Origin: Diplonema papillatum | Lineage: Eukaryota; Euglenozoa; Diplonemea; Diplonemida; Diplonemidae | DNA: 64,000 bases | Reading direction: 5' to 3' | Assembly: GCA_030068145.1 (NCBI GenBank) | Contig: JAPJBO010000002.1 | Location: forward strand, 744,001-808,000 | In this document: piece after piece, positions 1-64,000 of the stretch | How positions within the stretch are numbered: position 1 is the stretch's first letter | How the letters are laid out: the number at the start of each line of letters is the position of its first letter | Translations under genes and position numbers: made by a program | Notes under the pieces: generated by a model | Told to the model about the DNA's origin: nothing | Seen by the model: only the letters and a program-made list of their open reading frames with translations | Database searches by the model: none

Positions 1-204
1 AGCAAACTGGGTTTCCCGTCGCAGTTAGACCGGTGCGCTATAAACGGACGACAATGTGTCTTCTGGGAGGGCGGCCCCGCATTGAGACCCGCTTGCTCGA
101 TGAGCGGCTCCGATGTCGCATGGGGGATCGAGGACAGCCCCTTTTGAAAGCTGAAGAATGAATAGAATGATCATGCATCAACCTAGGCTTGACACGATAC
201 AATC

Positions 205-300
205 TCTGGTATCGGGGAATCTCTGATTCGTCAGATTTTCCTCGGTCCAGTCTGGTTTGAGTGACAAGAAACCTGGTTGATCCTGCCAGAAGTCATCCGT
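205..300 (+). rRNA. SSU rRNA 5'-end fragment
   Basis: Positions 271-289 read ACCTGGTTGATCCTGCCAG, the universal start of eukaryotic nuclear SSU rRNA, followed by an AGTCAT-like continuation. The upstream ~70 bases recur in inverted orientation at about 13486-13550, next to a second SSU 5' end. Similarity fades after about 300, so this looks like a fragment. Confidence 0.6.
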
Positions 301-436
301 GCGGGTATCGGAAGCGAAACCTGCGCATACGATCCGAGGCTTGCACGTACACACCGGGCCGGCTGTCGGTGGTCTGCAAAACAGGCTCGGGCCTAGCGTG
401 AACGAGCTTCCCTCTCCCAAGCTCTATTTTTCACAG

Positions 437-620
437 CCCATCGGTAGCAACGACGGGCGGTGTGTACAAATGGCAGCGACGTAACCAGTGCAAACTGATG
501 GCTTGCGCCTACTAGGGCATTCTTCATTCAAGGAGAATTATTGCAATCATCGATCCGCATTCACGACGCAAGTTCAAAAGATTTCCCATCCCCTTCACGA
601 TAGGTGGCCGGAGGAAGGCG
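437..620 (-). rRNA. SSU rRNA 3'-domain fragment
   Basis: The plus strand carries the reverse complement of the decoding-region end of SSU rRNA: GACGGGCGGTGTGTACAAA, then GGCAGCGACGTAACC, GCTTGCGCCTACTAGG and an AATTATTGCAATC block. Order and spacing match a standard nuclear SSU gene read on the minus strand. Many normally invariant positions differ, so this is either a very divergent lineage or a decayed copy. It lies on the strand opposite to the 5'-end fragment at 271, so the two cannot belong to one simple gene. Confidence 0.82.
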
Positions 621-640
621 CTCAAACTCGTTTTATGCGC

Positions 641-1163
641 CAGTGGGCATTTCTTCGCAAGAAAGGGGAGAAGCAAGAAAATCGGGCCCTTTCTAGTGTT
701 TCGTTCGCGGAGCTGCCACGTTCGGTGCGGGCTACGGGCCCATCTTGCGACAGGAAAAACAAAATGAAGCTAAGTCAACCGGAGCGGCCAACGGGCTTCC
801 GCCAGCTCGACGCGAATCTGGCGTCGGAGGTGCGGTTTAATGCCGCAGGATCCTTCTTTTTTTACCGCGGACACGGAATGTTGGAGGGAATGAAAGCAAA
901 CCGCAGCGTTGTCACATCGTCCTAGTTCCAACTTTTGATCAGGCACTGCGTGCATGGTGCAGCCGGCGTTTTTGTTTGTGCATATGTGCTATCACCTGTA
1001 TGGTAATTTCCACAGTACGCTGCCAACCGTCACTTTTTGATAATGACAACCGCGGTTGTTACCATAAAAAAAAAACCCCCCCTCTCTTCCCATCAGCATC
1101 TTCATCATCTTCACTAGTTGTATATCAGCCGCATTTCTTGTTGCCGGGCTCTTCACTATATTT
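641..1163. other. no recognised gene
   Basis: It may continue variable rRNA sequence next to the SSU 3' fragment. I see no coding or mobile-element signature. Confidence 0.3.
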
Positions 1164-1290
1164 GCAATGGAGTTACCATTGTCATCCAACTGGGCCCAAA
1201 AGGCACCTTCCCCGCGTAGATTGCCACCGATTTAATAAAAGCCGCCTGCAGACCCACTGTTAATCCATTTACTCTGAGACTTGCATGGCT
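1164..1290 (-). rRNA. SSU rRNA 5'-domain fragment (copy 1)
   Basis: On the minus strand it reads AGCCATGCAAGTCT, then TATTAAATCGGTGG, then GGATGACAATGGTAACTCC. These correspond to the early SSU landmarks (AGCCATGCATGTCT; the CATTAAATC segment; GGATAACTGTGGTAATTC). It is a near copy of 13330-13475. The upstream side diverges before a clean 5' end is reached. Confidence 0.68.
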
Positions 1291-1619
1291 ATATTTGAAC
1301 AAGCCAGGATTGAGTTCGGAGTTTTTTTTCCCCAATTATATTCCCGGATCCCCCGATTCCTACCGTCAGAGCTATGTTAAGTGCAGCATAGGCGGTGCAG
1401 AGTAGCGGTGCACTGAGTGCAGAGAGCAGTGCAGTAAAGATGGACGAGCTCGCTCCGAGCTGCAGGAACCCCGCTTCTTTTCATTCTCCAAAACCGGTTC
1501 CTGTGCTTCCCCATAAATACATATCATGCTCAAGACCCAGGGACATTGCGGAGGGAGGCCACGATACTGGAAGTCTCGAAAGGCGCTTGTTCGCACTTCC
1601 CCATTGCTTCAGTTTTCTG

Positions 1620-1830
1620 TTTCGTCAAGTGGCTACCGATTTCCCAAACTAAAGCATCAAGGCGTGGCGCACCTTGAGGCTTGGCGCTCGCGCTGAACGC
1701 AAGCTCGTCGAGACGGTCAGCCGCAGGGCAGAGCGGACGGGGTTGTGGCACTGTGCTGCCTCCGACTCAAGCTTTGCAAGCAGTGGTTGACCGTCACGTT
1801 CCTGGACCAGGAGCGGCCTTTTTCTTCTTC
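1620..1830 (+). repeat. dispersed repeat family E, copy 1
   Basis: It runs from GTGGCTACCGATTTCCCAAA through GCTCGTCGAGACGGTCAGCC to CCAGGAGCGGCC and is followed by a TTC-rich tract. Close copies lie at 5015-5215 and, partially, at 6735-6850. No coding potential is conserved between copies. Confidence 0.75.
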
Positions 1831-2056
1831 TTCTTCTTCTCTGAACCCGATGGGGCAGGGCTCGAGCGAAGCCCGAAGAATATATATTCTGAGCAAGACG
1901 GCTGTTTGCCGAGGGGGGCCTTTCCGTTTTTTTGTGTTTCCTTTCGTTTTGTTTTGTTGCTGTTTTTCTTATTTACAAAGTGCCTCGCGGACCCCGAACG
2001 TTGCCCTTCTCTGTGCGACCGCTTTGCTACGTCCTTGCTGATTGGCAGCGAGGCCT

Positions 2057-2100
2057 TGAGGTTCGGTGTTTTAGGGTCTGTCTCCGGTTGACCATTGAGG
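2057..2100 (+). repeat. short hairpin repeat (family A), copy
   Basis: This is a variant of the family with core GATCCGGNGTTTTAA, then GTCTCCGGGTGACCATTG, in which the CCGGAG and CTCCGG arms can pair. It extends into GGCTGGGAGTCGGGT, which is shared with the copy at 53170. Confidence 0.6.
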
Positions 2101-2269
2101 CTGGGAGTCGGGTGGTGGAAGGGATGCAGGCATAGTTACACACTTTAACTACGGCTAGCCAAGTTTGTAACTGATGCGACCAACTATTTATCTTTCTAAT
2201 TTTTCAGAGGGATATCTCTAGGTATTCGAATGGTTTCTTTGGTTCCTCGGGGGCATCCCCAGGCCTGCG

Positions 2270-2440
2270 ATGAGAATGCATACTAAGTCGTACTTTGAGT
2301 GCGCGAGCCCCTCCGAAGAAATGTGAAAACGAGAAAGGTCCGTCACACTAGTTCCAGGCTGCTCAACCCGGGCCTCTGGGTCACGTCCCCTTCCTTCTCT
2401 CTCTTGGTCGCTGGTCTTAAGTCTTGCTGGTTCGTTCGCT
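2270..2440 (+). rRNA. probable SSU rRNA variable-region fragment
   Basis: It shares GCGAGCCCCTCCGAAGAA and CTAGTTCCA with the minus strand of 13140-13030, which is continuous with a convincing SSU 5' domain. It is assigned to rDNA only through that link. I cannot match it to a universal SSU motif directly. Confidence 0.4.
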
Positions 2441-3074
2441 GCGATGGGGATGCAATCGGAGCGGTTTCGCGACGCTAGTCTCGCAGGCATGCGAGCGGTG
2501 TCACGTACGCTATCGCACCACCGCGTAACCCGCATCATCCGATCTCGAGGTCTCCGAGCCGTCCGCCCCAGGTCCTTCCCCCTCCCCAACGACAGCAAGC
2601 AAAGCGCCAGACTAGCGCCAGACTAGACCTTCAGCTGATTGATTCCCTATTTGGCAGTTTTTCTCTGGCGGCGGGAGTTGCTTGTTTCCACTTGTTCTTT
2701 TCTTTTTTTGGAGGAGGGGTCGTTGTTATTGGTGCTGGTTTTGAGGGATGAGGAAAAGGCAAGAAACCTTTTTTGCGGTGGTCTCCGGCAAGTCCGGTAG
2801 TTTGTGCTACCCTCCGCTCTTTTACACTCGTTCTCTACTCTACTCACGACTGCGCGTACTCTTCCACTCTTTTTCTCATTTTGGTTGTGCGCAAACCTGG
2901 TTTGTTTATCTAACGAGAGTGAGGATAGTACGCTGCCATCGATCTGTTTTTGTTCTTGACAAATTGCATTTGTTAGACACAAAAAGACTCCTGCGACCGA
3001 CACCTTTTCTGGGGCAGGGTTCTTTTGTAAGAATGGTTCGTGTGTTGTGCTGTTGAGATTCGTTTCTTTCTCAA
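2441..3074. other. no recognised gene
   Basis: Mixed unique sequence with T-rich tracts. Short open frames on both strands have no family resemblance. Confidence 0.3.
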
Positions 3075-3135
3075 TTCTTCAACGGGCACCCTGCTTTGTT
3101 TGAAACACTCGAGGTGGCCGCCAGTTGCGAATAAC
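3075..3135 (-). repeat. dispersed repeat family D, diverged copy
   Basis: It resembles the reverse complement of the family consensus built on GGCAGCCTCCTC, AGTATTTCCTACAAA and CAGGTGCTTATACAA. Other copies are near 4300, 5240, 12545, 19350, 21120, 31565, 53245 and 63270. Confidence 0.5.
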
Positions 3136-3279
3136 AAACGAGGAAAGCGCGCCAAGAGTGACCCTTCCATGAGCACGGAGTGAAAGGCTGGCATGCTGTG
3201 GCACTCATCAGCACGTCGATGTCCGTCCACTGACACAACAATAGCCCGGATACAAAGTAGGAAAAGCACTGTAATCCCC

Positions 3280-3395
3280 CCCCCAGGCATCTTGTTAAGA
3301 ACCATCCATCCATCCATCAGCCGGCTGACCCCCCCCCCCCCCCCCCTCAGGCTATTTTCACTGTGGAGGGGGGAGACGCTACCTGTCACACTCTA
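3280..3395 (+). repeat. inverted repeat pair with 7567-7682, left member
   Basis: It holds a poly-C tract, CATCCATCCATCCATCAGCC and TGACAGGTAGCGTCTCCC-type sequence, in reverse complement to 7567-7682. The pair could be two copies of one transposable repeat in opposite orientation. Confidence 0.7.
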
Positions 3396-3409
3396 AGGTG
3401 GTCACCACG

Positions 3410-3560
3410 GTGGGCGGTCAGGAAAAAAAAAATTTTTTTTTGCCCCAAATACCCCAAATACCACACTTTGGAAAAATTTTGTGGGCCCACTTTTGGCAGG
3501 GAATTTTGACCATTTCACCTTAGAGAATTTGACCACCCAGCCTCCAAGGCAACTGCACTG
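3410..3560 (+). repeat. dispersed repeat family F, copy 1
   Basis: A central A10/T8 foldback is followed by GGGAATTTTGACCATTTCACC. A diverged copy with the same order of blocks lies at 27945-28115. Confidence 0.65.
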
Positions 3561-4269
3561 TAGAGGGGGGGGGGGGGGGGGGTCTGGTTTATCCGGCCAT
3601 CCGGCCAAAGTGGCTGATCCTTAACAAGAGCGCTGCCCCCCCCCCCCTCCACAAAACACAAAACAAGGCTGGTGCAGTGCCCGATGCAAGCGTTCAACAG
3701 TTCCCTGGTCTATAGGTATGAGCTTAGCCTGACGAGCTGTTCCCGTAGCAAGCACCCGTCATGGTCGGCAGTCGCCACCTGGGTCACAGTTTTGAGTCCT
3801 GTTCCGAGACTCGCTCGCACGGGGAAGTGGCGCGAATCACTTGTCGCCAAGCACTCTGCAATGCTGACGACTGCTACTCCCATGAGTGTGCGTGTATGTT
3901 GGTGTGCGTGGGTGGGTGCGTGTGAGATGTCAAAAAAAAAAGCCAGAAGAAAAACGCACGAAGAAGCTGGTCTGTTGACCAACACAGATCCTCGCGCATC
4001 AAGCTCCGGCTTTCGGTTGTTGTTGAAGTTCCTGTTTCCCTACCCGGTTGGCGACCAATTGGCTAGCTTGAATCTTGCGCATATTGAAGTCCCGGCTGTC
4101 GGATGTAAACAGTGCTTCACTTTCTCGCTCCCTTGCCATTGACAGTGAGGCGTTTTCGATTGACCATTTACCATGTGGGTGATCAGCATTCTATCGAAAG
4201 AAGTATTGAGCCTGTTTTCCACATTGGCTGAAGGGGAAGGTGGGGCGTCAAAAGACCGTACGGTTTCCA
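3561..4269. other. no recognised gene
   Basis: Poly-G and poly-C tracts near 3566 and 3640, a GTGTGCGTGGGTGGG-like GT-rich stretch near 3890, and otherwise unique sequence. No supported gene. Confidence 0.3.
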
Positions 4270-4464
4270 CCACGATACGATAGCAGTTCCGAGCTCGAAA
4301 GGAAATGCTCGACGATGCTGCCCGACAAAGAACAGAAGGGATCCCAAGTGCTGTAACTACCGAACCACGTGTTGAACGGACGTGAGGTCATGCGGGTCTA
4401 CCCCTACACGACGAATCACACAAACACAGCAGGTCAAAGTCCTGAGTGAGAAAGCAACACCCCG
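4270..4464 (-). repeat. dispersed repeat, inverted copy of 20974-21160
   Basis: The reverse complement matches 20974-21160 almost throughout, including GACCTCACGTCCGTTCAACA and GGGATCCCTTCTGTTCTTTG, and ends in a family D core. A shorter relative is at 63245-63320. Confidence 0.8.
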
Positions 4465-5014
4465 TAGCCCGTAGATCGGTTGAAGAAGGTGCGTACTTTT
4501 CTTTTCCTTTTGCGGCGTTTGAAATGAAAGCTGCATTTCGAGGTTTGGTTCTACATAATAATCTCGTTACAGCATACGCAGGTGGTTTTCAATTTGGCGG
4601 TTTCTTTAATTGGGGTCGCAATAATAATGGCGTTTCTTATTGTATCGAGGGTGGCCAAAATCAGAGAATCTGGCCAGCGGGCACGATGCTATAAATATTA
4701 TTTGCTAAATTATCGGTCTAAGGCCCATCCCCATCTCCCGGAGCTGCATAGAATTGCCCGGTGCTGTGTTTCACGGTCTATCAGGAGGGGATGGGCTCAG
4801 TAAGGTCGTTCAATGGTTCCATGAAATGACTGAGAGGCGTGTGCAGGCAGTGGAAGTTTTCGCCGATGTCCTGGCGGTCGTGATTCTGGCATTCGTGATC
4901 ATTCTGTAGCTGTCGTTCATATTTTTCCGGAGACCCCCTCGGTACCGGGGAAAGCCTGCTACACGGGAGCCAAGATTCACGTGTTCGGCGGTACTGCAGA
5001 GCCACGGGCCTAAG

Positions 5015-5215
5015 GGTCAAGTGGCTACCGATTTCCCAAACGAAAGCATCAAGGCTTGGCGCACCTAGGGGCTTGGCGCTCGCTGAACTCAAGCTCGTCG
5101 AAACGGTCAGCCGCAGGGCAGAGCGGACGGGGCTGTGGCACTGAGCTGCCTCCGACTCAAGCTTTGCAAGCTGTGGTTGACCGTCACATTCCTGAACCAG
5201 GAGCGGCCTTTTTAT
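5015..5215 (+). repeat. dispersed repeat family E, copy 2
   Basis: Near copy of 1620-1830, ending in the same GGAGCGGCCTTTTT and pyrimidine tract, and followed at once by a family D copy in reverse orientation. Confidence 0.75.
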
Positions 5216-5237
5216 TTTTCTTCTTCTTTCTTTTTTC

Positions 5238-5310
5238 TCTTGTATAAGCACCTGCTTTGTAGGAAATGCTTGAGGAGACTGCCAGTTGCGATAGATCAAA
5301 GGAGGTAAAT
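5238..5310 (-). repeat. dispersed repeat family D, copy
   Basis: The reverse complement of GCTTATACAA to CAGTTGCGATAGATCAAAGG matches the plus-strand copy at 19345-19425 well, including the flanking TTTGATC and CCTCC blocks. Confidence 0.72.
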
Positions 5311-5700
5311 GTGCTGTCGCCCACACGAAACACAGGTAAATCTGGGTTTAGTGGCGGACGTAAGCATTCAACAAAAAAGACCCACTTTGTAGTTGTATTG
5401 GCTTCTCCCCCTCTAACTTCCTTCGAATCCAGTACACGGCAGTCCCTCGAGTTTTTCCGGCGACCCCCACCCCAACTCGCCAAACTTTGAAAACGCCCAA
5501 ATTAGCGCGCGTATGCTGTATTTATTTTTACTTTGTGTTCGGTATCGACGTTTTCTTTTTTTGCTCCCAGCGTCTTTTTTCGTCAACGAACCAGTCTTAT
5601 TGGGTTTGACGTTCCTCGTTAGTAACAAGTGCTCTACACGATGGAGTCCGGCCTCAGGAGATGGAATGAAAAAAGGGCGTCGAAAGTACTTGGCAAAAAA

Positions 5701-5975
5701 TTAGTATGGCGCTTTCTTGTTTGTGCGCACTAGCGGAACTCACCTGCTTTGGTAAGTTTCATGTAGTACGCTGCCGACTAAAGGGGGGGTGGGGGGGTCG
5801 AATAATAACAGATATTTGACACGTCTGGTTGCCTAAAAACACTACCACTATTTGATCCTGCTACTGTTCGGCTACCCGGCACTTTTATTATTATTCGACA
5901 AATCGAATAATAACACAGTGTTATTATTCGACCCCTCCCTTTACGAATTTTTAGTACCAACAATGCATTGTTAAC
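5701..5975 (+). repeat. SINE-like repeat family B, interrupted copy
   Basis: It starts with GCGCTTTCTTGTTTGTGCGC and continues through AGCGGAACTCACCTGCTTTGG and AGTACGCTGCC. It then resumes after a 161-bp insertion with TTTTTAGTACCAACAATGCA. The uninterrupted relative at 12148-12250 shows the empty-site order. Confidence 0.75.
5781..5941 (+). mobile_element. 161-bp TA-flanked MITE nested in family B repeat
   Basis: Both ends begin AAGGG..GGGTCGAATAATAACA when read inward, giving terminal inverted repeats of roughly 23 bases. TA dinucleotides at 5779-5780 and 5942-5943 are a plausible target duplication. The same family B repeat without the insert is present at 12148-12250. The interior has no open frame, so this is a non-autonomous element. 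TA duplication plus TIR is the pattern of Tc1/mariner-type MITEs, though no transposase is seen here. Confidence 0.75.
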
Positions 5976-6607
5976 ACAAAAGAGCGGCCTTTTCATTCGG
6001 CTCCTGGGGGAGTTCGCCGCTCCTCGGAACCGATGACACTTGTTTCATAATTGAGCCGGTCCATCCCCTCTTGATAGACCGTGATAGACCGAAGAATACG
6101 CGATTCACTGCGATAAACAGCGGCAGGCACTTCGATGCAGTTTCAAAGAGAAAGGGACGGACCGGCTCAATAATACTTGTCATTGGATTTTCAAACGGCA
6201 TCTCTAGGATCAGTAGGGATACATTTAGTGGGCGCATTAGGTAACCTGTCCGCGGCCCCTTTTTTTCGTGAACCCATTTTGTTCGTGAACCTATTTTGTT
6301 TTCTTTCTTTCTTTTCCGTCCCCTCCGAGGCAGTGTTTGAAAAAACGTCGTAAACGTTAGCCGTTTGGCAAATCCTGCCAAACGCGTTTTTTTAAGCCCT
6401 TGAGAAACGTTTACAGCGTAGCAGGCAAGTGCTCCTTGCTGCAGACTGGGTCAGACTGTGTAGGCCTGGGGGTTCGACCGTTCGACACCTACGATTATGA
6501 CAACTGGAGCATGCGAAATTGACGAACCGGAGTAATACAGGTCCTGCCCCTCAGAAATCGCATTCTTGTGTTTCCGTCTCTTGTGATTCTCCTTCCTGCA
6601 GGGCAAT
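5976..6607. other. no recognised gene
   Basis: A block near 6040-6150 (ATAGACCGTGATAGACCG, CAGCGGCAGGCA) has loose relatives near 4770 and 11060-11170. It could be rDNA-derived but I cannot prove it. Confidence 0.3.
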
Positions 6608-6700
6608 GTCAGCCAAATGCCAGACGTTTGTCAAACGGCAAACGTTTGCCGTTTGCAAACGTTTGCCGTTTGGCCAATCGTGCCAAACGCGTTTTATTAG
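6608..6700. repeat. foldback cluster of AAACGTTTGCC palindromes
   Basis: Repeated and inverted copies of CAAACGGCAAACGTTTGCCG occur between 6630 and 6675. A related block (AGCCGTTTGGCAAATCCTGCC) lies at 6358-6390. The two blocks could be ends of a small foldback element. Confidence 0.6.
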
Positions 6701-6734
6701 CCGTTTAGTCACTGCTCCCAGTAGCTGGATCTGG

Positions 6735-6850
6735 CTACACAAGCTCGTCGAGGCGGTCAGCCACTGGGCAGAGCGGACGCCCTTGTGCTGCCTTCAACGC
6801 AAGCTTTGCAAGCCGCGGTTGGCCGTCACGTTCCTGGACCCGGTGCGGGC
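6735..6850 (+). repeat. dispersed repeat family E, partial copy 3
   Basis: It begins at AAGCTCGTCGAGGCGGTCAG and ends near GTTCCTGGACC, so it lacks the 5' part of copies 1 and 2. Confidence 0.7.
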
Positions 6851-7286
6851 TTTGTCTTTCTTTTCCCCCCTCCAAGGAAGCTCACCCGCATGGAAACCCG
6901 TGACTTCGCCCAAGTTTTACCTCGACAGCAGCCTGCCAGGTGCGGTGGACCTGGCGAGGCCCCATGTTGTTGTCTGCGGCAGCGAGCACCAGAAATGCCC
7001 AACCGACGCCACTTGGCACCTGGCCTCAGCCTCGGAGAGAAATCGCACCCTTCTCTTCTAGGCGAGCCAGTACGAAAGGTTTCCACAAACTCCGCAAGGG
7101 GGGAAAAACGTAGTTTAATATTTAGGCAGAATGCTGCCTCGCATGCATGTTTGATGCTAGCATCAAGTCTTCCGTCGAAGAAAGTGCAAAATAAAATAGG
7201 GGAAAGGGAACAGGGTCGCAGGGAGTGTAAGGGGGGGGGTGGTGGTCAGGTGGTATATCGCCGGGTCCGAGAACCCAGTTTTAGAG

Positions 7287-7340
7287 TTAAAGTTCGCTTG
7301 AAATACCGGGGTTTTAGGGTCTCCGTGTGACCGTTCATGA
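7287..7340 (+). repeat. short hairpin repeat (family A), copy
   Basis: AAAGTTCGCTTGAAATACCG, GGGTTTTAGGGTCTCC and GTGTGACCGTT follow the family consensus. A duplicated upstream block (GGTGGTATATCGCCGGGTCC) also occurs at about 7680. Confidence 0.6.
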
Positions 7341-7566
7341 ATGGGTTCTCTTAGAGCAAGAAAGGGCTTTATGGTTACGGATTGTATACTTAGTGCATGC
7401 TTTCGTTATGGGTTATGGCTAGCCATATCCGGGACTGTTTGTGACCGACACCAAGTAAATTCCTTCGTGGAGTGTAATCTTGGGCCCCCCACGTTCTACA
7501 AGTTTTGCAGGGTGTCGAGCGAGTCATCGGGTTCTTCTGAAAAATACCGACTTTTACTGCAGTGTG

Positions 7567-7682
7567 ACAGGTAGCGTCTCCCCCCTCCACAGTGAAAATA
7601 GCCTATGAGGGGGGGGGGGGGGGTCAGCCGGCTGATGGATGGATGGATGGTTCTTAACAAGATGCCTGGGGGGGTGGTGGTC
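7567..7682 (-). repeat. inverted repeat pair with 3280-3395, right member
   Basis: Reverse complement of 3280-3395, including the poly-G tract and GGATGGATGGATGGTTCTTA. The downstream GGTGGTATATCGCC block repeats 7240-7285. Confidence 0.7.
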
Positions 7683-7689
7683 AGGTGGT

Positions 7690-8925
7690 ATATCGCCGGG
7701 TCCGAGAACCCAGTTTTGCAGGGTGTCGAGCGAGTCATAGGGTTGTTCTGAAAAATACCGACTTTTACTGCACCCAATGGACAAGCACCGCACACGACAC
7801 GCACAGACACAAACAACACACAACACACTAGCAAGCTTGCACGAGCGGCTTCGGCGCGTCAAGTTGGAATCCCAACGTTTCTGAGCAAACTACTCGTACT
7901 CGCCGAGGCGAGGCTGGAGAGATAAGGCAAAAACCGACAAATCGCAGCCTCCCTTTTTGTGCTTCCCTTCTACACCCTACTGTTTTACCCCGATTGCTCC
8001 AACGGAGTTCATGTTTTCTCCCTTATATGATGCCAGAAATAGCGGAACAGCGTAAGAACGATGCCCTTGTGTGCTTGCCGAACAAGGGCGAAGAAACTGA
8101 CGCGGAATGTCAGCAGACGCACAACACACGTACACACACGGGGGGACGGGCCCGACAACGCGAACCGAACTCATTCGTTTCGCATCTGTCTACACGCGCA
8201 ATAATAAGCATTTATTCGGCAAGATAATTTCCGATTATTTTGTCGAGGTGTCGGTTTTAGTCCCGAGGGAGGCCCGAGGGGGGTTTGCACCCCCGAGCCA
8301 CGAGCGGCATTTTTCAGGTGAAAAAAAAAGAAACGTTTATTTTTTTCGCGATACAAAAACAAATTTCGTTTAATTTTTTTCACCTGAAAATGGCTGGCGG
8401 CACAAAAGAAATGCTGCCACACAAAATAAATTCCAAAAACTCGTTTATTTTTCCGACCTGTGTAAACACAACGGAATCCTGCCAAGTAGAAACAAAATGT
8501 ATCGTCACGCTCCGCAAGCCATTTCCACCAGAGGGAGTCTATTTTTCCCAATAAACAAAGCAGGGGTTTCAAATGCCCTCGCTCCAAGAGGTTAGGGCGG
8601 TTGTGTGTTCGGGGCAAAACTCTGTATCTCTCGTGTATTTTGATGCTCGCATCAAGTATTTTTTTTCCGAGAAAGTGCAAAGGTTTTTATTGTTTTGTAC
8701 ACTTTTGTGTTTTTTTTTTCGCTTTCCACAGGGGGTTTTTCTTTCATTGGCGACAACTTCGGGGGGAGGGGGCAGCCAGTGCGTGTATAATATTGGTGCG
8801 GGTCGGGTCGTATTCTACCAAATCCTGCAGGACTGAGCTGAACATCGGTCTGTCAGCCACTTCGCCGGGGCCAGTGATGCAGAAAAACGTTCATCACGGG
8901 ATCGTCAACGTTTATAACATACTTC
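7690..8925. other. no recognised gene
   Basis: It contains two copies of a TTTTCAGGTGAAAAAAA-like inverted block (8312-8395) and a GATGCTCGCATC hairpin at 8642, shared with 7151. Nothing supports a gene. Confidence 0.3.
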
Positions 8926-9027
8926 GCAGTCGGTCTGACTCAGACCGACTCGGACGGGTTATTTTCGTAAATTTACTTTTTTCCGAGTCGGCAAAAATAT
9001 CAGACGGCCGTCTGACTCCGACCGATG
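8926..9027. mobile_element. ~100-bp foldback element
   Basis: The left arm contains GTCGGTCTGACTCAGACCGA. The right arm contains CAGACGGCCGTCTGACTCC. CCGACTCGGA and TCCGAGTCGG also pair across the centre. The structure fits a MITE or foldback element next to a family C repeat. Confidence 0.5.
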
Positions 9028-9200
9028 ATTTTGTTTGTGCGTGCCGGTTGATCGTTTTCCCACTTGTATTTACCCTGTGTGTATTCAGGTAAGGAATTCT
9101 GATCGACCACCAAAACACGCTGCCTACGTCTTTTTAGCCTGCACAATACATTGAAGGGCAACCCACAAGATTGTTAGTACTAAAAATTTGTTTGTGCGAT
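9028..9200 (+). repeat. SINE-like repeat family C, copy 1
   Basis: GTTTGTGCGTGCCGGTTGAT through CACGCTGCCTACGTCTTTTT to AATACATTGAAGGGCAACCC is almost repeated at 59816-59985. A partial copy lies at 59283-59405. Its head resembles that of family B. Confidence 0.8.
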
Positions 9201-10020
9201 TTGACCTGTGCGCGTTCAGGTTAAGCCGCTGCCAACGTTCCTTTTTAGCTGTAACAAGTATGCTCACTAAGGTGGTTACTGGCTATCGCAAAAAACTCAG
9301 ACGAGCCGTCCGTTGGTTTTTTGAGGGTTATTTCTGGTTGTTTTTCTGAGGTGACTTGGGTGATGAACGAAGAGGTGACCGGTGCAGTGCACATCTATTG
9401 CGCTGTCCTCATCCAGAGTCCATATCCAGGCCTAGGCCCAGTGGGGTGGCCACAAAACTCTTGGCACCGTAAGTGCTGAAACCGTGAGAAAGTGAAGAGG
9501 AACCCCCGGACAGGCGCGGGATCTCTCGTCACTGGGGCTACTGCAAGGATGTCGTCCTGCGTCCCGTGGCGAAATCGAAGTTCGCTGAGCTCTCGCGCCA
9601 ACGGATGCAAATTGCGACGACCAGCAAAGAAAAGAGGCGAGAAAGAATTGCGTAGGTTTGGTTTATTCTGTTGCTTTTCGTTGTCGACAACCATGGATTT
9701 TCTGGGCTTTGTGGTGCCATAGAGTTGTCGTACTCTCTCTATGCCGCGAGAAAGAAATGCTGCCGCAAAAGAAAATGAATCAAGAACGGATCCGGCGCTA
9801 CTTTTGTGCGAACTTTGCATTTGCCGGACACAAAGAAGTGGCTGCCTCCAACTGAGCTTGGCGGTGCTGGTGGTGCTGAAGAAGGCTCTGAAATGGTGCG
9901 AACACTCTGGACCCAGGGTGCCCGTTGAAGACTTTGACCTTACCGGAGGAATTATGGGAGCGTCGACTGTGCTGTAGTACGTCGGTGAGTGAGCCCCGGG
10001 GTAGTGTGGGGCTGGGAATG
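9201..10020. other. no recognised gene
   Basis: A 212-codon minus-strand open frame covers most of this stretch, but it has no recognisable motif and no second indicator of coding. Confidence 0.3.
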
Positions 10021-10022
10021 GA

Positions 10023-10170
10023 TACTGGAACAACAGGGGACACTTTCTCGCTGTTTTAGCAATGGATCCATTCTCAGCCGGCAGCCTCCGCGGGACCGAG
10101 GCTCTCCTGGTCTACTGGGACAACAGGGGACACTTTCTCACTGTTTTTTAGCAGTGGGTCCCTTCCCAGC
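10023..10170 (+). repeat. two-copy tandem duplication
   Basis: ACTGGRACAACAGGGGACAC followed by TTTCTC and GCTGTTTTAGCA-like sequence occurs at 10023-10080 and again at 10114-10170. The repeat is followed by GC-rich CCAGCCCC-type sequence. Confidence 0.7.
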
Positions 10171-10509
10171 CCCACGGGACAGCCGGGGCTGGGAACGGAT
10201 GGCTCTCCGGGGCTGAGCTCCCAGCCCCGGCCAGCCCCACACTGCCCGGGGTCACAACGGTTTCGGGCACACGCATGGTCCAGTGCTGCAAAACAGGCCT
10301 TTTACCCCCTGAAGGAGCCCAGCAACTTGCACGTGCCCGTGGTAGTTATCTACTAAGGAAGCACCGCCCCTTTGGGGGAAAGAGCCACGCGAAAGGGGGG
10401 AGAAATCTTGGTTTGTGTTCCGAAAATGGGGGAGCTTCCGGCGCACAAAGCTGGCTGTCCATGAAAACACGGTGTCCTCAGAAGCTGGAGTAAAGAGGGC
10501 GTGTCCGAG

Positions 10510-10650
10510 TCACACCCGAAAAGCGGGTGTGCTACGACAAAAGATCGTGTAAATCCACATCCGGAAGGCGGGTGTGAGGCCCGCTTTTTTTAATCCAGCT
10601 TTAACTCCAGAAAGCTTCTTCGGAGGCTGGACACCACCGTGTAGGGTGGC
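10510..10650 (+). repeat. hairpin-rich block related to rDNA flank at 13561
   Basis: The CACACCCGAAAAGCGGGTGT hairpin, GGCGGGTGTGAGGCCCGC and a GAGGCTGGACACCACCGTG end are repeated at 13561-13626 and, inverted, at 13213-13265. The latter flanks an SSU fragment, so the block may be rDNA variable or spacer sequence. Confidence 0.6.
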
Positions 10651-11784
10651 GCGTCTCTCCGCGGGTTTGTGTGCACAGCGCTAGGAAATTAGGTTCAGAC
10701 TCTTTGCGGAACAGCGCCGTTCGGTTGCGGTTGTGTCCTAGTCGGGCTGTTTTTTGTGGCTGCGGGTTGGGTTTTGATGTTTTTCCTTAAGGAATTGCCT
10801 AGGAATTGGCTTGTGAGGATGATTTGGCCTTGTTTTCACATCCTGCAGCCGTTATTTCGGCCTAAACGAGCGTCTGACCACTTTTCCCGCCCTTTCGGAG
10901 CATTTTATGGACACCCGAACTGACCCCTCGCCGCAGAAGCTGGTCTGTTTTCCTTCCCTTGCCAATCGGCAGCTCATTTTCCCCAGTTGAACACGGTGTG
11001 CTCGTTGGGACAGTAGCCATTAGGTAAAGATACCCTGTCCGTCCCCTCCTGATAACCCATGGGGTACCGCGTGTCTGTGATAGACGGCTTCGAGCGGTTC
11101 TACGAAGCTCCAAGTGATCGGAATGGACCTGATCGACCGTTGGTACACCGCGATAGACATCGGCAGGCGGGCGGCGCCCGCCACCAAGTACGAAGCCGTA
11201 AAGTGCGACACGGGTCGGCCATCGCAGCAGAGGCTCCCAAACAGCAGGACATGCTACCTTCGGCAACTGGGGCGAGTCCACCTCGTCCAAGCCGCGCGCG
11301 CCCGGAATATTTCCAGTGCTCGCCTTTGCGCGTATACTTGCCAGAGACGAGAATGACGCAGTTCCATAGCATGACACCCTGACCACGTTGGTTCAGGTGG
11401 CCCCCATCGGCTCGAACCAAACGTAGAGGAGGGAGCTACTGCTACTGCGATACGTGCTGGGGACCCTCCCCGGCCCGGAGTGATCCCGCGCGGCTTCAGC
11501 ATCCTTTGCCAGAACTGAAAAGTGCGGTACAAAAACAAAAGAGGGGGGCGACACCTACAAAATAGGCGGTGACTGAAGTCAGGTGCGAACCCGGTGCAGG
11601 AGTTGATTGGATTGTGCTTGCGCCGAACGATTTGTTTTTTGCGTTTGTGTAGAGAGTGTGAGCGTGTGGGTGAGTGTGTTGTGGACCCGTTTTTACATGG
11701 TGTCTCCCTGTTGGAGAGGCGTTCACGAGGTGTGCGCGGTTGTGTGTACCATGCACTTGTGTCTTTTAACAACGCTCCCGCGGG
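10651..11784. other. no recognised gene
   Basis: Unique sequence with several overlapping open frames on both strands and no recognisable protein family. Confidence 0.3.
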
Positions 11785-11945
11785 GCCGATGGCCCCCAAA
11801 AAAAAAATTTGGAAAAAAAAAAATTGCTCAACTTCCTCAAAAATTACTGCAGAGATTGTTCCAAAATTTTAAAATTCAAAAACCCCATTTTTTTCCAGAA
11901 ACTTTTTTTTGCCATTTCCAAAAAGACACAAGGTTTTGACCCTGC
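11785..11945 (+). repeat. A-rich dispersed repeat, inverted partner of 29695-29860
   Basis: GGGGCCGATGGCCCCC, a long A tract, CTGCAGAGATTGTTCC-type sequence, AAACCCCATTTTTTT and AAAGACACAAGGTTTT recur as the reverse complement at 29695-29860. Confidence 0.75.
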
Positions 11946-12062
11946 ATGGTACACCACTGTCCGAGTTGGGTGTGGCACACCATCCGCCTCCTCGTGACTG
12001 CTTGTGTCAATCCTGTCGAAGCCCGCACGACCGGCTTGTTTCAGCCGATTTGTTGGGACTTC

Positions 12063-12250
12063 CGTTTGCGACAATAAAACCTCGGAGGGAAAAAGACTGC
12101 GTGGTTATCCCACTCACTAGTATGAAAAAGAAAGCGCCATGCTTTCTTTTGTTTGTGCGCACTAGCGGAACGCACCTGCTTTGGTAAGTTTCATGTAGTA
12201 CGCTGCCAACTACTAATTTTTAGTACCAAAAATGCATTGTTAACACAAGA
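12063..12250 (+). repeat. family B SINE-like repeat, uninterrupted copy, with shared 5' block
   Basis: GACAATAAAACCTCGGAGGG at 12068 recurs at about 26038. The family B part (12148-12250) runs without interruption through CTGCCAACTACTAATTTTTA and GTACCAAAAATGCATTG. It serves as the empty-site control for the nested MITE at 5781. Confidence 0.75.
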
Positions 12251-12539
12251 AACTCTAGTTTCCCCTTACTTCTCTCGCGGTGTGCAGTTTTTGAATGAGG
12301 CTCTCGCCCATCACCCCCTCAGACCCGGGATGGTTTGGGTTGTTGACTAGGAAACAGCTTCCAAAGCTTCCCGAACGCGTCCCGACTTCAGTTCAGGTTT
12401 ACTTGTTTGTCGCGTCCGTCCTTGAACACCGCCTGGCCGACCGATCGCTGCCAGTGTGTGCTACAGCACATTTACCTCCTTTGAGAATGGACTCCTGTTG
12501 CAATAGTGGGGAGTCGTCGACATGCTGACGAGTACCACA

Positions 12540-12612
12540 CTATGCGACATCTTGAGATTTCGCAACTGGCAGCCTCCTGGAGTATTTCCTACAAAACAGG
12601 TGCTTATACAAA
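12540..12612 (+). repeat. dispersed repeat family D, copy
   Basis: GCAACTGGCAGCCTCCTGGA, GTATTTCCTACAAAACAGG and TGCTTATACAA match the family consensus. Confidence 0.75.
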
Positions 12613-13029
12613 AAAAGAATTGCTTGGCTTTTCTCTGTATCGCCGATTAGTATCACGACATAAGAACAGCGACCGATGGGTTCCAACATCTCCGGCTGGA
12701 TCCCTTGAACCGTGAAGCGAGGCCGACGAATCCCCAACGCGAGTGCTCCCGGAAGCCCTCCCTGTTGCGTCTCTACCAAGAGTGGCGGGGCCTCTGTCGG
12801 TGCAGCCAGATCTACACGCGTGGGGTACGACGCGGCTCAGGAGGTGGGTGCTCGGGGTGTTCAACAAAGCGCATCGACCCCTGCCATGCGCCTCCATAGT
12901 GCTGCTCGTGAAAAGGTGTCGGAAGAGGGTGCGTCTTAGGGAGCGTGTTGCCCGCATCAGGGAAGGGTACGGAGATGAGGTGCGTGGATCCATCCTCATA
13001 TATTTACGTGCTCCTGCGGGCTTAGGTAT
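12613..13029. other. no recognised gene
   Basis: Unique sequence. It may be the continuation of the minus-strand SSU piece that starts at 13485, but I see no universal motif. Confidence 0.3.
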
Positions 13030-13485
13030 TAGGTAGACCCGGGCTAAGTAGCTTGGAACTAGTGCGATGGACCTTCTTCGGAGGGGCTCACGCACTCAAA
13101 GATCGACTTATACGCAATGCGGGAGTGACCCCGATCGCACAAACACTTGGGGGAGTCCGCCGTGTAGGACAGGATCCCGGCATCACGCACCTGCATCAGC
13201 GCATGTCACTACACGGTGAGGTCCAGCCTCAGAGGCTGGAGTTAAAGAGGGTGCGTAACTCGGTCAATTGTATCCACCTCGACCACGCGGTTTTAAGGCC
13301 ACGGTGTTGAATCGAGTTGGATTATTCGGACATGTATTAGCAATGGAGTTACCGTTGTTATCCAACTGGGCCCAAAAGGCACCTTCCCCGTAGATTGCCA
13401 CCGATTTAATGAGCCGTCTGCAGACCCACTGTTAATCCATTTACTCTGAGACTTGTCTGGCCTAACTGGCAGGATCAACCAGGAT
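13030..13485 (-). rRNA. SSU rRNA 5' domain (copy 2)
   Basis: Read on the minus strand from about 13485, it gives CCTGGTTGATCCTGCCAG, ACAAGTCTCAGAGTAAATGG, GGCTCATTAAATCGG, GGATAACAACGGTAACTCC and GCTAATACATG. These are the first landmarks of nuclear SSU rRNA in correct order. The first 165 bases are secure. The rest (13320-13030) is inferred from continuity and from its similarity to 2270-2440. Inverted copies of a GAGGCTGGACNTCACCGTG block flank it at 13213-13265 and 13585-13626. Confidence 0.82.
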
Positions 13486-13560
13486 TCTTGTCACTCAAAC
13501 CAGACTGGACCGAGGAAAATCTGACGAATCAGAGATTCCCCGATAGCCACACGATTGTAG

Positions 13561-13626
13561 CACACCCGAAAAGCGGGTGTGACACCCGCTTTTTAACTCC
13601 AGCTTCTGAGGCTGGACTTCACCGTG
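13561..13626 (+). repeat. hairpin-rich block beside SSU piece
   Basis: CACACCCGAAAAGCGGGTGT forms a perfect hairpin and is followed by GACACCCGCTTTTT and AACTCCAGCTTCTGAGGCTG. It is the sister of 10510-10650. Confidence 0.7.
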
Positions 13627-13630
13627 TACG

Positions 13631-14370
13631 CGCGTCCGCGCGTAGACGCACTGTGTTCACACTTGGACAGCTCTCCCAAGCGACCGCACACAACGTTGTC
13701 TTTGCCTCGAAGCCCTGCGGCAGGCGAAAGAACGAGGTCGCAGCGTGCTTCGGTGGTTTGGCCAGATTTCCTGACCTGAATGAATGAGAATCGGAGTAAA
13801 AGACACGAACCGGCACGCACCAACGAAACGAAGGCGTCTGTTTATTCTTCAGATCTTCTTTCTTTTTTCCCTTTTCCCGACGGCAGCACGTGTCGGGCGG
13901 TTTTGCGGCCCAGTCGACGCATCTGCTCAACGCCAGCAACACCTTCGCGCAAGAAAAGCTCCAGAAGATGGGTGGAACCAACAGGCCGTCAAGCACAAAA
14001 CGAGTACCAACACCGGGTATCGGGGGGGACGGGTGGAAATGTGGGGGGGAATCTTCCCACCCCAACGCCCCTTTTTCCTTCGGAGGGTTTTCAACCAGGC
14101 AGGGGAAGTTTTAACTTGACGTTTTCGGCCGTACACTGCGTTCTTGGCAAGCAGCAGGGGGAGGGCGAATAATAACTCTAGTTTGGCTAGCAGTAGGTGC
14201 TGCTGGCTTGCATGTCCGCCGCCACGCAGGTACACGGCCGCACAGCCCTCGACGTAGCTACGTAGTATCCTCTACAGCTGGTAAACATAGCGTGTAGGTG
14301 TGTGTACTCACTTCACCACATAGCATGTACAGCATGTTGTAGATACACTGCTGAAGTACTCAGCTGGGTG
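13631..14370. other. no recognised gene; possible family C tail
   Basis: Around 13740-13790 the sequence resembles the reverse complement of the end of family C. GGGAGGGCGAATAATAAC at about 14160 resembles one end of the MITE at 5781 and may be a solo relic. Confidence 0.35.
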
Positions 14371-14835
14371 TCTACCTACTATCTGGCGAAACAGCACGCA
14401 AGGGAGGAATCCAACTGGTTAAGTAAACCACAGCATTTCGCTTCATCACAGCGGTGGCGAGTGAAATGTGACTTCTGTCCAGTGCCCTGAATGTCGACGC
14501 TGAGAGTCAGGTCAAGCGCGGCGGGAGTAACTATGACTCTCGTAAGGTAGCCAAATGTCTCGTTGCGGATTAGAAGGTCGGTATTTTAAAGTCTCCGGTT
14601 GACCGTCCATCTTCTAATTAAAGACGCACATGAATGGACCAGTGAGATTCCTTCTGTCCCTACCTACTATCTGGTGAAACAGCAGTCAAGGGAACGGACT
14701 TGAAACTGTCAGCGGGAAAGAAGACCCTGTTGAGTTTGACTCTAGTCTGACTTTGTGCACACGAGAGGTGTAGAATAGGTGGGAGGCCGCAACAATGAAA
14801 CACCACTACCCTTGTTGTCGCTTTTACCTGATAAT
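14371..14835 (+). rRNA. LSU rRNA core fragment
   Basis: Clear LSU landmarks appear in order: ACTTCTGTCCAGTGCCCTGA; GGCGGGAGTAACTATGACTC; GTAAGGTAGCCAAATGTCTCG; TCTAATTAAAGACGC; CATGAATGGACCAGTGAGATT; CTACTATCTGGTGAAACAGC; AAGAAGACCCTGTTGAG; GGTGTAGAATAGGTGGGAG; CACCACTACCC. This is the peptidyl-transferase-proximal part of the large subunit. Two oddities stand out: a ~43-base insert at 14563-14605, and an upstream duplicate (14371-14405) of the CTACTATCTGGTGAAACAGC segment. Similarity fades after about 14835. Confidence 0.88.
14563..14605 (+). repeat. family A hairpin insert inside LSU rRNA core
   Basis: Between GCCAAATGTCTCG and CCATCTTCTAATTA lies GGTCGGTATTTTAAAGTCTC followed by CGGTTGACCGT. 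This block is absent from standard LSU genes at this point and matches the window's family A hairpin repeat. Confidence 0.7.
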
Positions 14836-15230
14836 CGGAAGACGGTTGCTACCTTGTGGTGCATGTGCTGCTGTCCTACGCAGCATACACCGAACAGCAC
14901 GTAGTGGCAGTACGAATCTGCCCCTAAGATCCACATTCGTATCGTCAGGGTAGGCGGTGCTTTGTTCGAGTGATGGATTTTCTTCATGCCACCTCCATTG
15001 AGACCCTGACTCCAAAGGAAAAGGAGATGTGAGCGGGAAAGCGCGGGTTGGACCCGCAACTACTAAGGTCTGAACATCCGAAAACGACCCGAAAAGGGAT
15101 TTTCCTCGAGGACGATCTGGCATCAAAGCCGAATGCGCAAGCGGGTTGTGGGCACATGCTCTTGGAACTTCGCAGTTGCTGTGTGTCACTGATTTTGCAC
15201 AGCATATTCTACTGCTCGTCATGCCCAGAG
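14836..15230. other. possible continuation of LSU rRNA, unproven
   Basis: A short CGTCAGGGTAGGCGG block may match the LSU segment GTCAGGTGGGGAG. I found no other universal LSU motif. Confidence 0.3.
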
Positions 15231-15330
15231 TGTAGGTTCACTTAGAGATCCGGAGTTTTATAGTCTCCGGGTGGCCATTGTCGTAAAGGTTCCTTAAAGT
15301 ATCGTATACTAGTGTGCGTATCGTATCTGT
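15231..15330 (+). repeat. family A hairpin repeat, long form
   Basis: GGTTCACTTAGAGATCCGGA, GTTTTATAGTCTCCGGGTGG and CCATTGTCGTAAAGGTTCC extend into CTAGTGTGCGTATCGTATC. The same extension occurs in the copy at 52717. Confidence 0.8.
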
Positions 15331-15714
15331 CTTTGTTCGTTTGTGTGTGGAACAACGACCGCGCATAAGAAGAAGAACGTTTTTGGTGGTTTCGTTTGTC
15401 AGTGCAAGAACTAACCCCGGAAGTGTTCTTCACACACGCGTACTCCCTGAAACAGGGCACCGTATTTGAGTGAAAGTTCGCTTGTTTTTGAAAGTTTCGT
15501 GTACACCCCCGACCCCCCTGCTCTATGCTACAGAATTAAGAAACGCATGCGAGCAAAGCTCGAAATCAAAGACGCGAAGAAGAGGCGGATTGAAGATATC
15601 TGAGGATTGTATAAGATGGGGAACGGACGGGAGAGAAGCCACTTGCAAAACATGTCCCCCGGTTCATGCTCGGCGGACCGAGAGTCGGTGCGTCTGGCTT
15701 CAGTTTGGATTTAG
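15331..15714. other. no recognised gene
   Basis: Nothing recognised. A fragment at about 15470 (GTGAAAGTTCGCTTG) is a partial family A head. Confidence 0.3.
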
Positions 15715-15780
15715 ATGTATGATCCCCGGATGTTTAAGTCTCCGGGTGACCTTTGGTTCTTTCAAGGTATTTAAAATTTT
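15715..15780 (+). repeat. family A hairpin repeat, copy
   Basis: GATCCCCGGATGTTTAAGTC followed by TCCGGGTGACCTTTGG fits the hairpin consensus. Confidence 0.7.
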
Positions 15781-16204
15781 CGCTGCTGGAACCAGCGTCA
15801 AGCGTCAAGTCTGATGTCCTTCCTGACTGGGTAGGGGCCCACCGGGAGGATAACTGTCGTGATGCAATGCACATGCTGAGCGCATTGGAGTTGATATGCC
15901 GAGTGCAACTCGGTTGCCGACCATTCGTTCGCGGTCACACCTCTGCGAGTGTGAACCGTGACTACACTAGGAGGGGCGCTGTCCTTGCGCCTGTTCGCGT
16001 TCTCGTGCCCCGAGAGGCGCGCGTGTATCGGCGGACCGGCGTCGCCCAGTGCAATGCCGCGTTTTATCGGCGGGGAAAACTAGGATTCGCGTTCCCCGAG
16101 AGACACAGAATTCCAGGCCACCCCTCGCTTACAGCTCGCTGTAACGGCGACTTGCCGGCCGCGTGTATGTTTGCGCCGCCATGTCCCTCCGCCGCAGGAC
16201 CTTA
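15781..16204. other. no recognised gene
   Basis: GC-rich sequence between the LSU-associated repeats and the duplicated 3' end of the cyclase gene. No supported gene. Confidence 0.3.
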
Positions 16205-16704
16205 CCCAGTGGATTCCCGGTGGACGCGTCGCGCATCTGTCGCGTACTGGCATGAGCCCGGCATTACCGTTGTGTGGAGCCATCTCTCGACGGTTCTCGT
16301 CACTGCAAAGAAGGCAGTGGGTTGCAACGCGTGCCTGCACCGAAGAGGGCAACGTGCATCGCTCGCACGCCGGCTGAACGCCTCTTTGTACTTCTCGGAC
16401 CACTCCTCGCCGATCGACCCGTCGAACAGCGCCCAGACGCCTTGCACCTGGCTGTATGTCTTCAGGTTCAGCTCGTAGACGAGGGTCACCCCACGCGGCA
16501 GCTGCCACGCGTGCACGGGCCGCGTCAACCGCCACAGGACCTTAACGGTGGAAACCCGGCGGACGCGTCGCGCATGCCTGTCGCGTACTGGCATGCCATT
16601 GTGTGGAGCCATCTCTCGACGGTTCTCGTCACTGCAAAGAAGGCAGTGGGTTGCAACGCGTGCCTGCACTGAAGAGGGCAACGTGCATCGCTCGCACGCG
16701 CGAG
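16205..16704 (-). pseudogene. partial duplications of the cyclase gene 3' end
   Basis: 16374-16520 repeats the coding sequence at about 16890-17035 almost perfectly. 16205-16370 and 16540-16700 are near-identical to each other. The duplicated coding piece runs out of frame into the non-coding repeats, so it should not make protein. It records local segmental duplication next to the functional-looking exon. Confidence 0.7.
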
Positions 16705-18267
16705 TTAAGGGGCTGCCAGGCGTCGTAGGGAATGGCTGTGCAGCCACGTTTCGTCAAAGACTTGGGGCACCTCCAAGCCGATGGACGCCGGTTGTGGAAG
16801 CTCGCTCGCGCCGCTCATCAGGAGCAGGACTCGCTGCAGGACTTTGTCGTCCCGGGAAAGCTTCTCGACGAACTCCATGTCCCTGCGGCCGAACGCCTCT
16901 TTGTACTTCTCGGACCACTCCTCGCCGATCGACCCGTCGAACAGCGCCCAGACGCCTTGCACCTGGCTGTATGTCTTCAGGTTCAGCTCGTAGACGAGGG
17001 TCACCCCGCGCGGCAGCTGCCACGCGTGCACGGGCCGCGTGTGGATTTGGGTCGTGGTGTCGGTCGCGGCGCTCGGGCTGCCGGCGAGAAGGCAGAACGT
17101 GGACAGGTGGTGGGCGCCGAGGGAAAGTGCGTGGCTGAGCTCGATCGGCGCGCCGAGGCACGTGACGAACCGGTGCTTCGCGTTGCCGAGGGTCCCGTGC
17201 AGCACCTTCCCCGTGGCCATGCCCGTGGACACCGACTGGGCCCACACCGTATCCCTCACGCACTGGTACACATGCGATACAAACTTCGCGCCCTGGACCA
17301 CATGCTGCCCGCAGCTCCGCCCCGCGTTCCAACCCAGGAGGACGTAGCTCCCGCATATCCCGTTGACCAGCCCTTCGGTCCGCTCGACGCCGTCGAGCGT
17401 GAACGAGACGAGCTCCGCGGCAGCGGACACCGCGCTCGGCACGTCGAGCAGGCACGAGTGGTCGACGGACATGTGCACGACCGTGCCGGTGGAGGCGTTC
17501 AGCACGTTTTTGATGGTGTAGCCGCCGCCGCCGCCGCCGGCGAAGGCGCCGGACCGGTCGAGCATGTCGACGCGGGGAGCGGGGGACGAGTGCTGCTTGA
17601 CGACGGGGAGGTGCTGCGGGCTGACGGCGGGCGCCGACGCCGCTTTGTCGGCCATCGCGCGCTGCGCGTCTTGCACGCGCGCCTCGAGCGACCGGGGGAA
17701 GCACGCGTAGAGCGATACCAGCCCTACTCCCTTCAACTCGTACGGGCCCATCGAAGTGACAATGGGCGCTCCAGGCTCGCCCAGGGTGTGTGCAACGGCG
17801 TCGAACACTTCCTCCGTGAACGCGATGGCGCCTCCCACCGCCGCCGACTCAACCCGCGACGCCTTGTTGACCGTCGGGCCCATGTAGTCAAACCTGCCCG
17901 TCGTCGGATTCACCTCCAAGCGGACGTGCCCGGTGTGGATCCCAATGCGGATGCGGAGCCCCCGCCACTGCCGGCAGTTCGAAGGCCCCACCGGTTTGCA
18001 CAGCGGGTGCGTGAGGATGTCGTCCGGCCACTTGGCTTCCACGAACGCCTCTTGCACAGAGGCGGAGAACTCCAAGCCGCCGACCGGCGTGTCGAACGAG
18101 ACCATGAAGGCGTCGCCGATGGTCTTGACCTCGTAGCCACGGTGGGTGTGCACAGTCTTCCGCATGATGTCGTTGTGGAGGTCCATAGCTTCTCGCATGG
18201 CCCCGGTGTGCTTCTCCCACAGGTCTGTCGAACTCTGCACGTCGGTGAAGACGATCGTCGCGTGTGA
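16705..18267 (-). CDS. class III adenylate cyclase, catalytic exon
   Basis: This exon would convert ATP to cAMP. It opens after a minus-strand acceptor (..ATCACCAG at 18268) with SHATIVFTDVQSSTDLW, so the first metal-binding Asp is in FTDVQ. The second is in KTIGDAFMV. IGIHTG and VNKASRVE supply the glycine-rich turn and the Asn and Arg that stabilise the transition state. The Lys of EVKTIGD and the Asp of RFDYMG are the residues of adenylate rather than guanylate specificity. A second cyclase-like region follows (TGKVLHGTLGNAKHRFVTCL) but lacks the metal, Asn and Arg positions, so it is probably regulatory. The stop is at the 16705 end. No start codon lies in this exon, so the N-terminus must come from an upstream exon, most likely 26082-27068. 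The 3' end is partly duplicated at 16205-16704. Confidence 0.85.
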   Translation of the reverse strand, partial: SHATIVFTDVQSSTDLWEKHTGAMREAMDLHNDIMRKTVHTHRGYEVKTIGDAFMVSFDTPVGGLEFSASVQEAFVEAKWPDDILTHPLCKPVGPSNCRQWRGLRIRIGIHTGHVRLEVNPTTGRFDYMGPTVNKASRVESAAVGGAIAFTEEVFDAVAHTLGEPGAPIVTSMGPYELKGVGLVSLYACFPRSLEARVQDAQRAMADKAASAPAVSPQHLPVVKQHSSPAPRVDMLDRSGAFAGGGGGGYTIKNVLNASTGTVVHMSVDHSCLLDVPSAVSAAAELVSFTLDGVERTEGLVNGICGSYVLLGWNAGRSCGQHVVQGAKFVSHVYQCVRDTVWAQSVSTGMATGKVLHGTLGNAKHRFVTCLGAPIELSHALSLGAHHLSTFCLLAGSPSAATDTTTQIHTRPVHAWQLPRGVTLVYELNLKTYSQVQGVWALFDGSIGEEWSEKYKEAFGRRDMEFVEKLSRDDKVLQRVLLLMSGASELPQPASIGLEVPQVFDETWLHSHSLRRLAAP

Positions 18268-18430
18268 CTGGTGATCAGCAGGGGCGTCGAGACGAGGCGG
18301 GTACCTGGTTTTACGTTTGGATTCGGAGTGTTGTGGAGTATTGCGGAGTATTGTACTTCGCCAAAAAAACCTTTCTATCCAAACCTACCCCTTCCCCTTT
18401 CGGCATCCTATGTATACCGCATACTTCTTC

Positions 18431-18510
18431 GTTTGTGTTTTGTGCGCACCAGCGGAACCCACCTGCTTTGGTGAGTTGCGTAGCTGTTAAGTACCAACAG
18501 TGGTTGTAAA
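18431..18510 (+). repeat. family B SINE-like repeat, diverged copy
   Basis: TTTGTGCGCACCAGCGGAAC, CCACCTGCTTTGG and TTAAGTACCAACAG match family B. Confidence 0.65.
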
Positions 18511-19218
18511 TGTGTTCCATTAGTGTGTGTGGTCCTTTTTAAGATGGATTGTGTCTGCGCTCTCTCTCCCATAGGGTTGCCGCCCGAGGGAACCGGCTGT
18601 GAGCCGAAACTCGGCGCCGGTCTCTCCGGACTGCACCAGGAGAGAATTTCGCGGCGGATTACAAAGCACCCTCCATGTTCGCACCTTTCTCGGATGCTAC
18701 GGTTCTCCCCGCACCCCCCCAACCACCTGGTTCTTGGGTGGCTTGACGACTGCGCAGCAGCATTCCCGCAGTGAGACTGTAAGACTTCAATGTAGTTGGG
18801 AAAACATGTGCCCCTTCCCCGCGTTCTGCGTGGGCTTACCACCGGCAACTTCCGCAGCAGCCACAGATACGTCCTTCGCCCTTGGCTCACTTTCGGGAGG
18901 TGTCGCTGCTCACTGGTAGGCACACCTACCAGTGTGATCCTGGTTGTTGCCCTAATTGGTTGCATCTTTGTGTGATTGTCAGGCCTTCGCCTACCCTGAG
19001 CAACGCACTGGGCACACTCCGTGTCTACATTACAGCAGATGGAACGCGTCTGTTCCGCCGCCGCGGGGGCGGTCTGCGAGTGGGTGTCGTTGTGGCCTCC
19101 CGGCCGGAGCCATCGTTGGATGACACCTCGCTCGTTTCTTCACGTTTGCGTCGGTTCGCGCGCCGGGTGGATGCTCTTGGGGACTGCGTTGCATTGGATG
19201 GCGTCCGCCGGGGGGGTG
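18511..19218. other. no recognised gene; holds a 69-base exact-type repeat
   Basis: 18715-18783 (AACCACCTGGTTCTTGGGTG and onward to GAGACTGTAA) recurs at 28347-28413. The rest is unrecognised. Confidence 0.5.
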
Positions 19219-19425
19219 CATTGCCGCCGCCCAACTACTAGTTGTTTAGTACCAACAACGCATTGTTGGACGCTTTCTCTTTTTTGTTGAACGCTTACGC
19301 CCGCCACTAAAGCCAGATTCACCTGTGTTTCGTGTGGGCTACAGCTCATTTGCCTCCTTTGATCATTTGCAGCTGGCAGCCTCCTCAAGTATTTCCTACA
19401 AAGCAGGTGCTTATACAACAAAACT
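19219..19425 (+). repeat. family B tail followed by family D copy
   Basis: 19219-19275 matches the AACTACTAGTTGTTTAGTAC and CAACAACGCATTG end of family B. 19345-19425 is a good family D copy (GGCAGCCTCCTCAAGTATTT). Confidence 0.65.
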
Positions 19426-19656
19426 CTCCTCCTCGCCCGTCTCGCTGCTCCGTACTCGCTGCTCTCGTCCTTGCTGCTGCGTGATGCCAGATTGATGGTG
19501 CGTAGCAAACGCAGAAACGTCATGCAGAGATTCTCGTGTGTATGCCACGAACTAAAATTACGGTGTTTTTCTCGGGTGCGACGGGGTAATAACCTTTGTA
19601 CAAGTGTTAGTTCTCGTCGGAATAGTATTAATCTTCCGAGATCTTCGATCTTATAC

Positions 19657-20853
19657 AGGGGATTGATAGTTCCCGTTGCAGATTTAGACCGACGGTCTAA
19701 ATCTGCAAACCGGACTTGGCCGGGGAAAAAAAAAGAAAATGTTCAAAAAACGGTGTTCAAAGTAAATAGGCGGGGGGGTGTGGTGTTTGTAGCAGTGCTG
19801 AAGGTGCTGGAAGGCTGCTGAGCCTCAGCTGCTGAGACCCAGCCGCTGCCGTTCAACGGTAATCAACTTCGAGTCGGCAGGTTGCAGCTACCACTGTGCT
19901 TCATTACCGGGCCAAAGTCCTGTTTGACAGTTGAGCAACCCACACGAGCTAAGAGTGGCCCACACATGATAAAGGGGGGGGCGGAATTATTTTTGCCCAA
20001 GTTTTCCTTGAAAGTAAAATTTATTGGAGATAAAAACGTTCCTAATATTGGGCTTTTTCCAATGGCTATCAAGGGTGAGGGAGCGGCAATTTTTTTCCCG
20101 TCGCGCCTTCGGCGCGATGTTGCTAAAAATAACGCTAAAAATGTTGTTGTAAGCACGGCGGCGCAGGTGCAGATACACCAAAACCGTGGACCTATTATCA
20201 TAGGAATCATAGGAAAATAGGTCCCCAGGTCCACCCCTTCAGCTGCCCCACTCGTTTGAGTGGCCATAAGGCTCAAACCCTCGGAACACCAAGGCTCCTC
20301 AGTGCGTTACGCCCGCTGGTTCATTCGGACTCGTATAGACCCGGTTGGAGACGCGGGATCTGGATGTGAATTTGGAAGTTGCCGTTCGCCGAAGCTAGTC
20401 GTGGCCCGATAAATCCGATGTGCCCTGAGTAACAAGGCTCCTCAGTGCGCTACGCCCGCCGGTCCATTCGGACTCGTAGAGACCCTGTCTGTTTACGATT
20501 TTGACTGTTTTTTTGGAGCGCGTCCCCATATGGCACCCGACCCCACAGGGAACCCAGAAGCATTCGGAAACCCCCGAAAACCCTGATCCAGACTGGTGTA
20601 GGTTGAAAAAACGCCCGCAGTGTCGCCAAACTGACGGGGTGACCATAATTGCCCCATAAAGACCCCATAAAGAACCCATAAAGAACCCATGAAGACCCCC
20701 TCTTTTGCCGAACGAAGTTGTGGAGATGTGTCGGCTCCGCCCCAAGACACCGTACATCGGCGAAAACGGCACCGAAACACCGCCCAAAACCACCCCATAG
20801 TAACGTTCTAAAAAAAGATCTGCAAACCCCGGAAGCCTTCAAACTAGTACCCT
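19657..20853. mobile_element. non-autonomous TIR transposon with 10-bp TSD (MULE-like), copy 1
   Basis: The element starts AGGGGATTGATAG and ends ..CTAGTACCCT. Each end carries GCAGATTTAGACCG inward in opposite orientation, and the left end holds it as a perfect palindrome (19678-19706). GATCTTATAC flanks both sides (19647-19656 and 20854-20863), an exact 10-base target duplication. The interior has no convincing gene but has ATAAAGAACCCAT tandem motifs. A shorter copy lies at 53670-54457. A 9-11 bp duplication is typical of Mutator-like elements, hence the tentative class. Confidence 0.78.
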
Positions 20854-20973
20854 GATCTTATACGACAAAAATACTCGACGTAGCTGCTTCGACTCCGAAT
20901 GGAAGGGGGGGAATATAAATGTAAGAGGCAAATACAATACAAACATAATCTGATTTGTTCTTCGCTCACACCC

Positions 20974-21160
20974 CCGTGTGTTGTTTTCTCACTCGGGACT
21001 TTTGACCTGTTGTGTTTGTGTGATTTGTCGTGTAGGGGTAGACCCGCATGACCTCACGTCCGTTCAACACGTGGTTCGGTAGTACAGCACTTGGGATCCC
21101 TTCTGTTCTTTGTCGGGCAGCATCGTCGAGCATTTCCTTTCAAGCTGGCGCATATGTAAA
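20974..21160 (+). repeat. dispersed repeat, partner of 4270-4464
   Basis: GTGTTTGTGTGATTTGTCGT, GACCTCACGTCCGTTCAACA and a family D end (GAGCATTTCCTTTCAAGCTG). Inverted copy at 4270-4464. Confidence 0.8.
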
Positions 21161-21221
21161 ATTTTATTTCCCTTCACTGGGATGGCTGCCGTGACGAACC
21201 TAGCTTCTTCGGATCACATGC

Positions 21222-21245
21222 GGAGAGAGAGAGAGAGAGAGAGAG
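21222..21245. repeat. short GA microsatellite, left flank of retrotransposon
   Basis: A GA run ends exactly at the retrotransposon's left end. The much longer right-hand GA run begins at its right end, so the two were probably one microsatellite before insertion. Confidence 0.85.
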
Positions 21246-21367
21246 TTTGAATAGAGCATCTATTTGGTATCGGAAAGTAGGTGCGAGATCAGGCAAACCT
21301 TGTGCGCTAGCTTCGTTTAACCGTGAATCTAATGATCAGGGCTTACCCCACATTCTCGCTTTCATTT
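21246..21367 (+). repeat. A1 terminal repeat of YR retrotransposon
   Basis: TTTGAATAGAGCATCTATTT onwards to CTCGCTTTCATTT. It is repeated as A2 at 25172-25293 with about one change (AATGATC versus AATAATC). Confidence 0.93.
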
Positions 21368-21416
21368 TATTTCCATTCTCTTTTATTCCATACACAACTC
21401 ACACCCCCTCTTCCCG

Positions 21417-22190
21417 ATGCCTGATTGCGAACACTGTGGAGGAACCTTCGATGCGAAAGGTCTTACCGGGCATCAAAAAGCATGCAAGAAAAGGCAACGA
21501 GATGAGGAAGAGGAGGAAAGAGAGGAGAAAGAAGAAGAAGAAGAACACACCGAGGGGGTAGAGCCCGGCCTGGTGGCCGTGTTAAAGGAGCTCCGGCGGC
21601 TCAACTCGAGAGTCGCCGGGCTCGAGGCAGGCCAGGCGAGGAGGCCGGCGAGGGCGACCGTCGTGTCGCCCCCATCGGAGGGGAGCGACGACGACGGGGC
21701 CGAAGGCCTCGACGAGCTCGACGAGCTCGTGCTCCAGCCAAAGAAGTGGCTGGACTTCGGTCAGACGGGCCCGGTGGCCCGTGAACTTCTCGTGGCTCGA
21801 CTGAAGGTCGAGCACGAAGAGCTGCTGAGAGGCAGCATGGGACACGAGGCGAAGAGCCTCCTTGCCCTGTTGGGCAAGTTGCTGAAGGGCGACCTCGAGG
21901 CCGCCGTATTCGAAGTGGGCACCCGCCTCCGTGAGCTGGACGGGAGAGCGCGGCGAGGACCCCGATGGGGGAGCGAGTTCGCCCGCACCATGCGGGGCCG
22001 CAAGCAGGACCCCGACTGGGAGAAAGCGGAGAAGGCGGCCAACAGCCACGCCCGAGGGTGGGGCGGAGGCTGGAACGCCCACGAACCGCGCGGCCAACGG
22101 AGCGCCCCCAGTCGGGGCTCTTCCGGGGCTTCGGCCCGCTCCCGCTCCCCGTCGGGAAAGGGGGGCAAGGGCGGCCGGGGCCGCAAATGA
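21417..22190 (+). CDS. retrotransposon Gag-like protein with N-terminal zinc finger
   Basis: 257 residues starting at an ATG just inside A1. Residues 4-23 form a CxxC...HxxxxC zinc finger (CEHCGG..GHQKAC). A Glu-rich stretch follows at residues 34-50, then a region that may coil (LKELRRLNSRVAGLEAG), and a basic Ser/Arg/Gly-rich tail ending GGKGGRGRK that could bind nucleic acid. The position as first ORF and the composition fit a nucleocapsid role. Sequence similarity to a named Gag family cannot be judged by eye. Codon use is strongly GC-rich like the other two ORFs. Confidence 0.78.
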   Translation: MPDCEHCGGTFDAKGLTGHQKACKKRQRDEEEEEREEKEEEEEHTEGVEPGLVAVLKELRRLNSRVAGLEAGQARRPARATVVSPPSEGSDDDGAEGLDELDELVLQPKKWLDFGQTGPVARELLVARLKVEHEELLRGSMGHEAKSLLALLGKLLKGDLEAAVFEVGTRLRELDGRARRGPRWGSEFARTMRGRKQDPDWEKAEKAANSHARGWGGGWNAHEPRGQRSAPSRGSSGASARSRSPSGKGGKGGRGRK

Positions 22191-22244
22191 AGTTGGGCGT
22201 GGAACAGTCGGCTGGGATTTGGTCCCCCCAGGCCGAAGACCTTG

Positions 22245-23243
22245 ATGGACCCGGCGAGAGCGAGGCGGCTCCTCGACACTCGTCTGTGGGAGAGCGGCAC
22301 CGCGAGCGATCAGGCGAAGGCCTTGGTCAAGACCGCACGGCAGACGGGGGTGAACTCCGACGACCCCCTCCAGATGGCGCAGTACATCGCGCAGCTCGGG
22401 CGCGGTCGCCATCACTCCACCGCCACCCGGACGGTGCTAACGAGCTTCCAGCTGTTTCTGGACTCGGTGCCGTCACCGCCGAAGAGCCTGGCAGACCAGA
22501 TCGCTGCCTGGGGGGCTTGGCTCATCACCGTGCGTCAGGTTTCCGGCTCGACGGTCGGCAGGTACGTCGGTCTGCTGCAAGCCCACCTCGAGTCGAAAGG
22601 GGTGCCCGTGCAGCAACGTCGCCTTCCGTGGTTGCAACGGCTGTTGACGGGCGCCCGAAGAATGGCCGTGGCGCTGCCGGTGAAGCGAGGGGTGGCGGCG
22701 TCGAAGGAGGCCGTCATGCGTGCGGTGGCCGCAGAGGCGGAGAAGGACCTCCCGACGGCCGCCGCCCAGGCTTTGATGTGGACGCTGGCGTCTCGCTCGG
22801 AAACCGTTCTGAGCCTGCGGAAGAGGGACCTCACGGTGTCCCGCCGCGGCCCGTCCCCCACCATCCTCGTCGACATTTGGAGGGAGAAGTCGCGCCAGGC
22901 AGACAAGGGGCGGTACGGACTCGTCGCCGCTCCTCTGTCCCTCATCGTCCTGCGGCACCTCGACGGGATCACGGGCCCGAACTCCCTGCTGTTCCCGGAC
23001 CTCGAGTACCACCAAGTGCTCTCGGCGGCGAAGCGGACGTTGGGGAGGCCCTACTCGACGAAGAGTTTCCGGAGGGGCGCGGCCACCGCGTTGCGGGAGA
23101 CGATGAGCGAGGACGACGCGATGGCAGTCACGGGCCACCGGAAGAAGAGTGTCTTCCGGTACTACGTCGAGGGCCCGGCCGTCGACACCCTGAAGACCCT
23201 GGAGTCGGCACAGCGGGTGCTCCAGGGCGCCTCCCGGGACTAG
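22245..23243 (+). CDS. tyrosine recombinase (integrase) of YR retrotransposon
   Basis: 332 residues from the ATG at 22245. It would integrate the circular DNA copy. The N-terminal half (about 1-150) is helical, as in core-binding domains (SQTGVNSDD..TATRTVLTSF). The catalytic half has the box I Arg in LASRSETVLSL, a box II segment KSFRRGAATAL with Lys where many family members have His, then VTGHRKKSVFRYY, providing the second His and the Tyr nucleophile. Length and order match DIRS-order recombinases. It lies between gag and RT in a frame of its own, and it overlaps a long shadow frame that later becomes the RT frame. Confidence 0.88.
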   Translation: MDPARARRLLDTRLWESGTASDQAKALVKTARQTGVNSDDPLQMAQYIAQLGRGRHHSTATRTVLTSFQLFLDSVPSPPKSLADQIAAWGAWLITVRQVSGSTVGRYVGLLQAHLESKGVPVQQRRLPWLQRLLTGARRMAVALPVKRGVAASKEAVMRAVAAEAEKDLPTAAAQALMWTLASRSETVLSLRKRDLTVSRRGPSPTILVDIWREKSRQADKGRYGLVAAPLSLIVLRHLDGITGPNSLLFPDLEYHQVLSAAKRTLGRPYSTKSFRRGAATALRETMSEDDAMAVTGHRKKSVFRYYVEGPAVDTLKTLESAQRVLQGASRD

Positions 23244-23293
23244 CCAACCCGCCTCTCTTTGACAGCCGTTTCCCGACGCGACAGAAACACCCC

Positions 23294-24981
23294 ATGCCCG
23301 ACGCCGGCTCTTTGCCTCGGCAGGTCGTGGGCCTGAAATCGCGGAGATCCAGGTTGCTCAGGGGAAGGAGGCTTTTTCTACGGCTTCACCCACACTTTTA
23401 CGACCCTCCCACCACAGTCCCCCTCGGATACCTTCCGCCGGAAACCAGAGGTCTCGTCCCGGCGGTCGGTGCTCCGAGGTCGGCGAAGCCGCTTGACGTC
23501 ACGGCGGTACCTCCGATCGACCTCCGTGCGCTCCGGGATCTCGCCAGGCCCGGAGCCCGGTTGCACAGCCTGCTCGACCTCCTCACGGACGGACACGCTT
23601 TCCGACGGAGGCTACTGGGCACGCCGCTCGTGCCGGGTCGGAAGAGCGACGCGTTTGCGCACCATGCGGTGACGCTGGAGGGCGTCGGCTTTGTGGAACG
23701 CGTTCCCCGCTCGGAGCCGCTGAAGTGCGTACTGCCGGCGTTCGCTGTCGAGAAGGGGGAGCACCACTCCCGTGCCATCGTCGATGGCCGCCCGCTGAAC
23801 GAGCTGATGGAGCCTCCGCCGAAGTTCAGCCTCTTGCGTGTCGACGAGGTCATCGCCAAGATGATGTCGAAGTCGCACGCAGTCGTCGTCGACCTGAAGT
23901 CCTACTTCTTCCAGTTCCCGTGGGACGGTCGACGTCGGCTTTCTTCGGGCTCCGGACCAGGAGGCCCGACGGGGGCGTGGCTCTGTATCGGTGGCGCCGG
24001 CTTACGATGGGCTGGTCGTTCTCGCCCGTGATCGCACAGGACTCTGCGCTGGTCATCACGGAAACCGCCGGGGACGATAGGATAGTCTGGTACGACGACT
24101 GGGCCCTCGTCGGTGACTGTCCGGACGCGCTTCGCGCTGTGCGCGACCGAGTCCTGCGACGCGCCCGCAAGGTGGGCATGACGGTCAACGACGAGAAGTC
24201 CGTCCTCGAGCCCAGCTCGACGCCGGTTGTCTTGGGAGTCGAGTTCGACCTCGCGGCGAAGAGATACCGGCTGAAGCAAGAGTGGGCGAGGAAGGCGCAC
24301 CTCCTCTTTTGCTCGGTCGATTCGACGCGGATGACTTTGCGTGGCGTTTGGAAGGTCGTCGGGACCGCTATTTGGGCGTGGACGGTGTGGGGCACGCCGC
24401 TCTGCAGGGTGAGCCCGGTGCTTGCGTGGATGGGAACCCTGGCGCACCAGGTCCTGACCGGTTCCCTGGGCTGGGAGTCGCTGGTCCGCGTGAGCGACGA
24501 CGTTTTTCCGTTCCTTGCGGGAGTGAGACGGCGTCTGTCGGGCAACCGGTGGGTCGTTTTCGACTCGAAGCAACGGGACACCCTCGTGGAGGCGTGGTCC
24601 GACGCCAGCATGCAGGGATGGGCCTGGCTGGTGGGTTCCATGGCGATGTGGGGCCCGTGGAGGGATGTCCCGCAGCACATCTTCTTCGCTGAGCTGACGG
24701 CGGCGAAGTTCGCGATTGCGTACGCGGCTTCTCGCTCTCCGCTGTCGACGATCAGGATCTTCGTCGACAACTTGCCCGCCGTCAACTGCTTGAGGAACTG
24801 GAAGTCGAAGACCCAGCTCGGGAACTTCATCCTGTGCAAGGTCCGCGACGTCTTGGAGGAACACCAGTGCGTCCTCGAGACTGTATGGGTCCCGACTGCT
24901 GAGCAACTGGCAGACGTCTGGACGCGGGACCCATACAGGCAGGGCATCCAGCCGCCCCGGACCCCGTTCTGCGTTGCATGA
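23294..24981 (+). pseudogene. reverse transcriptase-RNase H, frameshifted
   Basis: The first part (ATG at 23294) holds the RT fingers and palm start: AIVDGRPLNELMEPPPKFSL and motif A VVVDLKSYFFQ. Close to 23920-23930 the homologous frame shifts by one base. The second frame carries LTMGWSFSPVIAQD, then motif C as VWYDDWALVG (WYDD rather than the usual YxDD), then an RNase H domain with its four acidic residues in WSDAS, FAELTAA, VDNLPAV and LADVWTR. It stops at 24981, about 110 bases before B1. The shift could be a damaging indel, a sequencing error or a programmed frameshift. No slippery heptamer is obvious to me. Confidence 0.85.
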
Positions 24982-25093
24982 GGATCTTTACCTCGGAAGT
25001 TTTGTTTTTACGCTCCTGATAGCGCTATTCTTTGCGAGACCCGGAGGCAGCGGGATCTCAGCTCTTTAAGTTTCACGTCCAGGGATTTTTATT

Positions 25094-25351
25094 CCACATT
25101 CTCGCTTTCATTTCACCAACCCTGTGACAATTATCATCTTCACCGTTTCTGCCAACGCGACCTTTTCCGAGTTTGAATAGAGCATCTATTTGGTATCGGA
25201 AAGTAGGTGCGAGATCAGGCAAACCTTGTGCGCTAGCTTCGTTTAACCGTGAATCTAATAATCAGGGCTTACCCCACATTCTCGCTTTCATTTCACCAAC
25301 CCTGTGACAATTATCATCTTCACCGTTTCTGCCAACGCGACCTTTTCCGAG
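25094..25351 (+). repeat. B1-A2-B2 terminal repeats of YR retrotransposon
   Basis: B1 (25094-25171) and B2 (25274-25351) both read CCACATTCTCGCTTTCATTT through CCTTTTCCGAG. A2 (25172-25293) repeats A1 and overlaps B2 by the shared 20 bases. This is the split-direct-repeat signature. Confidence 0.93.
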
Positions 25352-25807
<456 letters not shown>

Positions 25808-25812
25808 GAGAA

Positions 25813-26100
25813 CGACAGTGAGGGTTTGGAGGAGGACGCGGCGTGCGTCGGGGCCCGTGAAGAAGCACCGGCCACCTTGCTAGATAAAACCTGCCTTGGA
25901 AGAAGCACCTTATTACTCGCGGGGGTAGGCACCCCTGCGGAGACCCTCTTCCGTGTGCCTCCACGCGGAAGGAACACTAGGCCGGTTGGTGCCGTGTGCC
26001 GTGGGCACCGCCCGCTGCACACGGGGATTCGTTTGCGACAATAAAACCTCGGAGGGAAAAAGACCTGCGTGTTTATCCCACTCAAAAAACAAAACAAAAA
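25813..26100 (+). repeat. dispersed repeat family G plus shared tail
   Basis: 25813-25982 (AGTGAGGGTTTGGAGGAGGA, then GCACCCCTGCGGAGACCCTC) recurs at 60677-60845. 26030-26100 shares GACAATAAAACCTCGGAGGG with 12063. Confidence 0.82.
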
Positions 26101-27068
26101 AGAAAGGCGCACCTCTTCTTTTTCTTCCGAAACGGGAACGCGAGCGGGTTGGTGGTCTGCGCCAGGACGCAGTTGCTCGAGCGCTCCGACTCGGTGCCGT
26201 CGGTGGACGCCGACGTGAAGAGCGCGTCGGGCACGTAGGGGCGGTACAGGCGCAGGTTGTTGAGCAGCCCCCGCAGGGCGTCGTGCAGCGGGTCGTCGGT
26301 GTTTCCGACCAGCCGCTCTGCCGTTTCGAGGTCGAATTTGACCAGCGCCCTGGCGACGTCCTGCGCGAGGTTCGCCCGGTCGCGCGCTTTGATCTCGCCC
26401 TGCCGCATGCCGTAGTGGAACATGCGCGTGAGGTAGAAGTCTGCGAGGAACACGCCCTCCCGCTGGAACAGCACGATGCGGGTCCACGTCGCGTTCGTGA
26501 CCTCCTGCGGCGCCGCGGGGAAGATCCCGACGTCCATGCCCTCGTCGACGGTCTTCACCGCGAGGAAAAACACGGTTAAGCAAGCGACCGTCATCGTGAT
26601 GGACGAATGCGTCCCGGTGAGCATGAGCAGGTCCATCGAGCAAATGATCGTCGTCCACCGCTCGAACCGGCCGTCGTTCAAAATGTCGTCGGCCAGCGGG
26701 ATGATGACGCCAGCCCAGATGACGACGACTTCAATAAGGGCGAGGGGCAGCTTCTTCGTGGCGACGACGTATGTCATCGCCAGCACCAGCACGGCGACCC
26801 TTGCGAACGCGGTAGCTTGCGCAGCCGTCCATTCGAACTCTCGGTACAGATACGCCTGGTTTCCGATGCCGAGGATGCAGCACGGGATGGCGAGCTTCTT
26901 CCGGTTGCGCTCCTCGAGCGTGTCGTGCGGCGAGAACACCGGGGCCAGCAGGAAGTCGAGCACGCGGGATATCGCCGCCTTCACGCTGCAGCCGACCCGC
27001 GGCGCCGCCGGCCGGGCCGCCGGCACGTCGTCGTCGAGGCTCGAGCTGGTGTCCGAGAAGTCGGACAT
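26082..27068 (-). CDS. cyclase N-terminal membrane and linker exon
   Basis: The ATG at 27068 starts MSDFSDTSSSLDDD. Residues from about 75 to 180 include several hydrophobic helices (ATAFARVAVLVLAMTYVVAT; LIEVVVIWAGVIIPLA; SITMTVACLTVFFLAV), so it should sit in a membrane. The C-terminal part ends in LLNNLRLYRPYVPDALF, a segment I associate with the linker just before the catalytic domain in a family of protist class III cyclases. There is no catalytic domain here. The same-strand catalytic exon at 16705-18267 lacks an N-terminus, so I infer one gene with a ~7.9-kb intron. I cannot place the donor: coding similarity ends near 26150 and the frame then runs into a repeat. Confidence 0.6.
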   Translation of the reverse strand: MSDFSDTSSSLDDDVPAARPAAPRVGCSVKAAISRVLDFLLAPVFSPHDTLEERNRKKLAIPCCILGIGNQAYLYREFEWTAAQATAFARVAVLVLAMTYVVATKKLPLALIEVVVIWAGVIIPLADDILNDGRFERWTTIICSMDLLMLTGTHSSITMTVACLTVFFLAVKTVDEGMDVGIFPAAPQEVTNATWTRIVLFQREGVFLADFYLTRMFHYGMRQGEIKARDRANLAQDVARALVKFDLETAERLVGNTDDPLHDALRGLLNNLRLYRPYVPDALFTSASTDGTESERSSNCVLAQTTNPLAFPFRKKKKRCAFLFCFVF

Positions 27069-27299
27069 TCTGGGCGCGCGCGTCACCGCCGCGGGCTGGT
27101 TGTTACTCGGTTTCACCCCCCCAGGGTTCGGCCCCTCCACTGTTCTAAGCCGTCAGGCACCGTCCCCAACTGGCGAGGGCGGCCCTTGACGGATGTGTGT
27201 AGCAGAGTGCCCCCTCGTTGTTGATCTCTTTCCTGGTGGGGGTATGTTGTTTATTTTGCATATTTCTGCTTGCGTTATGTGTTTCCGCCGGCCCAGATG

Positions 27300-27520
27300 A
27301 CGACGACTTCTGAGGAATGAGGGCGAGGGGCAGCTTCTTCGTGGCGACGACGGACGTCATCGCCGGCACCAACACGGCGACTCTTGCGAATGCGGTAGCC
27401 TGCACAGCCGTCCATTCGAACTCTCGGTACAGATACGCCTGGTTTCCAAGGCCGATGATGCAGCACGGGTTGGCGAGCTTCTTCCTGTTGCGCTCCTCGA
27501 GCGTGTCGTGCGGCGAGGAA
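27300..27520 (-). pseudogene. partial duplicate of the cyclase N-terminal exon
   Basis: It matches about 26710-26935 (including GGCAGCTTCTTCGTGGCGAC and CAGCACGGGNTGGCGAGCTT) with a few substitutions and a small indel. It has no start and breaks off on both sides. Confidence 0.75.
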
Positions 27521-27944
27521 TTCTGCTTACTGGTCTGTCTGCGCCTTTTGTGTTCGCTGACGTAAAGTCTGCGGGATACTTCTTGGTGACATGACTGCAA
27601 GAAAGAACGAAGAGGGATCAAACCAGGGTAAACCTATCACATACATTGCGTATGGGCAAGATTTTTCTTCCCGTCCAACGACACCCCCCCCCAGGGGTAC
27701 CTGTAATCCGGGGCCCGGGCCCTGGAAAATTATCCAGGGGTTTTGGCCCTGAACGATTACCAAAGGAAAAACTCTCTGGTACGAGATGCAATTCGTTTAC
27801 AATTCCCTTCCAGGGCCCCAGACTGTCCTTGAGCTCAACGGATTCAAAAGCGTTCAAAAACGTCCTCGGAATGTATTTTTCGACACAGCCACAAAACCTG
27901 AAGGAGGTTTTCAGGTTCTGGCAGGTCTAGCTGGCTGCCTAAAG
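27521..27944. other. no recognised gene
   Basis: It contains a GGGGCCCGGGCCC-rich stretch at about 27710 that resembles 28285-28315. No supported gene. Confidence 0.35.
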
Positions 27945-28115
27945 GGTACCACGGCTCAGCCACCCAAGGTCACAGGTGGCAAGGTGGGCGTTGAAAAAAA
28001 AATTTTTTTTTGGGCCGGAATCCCTAAAACCCCGCATTTCGGAAAGTTTTAGTCCCACATTTTTCCCAGGGCATTTTGACCATTTCACCTTCGAGCCTCC
28101 GCCCGCTCAGCCCCT
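27945..28115 (+). repeat. dispersed repeat family F, copy 2
   Basis: Same block order as 3410-3560: GGTGGGCG, A9/T9 foldback, CCCAGGGCATTTTGACCATT, TCACCTT. Confidence 0.65.
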
Positions 28116-28274
28116 ATGGTAAATGCACGACTGTGAGCTTTTTTTATCAATTTTATCAAGTTTATTTCTTGATTTTCTCTCGTCTTGCTCTCCGCTTGTT
28201 GTGGAAGCTGCTATATTGAAGATTCCATCCTTGGATGGCGTGATTACCGTGGGCCTGGACCCTATCTGGACCCT

Positions 28275-28520
28275 AGCGCTAACCCGGGGCCCGGGGCCCG
28301 GGCCCCGGAGACCCTGGATTTACAGGTACCCTTTCCCCCCCCCCCCCCCCAACCACCTGGTTCTTGGGTGGCTTGACGACTGCGCAGCAGCATTCCCGCA
28401 GTGAGACTGTAAAACCCGGGGCCAGCAAGAAGTCGAGCACGCGGGATATCGCCGCCTTCACGCTGCAGCCGACCCGCGTCGCCGCCGGCACGTCGTCGTC
28501 GAGGCTCGAGCTGGGGTCTC
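28275..28520. repeat. GC palindrome, 69-base repeat and cyclase exon fragment
   Basis: 28285-28312 is a run of GGGGCCCGGGGCCCGGGCCC type. 28347-28413 repeats 18715-18783. 28415-28520 repeats the cyclase exon sequence at about 26940-27050 (GTCGAGCACGCGGGATATCG). This is a patchwork of duplicated pieces. Confidence 0.65.
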
Positions 28521-28607
28521 AACCGCGCGGGGTAACCCCGCAAGATTGTCCGTGCTGAAAAGGTCAGCAGCGCCCTGGTTTCGATTGCGTGCTCTTGCGG
28601 TCCCGCC

Positions 28608-28685
28608 TGTTTTGACAAGTCGCATGCAGTACGCCGCCAACTACTGATTCTTCGTACCAACAATTGCAAATGTTCAACACGAAAT
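28608..28685 (+). repeat. family B SINE-like repeat, 3' part
   Basis: GCAGTACGCCGCCAACTACT, then CGTACCAACAATTGCAAATG, matches the tail of family B. Confidence 0.55.
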
Positions 28686-28819
28686 GCTTGGACGCAGCGT
28701 CTCGGCGAAGCCGGAAAATCGAAGAGAAGCAGAAGAACTTGCATCCGATCCATTTTTTGCTCTTGTTAGAAAACAGAAGAAAAGAAGAAGTAGTGGCGAA
28801 TGTTGCGTTTCTCTTGTCA

Positions 28820-29600
28820 TAATTTAATTAAGGGTGGGGCTGAGGGGAAGGAGGGGTCTTAACTCCGAAGCGGGAGTTCTCTCTCTCGGAAGCTTGTTGG
28901 CCGGTGGTTCCGAGTCCTTCATGCGACAGCAACGCCTGTGGGCAACGGAATCTGCCGAACCCGTCAGGGCCAGCGACCTGTGCTTCAGAATTACTGTCCT
29001 CCTCACTTGTTTTCCCCGTCTCCTGAGCGAAAAAGCAGCGGCGGTTGGAAAACCGACCGAAAAAGGGGCGCGTGGGCGAGAGGAGGGAAGGCAGTCACCA
29101 GCGGGGGCGTGCCCAGTCAGGCAGGTCTTGATGCGAGGGGTTTATCCCGGCCTTCTGAATACCAGCAGTACGCTGATGCCCAGCAAACTAGGCCGCCTTG
29201 CAAGCTGAGCTCTGGATCCAACTACGAGCGTTTTAACAGCAGCAGCATAAATATGCGCTATTGGTGCTGGAATGACTGCGGGTGCTGGCACAAGACTTGT
29301 CCACCAACTGTGTTCATTGACAGGTTTAGATATCATCCATTGCTTCTAACGTACTACGTCCCGGCGCACGGCCGTTGGCACTCTCGTTTTGAGTCGCGTG
29401 GAAACGCGGCGCGAAACGACTTGTTGGATACGGCACACTTTGTTTTTAGCCACATGCAATGTGTGAGGAAACTGACCCGCCCGGCAGTTTCTGCACTGGC
29501 TCACCTGCCACTGTTGCACGGGTCTCTGCCTCCTCTCCGGCCTCAACCTCTAGTGTCGCGGTGTAGCAACAGCCAGGATTTGTCGACTGGAACCCCGGTA
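28820..29600 (-). rRNA. SSU rRNA central domain (530-loop region)
   Basis: On the minus strand, about 29310-29205 reads CAAGTCTTGTGCCAGCACCC, GCAGTCATTCCAGC, CCAATAGCGCATATT, TGCTGCTGCTGTTAAA, then CGCTCGTAGTTGGATCC. This is unmistakably the 530 loop and the helix before V4. Upstream, AATGAACACAGTTGGTGG and CGGAGAGGAGGC continue the SSU order to about 29560. Downstream (to 28820) is assigned by continuity only. CACCCGC and GCTGTTAAA in this region recall Euglenozoa. Several universally conserved bases are changed (for example GCAGTC for GCGGTA), suggesting extreme divergence or decay. Confidence 0.82.
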
Positions 29601-29694
29601 CCACAACATCTTGTCTCTGAGTACAGTAGAAGAATGGAGTTACCATGCAGGGTCAAAACCTTGTGTCTTTTTGGTAAATGGCCACCCAAAAGAT

Positions 29695-29860
29695 AGCGGA
29701 AAAAAAATGGGGTTTTAAAATTTTAAAATTTTGGAACAAACACTGCAGTATTTTTTGATGACGTTGAGCAAAAAAAAAAATCAAAAATTTTTTTTTTGGG
29801 GGCCATCGGCCCCGCGGCAGCATTTAAAAAAGACACAAGGTTTTCACCCTGCATGATAAT
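29695..29860 (-). repeat. A-rich dispersed repeat, inverted partner of 11785-11945
   Basis: Reverse complement of the 11785 copy, including GGGGGCCATCGGCCCC and AAAGACACAAGGTTTT-type sequence. Confidence 0.75.
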
Positions 29861-30320
29861 CGCTCGCGTAGCGAGCCGGAAAAAAAACGGTATGGTACAC
29901 CAAATTTCCAGGCCCGAAGAAACGGGTTTGTCCATCATGCACAGACATCTAGCTTGCTCCCCTCCTCCACCACCCTGTCGCAAGGGCAGCGCGAACAGAA
30001 GTTGCCTCACACCCGCCGACCCATTCGATACATTGTATTCGCCGAATTCTTCGAAAGACCTGCAGCCCAGGAACTAGGCTCAATACAGCGCGATGCGACG
30101 TATCTTCACGACAAGGCTGGGCCCTGAGAGGCCCTCGGATTGCACATTGGCCACTCTGCTGGGGCTTGGTGGTGGTGTAGTCCCATTTTTCGAGACTGGA
30201 GGTCCTATGAACATGCAATGTGAATAGCCTCTATTCGAGCCAACCCCACTTTTCTCTACACTAAAAAGTGTATTGTTTTGAACTGGATAATAGCGCGGAG
30301 CTGGCTTTTTCTCCCCCTGG
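29861..30320. other. no recognised gene
   Basis: Unique sequence upstream of the tRNA-like unit. No gene seen. Confidence 0.3.
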
Positions 30321-30328
30321 GAAAATGT

Positions 30329-30404
30329 ATATGGGTGGCAGAGTGAGCGGGTGTCGGCCTTCAGGCCGGTGTGTCCGGGTTCAAACCCCGCCCATGACAC
30401 TTTT
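30329..30404 (+). tRNA. tRNA-like Pol III unit (possible tRNA-Leu or SINE head)
   Basis: An A-box-like TGGCAGAGTGAGCGG (30336-30350) and a good B box GGTTCAAACCC (30378-30388) are spaced as in a tRNA. ATGGGTG (30331-30337) can pair with CGCCCAT (30388-30394). A TTTT Pol III terminator follows at 30401. The anticodon arm is a CGGCC/GGCCG hairpin with only a four-base TTCA loop, and acceptor and T-stem pairings conflict by a few bases. It therefore looks like a degenerate tRNA or a tRNA-derived SINE promoter rather than a sound tRNA. If tRNA, the CAG in the loop suggests Leu. Confidence 0.45.
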
Positions 30405-30574
30405 CCGGTCGAAGATTATTTCGAGGTTTGCTGTCGTTTCGGGGCCTGATGTGCCCGAAATTTGCGTTTTTTGCGGAGTTTCTCAGCCCCCCGGAGAAAT
30501 ACCGGAGGGGGGGGCGGCGGGAAAAGGCTGCCCCAGGGCGGCCCCCCCCCGTGCTGGGCCCCGGGTACGAGGCC

Positions 30575-31110
30575 AAACTTTACACCCGAACTTAGCTTCG
30601 CCCGGACTTTGTTTCGCCCGAACTTAGCTTCACCCGAGCTTTGCTTCGCCCGAACTTTGCTTCACCTAACTTTGCTCACCCGAACTTAGCTTCGCCCGAA
30701 CTTTGTTTCGCCCGAACTTTGTTTCGCCCGAACTTAGCTTCACCAGAACTTTGCTTCACCCGAACTTAGCTTCGCCCGAACTTTGCTTCACCAGAACTTA
30801 GCTTCGCCCGAACTTTGCTTCACCCGAACTTAGCTTCGCCGAACTTTGTTTCGCCCGATCTTAGCTTCACCAGAACGTCCGAACTTTGCTTCACCCAGAA
30901 CGTAGCTTCGCCCGGACTTTGTTTCGCCCGAACTTAGCTTCACCTTCGCCCGAACTTTGCTTCACCAGAACTTTGCTTACGCCCGAACTTTGCTTCGCCC
31001 GAACTTTGTTTCGCCCGAACTTTGTTTCGCCCGAACTTAGCTTCACCCGAACTTTGCTTCACCAGAACTTAGCATTGCCCGAACTTAGCTTCGCCCGAAC
31101 TTTGCTGTTC
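30575..31110 (+). repeat. tandem repeat of CCCGAACTTNGCTTC units
   Basis: Roughly 15-16 base half-units alternate between TTCGCCCGAACTTTG and TTCACCCGAACTTAG, giving a ~31-base dimer with many variants. The same repeat occurs in reverse orientation at 63872-64000. Next to each array is a shared block GCTGCCTCCAGTCTCGCC (31128 and 63728). Confidence 0.92.
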
Positions 31111-31189
31111 CCCGAACTTTAACTGCTGCCTCCAGTCTCGCCACGCGCCGGCCTTAGCCGAGCGCACTTAATTTATTTTTTTATTTCTC

Positions 31190-32072
31190 GGCGGCCTTTC
31201 CAATGACAGTCCAAATGTGGACTGTGTGGATATAGAAGCTAATCCCCTGCACGAGTGCCGATAAGGGAGCGCCCAGAAAAAAAAAAAATACTTTTCGACG
31301 TCACCCCTTACTGGCCCCGGAACCCCATCTGGGCCCGCTTGTGGGACTTCTGAGGCCCCTTTACCTTCACTTAAACCGCCAAAAACCGTTTAGGGCCGGT
31401 TTTGGGCCGCACAGACAGTGTTTCGGGTCCGGCATACAGTATGGGATGACGTCAAAAAAAATGTTTTATTAGTGCGAAGGGGAGGGGGGTAATGTTTGCG
31501 CGGGGCCCCAAGCTGAACCAAGACTGGCCCATCGGTACGTTACGGTCTCCTGATCTGCCTTGCAAGAAAAACTCCAGGAGGCCCCCCGGTTGCGAATCGC
31601 AAACAAGGAGCTGTGATGCAACCCCTCGTGTGGTTGGAAGCGTTCAACAAAAGCAAAACAGATCCGCTCACCTTTGGGGCGTTCCAGTCTCCGTCGAAAT
31701 GGCAGAACGGGTGGATTGCCCCTTTTTGCGAAAACGACAACAGAGTGGATTGTAAAAAAGTGAATTATGACAAAGAGGATTACGATCCACTTCGTCGCTA
31801 TTCCACTTCGTCGTCCCAAAGGGCATTTCTGGGAAACCACCTGGAGTCCTTTGGATACCACAGAGGACTTGCCATGGGGTAGTAGGTCATTGGGGGTCAA
31901 AAGGGTCACGGAGGGGCTACTTATGAGAGGGTAAAATCTTTATTGTTGCGCCAACACAGAGTAGCCAGTACCAGCCGGCTCGTTCACTCTTGTGAGCTTC
32001 TTCCGTAGCTGCCACCGAGCACCGCCAAGTCTGTTTCGTCTCGCAAAACGTGGTGGAAAGAAAGTGCGTTCA
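31190..32072. other. no recognised gene; MITE relic and family D copy
   Basis: 31562-31620 looks like a reverse family D copy. 31738-31815 (ATGACAAAGAGGATTACGAT and CCACTTCGTCG) is a diverged relative of the GACAAAGTGGATTA element at 58558-58913. Confidence 0.45.
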
Positions 32073-32118
32073 GGTGCCGGAAGCAAAGGATGGCAAGCCA
32101 TCCTTTGCTTCCGGAACC
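32073..32118. repeat. 22-bp-arm hairpin with 2-base loop
   Basis: GCCGGAAGCAAAGGATGGC is followed two bases later by its inverse GCCATCCTTTGCTTCCGG. Only one mismatch is present across 22 paired bases. Confidence 0.85.
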
Positions 32119-33740
32119 TTCAGACTAAACTGCTTGGTCGCACACATCTTTCTTTATCGTTTGGTTTCCCTGGTTCTGATGCCTTGGGGTGCTTCGTGCC
32201 CTTTAACAGTTGCATCCACTCATCCGTGCTGGACTAGCAATCGAAGGAACGTTCTCACTGCGCACACCGTGACACGATCGAAGGAACCTTCTCACAACGG
32301 GAAGGCAAAGTGGATTCAGACCCTTGCCGTATCTCCTGTGGCCTCCTTGGTCCCGACCTTTTTGACCTAGGCCCCCAAGAAGCCCAAAGATAGGTGCGCG
32401 ACAAGTGGGTTGTGTTGACGCGAGGCATCATTGCCCGGTTTACGGGTGAACGTTTGCCGCTCAATGAATATCGAACAGATCCAAATGGTCACTTTCCCCG
32501 TGGGTAGAATCTCTTTGAAGGCCTTTTGTACAAATGAGCCAGCAGGAAAATGAGTCTTTAGGCGGGTAAGCATTTTTTGATGCCCTATCCCAAAAGAGTC
32601 GCCAATGGGTTGTTGCAAAAAAGTCCCCGAGCGATCTTACCTCTAAAAAAGGGGACAAAACGGTTTCTAAAAAAAGTAGATCACAAGGTGGATTCATAGT
32701 CAACTCTGTCGCCTCTACAAAGCCACTCTGCCCCCAGCCCGTGCGGCATGCATAAGTGTGTCTAGCAGTTGCAAAAAGTTTGCAGGCCTACTTTCGCTGG
32801 TTTGAGCGGAAGGCCCCTGTGTTTGTTTGGGTTTGGCTTTCATTTTTGCGAGCTTGAAATTTCTGGAAGGTTGACGAATCTCGTGTAAATGAGTACGGCA
32901 GGGGAGGAACGCGGAGAACATTTCCGGAGTTGGGGCTTGCACGATGATAAACGAAGTAACGGACGATCAGTATCAACTGACCAAAGGTGATGAAAATGAG
33001 GAGAAGGCAAAGGTGTCTCGTTCTTCGCGTGTACGGGGGTTAACCCCCCTCTGGGAGGATTTCCCGTACTAGCAAGCGGTTTGAAGGAAGTGCGCACAAA
33101 CAAAGGAAGCGCCAGATCCGTTTTTCGTTGGCTTCGTTTTTATCTTTCGTGCAACCGTAGCCTCGGAAATGTTCCCGTCAGTACAAATGTACTATTAAGA
33201 AAAGAGCGAAGAAAGCTTCTGATGGCTTGGTTCTCGGGGTTTCTGGCACGGACCTGTGCCTTACAGCGGACGAACAGTCAGGCTAGGCTAAAGTCAAGAC
33301 GAAGCCAGGCTTGACTTTAACCGTGACGGCGGTAAGGAGGCCGAGCTTGCGGTGTCGTATTTTTCGCAACCCGGGTTGTGTGAGAGATCCGGCGCTTTGC
33401 GATGCCGGATACACGTGCGTCTGAAGGTTGTTAGGCCTGTCGATCCACGCACCTCTTCCCTTCGTCGCAGAGCCACCTCAAGCGCCTCTTCCTTCATCGT
33501 CGGAGACAGCAGGAGCAACTTCTTCGGAAAAGGTGCAAACGGTCAACTTCGGCTGTGTGCTTGCCGGCGGTCTTCTGTGCCCTGATGTCTCCGGGGCATG
33601 AAAGCGGGACTTGGGTGTTCGCATCCGCACCAGGCACGATGCTGAGAGCAAGGGGGCTCGCGCCATCAGTGTCGTCACACGTCGGGCGCATCGTCGAACT
33701 CTCGTTCCCAGACGTATAAGCCTGTAAGATACACGGGTTC
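32119..33740. other. no recognised gene
   Basis: Contains CGAAGGAACNTTCTCAC repeats (32243 and 32279) and a TAAAGTCAAG/CTTGACTTTA hairpin at 33290. No supported gene. Confidence 0.3.
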
Positions 33741-33744
33741 CCCG

Positions 33745-35290
33745 CTTATGTGTGACAGGTCGAGCGCGTTGGCCACGTGCTGTGCGCGCAGGATACACGC
33801 GTCTGTTGTTGCTTGACGGCGGCTACTCGACTCCACATACAGGCTAGCGTCGCGCCTGGCACACTGACCGGGTCTTTGGAGAACCCTCGATTCCGGACGT
33901 AAACCCAGGTGCTGTGCAGGCTGGCGGTCTGTGTTGCTTCAGCAGCCTGTTTCACTACCACGGTGTCCCGCGCTCTGCACTTGGGGTACGCGCGTCTGAT
34001 AGTGGCGGTTTGTTGTTGCTTCTCGGCAGCTTGTTCACAATTCAACAATGTCTCCGACACGGTGCCGCTTCTTATGACAAGGTTTGAGCGCATTGCCCGC
34101 GTGCTGTGCGCGCCGGATACGCGCATCCGTTGTTTCTTGACGGCAGCTACTCAGGAGACCACAGCCAGGTTTATCTCTGAAGTTGGCAGCGTCGCGCCCG
34201 AGTTTTCGTGGTTAGGCGCTTGTGGAACTCTCGACTCCGGACGTAAATCCACGTTCCGTGAGCACGCCGCTTACACGATGATCTTCACCCCGGGTAGTTT
34301 GTTGCGGGACGGAGGTATGTTGTTGAATCTCGGCAGCTTGTTCACAATTCAACAAGTTCTCCGACACGGTGCCGCTTCTTATGACAGGTTTGAGCGTATT
34401 GTCCGTGTGCTGTGCACGCTGGATATACGATCGTCTTCACCCCGGGTGGTTTGTTGCCGGATGGCGGTCTGTTGCTGCACCTCGAACGTTTTCACAGTTC
34501 AACCATGTCTCCGTCACGGTGCCGCTTTTTATGACAGGTTGGGCGCACTGCTCGTGTGCTGTGCACGCCAGCCGGATACACGATCATCTTCACCCCGGAG
34601 GACAATTCAACAAGTTCTCCGACACAGTGCCGCTTCTTATCACAGGTTTGAGAGCATTGTCCGTGTGCGGTGCACGCCGGATACACAATCATCTTCACCC
34701 CAGGTGGCTTGTTGCCGGATGGAGGTCTGTTGTTGAATCTCGGCAGCTTGTTCACAATTCAACAAGTTCTCCGACACGGTGCCGCTTCTTATCACAGGTT
34801 TGAGCGCATTGTCCGTGTGCGGTATCATGTTCACCCCGGGTGGTTTGTTGCCGGATGGAGGTCTGTTGTGGAATCTCGGCACTTGTTCACAATTCAACAA
34901 GTTCTCCGACACGGTGCCGCTTCCTATCACAGGTTTGAGCGCATTGTCCGTGTGCGGTATCATGTTCACCCCGGGTGGTTTGTTGTCGGATGGAGGTCTG
35001 TTGGTTAATCTCGGCAGCTTGTTCACAATTCAGCCACGTCTTCGATACGGTGCCGCTTCTTATGACAGCTTGAGTGCACTGCCCGTGTGTTGTGCACGCC
35101 GGATGCACGCATCCGTAGTCGCTTGACGGCAGCTACTCAGGAGACCACAGCCAGGCTTCTCGCCGAGGTTGGCAGCGTCGCGCCCGCCACGCTGTCCGAG
35201 TCCTCAGCGGTTGAACGCGCATTGCGGAACTCTCGATTCCGGACGTGAATCCACGTGTGCCATGAGCACGCCGGATACACGATCATCCTT
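33745..35290 (+). repeat. degenerate tandem repeat, ~140-150 bp units
   Basis: Units contain TTCACAATTCAACAAGTTCT, CCGACACGGTGCCGCTTCTT, CAGGTTTGAGCGCATTG and a TTGCCGGATGGAGGTCTGTTG segment. At least seven full or partial units run from 34021 to 35100, with longer, older units on both sides. The array abuts the 3' end of the channel gene. Confidence 0.85.
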
Positions 35291-36022
35291 ACCCCGGGGG
35301 CGGTCTGCCGCTGGCCGGCGGCAGCCTGCTGAGAACTTCTCGCAGCAGGCCTTCGACGTTGGCCAGGCGCGTCTCCGACGCGTGCAGCCGGACCTCGAGG
35401 GTTTTCGCTTGGTACGCAGACAGCGAGCTGCGGTCGTCCTCCCTGCCGGATACCGACGGCGCCGCGACTTCGAGCAGGGTCGTCTCGAAGGAGATGCCGA
35501 TGGGCTTCATCGCGGGCGCTGTAGTGGGGTCCGAGGAGTCAATCTCGAGGAAGGAGTCCTTCGACTCCTTCTTCATGCGCCGGAACTTCAGCTCGCCAAG
35601 CGGCGGCGGCGACGACGAGGCGAACGACGCCTTCGCCGCCTTCTTCCCGAACTCGTTCCGCGGTGAGCAGTTGGGGTCGCTGCCTCTCTCTCCGCGGGGC
35701 TTGAGCGACGACGGCTCCGGGTTCGCGCTCAGCGTCAGGTCTGTGCTCAGGCAGCTGACGCTCGCGTTATCGGCGGCGACGGCCTGCGCCTCCTGCTTCG
35801 GCGCCGGCGGCGGCGGCGGCAGGTGCGCCGCAGCGGCGGCCTGCGAAAGCCGCTTCTGCATGCCCAGCTGCTCCTTCCGAGAGGCGGCCTCCTTGTCGAC
35901 CACCTGCCGGAACTTCGGGAAGCGGGCGAGGATGTCGAGGAAGTCTTCCTTGTTGAGGCAGTACAGGTCGCAGTACGTCAGTGCCCGCACCGAAGCTGTG
36001 CGCTTGCTGTCGCCGTCACGAG
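35289..36022 (-). CDS. terminal exon of cyclic-nucleotide-binding K+ channel
   Basis: The exon starts after a strong acceptor (pyrimidine tract then CCCGCAG, AG at 36024-36023) in phase 1 with ARDGDSKRTASVRALTYCDLYCL. This supplies the Arg of the phosphate-binding cassette and the last strand and C-helix of the cyclic-nucleotide-binding domain (FLDILARFPKFRQVVDKEAA). A Ser/Pro-rich cytosolic tail follows, then a coiled-coil-like end (AKTLEVRLHASETRLANVEG), and the stop at 35289. The joint with exon 3 (42129) restores frame exactly: TTTG + CTCGTG gives F-G-A-R-D. The first 171 bases of this exon (36022-35852) are the segment amplified in the adjacent array. Confidence 0.9.
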
Positions 36023-36250
36023 CTGCGGGTGGGGAGAGAAAGAGACGTGAGTGAGCAAGAACAGGTACAAGAGGTTTCCCCGGTACTACCGAAACTGGGG
36101 TGATGCTGTGATAGGAGTGGATAGTTTCACCAAGACAACAGTAGTAAAGCCGTGGTAATACCGAGAATTCGAGTGTTGTAGTATGGAGCGGATAGTTCAC
36201 CAAGAAGTAAGAGTAAGTAGCTAGTATTACGAGTGGATAGTCGACCCAGA

Positions 36251-39200
36251 CGCTTCTGCATGCCCAGCTGCTCCTTCCGAGAGGCGGCCTCCTTGTCGAC
36301 CACCTGCCGGAACTTCGGGAAGCGGGCGAGGATGTCGAGGAAGTCTTCCTTGTTGAGGCAGTACAGGTCACAGAACGTCAGTGCCCGCACCGAAGCTGTG
36401 CGCTTGCTGTCGCCGTCACGAGCTGCGGGTGGGGAGAGAAAGAGACGTGAGTGAGCAAGAACAGGTACAAGAGGTTTCCCCGGTACTACCGAAACTGGGG
36501 TGATGCTGTGATAGGAGTGGATAGTTCACCAAGACAACAGTAGTAAAGCCGTGGTAATACCGAGAATTCGAGTGTTGTAGTATGGAGCGGATAGTTCACC
36601 AAGAAGTAAGAGTAAGTAGCTAGTATTACGAGTGGATAGTCGACCCAGACGCTTCTGCATGCCCAGCTGCTCCTTCCGAGAGGCGGCCTCCTTGTCGACC
36701 ACCTGCCGGAACTTCGGGAAGCGGGCGAGGATGTCGAGGAAGTCTTCCTTGTTGAGGCAGTACAGGTCGCAGTACGTCAGTGCCCGCACCGAAGCTGTGC
36801 GCTTGCTGTCGCCGTCACGAGCTGCGGGTGGGGAGAGAAAGAGACGTGAGTGAGCAGGAACAGGTACAAGAGGTTTCCTCGTACTACCAAAACTGGGGTG
36901 ATGCTGTGATAGGAGTGGATAGTTTCACCAAGATAACAGTAGTAAAGCCGTGGTAATACCGAGAATTCGAGTGTTGTAGTATGGAGCGGATAGTTCACCA
37001 AGAAGTAAGAGTAAGTAGCTAGTATTACGAGTGGATAGTCGACCCAGACGCTTCTGCATGCCCAGCTGCTCCTTCCGAGAGGCGGCCTCCTTGTCGACCA
37101 CCTGCCGGAACTTCGGGAAGCGGGCGAGGATGTCGAGGAAGTCTTCCTTGTTGAGGCAGTACAGGTCGCAGTACGTCAGTGCCCGCACCGAAGCTGTGCG
37201 CTTGCTGTCGCCGTCACGAGCTGCGGGTGGGGAGAGAAAGAGACGTGAGTGAGCAGGAACAGGTACAAGAGGTTTCCTCGTACTACCAAAACTGGGGTGA
37301 TGCTGTGATAGGAGTGGATAGTTTCACCAAGATAACAGTAGTAAAGCCGTGGTAATACCGAGAATTCGAGTGTTGTAGTATGGAGCGGATAGTTCACCAA
37401 GAAGTAAGAGTAAGTAGCTAGTATTACGAGTGGATAGTCGACCCAGACGCTTCTGCATGCCCAGCTGCTCCTTCCGAGAGGCGGCCTCCTTGTCGACCAC
37501 CTGCCGGAACTTCGGGAAGCGGGCGAGGATGTCGAGGAAGTCTTCCTTGTTGAGGCAGTACAGGTCGCAGTACGTCAGTGCCCGCACCGAAGCTGTGCGC
37601 TTGCTGTCGCCGTCACGAGCTGCGGGTGGGGAGAGAAAGAGACGTGAGTGAGCAGGAACAGGTACAAGAGGTTTCCTCGTACTACCAAAACTGGGGTGAT
37701 GCTGTGATAGGAGTGGATAGTTTCACCAAGATAACAGTAGTAAAGCCGTGGTAATACCGAGAATTCGAGTGTTGTAGTATGGAGCGGATAGTTCACCAAG
37801 AAGTAAGAGTAAGTAGCTAGTATTACGAGTGGATAGTCGACCCAGACGCTTCTGCATGCCCAGCTGCTCCTTCCGAGAGGCGGCCTCCTTGTCGACCACC
37901 TGCCGGAACTTCGGGAAGCGGGCGAGGATGTCGAGGAAGTCTTCCTTGTTGAGGCAGTACAGGTCACAGAACGTCAGTGCCCGCACCGAAGCTGTGCGCT
38001 TGCTGTCGCCGTCACGAGCTGCGGGTGGGGAGAGAAAGAGACGTGAGTGAGCAAGAACAGGTACAAGAGGTTTCCCCGGTACTACCGAAACTGGGGTGAT
38101 GCTGTGATAGGAGTGGATAGTTCACCAAGACAATAGTAGTAAAGCCGTGGTAATACCGAGAATTCGAGTGTTGTAGTATGGAGTGGATAGTGCACCAAGA
38201 AGTAAGAGTAAGTAGCTAGTATTACGAGTGGATAGTCGACCCAGACGCTTCTGCATGCCCAGCTGCTCCTTCCGAGAGGCGGCCTCCTCGTCGACCACCT
38301 GCCGGAACTTCGGGAAGCGGGCGAGGATGTCGAGGAAGTCTTCCTTGTTGAGGCAGTACAGGTCACAGAACGTCAGTGCCCGCACCGAAGCTGTGCGCTT
38401 GCTGTCGCCGTCACGAGCTGCGGGTGGGGAGAGAAAGAGACGTGAGTGAGCAAGAACAGGTACAAGAGGTTTCCTCGTACTACCAAAACTGGGGTGATGC
38501 TGTGATAGGAGTGGATAGTTTCACCAAGATAACAGTAGTAAAGCCGTGGTAATACCGAGAATTCGAGTGTTGTAGTATGGAGCGGATAGTTCACCAAGAA
38601 GTAAGAGTAAGTAGCTAGTATTACGAGTGGATAGTCGACCCAGACGCTTCTGCATGCCCAGCTGCTCCTTCCGAGAGGCGGCCTCCTTGTCGACCACCTG
38701 CCGGAACTTCGGGAAGCGGGCGAGGATGTCGAGGAAGTCTTCCTTGTTGAGGCAGTACAGGTCACAGAACGTCAGTGCCCGCACCGAAGCTGTGCGCTTG
38801 CTGTCGCCGTCACGAGCTGCGGGTGGGGAGAGAAAGAGACGTGAGTGAGCAAGAACAGGTACAAGAGGTTTCCCCGGTACTACCGAAACTGGGGTGATGC
38901 TGTGATAGGAGTGGATAGTTCACCAAGACAATAGTAGTAAAGCCGTGGTAATACCGAGAATTCGAGTGTTGTAGTATGGAGTGGATAGTGCACCAAGAAG
39001 TAAGAGTAAGTAGCTAGTATTACGAGTGGATAGTCGACCCAGACGCTTCTGCATGCCCAGCTGCTCCTTCCGAGAGGCGGCCTCCTCGTCGACCACCTGC
39101 CGGAACTTCGGGAAGCGGGCGAGGATGTCGAGGAAGTCTTCCTTGTTGAGGCAGTACAGGTCACAGAACGTCAGTGCCCGCACCGAAGCTGTGCGCTTGC

Positions 39201-41209
39201 TGTCGCCGTCACGAGCTGCGGGTGGGGAGAGAAAGAGACGTGAGTGAGCAAGAACAGGTACAAGAGGTTTCCTCGTACTACCAAAACTGGGGTGATGCTG
39301 TGATAGGAGTGGATAGTTTCACCAAGATAACAGTAGTAAAGCCGTGGTAATACCGAGAATTCGAGTGTTGTAGTATGGAGCGGATAGTTCACCAAGAAGT
39401 AAGAGTAAGTAGCTAGTATTACGAGTGGATAGTCGACCCAGACGCTTCTGCATGCCCAGCTGCTCCTTCCGAGAGGCGGCCTCCTTGTCGACCACCTGCC
39501 GGAACTTCGGGAAGCGGGCGAGGATGTCGAGGAAGTCTTCCTTGTTGAGGCAGTACAGGTCACAGAACGTCAGTGCCCGCACCGAAGCTGTGCGCTTGCT
39601 GTCGCCGTCACGAGCTGCGGGTGGGGAGAGAAAGAGACGTGAGTGAGCAAGAACAGGTACAAGAGGTTTCCCCGGTACTACCGAAACTGGGGTGATGCTG
39701 TGATAGGAGTGGATAGTTCACCAAGACAATAGTAGTAAAGCCGTGGTAATACCGAGAATTCGAGTGTTGTAGTATGGAGCGGATAGTTCACCAAGAAGTA
39801 AGAGTAAGTAGCTAGTATTACGAGTGGATAGTCGACCCAGACGCTTCTGCATGCCCAGCTGCTCCTTCCGAGAGGCGGCCTCCTCGTCGACCACCTGCCG
39901 GAACTTCGGGAAGCGGGCGAGGATGTCGAGGAAGTCTTCCTTGTTGAGGCAGTACAGGTCACAGAACGTCAGTGCCCGCACCGAAGCTGTGCGCTTGCTG
40001 TCGCCGTCACGAGCTGCGGGTGGGGAGAGAAAGAGACGTGAGTGAGCAAGAACAGGTACAAGAGGTTTCCTCGTACTACCAAAACTGGGGTGATGCTGTG
40101 ATAGGAGTGGATAGTTTCACCAAGATAACAGTAGTAAAGCCGTGGTAATACCGAGAATTCGAGTGTTGTAGTATGGAGCGGATAGTTCACCAAGAAGTAA
40201 GAGTAAGTAGCTAGTATTACGAGTGGATAGTCGACCCAGACGCTTCTGCATGCCCAGCTGCTCCTTCCGAGAGGCGGCCTCCTTGTCGACCACCTGCCGG
40301 AACTTCGGGAAGCGGGCGAGGATGTCGAGGAAGTCTTCCTTGTTGAGGCAGTACAGGTCACAGAACGTCAGTGCCCGCACCGAAGCTGTGCGCTTGCTGT
40401 CGCCGTCACGAGCTGCGGGTGGGGAGAGAAAGAGACGTGAGTGAGCAAGAACAGGTACAAGAGGTTTCCCCGGTACTACCGAAACTGGGGTGATGCTGTG
40501 ATAGGAGTGGATAGTTCACCAAGACAATAGTAGTAAAGCCGTGGTAATACCGAGAATTCGAGTGTTGTAGTATGGAGTGGATAGTGCACCAAGAAGTAAG
40601 AGTAAGTAGCTAGTATTACGAGTGGATAGTCGACCCAGACGCTTCTGCATGCCCAGCTGCTCCTTCCGAGAGGCGGCCTCCTCGTCGACCACCTGCCGGA
40701 ACTTCGGGAAGCGGGCGAGGATGTCGAGGAAGTCTTCCTTGTTGAGGCAGTACAGGTCACAGAACGTCAGTGCCCGCACCGAAGCTGTGCGCTTGCTGTC
40801 GCCGTCACGAGCTGCGGGTGGGGAGAGAAAGAGACGTGAGTGAGCAAGAACAGGTACAAGAGGTTTCCTCGTACTACCAAAACTGGGGTGATGCTGTGAT
40901 AGGAGTGGATAGTTTCACCAAGATAACAGTAGTAAAGCCGTGGTAATACCGAGAATTCGAGTGTTGTAGTATGGAGCGGATAGTTCACCAAGAAGTAAGA
41001 GTAAGTAGCTAGTATTACGAGTGGATAGTCGACCCAGACGCTTCTGCATGCCCAGCTGCTCCTTCCGAGAGGCGGCCTCCTTGTCGACCACCTGCCGGAA
41101 CTTCGGGAAGCGGGCGAGGATGTCGAGGAAGTCTTCCTTGTTGAGGCAGTACAGGTCACAGAACGTCAGTGCCCGCACCGAAGCTGTGCGCTTGCTGTCG
41201 CCGTCACGA
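36251..41209 (-). other. 13 intact cassette-exon copies of the cNBD exon
   Basis: Copies start at 36421 and every 399 bases up to 41209, each 171 bases long. Each keeps the pyrimidine-rich acceptor, an open phase-1 reading frame and a GT immediately after AAGC (AAGC|GTCTGG). Phase is 1 on both sides, so any number of copies could be included without a frameshift, each adding 57 residues. Variation is limited: ALTY or ALTF, and DKEA or DEEA. The donor is weak (GTCTGG), although the channel's own exon 1 also uses a GTC donor (CAG|GTCCGT). If the donor is not used, reading on gives about 40 intron-coded residues and a stop, that is, an alternative short C-terminus. Confidence 0.75.
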
Positions 41210-41426
41210 GCTGCGGGTGGGGAGAGAAAGAGACGTGAGTGAGCAAGAACAGGTACAAGAGGTTTCCCCGGTACTACCGAAACTGGGGTGATGCTGTGAT
41301 AGGAGTGGATAGTTCACCAAGACAACAGTAGTAAAGCCGTGGTAATACCGAGAATTCGAGTGTTGTAGTATGGAGTGGATAGTGCACCAAGAAGTAAGAG
41401 TAAGTAGCTAGTATTACGAGTGGATA

Positions 41427-41597
41427 GTCGACCCAGACGCTTCTGCATGCCCAGCTGCTCCTTCCGAGAGGCGGCCTCCTTGTCGACCACCTGCCAGAAC
41501 TTCGGGAAGCGGGAAAGGGTGTCGAGGAAGTCCTCCTTGTTGAGGCAGTACAGGTCGCAGTACGCCAGTGCCCGCACCGAAGCCGTCGCCGTCGCGA
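41427..41597 (-). pseudogene. broken outermost cassette-exon copy
   Basis: This copy, the first met after exon 3, lacks 11 bases relative to the others (the AGCAAGCGCACA segment) and has several substitutions (DTLSRFPKFWQVV). Entry in phase 1 gives the wrong frame, so its use would truncate the protein within the binding domain. The acceptor CCCGCAG is kept. Confidence 0.75.
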
Positions 41598-41850
41598 GCT
41601 GCGGGTGGGGAGAGAAAGAGACGTGAGTGAGCAGAAACAGGTACAGAAAGGTTTGCAGTGAGCCCGGGTACTACCGAAGGGGGTGATGCTGTAATAGGAG
41701 TGGATAGTTCACCAAGACAACAGTAAAGCCGCCCGGTAATACCGAGAATTCGAGTGCTGTCGTATGGAGTGGATAGTGCACCAAAGAGCACGAGCAACCA
41801 GCTAGTATTACGAGTGGTTAGTTCCCCCAGACGCTTCTGCATGCCCAGCT

Positions 41851-42128
41851 CGGCGGCATAATCGCAAATGGTATCCTTCTTACTCGCAATGCGTGTACTA
41901 TCAGGTATATTAAGGGGTGGCGTGAGTACCTTCGTGTTCGCTTGTATTCCGCGGGCTCTGCGCGCGGTTGGCTGTCTTCAGCGCGCTATCTCTTGTGGTG
42001 GAAAAAATGTATCTTCAAACGCTGGGGTTTCAGAATCCTCCGGGGGACTTTCATTTCCGTGCAACATGTTCTTTAGGTGCGGCTTCTAGTGTTACCGGAT
42101 GGGTGTTCGAATCTGAAGAATGCCATAC
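41851..42128 (-). other. intron 3, unique part
   Basis: Intron sequence between exon 3 (donor GTATGG at 42128) and the exon array. No separate gene seen. Confidence 0.6.
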
Positions 42129-42315
42129 CAAAGACCAACGCCATTTCTCCGAAGAACATGCCTTTTCGTATTGTGGCGAGATGCTGTCCCGTCGGCTGTA
42201 GGACCTCTGCAACTCCATGCCCCAGGAAGTACATCTCCTTGCCTATCTCGCCTGCGCAGATGATGAACTCGTGCGGCTGGACAACAGTGTTGCACAGCGA
42301 CTGCGCGATGGCTAC
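42129..42315 (-). CDS. channel exon 3: cyclic-nucleotide-binding domain beta-barrel
   Basis: 187 bases between a CCTCAG acceptor and a GTATGG donor. It encodes VAIAQSLCNTVVQPHEFIIC, AGEIGKEMYFLGHGVAEVL and KGMFFGEMALVFG: the beta-roll of a cyclic-nucleotide-binding domain with the FGE of the phosphate-binding cassette. It enters in phase 0 and leaves in phase 1, matching the array exons exactly. Confidence 0.9.
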
Positions 42316-42814
42316 CTGAGGAAATGGGGAAGAGGGTTACAGGATGCACACTCTTCGACTTGTATTGATCTATTGAAAGGTCTTGTTGACACTTTACTTA
42401 TCCAACGATGGGAAGACGGCAGCTTCTCCCTTGTGGGGTTAGGGTCTTCGGATCCGCAGCTTATCCGTTTCCAGCGACAAACGGGCTTCGGCTCGCGAAT
42501 CCTCGTTTGAAGACACCATTCAGGTGGGGAGCTTGGCCCACTGGTTTTTTGACTTGCTGCGGTGCGGCTCCGTTGGGTACGGTGCGCACGCGGATCGTAG
42601 AATTGCGCAAGACTCTTGCAAAAATCGTCGGAAGTCGTGATTTCCGATCGGGAAACTGCATCGTTCAACACTTGAGATTTTCCCTTCTTGCCAAAGCAGC
42701 CTTCGCGGTGGCTTGTTTGGGAATTTGGCTGCCGAACTATGGGCGCATATGCACCGGGAAATGTGGCCGCGCGAGCTAACAATTTACTACGCAGTTACAA
42801 TTGAAGATGCATAC

Positions 42815-42862
42815 CTTGCACTCGTCGTGGACAGCGTTGAACAGCGGCACTTTCGACACGAG
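42815..42862 (-). CDS. channel exon 2: start of cyclic-nucleotide-binding domain
   Basis: A 48-base microexon in phase 0 on both sides (acceptor ..ACTAAAG, donor GTATGC). It encodes LVSKVPLFNAVHDECK, the classic VPLF entrance to the binding domain after the C-linker. Its position between exons 1 and 3 and its exact phase confirm it despite its size. Confidence 0.88.
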
Positions 42863-43104
42863 CTTTAGTTTCACATACAGCGAAAGTTGATCCTGTTAGT
42901 GTTAATTAGTGCATGGGTAGAAAAGACATCGTGTATAGGTACTGCCACGTAATGATACCCACAAAAAAACGCGTCCCGTGCGTAGGCGCGTGCTTGTTGT
43001 AGTGCCCATGCATGTTCTACAGCAATTGTCCTGGAGCAGATTCCAAGCGCAAATGGTCATGATATTTGCTGCGAGTGGCGGAAACCAACAAAGGAACGAC
43101 GGAC

Positions 43105-45171
43105 CTGCATGTTTGTGGGGAGCGCGTCTATTATTTCGCTGTAGGCTGATGAAAGGTTGTGGTCGAGGATGTGGTGCTGGAAGCTGAGAATCTCGTACTG
43201 GATGGACGCCGGAATGCGGAAGAAGCGGAGAATGTTCACCATTTCGACCATCTTCGCCTTCCGCTCGGACGTGATGTCCGAGCGGGAGAGCACCTTGTTC
43301 ATCTTGGAAACGACGAAGCCGTTGATCACGGCGCCCGCCACAAACAACCCGCAAGCGAACGTCTTTTGCAAGACGGTGGTGACCTCGATGTCCCCATACC
43401 CCACTGTGGTCACCGTGTACAGCACGATGTAAATGGCGTCCAGGTACTCTTCACTGAACGGCCTGGCCGCCGAGGCGGTCACCGAAGCGGGCGACAACGT
43501 ATTGTTGGCCCCCACAGTGACCAACACATCATCTTTGTCCGGCGCCAACAGCAACCAGACAACCGCGAACCAGTGGACCGAGGCAGCCAGCCAGAAGGCG
43601 AGTTGTATGAGAGGCACTACTGAGTAGAGGAAAGAGATGTAAGCCGGAGTTAACAAGCGGAGGCCGCCGGATGAAGAGAAGAACGATGGGATGCGGAAGA
43701 CTTTGAGGAGCTTCAAGGAGCGGAGCCCGTTCTTCCACGTGTTGTTCGTGATGAAAAACTCGATGGGCAACGACGACACGAGGTCCGCGAGGAACCCGTT
43801 GCGGAGGTAATGGTGGACGATGTCCTTCTGCTTCATGTCGTGCGCGTCCACCTCGATGACCGTGACCTGCGGAATCGTGCCGAACTGCAGGAAGATGTCC
43901 CCTGCGAACACGAAGTGCAACAGGGCTTCGATGACGGTGAAGCCTTCGTATCTGGAAAGCTGCGAGGCGTATTGCAGCGTCACCGCGAAGCAATAGTAGG
44001 CGACGGCCATGAACATGAACCCGTCCAAGAACCACCGAGTCGGCGAGTCGACGAGGAAGAAGACGGACCGCATGGTCTCCGCGATGTAGCGCGCGGTCTC
44101 GTCGGTGTGCTCGCCGTCCTTCATCAGCTTCTCCTTGTGCTTCGCCATCAGCTCCACAAACTCCGGGAACTCGATTTCAAGCAGTTCTTCGTCCTCTCCC
44201 AGCGCTTCTTGAAACAAGGCTCGCAGGTCGTCGTCCGACATAGGGACGCCGAGACCTTGCATCATATTCCCGAGTTCATCAGCGTCTATCGTGCCTGACC
44301 CGTCGGCGTCGTACGCGCGGAACATGCGGTGGAAGTTGTTGTACTCCGCTTGCGTGATTTCGGCCGCGGTGCTGGCGTCGGGTTCTTTCTGGGCGGGCGG
44401 CCGCGGGCTCAGGGACCCTTTGTTCGGCGACGGCATCGGGCTCAGCGGCACCGGGCGGTTGCTGTTCCTGAGCCGCTTGATGCCCAGCCCCGCGTCGTCG
44501 GGCGCGGCGCACAGCGGGTTGACGGTGATCGACGACGCGCCGCCGAGTGTCGACGGCCGCCGGTAGTTGCCGAGCGAGCTCTGCGTAGTCACCGTGCGCA
44601 GCCCGGCCGACTCGACGGGCGAAGTCGGAGACGCAGGTGCGGTCGACCGCAGCTGCTTGTGCCGGGGCGAGCCTCTCGGGCTTGTAGGGACGCCCCCCCC
44701 TCCCATGCCGAGGTCGTCGTCCGCTCGGATCGACAGCACACTCGGCCTGCCGGCCCTCGCCATGCTGGCATTAATCCTCCGGCCAGCGCCGGCGTCGGTG
44801 CCCGGTGCGCTGTGCAGCTCCCTTCTCTGGCTGCGGATGCGCTTCGTCCGGCGGACGGACACGACGCTCGCGGCGCTCGAATCGCAGCTTTCCGCCGGGA
44901 TTGCGTTGGAGGTCGACATGTCGATCTCCTTCTCCGGTTCGAACGGCCGCACGGCGTCGCCCGGCAGGCACGCGTTGTTCTCCCGCGTCGCGGCTTGCTG
45001 CGTCGAGCTATCACCGTCGCTATCATCAGCGTCGACGCTTGGACCGAACGCGTCATCCGTGGCGAACAACGCGGTGGTTCCCGTCCCCATCGCAGAATCT
45101 TCGGTATCTTCCCGAAAAGAGGTCACGGAGACAAGCCGGGATTCGTCGGATGCGGCCGGCTTGCATGACAT
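43105..45171 (-). CDS. channel exon 1: EF-hand plus six-TM K+ channel and C-linker
   Basis: The ATG at 45171 gives MSCKPAASDESRL. A long Ser/Pro-rich N-terminus comes first, then an EF-hand with a full calcium loop (DADGSGTIDADE, about residues 285-300) and a second, degenerate hand (EDEELLEIEFPEF). Transmembrane helices follow, with an S4-like region (NGLRSLKLLKVFRIP) and the K+ selectivity filter TTVGYGDIEV before S6. A C-linker runs to ALPTNMQ. The donor is CAG|GTCCGT at 43104. The product is a HCN/CNG-superfamily K+ channel that could sense Ca2+ at its N-terminus and cyclic nucleotide at its C-terminus. S4 has few basic residues, so voltage sensing may be weak. An upstream in-frame non-ATG extension is ignored. 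Confidence 0.92.
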
Positions 45172-45772
45172 TCTACGGTGGAGCAGCTCGAACAACTACG
45201 CGGGACGCCCCCTCCCCCTTCGTGAAGCAGACGGGCGGCCTCAGCTGCGCAGCGCGTCCGCGGCTGAAAAGCCCCCTCCCCCCCCAGCCGTCAGCTCGCG
45301 ACCGGCGACTGCAACTTCGACTGGCGCAGACCTTCCTCCTCCTTCTGCCGTGGCGGAGCGCCGGACCGCCCCCCTCTTCGAAGAAAATGTGCGAGGGTCG
45401 GAGGGACGACGGCGCCGAAAGCCCAAATGCGGGGAATGCCCCGAAGACGTCGGGACACTTGCGGTTGGTTTGCGGGGAGGGGAAATGGCCGTGGCTGAAG
45501 ACCCCAGCGACGAGAAGGATCCGAGACGTGGTTTGACCGCGGCGATCGAACAGCGCGATGAAAGAGCTTCGTGGACGGAGCGAAGGGAAGGGTCTGGACG
45601 ACCTTCGGCTGTGGCTTGGGCAGACCACAGGAGCAGCGAACCGGAGAGAGCGGTAGAGAGAAGGGAAGGCACAAAATTCCTCGACAGAGGACCTGCGCCA
45701 GCAAGATAATCGACCGCCTCCCAGGTGCGGACAGGGGGGGAATGCAACAGAGACGAGTTTCCAACGCTATGT

Positions 45773-45773
45773 G

Positions 45774-45799
<26 letters not shown>
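45773..45799. repeat. CA microsatellite
   Basis: Thirteen or so CA repeats upstream of the channel gene. Confidence 0.95.
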
Positions 45800-45804
<5 letters not shown>

Positions 45805-47164
45805 CGTGTCTCGTCCGCCGTCCTAGCGCGCGGAGTGCAGGGAGGGATCAAGAAAAAGAAGAAGCGGGCCGAAACCCCGTCGGCCTCTCCCCACCTTCCC
45901 CCGCTGCGCGTGGGGGGGGGCTACGTGTCTGGGGCGGCACGACGAGCGACGGATGGCATCAACAGCACTATCGGCGCACCCCTATGGTAGACCGCACCAT
46001 CTCAGTTTCAGCTGGATACTCGTTCGGAAAGCCGCACGCGCGGCTAACTCCGATAGAGCGGTACCTACCCCACCCTCTGCTCCTCACCCGCCGCCCCCGG
46101 CTCCTTTGTCGTTTCGACGGAAACGGAAAGGCTAGCTCTCGAGAGGCTCTGGGGGTTCAGCGGCACGCTTCCTCTCCCTCTCCCTTTCTCCGATTCCTGA
46201 CGAACAACAGCAAAGCCCGCACCTGCTGGGGTGGTTGTTCCTTTCACGGAGAAGCTTTTCTCTGTCGGAATATTTCTCTGCGCCGTAAAAAGGGGCGGCT
46301 ATTCCCTCCGAGGCGCGTGTTCCCCAGGGTTGGATGTGGGGGTACTTTTCGTGTTTTCGAGCGTCTGGTTGCTGTTCCTGGCAGCTCGAGCGCAGGAATG
46401 GGGGGGGGGGGTGGGGTGGGTACCTCGTAGGCTGTGTAATTTCTTAATTCCAGAGGAAATAGAAAATCCGGCTATTTTCCAGCCAGATCTGGGCGTTGAG
46501 GGTCTGGAGGGACCCTTTCTGCCGGTGGGTTCTTCTTATCCTTTCTCCTTTCGAGACCTGTCTGCATGGGTGGGGTGTGTTTGAGTTTGAGGCTTGCACT
46601 TTCAGCACTTTTCGTGATGGTTGTCTGTTTGTCCCTGGTGTGGTCGTAGGAGTCTGGCTAGCCAAGGTGAGTAAAAGAGGGATAGAGCACGCACAGTAGT
46701 GAGAAGAGAAGAGAACGAGTGTAAAATAATGGAGGTACTACAAACTACCAGACCGACGGAGATCAACCCACCAATAACAACGACCCCACACGCCAAGTCC
46801 GCCCTTCGGTATGGAACTCGTTTGGGACTTCGTTTCCCGAGCGCGGAGGACGAACGAAAACAAGACATTGCTCAACAATTGCAAAACCTCCATCCCAAGA
46901 AGACTTCATGCTGGCATGAAGTAATCATCCCTTCCTGCCTGAACATGAAGCTGAGATTCCTCCAACCGGAGGATTGGCTTTGTGGGCAACGTTCTTTTTG
47001 AACCAGCGTTATTAGAAGGTGCCAACAAGGCAATCCCATTGGGATATAAGGGAACAAGCTTTGTTGTCCCATCGGGATTTGAAGGGTGGGATATTAGGGA
47101 AATTCACCTAAGGTACGAACACATACTGACGGCGGACTTGGCGTGTGGGATCTGTTGGTTGGGC
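45800..47164. other. no recognised gene; possible small ORF at 46699-47001
   Basis: A 100-codon plus-strand frame (MRREENECKIMEVLQTTRP..) lies at 46699-47001 but matches nothing I know. 46884-46922 contains a GAAGACTTCATGCTGGCATGAAG palindromic stretch. The rest is unrecognised. Confidence 0.3.
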
Positions 47165-47234
47165 GTTTAATTCAGCTAATTTCGCGCAAGCGCCGGCAGG
47201 AGCGAGATCTACCAAGCACCTTCCTCCGATTTTG
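47165..47234 (+). repeat. 70-base repeat, partner of 50904-50976
   Basis: GCGTTTAATTCAGCTAATTT to ACCTTCCTCCGATTTT is repeated at 50904-50976. Confidence 0.85.
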
Positions 47235-47589
47235 TTTGGTATCTCGTGACTGTCGCTTCCCGAAACTGACTTGAACCGAAATGCGAGTACGGGCGCGGCA
47301 AGTCCTTGGTTGCAGGTGGCGGCAGTATGGTGTCGGCGTCCGGCAACACGTTCTCGAGGGAGGACTATGCTGTTTTGCAACGAAGTTCTTGCTGTCCCAG
47401 AGAACGTCCTCAGCGACTTCTCCGGAAGAGGGCCAGCTCTGCAAGGTCTGCATTGCAGTTGGACAATGCGGTCCGGCATTGCTGCCGTGCATTGCAGTAG
47501 CGGGTTTCGTTCAATGAGAGGAAAGGAATGAAGAAATCCGAACCGACCCCCTGTATGTAGATTCGTCAAGCCTCGCAGGTTCCCTCGGA

Positions 47590-48915
47590 AAATCGGTGAG
47601 AGGGCCGTGCGCCCTGTCCCAGAGACTGTCCATGTGGCTTCTCCGGAAGAGGGCCTTGCGCCCTTCCCAGAGGCTGTCTCCGTGACTCCTCCGGAAGAGG
47701 GCCGTGCGCCCTTCCCAGAGACTGTCCATGTGGCTTCTCCGGAAGAGGGCCTTGCGCCCTTCCCAGAGGCTGTCTCCGTGACTCCTCCGGAAGAGGGCCG
47801 TGCGCCCTGTCCCAGAGACTGTCCATGTGGCTTCTCCGGAAGAGGGCCTTGCGCCCTTCCCAGAGGTTGTCTCCGTGACTCCTCCGGAAGAGGGCCGTGC
47901 GCCCTGTCCCAGAGACTGCCCATGTGGCTTCTCCGGAAGAGGGCCGTGCGCCCTTCCCAGAGACTGTCCATGTGGCTTCTCCGGAAGAGGGCCTTGCGCC
48001 CTTCCCAGAGGTTGTCTCCGTGACTCCTCCGGAAGAGGGCCGTGCGCCCTGTCCCAGAGACTGCCCATGTGGCTTCTCCGGAAGAGGGCCGTGCGCCCTT
48101 CCCAGAGACTGTCCATGTGGCTTCTCCGGAAGAGGGCCTTGCGCCCTTCCCAGAGGTTGTCTCCGTGACTCCTCCGGAAGAGGGCCGTGCGCCCTTCCCA
48201 GAGACTGTCCCGTGACTCCTCCGGAAGAGGGCCGTGCGCCCTTCCCAGAGACTGTCCATGTGGCTTCTCCGGAAGAGGGCCTTGCGCCCTTCCCAGAGGT
48301 TGTCTCCGTGACTCCTCCGGAAGAGGGCCGTGCGCCCTGTCCCAGAGACTGCCCATGTGGCTTCTCCGGAAGAGGGCCTTGCGCCCTTCCCAGAGGTTGT
48401 CTCCGTGACTCCTCCGGAAGAGGGCCGTGCGCCCTTCCCAGAGACTGTCCATGTGGCTTCTCCGGAAGAGGGCCTTGCGCCCTTCCCAGAGGCTGTCTCC
48501 GTGACTCCTCCAGAGGGCCGTGCGCCCTGTCCCAGAGACTGCCCATGTGGCTTCTCCGGAAGAGGGCCGTGCGCCCTTCCCAGAGACTGTCCATGTGGCT
48601 TCTCCGGAAGAGGGCCTTGCGCCCTTCCCAGAGGTTGTCTCCGTGACTCCTCCGGAAGAGGGCCGTGCGCCCTTCCCAGAGACTGTCCATGTGGCTTCTC
48701 CGGAAGAGGGCCTTGCGCCCTTCCCAGAGGCTGTCTCCGTGACTCCTCCAGAGGGCCGTGCGCCCTGTCCCAGAGACTGCCCATGTGGCTTCTCCGGAAG
48801 AGGGCCGTGCGCCCTTCCCAGAGACTGTCCATGTGGCTTCTCCGGAAGAGGGCCTTGCGCCCTTCCCAGAGGTTGTCTCCGTGACTCCTCCGGAAGAGGG
48901 CCGTGCGCCCTGTCG
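47590..48915. repeat. 48-bp minisatellite, two alternating unit types
   Basis: About 27 units of 48 bases, each containing GAAGAGGGCCNTGCGCCCTT and CCCAGAG. Type 1 continues ACTGTCCATGTGGCTTCTCC and type 2 GCTGTCTCCGTGACTCCTCC. Some units have a CCTGTCCCAG variant or a short deletion. Because 48 is divisible by three, long frames stay open on both strands. Diverged units outlie at 47410 and 49265-49380. Confidence 0.95.
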
Positions 48916-50566
48916 ACGTCGCAAAGCTGACAGCCAAGAAGCAGAATCAACCTCTGCGCAATTGATCATCGACTTGAAGAACAACGCAGCGCAGAGTGGA
49001 AGCCCGCTTGAAAGACAGGTTGGTAGGCTGGATGCCGATCTCAGTTACAAGGCGACCAGGAAGAGCTGCAGAGCACCGTCGATCTCAGGTGGACGCGGAA
49101 GAGTCGACAGAGATGAAGGCGGCCCTACTCGATGCGAATCGGCGCGTGAAGTAAATGCAGGTCGGCAAAGGGAGGATCGTTTCGCGGCTTGAAGAAGAGC
49201 TCCGCATATTCGAGACGGCAATGGACGACGTTGAAGTCGCGGATCCGGACCCAGCGACCGGCGACTTCCCAAGAGGGTCTCGCGCCCTGCCCAGAGGCTG
49301 TCGCCGTGACTCCTCCCGGAAGAGGGCTGTGCCCTGTCCCGGAGATTACTCCGGAAGAGGGCCGTGCGCCCCAGGAAGAGGACATGGGACCGAGCTGTCT
49401 GGCAGGAAGACCCGTGCAGTCACAGAGACTAGAGTAGGACTGCCCTGCGAGATCCTACTGTTTCACAGGTGTAGTAAGAACTGGGGAAGCGTCTGAAATT
49501 GCGCAGCTTCTTCTTTTTGTTTGGAAAGGCAGGGCTGGTGTCGCTGTCCGATAGCAAAAGGACCCCGAGGCCGTACTCCTTGAGGACTCGGACCGAGTCT
49601 CGGCAGTCAAAAGTGGGCGAGCATCACGACGGCGGCAGTGACGAAGTGAAAGAGGTGACTGTGCTGCGTGGCATAGGGCGCGTAATGACGTTCGGAGGGT
49701 GGGCCGGCTTGTGGGTGCGTTCCTCCCCTGCAGATGTTCATGACGCTTTCTGTAAGCAACTAGAAGGCGATCGTCCTGTGGATGTCAGCATGCATTTCGG
49801 CAGGGGTCAGTCTACCGATCCATGTACTTAGGTGCTTGGGAGCTTGATTCGAGCGGAGTCGAGGACGAGGCAGCTTGTGGCTCCTGTCACACGCTCTGCA
49901 AGCACAACGATTTTTCCGAAGTCCTTCCGCATTTAGGAATGTCCCTTCTGGCCTCGCTCGCGCTGGGTAAACGATGGAAATGACGCTGCGAAGTAGTTGC
50001 ATGGTGCGTCTGAGCACGAGATGCAGTTTTCGTATGCCGCGGCCAGTTTTCTCGTCGCTGACTCTCATGAACACATTTGAATGCGGATGCTCAACACAAT
50101 AAACGCTACGTGGGCGCTATGTGAGTGTCTCGTATTTCCTCGACGAGCCATGTTGGCTGTGTGTGGGAGGAAGATGGTCAGCCACAGTTTTTTCGTCGAC
50201 ACCGACTCCTGGTTTATAGAGGCTGACGCTCTAGGGTGCCAGCAAGGCACTGCAGCTCACGGGCTGCATCCCAGGACCGTTGATGCCGGTAGTCCCTTAG
50301 CAAGTGCCAGAACGCTCTGCAATTGGTGGCATCCTGCTCTCGCATTTGGAGCTCAGGTGGTCAGAAGTTGGCTTCTGTAAACCGTGGGAGCGCGTCCTCG
50401 AACAAGGCGTGGCTGAGGAGAAAGTGGCTCTGGGTCGGGAAGAAACGACTTGTCGGCAGCGTTTCCGCGTGTGGCCTCTGCGTAGGAAAGAGGGAGATGC
50501 ATTCCAGTCTGCTGTTCCTCCCTACTCGGTCTGCTGGCTAGGGACCATTGGGATAGAAGCCATTGG
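48916..50566. other. no recognised gene; possible decayed coiled-coil coding trace
   Basis: 48916-49260 shows broken plus-strand stretches with a heptad-like look (IIDLKNNAAQSGSPLERQVG; RIVSRLEEELRIFETAMDD) in changing frames. It could be a decayed exon. 49265-49380 holds stray minisatellite units. The rest is unrecognised. Confidence 0.3.
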
Positions 50567-50900
50567 GACAATCCCATGGTACCGCGTGGAGAGCGCGATC
50601 GGGCCCACGGCAGCGCAAGCCCGTGCTCACACGCCGGTCGAGCTGGCAACGGTGGTTGCGCACGCAGCCGTCTGCTTGCGGTCGCGCCGGCTAGGCCCGC
50701 AACTGCAGCCGCCATGGCGGCCATATTTTCGCCGGGCAGCTCATCCCATCGCGCCAGCAATCCAGTTAAGGAACACAACCGAGGCACAGTTGTGAAATGT
50801 AGCCGAGGTATGCTTGGTAGAGGCTATTAAACAAGAGTTAAATTCGGACGTCGGAGCGGCGACGACGGCTCAGAAGGCAACCGCACCGAAGGAAGAATTT
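50567..50900 (+). repeat. 335-bp direct repeat, copy 1
   Basis: GACAATCCCATGGTACCGCG through CCGCCATGGCGGCCATATTT to GCACCGAAGGAAGAATTTAA is repeated almost perfectly at 52286-52620. Confidence 0.93.
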
Positions 50901-52285
50901 AATGGGCGTTTAATTCAGCTAATTTCGCGCAAGCGCCGGCAGGAGCGAGATCTACCAAGCACCTTCCTCCGATTTTCCCACCCACCCACCCAGGAAATGG
51001 AAGGAAAGAGGATGTCTAGGAGTATCAGGCAGCTCTCCTTCGTGAAAGGTGAGTTCTTTGATGAAGAATGGAAGAGCTGACAGTGTCGCTGCAGGGCTCC
51101 CGGTCCTGTCGCTCAGGAATCTTATCGCCCGGTCCCCCCCTTCAAGGTTTACGTGTACCTTCGCCTTCAACGCTTCTCCGGGGGGTGGGAAGTCTCGAGG
51201 AGGCTTCGCGAGAGACCCGGGAGATCGTGGGGACGCCCCGGGGGAGACCAGCGAAAGGGAAGGTGACGGCACAGCGCCGTACGCTGAGTGCGCTCAGAGC
51301 ACACGCTCCGGAGCGCGCACGGGACCACATCGGGTCCCCGAATACACCCGCGAGGACGAAGGCCGTCTACAGCTCCAGTACAGCGGAGTATGCGGCGAGA
51401 ACGGGGGTGAGCCATATCCGACCTCTGTTCGCCGCCTGGAGGGTTTTTGGCGGCTGCCTGTGCCCCCGGAGCCGTCATTGTCTGGGGCATTCGGCAGCAA
51501 AGGGGGGAACTAGGTCTATCCTTTCGAGACAGACCCCCTTGTACCGTTCCCCTTCCCCTTGATGCAGTGCCAGACGAGCCTCATTCCACCTTTGCTGGGC
51601 CAATATCCTCGGTAATGATCGACTGCATGCTGCAGGATCTGTGCGGTCCTCGAGCAACTGCGGCGCGGCGGAGCACGCGCTGCTGCACGAAAGCTCCTGA
51701 TTCGGAGGCTCTTTCTACACTGCGTCGGGAGCCTCCTTTCTCAGCGCCCGCTGGTCGTGGAGGACAAATCCCCGTGCGCAAAGTCTCCGCGCCGATCGCC
51801 TTCATGGTGCCTTTTGCAATGACACCCCGGCTCGTATCAGGTACTGCCCGGTAAGGTCTTCTCATTGCTGAAGAGAATGGCGCTGGCGAGGCGCCGAGTT
51901 GCTGCGCCCTTTTCCCCAAATCACACCGAGTACTACGGCGTCCTCCGCGGGACTGAGGCCAGAGGTGCTGGACACCCTGAGTAGGCTGAGCTGGGCTGGA
52001 CTGTACGGTAACCGGTATGGGCCTCTTGGGGGTCGGAATGAGGTCGTCACAGGGCGACTGGGCGGATGCGGCGCTGATTCGAAGGTGCGGCGAGAAGGCT
52101 CCCCGTGACCCGCGTAGGTCCAGGCGGTCAAGTTTTATAGCCCGGCGGCGGTACATGTGTACAAGTCGAAGAGCGCAGCACTCTAGCTGTGTTCAGAGTG
52201 CCTGGCTACTCACGGTGGTGCGTTCGTACGTACTTTCAGTGTGCAGGTTTGTGTTCCCTGGTTTGCTAGAGCTGTCCGGCGAAGG
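50901..52285. other. no recognised gene
   Basis: 50904-50976 repeats 47165-47234. Long overlapping frames occur on both strands, but none is recognisable. Confidence 0.35.
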
Positions 52286-52620
52286 GACAATCCCATGGTA
52301 CCGCGTGGAGAGCGCGATCGGGCCCACGGCAGCGCAAGCCCGTGCTCACACGCCGGTCGAGCTGGCAACGGTGGTTGCGCACGCAGCCGTCTGCTTGCGG
52401 TCGCGCCGGCTAGGCCCGCAACTGCAGCCGCCATGGCGGCCATATTTTCGCCGGGCAGCTCATCCCATCGCGCCAGCAATCCAGTTAAGAACACAACCGA
52501 GGCACAGTTGTGAAATGTAGCCGAGGTATGCTTGGTAGAGGCTATTAAACAAGAGTTAAATTCGGACGTCGGAGCGGCGACGACGGCTCAGAAGGCAACC
52601 GCACCGAAGGAAGAATTTAA
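52286..52620 (+). repeat. 335-bp direct repeat, copy 2
   Basis: Near-identical to 50567-50900 (one base fewer in TTAAGAACACAACC). The two copies diverge abruptly on both sides. Confidence 0.93.
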
Positions 52621-52716
52621 CAACCGAAAAACTGCATTGTCCGGATACCAACATAATATTATGTATTTTCTTCGGCACAAGTAGTGCAGTCTACCGGTCT
52701 CCGGTTTACAGTTTTT

Positions 52717-52825
52717 AAGTGTAAGTTCGCTTCGAGATCCGGGGTTTTTAATGTCACCGGGGTGACAATTGTGGTAAAGGTTCCGTTAAGGTATCGGTTA
52801 CTAGTGTGTGTATCGTATCTGCGGT
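52717..52825 (+). repeat. family A hairpin repeat, long form
   Basis: GTAAGTTCGCTTCGAGATCC, GGGGTTTTTAATGTCACCGG and GGTAAAGGTTCCGTTAAGG match the long copy at 15231, including the CTAGTGTGTGTATCGTATC tail. Confidence 0.8.
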
Positions 52826-53669
52826 AGTGGCAGTATGTGGGTTTGTGTTTGTGTCTTTGTTGCCTTGCCGACCATTCGACTTATTCTAGGGCGCGCTCTC
52901 GTTTCCTGGATGTCTCGTCATTTCCGGCGTCCTTTTTTGTTCGCCAGCAGAACGAGTGCGGCAAGTTTGAAGTGGCTACGAGGCCGGCCGCAGGAAGCCC
53001 GAAGTAAGAAGCTCTCGAAGCGCTTACACACTGGCACTAAACCCAGGTTGTACCCGGAATTCGCCAGTATCAGGCAATGCGGTGCAGATCCAGGGGATAG
53101 GGGCCCCCGAAAGAAGAAATAGGACGCCCCTGGGGCTGCAGCACATTTTCCTAGCGTTTATTGTGGATTAGAGGTTCGGTGTTTAGGGTATCTGGTTGAC
53201 CATTGGCTGGGAGTCGGGTAGTGAAAGGGGTGTTTCCTCTTCTTTGTAATGCGCAACTGGAGAATCCTCGAGTATTTCCTACAAAACACAGTTTCGCAAC
53301 CCGTGTTATGTCGGACTCCGCAGGTGTTCTTGTTTGGATGTGCTTTCGGCACTGGCGCAGAGTGTGGCTTCAAGTTTCTTATTCACTGTTTGCAAGAGGG
53401 AACGCATCGAAAGTAAACTACACTGAGGCAGATCGCGTGCGGACGCACCAGCAAATGAAGAGCGAAATATAAGAAGGGGTAAGCAAGAAATATAAGCCCC
53501 ACTTCTCCTTGGCTCGGTCCGGTGAGCCATTGGTCGAAAGAAACGAGAGAGAACGCCACTCTTTTGTGTGGTAGGATTCTCGTGGCCGGAAACCAGCTCA
53601 AACTGGTTGGGCGGCAGGCTAGGCTGACTGCTAGGGTTTGAAGATGGAGGATGGCAAGTCCAGAATGCC
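52826..53669. other. repeat copies, no recognised gene
   Basis: 53170-53220 is a family A copy (sister of 2057). 53243-53300 is a family D copy. The rest is unrecognised. Confidence 0.45.
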
Positions 53670-54457
53670 AGGGGATTAGTTTCCGCTGCAGATTTAGACC
53701 GACGGTCTAAATCTGCAAACCGGACTTGGCCGGGAAAAAAAAAAAAAAAAAAAATGTTCAAAAAAGGTGTTCATAGTAAATATAGTGGTGTTTTAGCAGT
53801 GTGCTGAAGGTGCTGGAAGGCTGCTGAGCCTCCACTGCTGAGACCCAGCCGTTGTTCAATTGTGTTCAGCTTCGGGTCGGCAGCCACTGTGCTTCATTAC
53901 CGGGCCAAGGTCCTGTTTGACAGTTGAGTATCCACACACGAGCTAAGAGTTGCCCACATGATGAGGGGGGCAGAGTTATTTTTGCCCAAATTTTCCGTCG
54001 CACCTTCGGCGCGATGTTGCTTAAAATAACGCTAAAATGTTGTTGTAAGCACGGCGGTGCACACCAAAACCGTGGACCTATTATCATAGGAAAATAGGTC
54101 CCCAGGTCACCCCCCTTCAGCTGCCTGACGAGACTGTCTGTTCCGATTTTGACTGTTTTTGGAGCGCGTCCAACCCCACAGGGAACCCAGAAGCATTCGG
54201 AAAACCCCGAAAAGCTTGATCCAGGCTGGTGTACGTTGAAAAAACGCCCGCAAAATGTGTCGCCAAACTGACGGGGTGACCATAATTGACCCATAAAGGA
54301 CCCATGAAGACCCCTCTTTTGCTGAACGAAGTTGTGGATGTGTCGGCCGCCCCAAGACACCGTACATCGGCGAAAACGGCACCGAAACACCGCCCAAAAC
54401 CACCCCATAGTAACGGTCTAAATCTGCAAACCCCGGAAGCCTTCAAACTAATACCCT
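53670..54457. mobile_element. non-autonomous TIR transposon, copy 2
   Basis: It starts AGGGGATTAGTTTCCGC and ends ..CTAATACCCT. It has the same palindromic GCAGATTTAGACCG left end (53688-53716) and the inverse at the right end (54414-54427). It is shorter than copy 1 by internal deletions. Unlike copy 1 it lacks an obvious target duplication, and its right side abuts the candidate element starting near 54461. Confidence 0.75.
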
Positions 54458-54842
54458 GAGTATGGTGTGGTCGGTGGGCCAGTTCCCCGTAGTTCCCCCG
54501 TAGTTCAACCAGGGGGGGGGGTGTCGTTTTTTTTTTTTGCTTTTTCAGTTTTTGCTGAGTACTTCAGGGCTGTGATTCTTGATCTTGGCGAGCACTTCCT
54601 AGCGACTTTGCACCTTTCTGTCACACAATGTGGACAATTCTGATGATATTTGGCCCACGAAGGTCGGAAAGCCAAGAGGATGAAGAAGAAGACACTGCGT
54701 AAAAACAAAATAAAACGACCAAAAAACAAGACGGCACACGTCCTCCGGAAATTGGAAAGCGAAATTTGTGGGATCTCGACGGTCAAACGGTTCCAACATC
54801 TTGATGAAATAACCCAGTCTGCAAACCTGTGACGTTTCTGCG

Positions 54843-57188
54843 CTACATCTCCTCGCTGCTTTCACTATCCTCGCTATTAGCTGTCTCGAAGCGCACCTTT
54901 TTCAGGGGGGGCTCGTCTTCTTGGGGTTGCTTCTTTCGCTGCCGGGAGGGAGACCTCGGACGCGGCAAAGCCTCGGGTTCTTCGGTTTTTGCATCCTTCT
55001 GTTCCAGGTCATGGAGCAACTTGCCAGCAACAACATTAGCCCGGAATCGCATGCTTCGGGCAAGGGCGTGCTGTTTTAGCTCGTCAAGAAGCAACTTCTC
55101 ATCAGCTTCCTGACATGCAGACACAAGCTTGTCTTTGCTCCAGTTTTGGCAGGACTTGATACCTCGCCGTTCAGCTTGCTGCACAAGCGCATCCTTTCGC
55201 CAATGACTGTCTGCATCGAATCGCCAAGGAATCCTTTTGATGAAGTCATTGCGTTCTGCCTGCCACTTTTTCCTGTCGTCATGAGAAACTTGCTTCGCCT
55301 TGTAGTGGGTCAACTTCAGCAAACCGCATCGGTCTTTCCTCGCCTGGATAGTTTCTATCCTTTGCGCAGCATATTGCTGAATTGTCTTTGGGTAGGGCTG
55401 GTGAATGCTCAGGTGAGCGTTGGTGCTCGATAGCTTTGCCCTGATGCATTCATCGCGGATGCGCGTGTTTGTCTGCTGTTGCAGGTGACGTTTCATGGAT
55501 CCAACGGTGCCCTCTATGAGACTCGGTCCTAGCTTTACGGGTCTTGGGGTATCCGCTGTTGCCTTGCTGTACATGGTCAGCTCTGCAACAATGCCGCAGG
55601 CAAACCTGTGGGCAACAGAAGACAGGAAAGCTGAATCTGTTGCCTCGTCTATGGGTTTAATGGTTGGCATCTGCACGCCGGGACCTCCGTAATAGCTCGC
55701 AATAGAGCCAGCCGCGTCTAAGTGGGCTTTCATACGCCGAATGAACTGCTGAACGGAGTTCCGCTGGCACACAAACTTTACTTCCGGGGCCTTCGTAGGA
55801 AATGTCACACCTCGTCTCGCTTTTTCCATCCACAGCGGATTCCCGAAAATGTCCTTTCCAGTTCGAATTTTTGTGAAATAGAGACCCAGGGTAGCCATCA
55901 AATCGCTGGCAAAGCCGGCAGTAAAGTCGTCGTCGAGTACTTCTTCCCCAGCGTACTGCCAGATTCGCCTCAACGCCGGATATGCAATGATCTCAAATGC
56001 TAAACCTATTCGACGGAAGCGCTCCTGGGTACCACGAGGAGTCAGGTACATGACGATATTCTTCTTTTTTTTCGAATACTCTGTCGTTTCATCAAAGCTG
56101 CCGAGGAAGTCCAAGTACCATCCCAATAGGGTCTTCTGACCAACGGTGCATGATAGAGACCACGCGGCTGCCCAGGACGTTCCGAATCTCCCTGTCGTCG
56201 CCCTCTGCCACAACACACCTTTCAACTCCGGGCCGCCCTGTTCCCGCAGCCATACAGCAAATGCAGGTGAAGATGCCACGTCGTTCGCTGCTGCACACAG
56301 GAACGTCATCTCCTTCCCAATCTTGAGCTCGGTCACAACCCTGCTCATCGTCCGATGCAACCTGTGCACTGGTTCGTATACCCGGGGTTGTTTGAGGCCC
56401 CCCACACCTGCTCCGCGGTCCGTAAACATACAGCAGAAGCGGTCTTGCTCGAAAAAGGCATCAGGGCCGAGAACGCCAAGCCCTCGAAGTTCTTGCGTGA
56501 GAGACGAGAAGTAGCAACAGATTTCTGTCACTGCGTCTTCCACCATGCTGCCATCGTGCACGGTTGAAAGGCACGCCTTCAGGAAATGGTGCCTTTGTGA
56601 TGTTCCTTGCATCCAAGTTGCTGTCAAGTGGATTGCATGCCAATTCTCGTTAACAGGTGTGCTATCGTGCTGCAAGGCGACATCCTTGTCTTCGATGGCA
56701 CACAAAAACGAGATATCACGCGCAACCAGGTTGCTCTGCCATGCTCGCTCAACCCTGAAACGACTCACTTTTACTCGCTGGATAATGAGGAGTACCCGGG
56801 GTATGCGTCGGATCTTGACATCTTCCGCCATCAGGCTGTCTACGATACCTCGCAGTTCTCCGTCGGCCAGGCCTCCGCCGTCCGTCACCACAGCGCGATT
56901 CTTGTCGAGGACTGGTACAAGCACGCAATGGCCGCAACTGAGCTTCCACAAGTCCTCTCTGAGAACAACAGGACAGTCGGCCAGACAAACTGTTGAAGGG
57001 GGGCCGGTAGCGAGGCGCACATATGTCCCAGCAAGCGCGTAGCCAACCGACTTCGCAAGTCCTACGATAGCGTTCCAGTCAGCATTCTCGACGAGAAAAC
57101 CTTCATGGCGCATTCCACACGGCTTCACGAAAGTAACGTCAATCTTCATCTCCCCGTTGTTCCAGGCTTTCCTGACTCGCTCTCGTTC
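54843..57188 (-). CDS. large unknown protein, candidate transposon-encoded
   Basis: About 780 residues in one open frame. No strong family match is visible. Features: a Trp/Cys-containing N-terminal half with CMFTDRGAGVGG; a middle region with IEGTVGSMKRHLQQQTNTRI; a SAP-like helical pair (LVQQAERRGIKSCQNWSKDK) near the C-terminus; and a Lys/Arg then acidic tail (SRQRKKQPQEDEPPLKKVRF), suggesting a nuclear, DNA-associated protein. The frame begins after an acceptor-like TTTGTTGCAG on the minus strand, so a short upstream exon may supply the start. Otherwise the first ATG is at 57149 (MKIDVTFVKPCG). A DDE-type transposase is possible but I cannot assign the triad. Confidence 0.7.
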   Translation of the reverse strand, partial: ERERVRKAWNNGEMKIDVTFVKPCGMRHEGFLVENADWNAIVGLAKSVGYALAGTYVRLATGPPSTVCLADCPVVLREDLWKLSCGHCVLVPVLDKNRAVVTDGGGLADGELRGIVDSLMAEDVKIRRIPRVLLIIQRVKVSRFRVERAWQSNLVARDISFLCAIEDKDVALQHDSTPVNENWHAIHLTATWMQGTSQRHHFLKACLSTVHDGSMVEDAVTEICCYFSSLTQELRGLGVLGPDAFFEQDRFCCMFTDRGAGVGGLKQPRVYEPVHRLHRTMSRVVTELKIGKEMTFLCAAANDVASSPAFAVWLREQGGPELKGVLWQRATTGRFGTSWAAAWSLSCTVGQKTLLGWYLDFLGSFDETTEYSKKKKNIVMYLTPRGTQERFRRIGLAFEIIAYPALRRIWQYAGEEVLDDDFTAGFASDLMATLGLYFTKIRTGKDIFGNPLWMEKARRGVTFPTKAPEVKFVCQRNSVQQFIRRMKAHLDAAGSIASYYGGPGVQMPTIKPIDEATDSAFLSSVAHRFACGIVAELTMYSKATADTPRPVKLGPSLIEGTVGSMKRHLQQQTNTRIRDECIRAKLSSTNAHLSIHQPYPKTIQQYAAQRIETIQARKDRCGLLKLTHYKAKQVSHDDRKKWQAERNDFIKRIPWRFDADSHWRKDALVQQAERRGIKSCQNWSKDKLVSACQEADEKLLLDELKQHALARSMRFRANVVAGKLLHDLEQKDAKTEEPEALPRPRSPSRQRKKQPQEDEPPLKKVRFETANSEDSESSEEM

Positions 57189-57415
57189 CTTTTCCTGCAA
57201 CAAACCCCTGCATTGGTTTTGAACACACCGACATTACAAACGTTAATTTCTCTTCGTCAGCTAGTCGAATACCCGAGTTGCCGCCGGATAGACAGGCCGT
57301 CGCTTCCAATGGACATCCAGAACAAAAGAGAATTGAGACAACAAAAAACTATAATTGATCGTCGGGAACACACAAAAAAAGAAATGCCTTTACGATGGAG
57401 GCTATCACCAGAAAG

Positions 57416-58369
57416 CTAGATTTTTGCCTCTTTGCGTGGGTTCTCGACCTCTGCTTCCTCGTCTGCCTTTCGTTTGAAGCCAACCATTTCAAACATCTTT
57501 TTGGCGTTGGCCTTTTCTTGTTCGGACATGCCCCTTGTGAGATCCTTCCTGGCCGCCACCTTCTTCTTATTTTTAGCAGCTTCTTTTTCTCTGAAAGCTT
57601 TTAGGTCTGCTTTCGCGTTCTTTGACAGCTTCTTGGCGAACTTCGGGCATCGACAACCGTGTCGTACAAACGACGTCCCGTCAGAAAGCCTGTCCGGCGG
57701 GTTGCTGACCTTTGTGCCACAAATACAAAGCACCCAAGAGGGTCCGAACTTCAGCCCCACCTTGCCGAACCTGTCACACAGCGCCTCCTCCAACTTGTTC
57801 GTAATCATCGAGCTACTGTCCGCCCGCGATGTGTATGAGTTGTCGTGCACTTCCGCGTCGTGTGTTAGCAGGTGCTTTCGGACGTGCTTTGCCGAGTGCT
57901 TTTTCAGCTCCAAACGGACCACTATATGGAGGTTCAACTTCTTTTCGACGACCTTTTGTAGTCCCGCGTCGTTGAGCACTTCCGTCTCGTCGTCGCGCTC
58001 CTTATAAAACCAGCGACGTGCGACACCGGTAGCCCCCCTAAGGAAAGGAGCGTCTTTCTTTTCTGCAAGCTGGTTTCCGCATTCCAGCAGGTGCGGCCGT
58101 ATTGTGGACTCGTGGAACGTTTGCAGCGAGCCGTTAGTCATAAAGTCGGCGTTGTACTTCATGTCTTCTTCCTTCAGGTCGATGGTGTCGCTTTCTTCGG
58201 TCTCGCTGTTGTCGTTCTCCTCACGCTCTTCCGTCGTGCGGACTTGGAGATATTTCGTAAAGCAGTGAAACGTAACGCCGATACAGAATTGCATTTTACG
58301 CTTTTGAATTTTGTTTCGTGCCTTTATTTGGGTACTTTCTTTTGTAGCCAGTTCAATGGAAACGATCAT
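57416..58369 (-). CDS. unknown nuclear-type protein with CxC..HxCxC cluster
   Basis: 317 residues from the ATG at 58369. An acidic stretch (EEREENDNSETEESD) is followed by a helical middle region. CICGTKVSNP and RHGCRCPKF together form a possible zinc site (CxC...HxCxC). The C-terminus is strongly Lys-rich (KNKKKVAARKD; FKRKADEEAEV) and looks like nuclear localisation sequence. It ends 213 bases before the large gene on the same strand, so the two may be a functional pair in one element. No family is recognised. Confidence 0.65.
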   Translation of the reverse strand: MIVSIELATKESTQIKARNKIQKRKMQFCIGVTFHCFTKYLQVRTTEEREENDNSETEESDTIDLKEEDMKYNADFMTNGSLQTFHESTIRPHLLECGNQLAEKKDAPFLRGATGVARRWFYKERDDETEVLNDAGLQKVVEKKLNLHIVVRLELKKHSAKHVRKHLLTHDAEVHDNSYTSRADSSSMITNKLEEALCDRFGKVGLKFGPSWVLCICGTKVSNPPDRLSDGTSFVRHGCRCPKFAKKLSKNAKADLKAFREKEAAKNKKKVAARKDLTRGMSEQEKANAKKMFEMVGFKRKADEEAEVENPRKEAKI

Positions 58370-58503
58370 TTTACGAGAGAGATGATTTGCGCTTTATTTA
58401 GAGTTCGAGCTCGCTTGAGATTCCGGATGCAAAAGTCACCTGTAAGGCGATTGCATCGTATTGGGGTCACATTTCGTTTAGGCTACAGCAGCAGATGTTA
58501 GAA

Positions 58504-58557
58504 CACAGAGAAGCATTTCATAAAGCTGTCTAGCTTTATTATGCAATGCTTCTCTGT
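58504..58557. repeat. imperfect hairpin beside the MITE
   Basis: CAGAGAAGCATTTCATAAAGCT pairs with AGCTTTATTATGCAATGCTTCTCTG (written as two arms around GTCT) with a few bulges. It abuts the TIR element at 58558. Confidence 0.7.
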
Positions 58558-58913
58558 TAAATTTAGGGTCAACGACAAAACGGATTCTATATAACTGGAT
58601 TACGACAAAGTGGATTATTAGTGGATTATAATCCAGTAATAATCCACTTTGTCGCTTTTGATAATCCACTTTGTCGCTTCTGACAACCGGCATGAATTAT
58701 ATAGGGGGACCCTTTCACAAAAAGTTCCCACAGGGAAAGTGACTATTTTGAGCTGTTTGAGTTCATTGAAACCATCAAAAGTGAGCTTAGGTCCGTCATA
58801 CGGGGCGACAAAGTGGATTAGGCGACAAAGTGGATTGGCGACAAAGTGGATTATAATCCACTTTGTCGTAATCCAGTTATATAGAATCCACTTTGTCGTT
58901 TTCCCTAAATTTA
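58558..58913. mobile_element. 356-bp TIR element with GACAAAGTGGATTA motifs
   Basis: Terminal inverted repeats of about 60 bases: the left starts TAAATTTAGGGTCAACGAC and the right is its inverse with four or five changes. GACAAAGTGGATTA or its inverse occurs at least eight times inside. There is no coding capacity. A diverged relative lies at 31738-31815. Confidence 0.85.
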
Positions 58914-59125
58914 AACGCGCCGGTTTGAAGACCCCTGGCGCCCCTGTCCACCAACACCCCCAAAAAGCCCCAAACCCTTTAACTAACTCCAAAGCCCCCG
59001 CAGTCTGAGGGAAACATGAGACCTATGCCCCTCAAGAACCACCAAAAAAAAAAAGGACACCCCAAGGCCAGTTCCCCGTAGTTCCCCCGTAGTACCCCAT
59101 GGTTATACCGATCACACCAGAGTAT

Positions 59126-59985
59126 GCACCTTTTTTTTTTTGTTCTTCGCGTGTACAGGGTATAAACCTCTCTGGGGGGGGGTTTCCTGTATTAGCACTT
59201 TTTTCGTTGGCTTCGTTTTCTCTTTCATGTGCAACCGTTGTTCCGGAAATGTTCCCGTCAGTACAGATGTACTATTAAAAAAAAAAAGATTATGGCGCTT
59301 CGTTTTGTTTGTGCGTGCCGGGTGATCGTTTCCCCACTTGTGTTCACCCTGCCGTCATTTTCCGGTTCGAAATTCTGAACAACCCACCAAAACACGCTGC
59401 CTCCGGCTTCAGCCACTTTCCTGGGTAAAGGAACAGAGCGATCTTCTTTTTTAAGAGTGAAAGTTCGTTTTCGGATTCCGGAATTTTAAACAGTCTCCGG
59501 GTGACCATTGTCAAACGGGTTCTTCGGAAGCAAATAAACTGAAGTGAAATGTGCTTTTGCATGTTTTCTGTTTGGCGCTGCGCGCGCTTGTGCGGCACGA
59601 GTGCTCTGGACAGCAAACAGGAAGCTTTGCGCCGACAGCGCGGCGGCTCTTTTTGAAGGCTGCTGGGCAGGTTCATGGCGTCCGAAGCACAGCGTTGCAG
59701 ATTCTCGTAGATGTCGCCAGTACTATGCACAATCGGAGCTGAAGTGTAGAAGGCCATCCATTGAGATACGGGGAATAGTTGAGTCGCAGCTCTTGACCGA
59801 TAGAAAAAGACAGGCGCTTCGTTTTGTTTGCGTGTGCCGGTTGATCGTTTTCCCACTTGTATTTACTCTGCGTATATTCAGGTAAGGAATTCTGACCAAC
59901 AACCAAAACACGCTGCCTACGTCTTTTTAGCCTGCACAATACATTGAAGGGCAACCCGCAAGATAGTTGGTACTAAAAAAAGAGG
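59126..59985 (+). repeat. family C and family A repeats
   Basis: 59283-59405 is a partial family C copy. 59455-59525 is a family A hairpin copy (AAGTTCGTTTTCGGATTCCG, AGTCTCCGGGTGACCATTG). 59816-59985 is a near-complete family C copy matching 9028-9200. Confidence 0.75.
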
Positions 59986-60676
59986 ATGTTCCGCCCACTT
60001 CGCCTGATCACAACATCGGGGGAAATCTTGGTTTAGCGGGGGAGGAAACAGGTGGTGTTTATCGAGAGCAACGCGTGGTGCTTGCACCACTGCCCAGGCC
60101 TTTTAAAGACGGGCGTTTTGTGGAAGGATGTTCGGGCAAACTGTTGCACAGCAAACCGGGGCCCTTCTTGTGGGGTACGTTCGGTTTTCCGCCTCCCGCA
60201 ACCATGAGCAGCAAGTATTCAAAAGAGGTCAATTCAACTATTCCCTGGCAGTATTTGCATACTTGTCAAGAAGCGAAGATGACATACGGCGTTTCGAAAG
60301 CACACGGAGCGTTTGAACCCGACTCAAAAAAGGGCGAAGAATCGCGTGGGGAAGGAAAGAAGAAGTGGGTTCAGAAATGCACGCCTGACGACAGTTGGAA
60401 TCTCAACGTTTCTGAGTGAACGACTCGTATCCTCACCAAAGCGAGGTGGGCGGGTCAAGCAAGAAGAGGGAGCCCGCAGGCCACCGTTTTGCCCCCTTTT
60501 GGTACCCCCCATCTGAATCTCTTGTTCTTAGTAGTACTGGGAACACTTTCAGAACACGTCTGAGAACAAAACACAAACGAGCTAGTGTTGCTTTTTATTT
60601 CCCTTCTCTTGGAGAATCTGCCGCCAAACCTCGCTTCCTCTTGTACGCAAGAAAAGAGGGAGAGACACAGAGAAAG
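59986..60676. other. no recognised gene; duplicated block
   Basis: 60375-60560 (TGCACGCCTGACGACAG, TCAACGTTTCTGAGTGAAC, GGGAGCCCGCAGGCCACC) is repeated at 60850-61070, and partly near 7850. Confidence 0.6.
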
Positions 60677-60845
60677 ACAGTGAGGGTTTGGAGGAGGACG
60701 CTGGCGTGCGTCGGGGCCGGTGAGAAGCACCGGTCGCCCTTGCTAGATAAATCCTGCCGCGGAAGAGGCAACCTTTTATTCGCTGGGGTCGGCACCCCTG
60801 CGGAGACCCTCTTCCGTGTGCCTCCACGCGGAAGGAAACAATAGC
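60677..60845 (+). repeat. dispersed repeat family G, copy 2
   Basis: Near copy of 25813-25982, including GGCACCCCTGCGGAGACCCT and TGCCTCCACGCGGAAGGAA. Confidence 0.85.
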
Positions 60846-61766
60846 CTCAGAGATGCACGCCTGACGACAGCTGGAACCTCAACGTTTCTGAGTGAACTAA
60901 TCATCTACTCACCAAAGGGAGGTGGACGGGTCAAGCAAGAAGAGGGAGCCCGCAGGCCACCGGTTTGCCCCCTTTTTGTACCCCCCCATCTGAATCCCTT
61001 GTTCACAGCCCACATGTTCTTAGTGGTACTGGGAACACGTTTAGAACACGTCTGAGAACAACACACAAACGAGCTGGTGCTGCAGAAAAAGCCCTCGGTG
61101 CACGCGAAGAACGAAACTCCAGCACGGGATGAACCGAGCTGACTTGAGGTGACTTAAGGTGCCATAGGATCGGGTGCCAGAGTCCATCTCCGCACAGCTG
61201 AACGACAGCCATGGAGGCCGCGGCATCGGATTTGTGGGCATGTTTGTGGGAACTCACGGGCCGAATGCGCCGGTCCCGAAAGATTCATGACGGGCGCCCG
61301 TTCCTGGTCGTTGCGAGCCCCCTACTCGTCTTCCCTGTTGACGCTGAGGCTCAGCGTCCTGTGCGGATCTCTGACGCGGACTCTCGAAGCTGCTGTGCCG
61401 GTGTCGCCGACTTTGGCTCGGCTGATTTCCAGTCCGGACAAAGCCAGCTGCTGCGACGCGAATTCTTCGCAAAACTCAGCCGTCGGCCTGCGGGGGTGAA
61501 GAGCTTGGTGGATGGTTGATGTCAAAAAGCAGAATACTTGTTCACGGTCTCACTCGACGAGTATCATTTTTGGTTGGTACGTGCACAGAGTACATCCCAT
61601 TGTGCATGTGCATTGCGTTTTCATTGCGGTCTCGTTTCGTACGCCTCGGAAAACACTGACTTTTAGACTTAAAACGCCGGGAACCTCTTGTCCCGGAAAG
61701 CTTTCAGCGAATGCTAATTCCTTGGTTTGCAACGCTTGAGCAATAAAAACTGGAGCACGGACAAAC
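60846..61766. other. no recognised gene after the repeat block
   Basis: 60850-61070 duplicates the block at 60375. The rest is unrecognised. It may include downstream intron of the kinase-like exon that follows. Confidence 0.3.
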
Positions 61767-61979
61767 CTGGCGTGCGGATCGACTGTCAGCAGCAGCAGGA
61801 CGAAGGTGACGACGGCTTTGCTGTACCCGATGGAAGTCAGGTCTTTCTTGATGTCGCTCTTGAACGTCGGAGAGTTGACGTCGGAGAACATCACTCGGGT
61901 GTTGATGTTCTCGACGCGTCTCGTACATATTGCGTACACAATGCAACCAAGGGCCCACGTGTCAACCTTCACTGAGTAC
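61767..61979 (-). pseudogene. protein-kinase C-lobe exon fragment
   Basis: A 213-base minus-strand segment between a CCCGCAG acceptor and a CCAG|GTTTGT donor reads YSVKVDTWALGCIVYAI, followed by a Ser/Asp-rich stretch and LLLLTVDPHAR. These match kinase subdomain IX (DxWxLGC) and the subdomain XI Arg region. Upstream, minus strand 62285-62180 has a weak DVDLATQIWQVGG stretch that may be a decayed activation segment. No N-lobe, catalytic loop or further exons are seen, so it is either a fragment or a gene whose other exons lie outside my recognition. Confidence 0.5.
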
Positions 61980-62929
61980 CTGCGGGATTGGTGTCCATAC
62001 ATTGCGAGAGTGCTCGGGAAAATACCCACTTTTGTCATGTGGGCATGGCTTCCGATGCTTTTGGGCTCAAATTTAATTCACATGCGGAACGTGCGGAAAA
62101 GATCCAAAAAAAAAAACTTTTCCGAGTTTCATGCAGGAGGGGTACAAGCTCCAGAAAAGGGTTCAGGGTGTAGTCTGGTAGGGAGGCTGCCCCCAACTTG
62201 CCATATTTGGGTCGCCAAGTCCACATCAGCATCACTTTGCGGGCTTCGTGGTTTTGTGCAGTTGGCTTGGTGCCACGGGATCTATCCGCTTGTTGCGGAC
62301 CTCCTGCAAGAACACGAAGGAAAAAGTGCGTAGTTGTTTACAATGCATACTTGTTTTCCGGTAAGGAGTGGGCAGGACGTTTCAAAGGGGGAAAAGAGGA
62401 ACAAAGCACATGAATGCTTCTTAGAAAATAGTAGGTGGGACGATCTTGATTAGAGTGAAAGTTCGTAAGTAAGTTAATATCACACTGCTCGATGGTCGCT
62501 TCACACTGCCGCACATCAACCTGCTCATCCTCCTTGGCTGTCAGCTTATTGAAGGCGTCCGCGGCCAGGCATATTAGTATTGCCTCACAGGTTGATTAGC
62601 CAAGCCAAAAGACACATCTCAGGAGAAAAGAATCGGGGCAGGTTGACATTTACATAAGCCCTGCTCACAGTCCATGATCGCAAGCTGGGACCGGTGCAGG
62701 AACAAACATATGTGTTGGTTTGGCGGGACACAGTGGTCTACAAGGCGAAATGAGAGCAAGATTTCGTACAAGAACCTCAAGAACGTCCACTTTTGCTTTT
62801 GTGTGTGCTAATGGTCCACGCAATCAGTCGATGGATTGTTGCCCGACTCGGATGTAGGACGGACCCACCCTTCGGTCCAAGGTCTGGACGGAATTCCCTT
62901 ACTGTGACAAACCAATGATAGTAGGTGGC
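61980..62929. other. no recognised gene
   Basis: Possible decayed kinase exon near 62180-62285 and a partial family A head near 62452 (GAGTGAAAGTTCG). The rest is unrecognised. Confidence 0.3.
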
Positions 62930-63085
62930 CGACCTTGCACACATGCGAGTGCCAATTTTAATACATGCGGAAACACATGCGGAAAACACGTGCGGAAACA
63001 CGTACGGAATTCCGCACGTACGGAAAATCACAATTTTATTCACGTGCGGAATTCCGTACGTTCCGCATGCGGAACGCAAGGCCTG
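62930..63085. repeat. cluster of TGCGGAA/TTCCGCA palindromes
   Basis: ACATGCGGAA or ACGTRCGGAA occurs at least six times in both orientations, including GTACGGAATTCCGCACGTAC at its centre (63004-63023). It can form a complex foldback. A smaller cluster is at 62082-62100. Confidence 0.75.
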
Positions 63086-63244
63086 CATGTGGGGCAATGA
63101 CAGTTTTCACTGGCTTCCCGCCAGTTTGTCTTCTGCTGATGGCGTATCTCCCCTAACGTGACAGAAACCCAGGTCTTCGAGACAAGTTAACCATAAGTCA
63201 CGTCAATAAAAAAGTGCGAAGAAATGCCAGAACCGAAGGTAGTT

Positions 63245-63320
63245 ACAGCACTTACGATCCCTTCGGTTCTTTGTCTGGCAGCTTCGTCGAGCATTTCCTT
63301 CCAAGTTGGCGCTTATGTAA
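63245..63320 (+). repeat. family D-type repeat, copy
   Basis: GATCCCTTCGGTTCTTTGTC and TCGAGCATTTCCTTCCAAGT match 21095-21160. Confidence 0.7.
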
Positions 63321-63596
63321 AAGTAAAGGGGGACCTACTATCCAGGGGGACCTATGATCCTAGGATAATAGGTCGACTGGTTTTGAAGATGAGTGAGGTA
63401 CGAATATTTACCACACGGAATCAGTTTTACCGAGCACCAGGCCCGGATTTGGCATTGTGCCCAGGTCTCACTGACAAGCCAGGGTGGGGCAGGGGGGTGC
63501 ATCCTGTTTCAGTTGAGACTCAAGGAACAGGGGGCACGTTTTCACCACGAACACTAAAAATCCTGCTCCCGAGGTCATTCAGGGCACTTTTTAAGG

Positions 63597-63697
63597 CTCT
63601 TCAGAAAACAAAAAAAAGGTGTGGGGGAAAGTGGAAACCAGTGAGCGTAAAGTTTACGCTCACTGGTTTCCCACTTTCCCCCACTGTTTTTTCGAAG
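63597..63697. repeat. ~100-bp near-perfect palindrome
   Basis: GTGGGGGAAAGTGGAAACCA and GTGAGCGTAAA (63621-63651) are followed directly by the inverse (63653-63684) with a single extra base. Weaker pairing of CTTCAGAAAACAAAA with TTTTTTCGAAG extends the arms to about 50 bases. Confidence 0.9.
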
Positions 63698-63727
63698 ATT
63701 TTAGCTCAAAGAAACTGCCATACACCC

Positions 63728-63785
63728 GCTGCCTCCAGTCTCGCCCCGCGCCGGCCTTTAGCCGAGCGCACGTACTAATTCTGGG
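63728..63785 (+). repeat. GCTGCCTCCAGTCTCGCC block, partner of 31128-31180
   Basis: GCTGCCTCCAGTCTCGCC and CGCCGGCCTTTAGCCGAGCG recur at 31128, next to the other tandem array. Confidence 0.85.
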
Positions 63786-63871
63786 CTCTCCAAAAAATAA
63801 TTCGTCCATAAATTGCATGGCCACTAAATAGAATTCCGCAAATAAAAGGGCCATAAACTACAGGTCGAGTT

Positions 63872-64000
63872 AAAGTTCGGGAAACAGTAAAGTTCGGGCG
63901 AAGCTAAGTTCGGGCGAAACAAAGTTCGGGCGAAGCTAAGTTCTGGTGAGGCAAAGTTAGTTCGGGTGAAGCAAAGTTCGGGCGAAGCTAAGCTAAGTTC
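63872..64000 (-). repeat. tandem repeat, inverted partner of 30575-31110
   Basis: AAAGTTCGGGCGAAGC and TAAGTTCGGGCGAAAC units, the reverse complement of the 30.6-kb array, running off the window end. Confidence 0.93.

Follow-up and report, generated by a model that had tools for sequence, protein, structure and literature searches.

The nuclear genome of the single-celled marine flagellate Diplonema (Paradiplonema) papillatum contains a K+ channel gene in which a piece of the last coding exon has been multiplied in tandem within the preceding intron, and this locus raises the question of whether the additional copies enter the channel mRNA or are removed together with the intron. The locus was analysed within the window, which is the whole stretch of 64,000 nucleotides under study. 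The channel gene lies on the minus strand, and its four exons, whose boundaries were drawn from protein alignment, are arranged as follows.

43105..45171, minus strand: exon 1, coding part (ATG at 45171), encoding the N-terminus, the EF-hand pair, the ion-channel domain with TTVGYGD and the start of the C-linker; donor CAG/GTCCGT; placed by protein alignment.
42815..42892, minus strand: exon 2, 78 bp; donor AAG/GTATGC; junction peptides agree with those of relatives.
42129..42315, minus strand: exon 3, 187 bp, encoding the first part of the cyclic-nucleotide-binding domain, to GEMALVF; donor TTG/GTATGG, phase 1.
36023..42128, minus strand: intron 3, 6,106 bp, which holds the array.
35289..36022, minus strand: the working terminal exon, with module copy 0 (35852-36022, no GT after it) followed by the C-terminal tail; stop at 35289-35291.

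When exon 3 was joined directly to the terminal exon in a computed splice, an open coding frame of 3,066 bp encoding 1,021 amino acids was obtained. This direct-splice protein matched an EF-hand pair (PF13499), Ion_trans (PF00520), Ion_trans_2 (PF07885) and cNMP_binding (PF00027) above the Pfam cut-offs and carries the K+ filter TTVGYGD, and it is thus an EF-hand cyclic-nucleotide-binding K+ channel. Among the best 60 of 402 matches to solved structures, those nearest to the channel in sequence were SthK-like, hERG/EAG and HCN/CNG. An NCBI protein named 'Potassium channel SKOR [Diplonema papillatum]', here P0001, showed 100% identity over the aligned part, which places the locus in the D. papillatum nuclear genome. 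An earlier note, made from the letters of this DNA, had recognised the gene as a K+ channel and had put the end of exon 3 at 42129; the Pfam domains and the filter confirmed the former, and the latter proved correct as well.

The array in intron 3 is not a chance pattern. TRF reported a single array at 35851-41850 with a period of 399, 15.0 copies and 97% matches. Exact anchors were found 16 times, and 13 of the 15 spacings between them were 399 bp, the other two being 400 bp, at the terminal copy, and 394 bp, at the upstream end. In transcript order, each unit consists of 228 bp of intron 3 sequence and then the 171 bp with which the terminal exon begins; the unit is therefore a gene edge with its adjoining non-coding DNA, as in a repeat-bounded structure. 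Thirteen of the copies are intact and one is broken, which makes 14 extra copies in the intron; the working terminal copy and an 18-bp remnant complete the array. In the list, the letters in brackets are the residues at the two positions that vary.

35852..41850, minus strand: full extent of the array, in 15 units of ~399 bp, each with 228 bp from the intron and 171 bp from the exon.
36252..36422, minus strand: copy 1, intact (F, K).
36651..36821, minus strand: copy 2, intact (Y, K), its unit identical to those of copies 3 and 4.
37050..37220, minus strand: copy 3, intact (Y, K).
37449..37619, minus strand: copy 4, intact (Y, K).
37848..38018, minus strand: copy 5, intact (F, K), type B.
38247..38417, minus strand: copy 6, intact (F, E), type A.
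38646..38816, minus strand: copy 7, intact (F, K), type B.
39045..39215, minus strand: copy 8, intact (F, E), type A.
39444..39614, minus strand: copy 9, intact (F, K), type B.
39843..40013, minus strand: copy 10, intact (F, E), type A.
40242..40412, minus strand: copy 11, intact (F, K), type B.
40641..40811, minus strand: copy 12, intact (F, E), type A.
41040..41210, minus strand: copy 13, intact (F, K), type B.
41439..41598, minus strand: copy 14, nearest to exon 3, with acceptor and GT kept, a frameshifting 11-bp deletion and greater divergence.
41833..41850, minus strand: 18 bp left over from the end of the exon (AGCTGGGCATGCAGAAGC), on the array's upstream edge.

The earlier note had described a 171-base exon multiplied with its intron in a 399-base tandem array, 13 copies of which keep an acceptor, an open frame and a GT, with phase 1 on both sides. 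All of this holds: the period is given by both TRF and the exact anchors, 13 of the 15 units retain the acceptor, the 171-bp open frame and AAGC/GT, and both flanking phases are 1. The 20 nt preceding the acceptor are identical in all 15 units. The terminal copy reads AAGC/GG in place of AAGC/GT and then continues into the C-terminal tail.

In a search of the 271-Mb genome, which skips very common words and therefore gives lower bounds for repeat counts, the intron part of the unit had 15 matches, every one inside this array, and a dispersed-repeat origin for it was rejected on this ground. Within its intron part, each unit carries a 20-bp motif in two or three places (with at most 3 mismatches, the window has 37 sites, chance 0.01), and this piece of intron thus holds an older internal repeat. 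Two further candidates were also rejected. The one unit that was folded did not form an unusually stable RNA (z -0.70, with 24 of 100 shuffles equally good), and no significant similarity extended past the 18-bp remnant, where the local score of 11 was equalled by 160 of 200 shuffles, so that a longer hidden copy upstream of it was dismissed.

Tandem arrays are common in this part of the genome. In positions 1-200000 of the same contig, 27 TRF rows yielded 20 non-overlapping stretches with a period of at least 60 bp, counted regardless of exon position. The 6-kb channel array exceeds every stretch in this 200-kb sample and every other array in the window. In addition, the 3' edge of the terminal exon is repeated too.

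34003..35298, strand not assigned: degenerate tandem repeats downstream of the stop, reaching ~7 nt into the last codons, with weaker similarity to 35310.

Here, 34003-34294 and 34991-35298 share 80% identity over 310 bp, and the similarity extends into the last codons.

If the copies served as a large alternative-splicing device, as the earlier note had proposed among other readings, they would be expected to differ in what they encode. The units of copies 0 to 13 (c0 to c13, c0 being the terminal copy) vary at 12 alignment columns, nine in the intron part and three in the 171 exon positions (Fisher p 0.25, exon against intron). Two of the exon changes are nonsynonymous and one is synonymous, numbers too small for a selection test. 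Only two residues vary, Y/F and K/E, which leaves almost nothing to choose between and counts against such a device. F is found in copies 1 and 5-13 and E in four copies (6, 8, 10 and 12), while Y and K are present in the terminal copy and likewise in the close relatives P0002, P0003 and P0004; E occupies the K/E column in 10 of 36 homologue rows and is common among distant homologues. In Dscam-type genes, mutually exclusive exon copies are strongly divergent, possess their own donors and are located between constant exons. The channel array is similar in that many copies of one exon lie between constant exons. However, its copies differ at two residues and share a downstream exon that already contains the module, and the diverged, protein-altering copies of a mutually exclusive cluster are not seen in c0-c13.

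The pattern of differences instead bears on how the array grew. Three sets of units are identical (c2=c3=c4; c6=c8=c10=c12; c5=c7=c11). From c5 to c13, types B and A alternate strictly (permutation p 0.008), and from c1 to c13, 10 of 12 steps alternate (p 0.035), the types having been named after inspection in both tests. Among the 798-bp dimers, three of four are identical, and the fourth is off by 2 nt. Copy 14 is far more diverged: compared with c0 it shows 8 substitutions at 160 exon sites and 30 at 225 intron sites (p 0.009), with indels besides, and, with gaps included, 61-69 of 409 alignment columns separate it from the other units. The lower divergence of its exon part could reflect past constraint on this copy or constraint on c0 alone. 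The simplest history suggested by these copy differences is that an old duplication would have produced copy 14, that this copy would then have decayed, and that copies 1-13 would have arisen in a recent burst, partly in steps of 798-bp dimers, through replication slippage or unequal exchange. Both the order of these events and the recombination mechanism are inferred from the differences between the copies.

Runs of identical units, such as c2=c3=c4 and the three identical dimers, are where assemblers err, and the number or order of the copies might accordingly be an assembly artefact. We regard this as improbable. The unit types change along the array, and the upstream unit is distinct from all others; moreover, the D. 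papillatum assembly was built with PacBio reads, and a comparable array described for this species is supported by long reads (PMC10161547).

For the copies to be joined to one another in the mRNA, the GT at each unit junction must act as a donor. Donor strengths were estimated as generic U1 pairing, not with a D. papillatum intron matrix, and the three reference donors came from the protein alignment; on this scale, the junction AGC/GTCTGG paired with the generic U1 end at -3.5 kcal/mol, below the inferred donors of exons 1-3 (-6.0, -5.7 and -4.7). The junction GT agrees with four of six positions of the consensus used for scoring, so that it may still function as a donor, and partially matches (G)/GTATG, which is given as the donor consensus of three Diplonemidae (PMC12621601). 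Thus, as serial exons the units have phases of 1 on both sides and a GT, with a donor pairing below that of the gene's own three. The 'donor' GT is a by-product of one unit abutting the next, and GG stands at this position in the terminal copy.

The protein evidence points to a direct splice. The junction peptide of the direct splice, GEMALVFARDGDSKRTASV, corresponds to GEMALVFARGGESKRTASV in P0002, the transcript-derived protein of the closest relative, and P0002 is identical to the channel over GEMALVFAR, which spans the splice junction. P0002 has the module once. Among the 40 proteins fetched, 29 contain a module match, and 24 of these 29 contain it once; the other five, the distant proteins P0019, P0020, P0023, P0024 and P0035, have two or three mostly weak matches hundreds of residues apart. 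Taken together with the anatomy of the array, these results indicate that the locus is probably an exon-edge tandem array, an expansion within intron 3 that has copied the end of the intron with its acceptor and 171 bp from the start of the terminal exon, and that the array probably leaves with the intron. Most transcripts would then have exon 3 spliced directly to position 36022, the start of the terminal exon, the array being lost in its entirety with intron 3; we infer from this that the array is absent from the mature mRNA.

One public model appears to disagree. P0001 has no splice to the terminal exon; it reads through the exon-3 donor for 18 residues after GEMALVF and stops in intron 3. 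This ending does not support the direct splice as the main mRNA; it may stem from faulty annotation, or a short transcript of this kind may really exist. The authors of the D. papillatum genome describe annotation failures where repeats adjoin genes (PMC10161547). Our protein searches used the terminal exon (4,588 candidates of about 134-427 aa, with one match, a single-module relative) and the module plus the intron-encoded tail described below (55 candidates, no match); in the length ranges that they covered, neither the array nor the terminal exon was represented by a D. papillatum gene model. In addition, the sequence next to the acceptors does not favour the terminal one, because it is the same for 20 nt at every one of the 15.

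This equality of acceptors leaves room for a different use of the array, in which exon 3 would sometimes be spliced to one of the 13 intact copies, its weak donor would be ignored, and the copy would serve as an alternative last exon. Acceptors alone are required for this, and they are identical in all copies. Each of the 13 intact copies would yield an 875-aa product with a complete binding domain and a tail of the type RLGRLSTRNTSYLLLLLG...LLLLSW; the stop is predicted 41 residues after GMQK, so that a short hydrophobic tail replaces the long native one. Long 3' UTRs, moreover, are usual in D. papillatum (PMC10161547). However, the first acceptor after exon 3 belongs to copy 14, whose product is frameshifted with a broken domain. 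The alternative tail is translated intron, and it matched none of the 40 fetched proteins; a protein search with the module plus tail was also empty (55 candidates, none with E <= 0.001). We therefore consider such last exons unlikely. If they were used, the balance between short and long channels would depend on the number of copies. A little more doubtful still is the reading in which the array multiplies an alternative last exon and a fast-mutating repeat thereby adjusts the channel's isoform ratio; because each copy bears the same acceptor, the number of copies would then determine how frequently a copy captures exon 3 ahead of the terminal exon.

Serial inclusion, in which several copies would be spliced in through AAGC/GT, adds 57 residues for each copy and would give 1,762 aa with all 13. 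The phases of 1 on both sides permit it, and the frame stays open with 1, 2 or 13 extra copies. Several observations stand against it. First, the module comprises residues 778-834 of the direct-splice protein and overlaps just the end of the cNMP-binding match at 727-811. Alignment to an SthK-like structure confirmed the earlier assignment of this segment to the C-terminal portion of the binding domain; serial copies would lack the rest of the domain, because the module is its last part only, and a whole structural repeat, as expected of a serially included exon, is not what is copied. Second, the junction donor is weak for this purpose. Third, none of the 40 fetched proteins has adjacent repeated modules; the channel search spanned about 560-1,790 aa and scored the 8,000 candidates with most shared words, and the terminal-exon search spanned about 134-427 aa. 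Finally, inclusion of copy 14 destroys the frame, and obligate inclusion of all copies was rejected for this reason. Inclusion in series is thus very improbable.

Copy-rich genes whose units reach the protein or are treated as coding provide a contrast. The units of human LPA kringle IV-2 encode kringle copies that are present in the protein, each a whole domain. As described for LPA, the unit is an intragenic tandem repeat of coding and intron sequence, as in the channel, and its copy number varies; however, the LPA unit is 5.6 kb long, whereas the channel module is part of a domain and its inclusion is putative. The arrays of 90-bp exons encoding leucine-rich repeats in Tetrahymena (PMC6564038) are likewise from a protist, with exons of equal length and the same phase, successive expansion and unequal exchange invoked in that account. 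Nevertheless, they are described from thousands of genes, the exon falls within a leucine-rich repeat and is treated as coding, whereas the channel array concerns one gene and the edge of an exon.

The closest parallel comes from the same species. Valach et al. (2023; PMC10161547) described edge repeats in dozens of D. papillatum gene models. Their example, which lies at a 5' gene edge rather than at an internal acceptor, has a ~400-bp unit in 12-13 copies supported by PacBio reads; its array was not in the mRNA by RNA-Seq, and its distal copy is more diverged. The channel array shares with these repeat-bounded structures the head-to-tail arrangement of a gene edge with non-coding DNA, the ~400-bp unit, the greater divergence of the most distal copy and the position beside an expressed part of the gene. 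It differs from them in that the cases named in that paper are 5' gene regions and 3' ends of first exons, whereas the repeated edge in the channel gene is the 5' one of its last coding exon; moreover, compared with those cases, the channel array lies inside intron 3 with a cis acceptor and has 13 open copies with splice-site dinucleotides at both ends. That paper was the sole description of diplonemid edge arrays recognised in our literature search, which covered sources outside most subscription papers and bioRxiv; a search of the same scope found no publication on a Diplonema cyclic-nucleotide K+ channel. The channel array is most likely another case of this kind, unusually long and clean.

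The earlier note had offered three readings of the array: a large alternative-splicing device, a dosage of alternative C-termini, or a recent neutral expansion. The last is the best supported, because the copies are near-identical, amplification was dimer-wise, the donor is a repeat junction and the copy at the exon-3 end is broken, and also because P0002 has a single module and an array of the same kind, absent from the mRNA, has been published for the species (PMC10161547). Alternative C-termini are unlikely but still a candidate. The splicing device fared poorly.

The array is real, and most likely represents an ordinary though striking expansion of an edge repeat in an intron. It provides a clean and recent example of how diplonemid edge arrays may arise, in which the dimer step is visible and a decayed old copy lies beside fresh ones. 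It also suggests why the public model of the channel is probably incomplete, cut off within the ligand-binding domain just before the array. The locus also offers a natural test of acceptor choice: one intron contains 15 acceptors identical over 20 nt, and only the last of them leads to the native protein.

The repeats associated with the channel gene, a minus-strand gene encoding an EF-hand/cyclic-nucleotide-binding K+ channel, are not limited to its main array. Below the channel stop codon, degenerate tandem repeats with units of approximately 135-152 bp (TRF) were observed at window 34003-35298, and they extend into the last codons of the channel. These repeats revealed that the 3' edge of the terminal exon is repeated as well. 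The NCBI protein model of the gene, P0001, ends within the cyclic-nucleotide-binding domain by reading through the exon-3 donor; this deposited model is probably incomplete.

Further open frames and arrays were recorded in the window and elsewhere on C2, the contig that holds it.

Neighbouring open frames and other tandem repeats
Window 16705-18384, minus strand: 559-aa stop-to-stop frame that contains the catalytic domain of adenylate/guanylate cyclases (PF00211, E 8e-29)
Window 23497-24981, plus strand: open frame that weakly matches reverse transcriptase (PF00078), its E value of 1e-5 falling short of the curated cut-off
Window 30585-31120: 16-bp satellite CCCGAACTTTGCTTCG, 33.6 copies
Window 47599-48914: array with a 145-bp (3 x 48) unit present in about 9 copies, lying upstream of the gene for the channel
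C2:147425-148661: L035, another tandem array whose period is 400 bp (3.1 copies, 98%)

The predicted cyclase frame lies approximately 17 kb from the cyclic-nucleotide-binding channel. A 612-aa stop-to-stop frame on the minus strand passes through the 145-bp array. No frame of at least 150 aa crosses the edge of L035 by more than 100 bp. At the end of the window (63890-63992), a motif in the opposite orientation resembles the satellite CCCGAACTTTGCTTCG, as judged by eye.

Within the main array (window 36023-41832), the intron part of every unit carries two or three occurrences of a 20-bp motif, GAGTGGATAGTTCACCAAGA. In total, 37 sites were found at ≤3 mismatches, compared with 0.01 expected by chance. 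This excess and the recurrence of the motif within each unit indicated that the intron piece has an older internal repeat.
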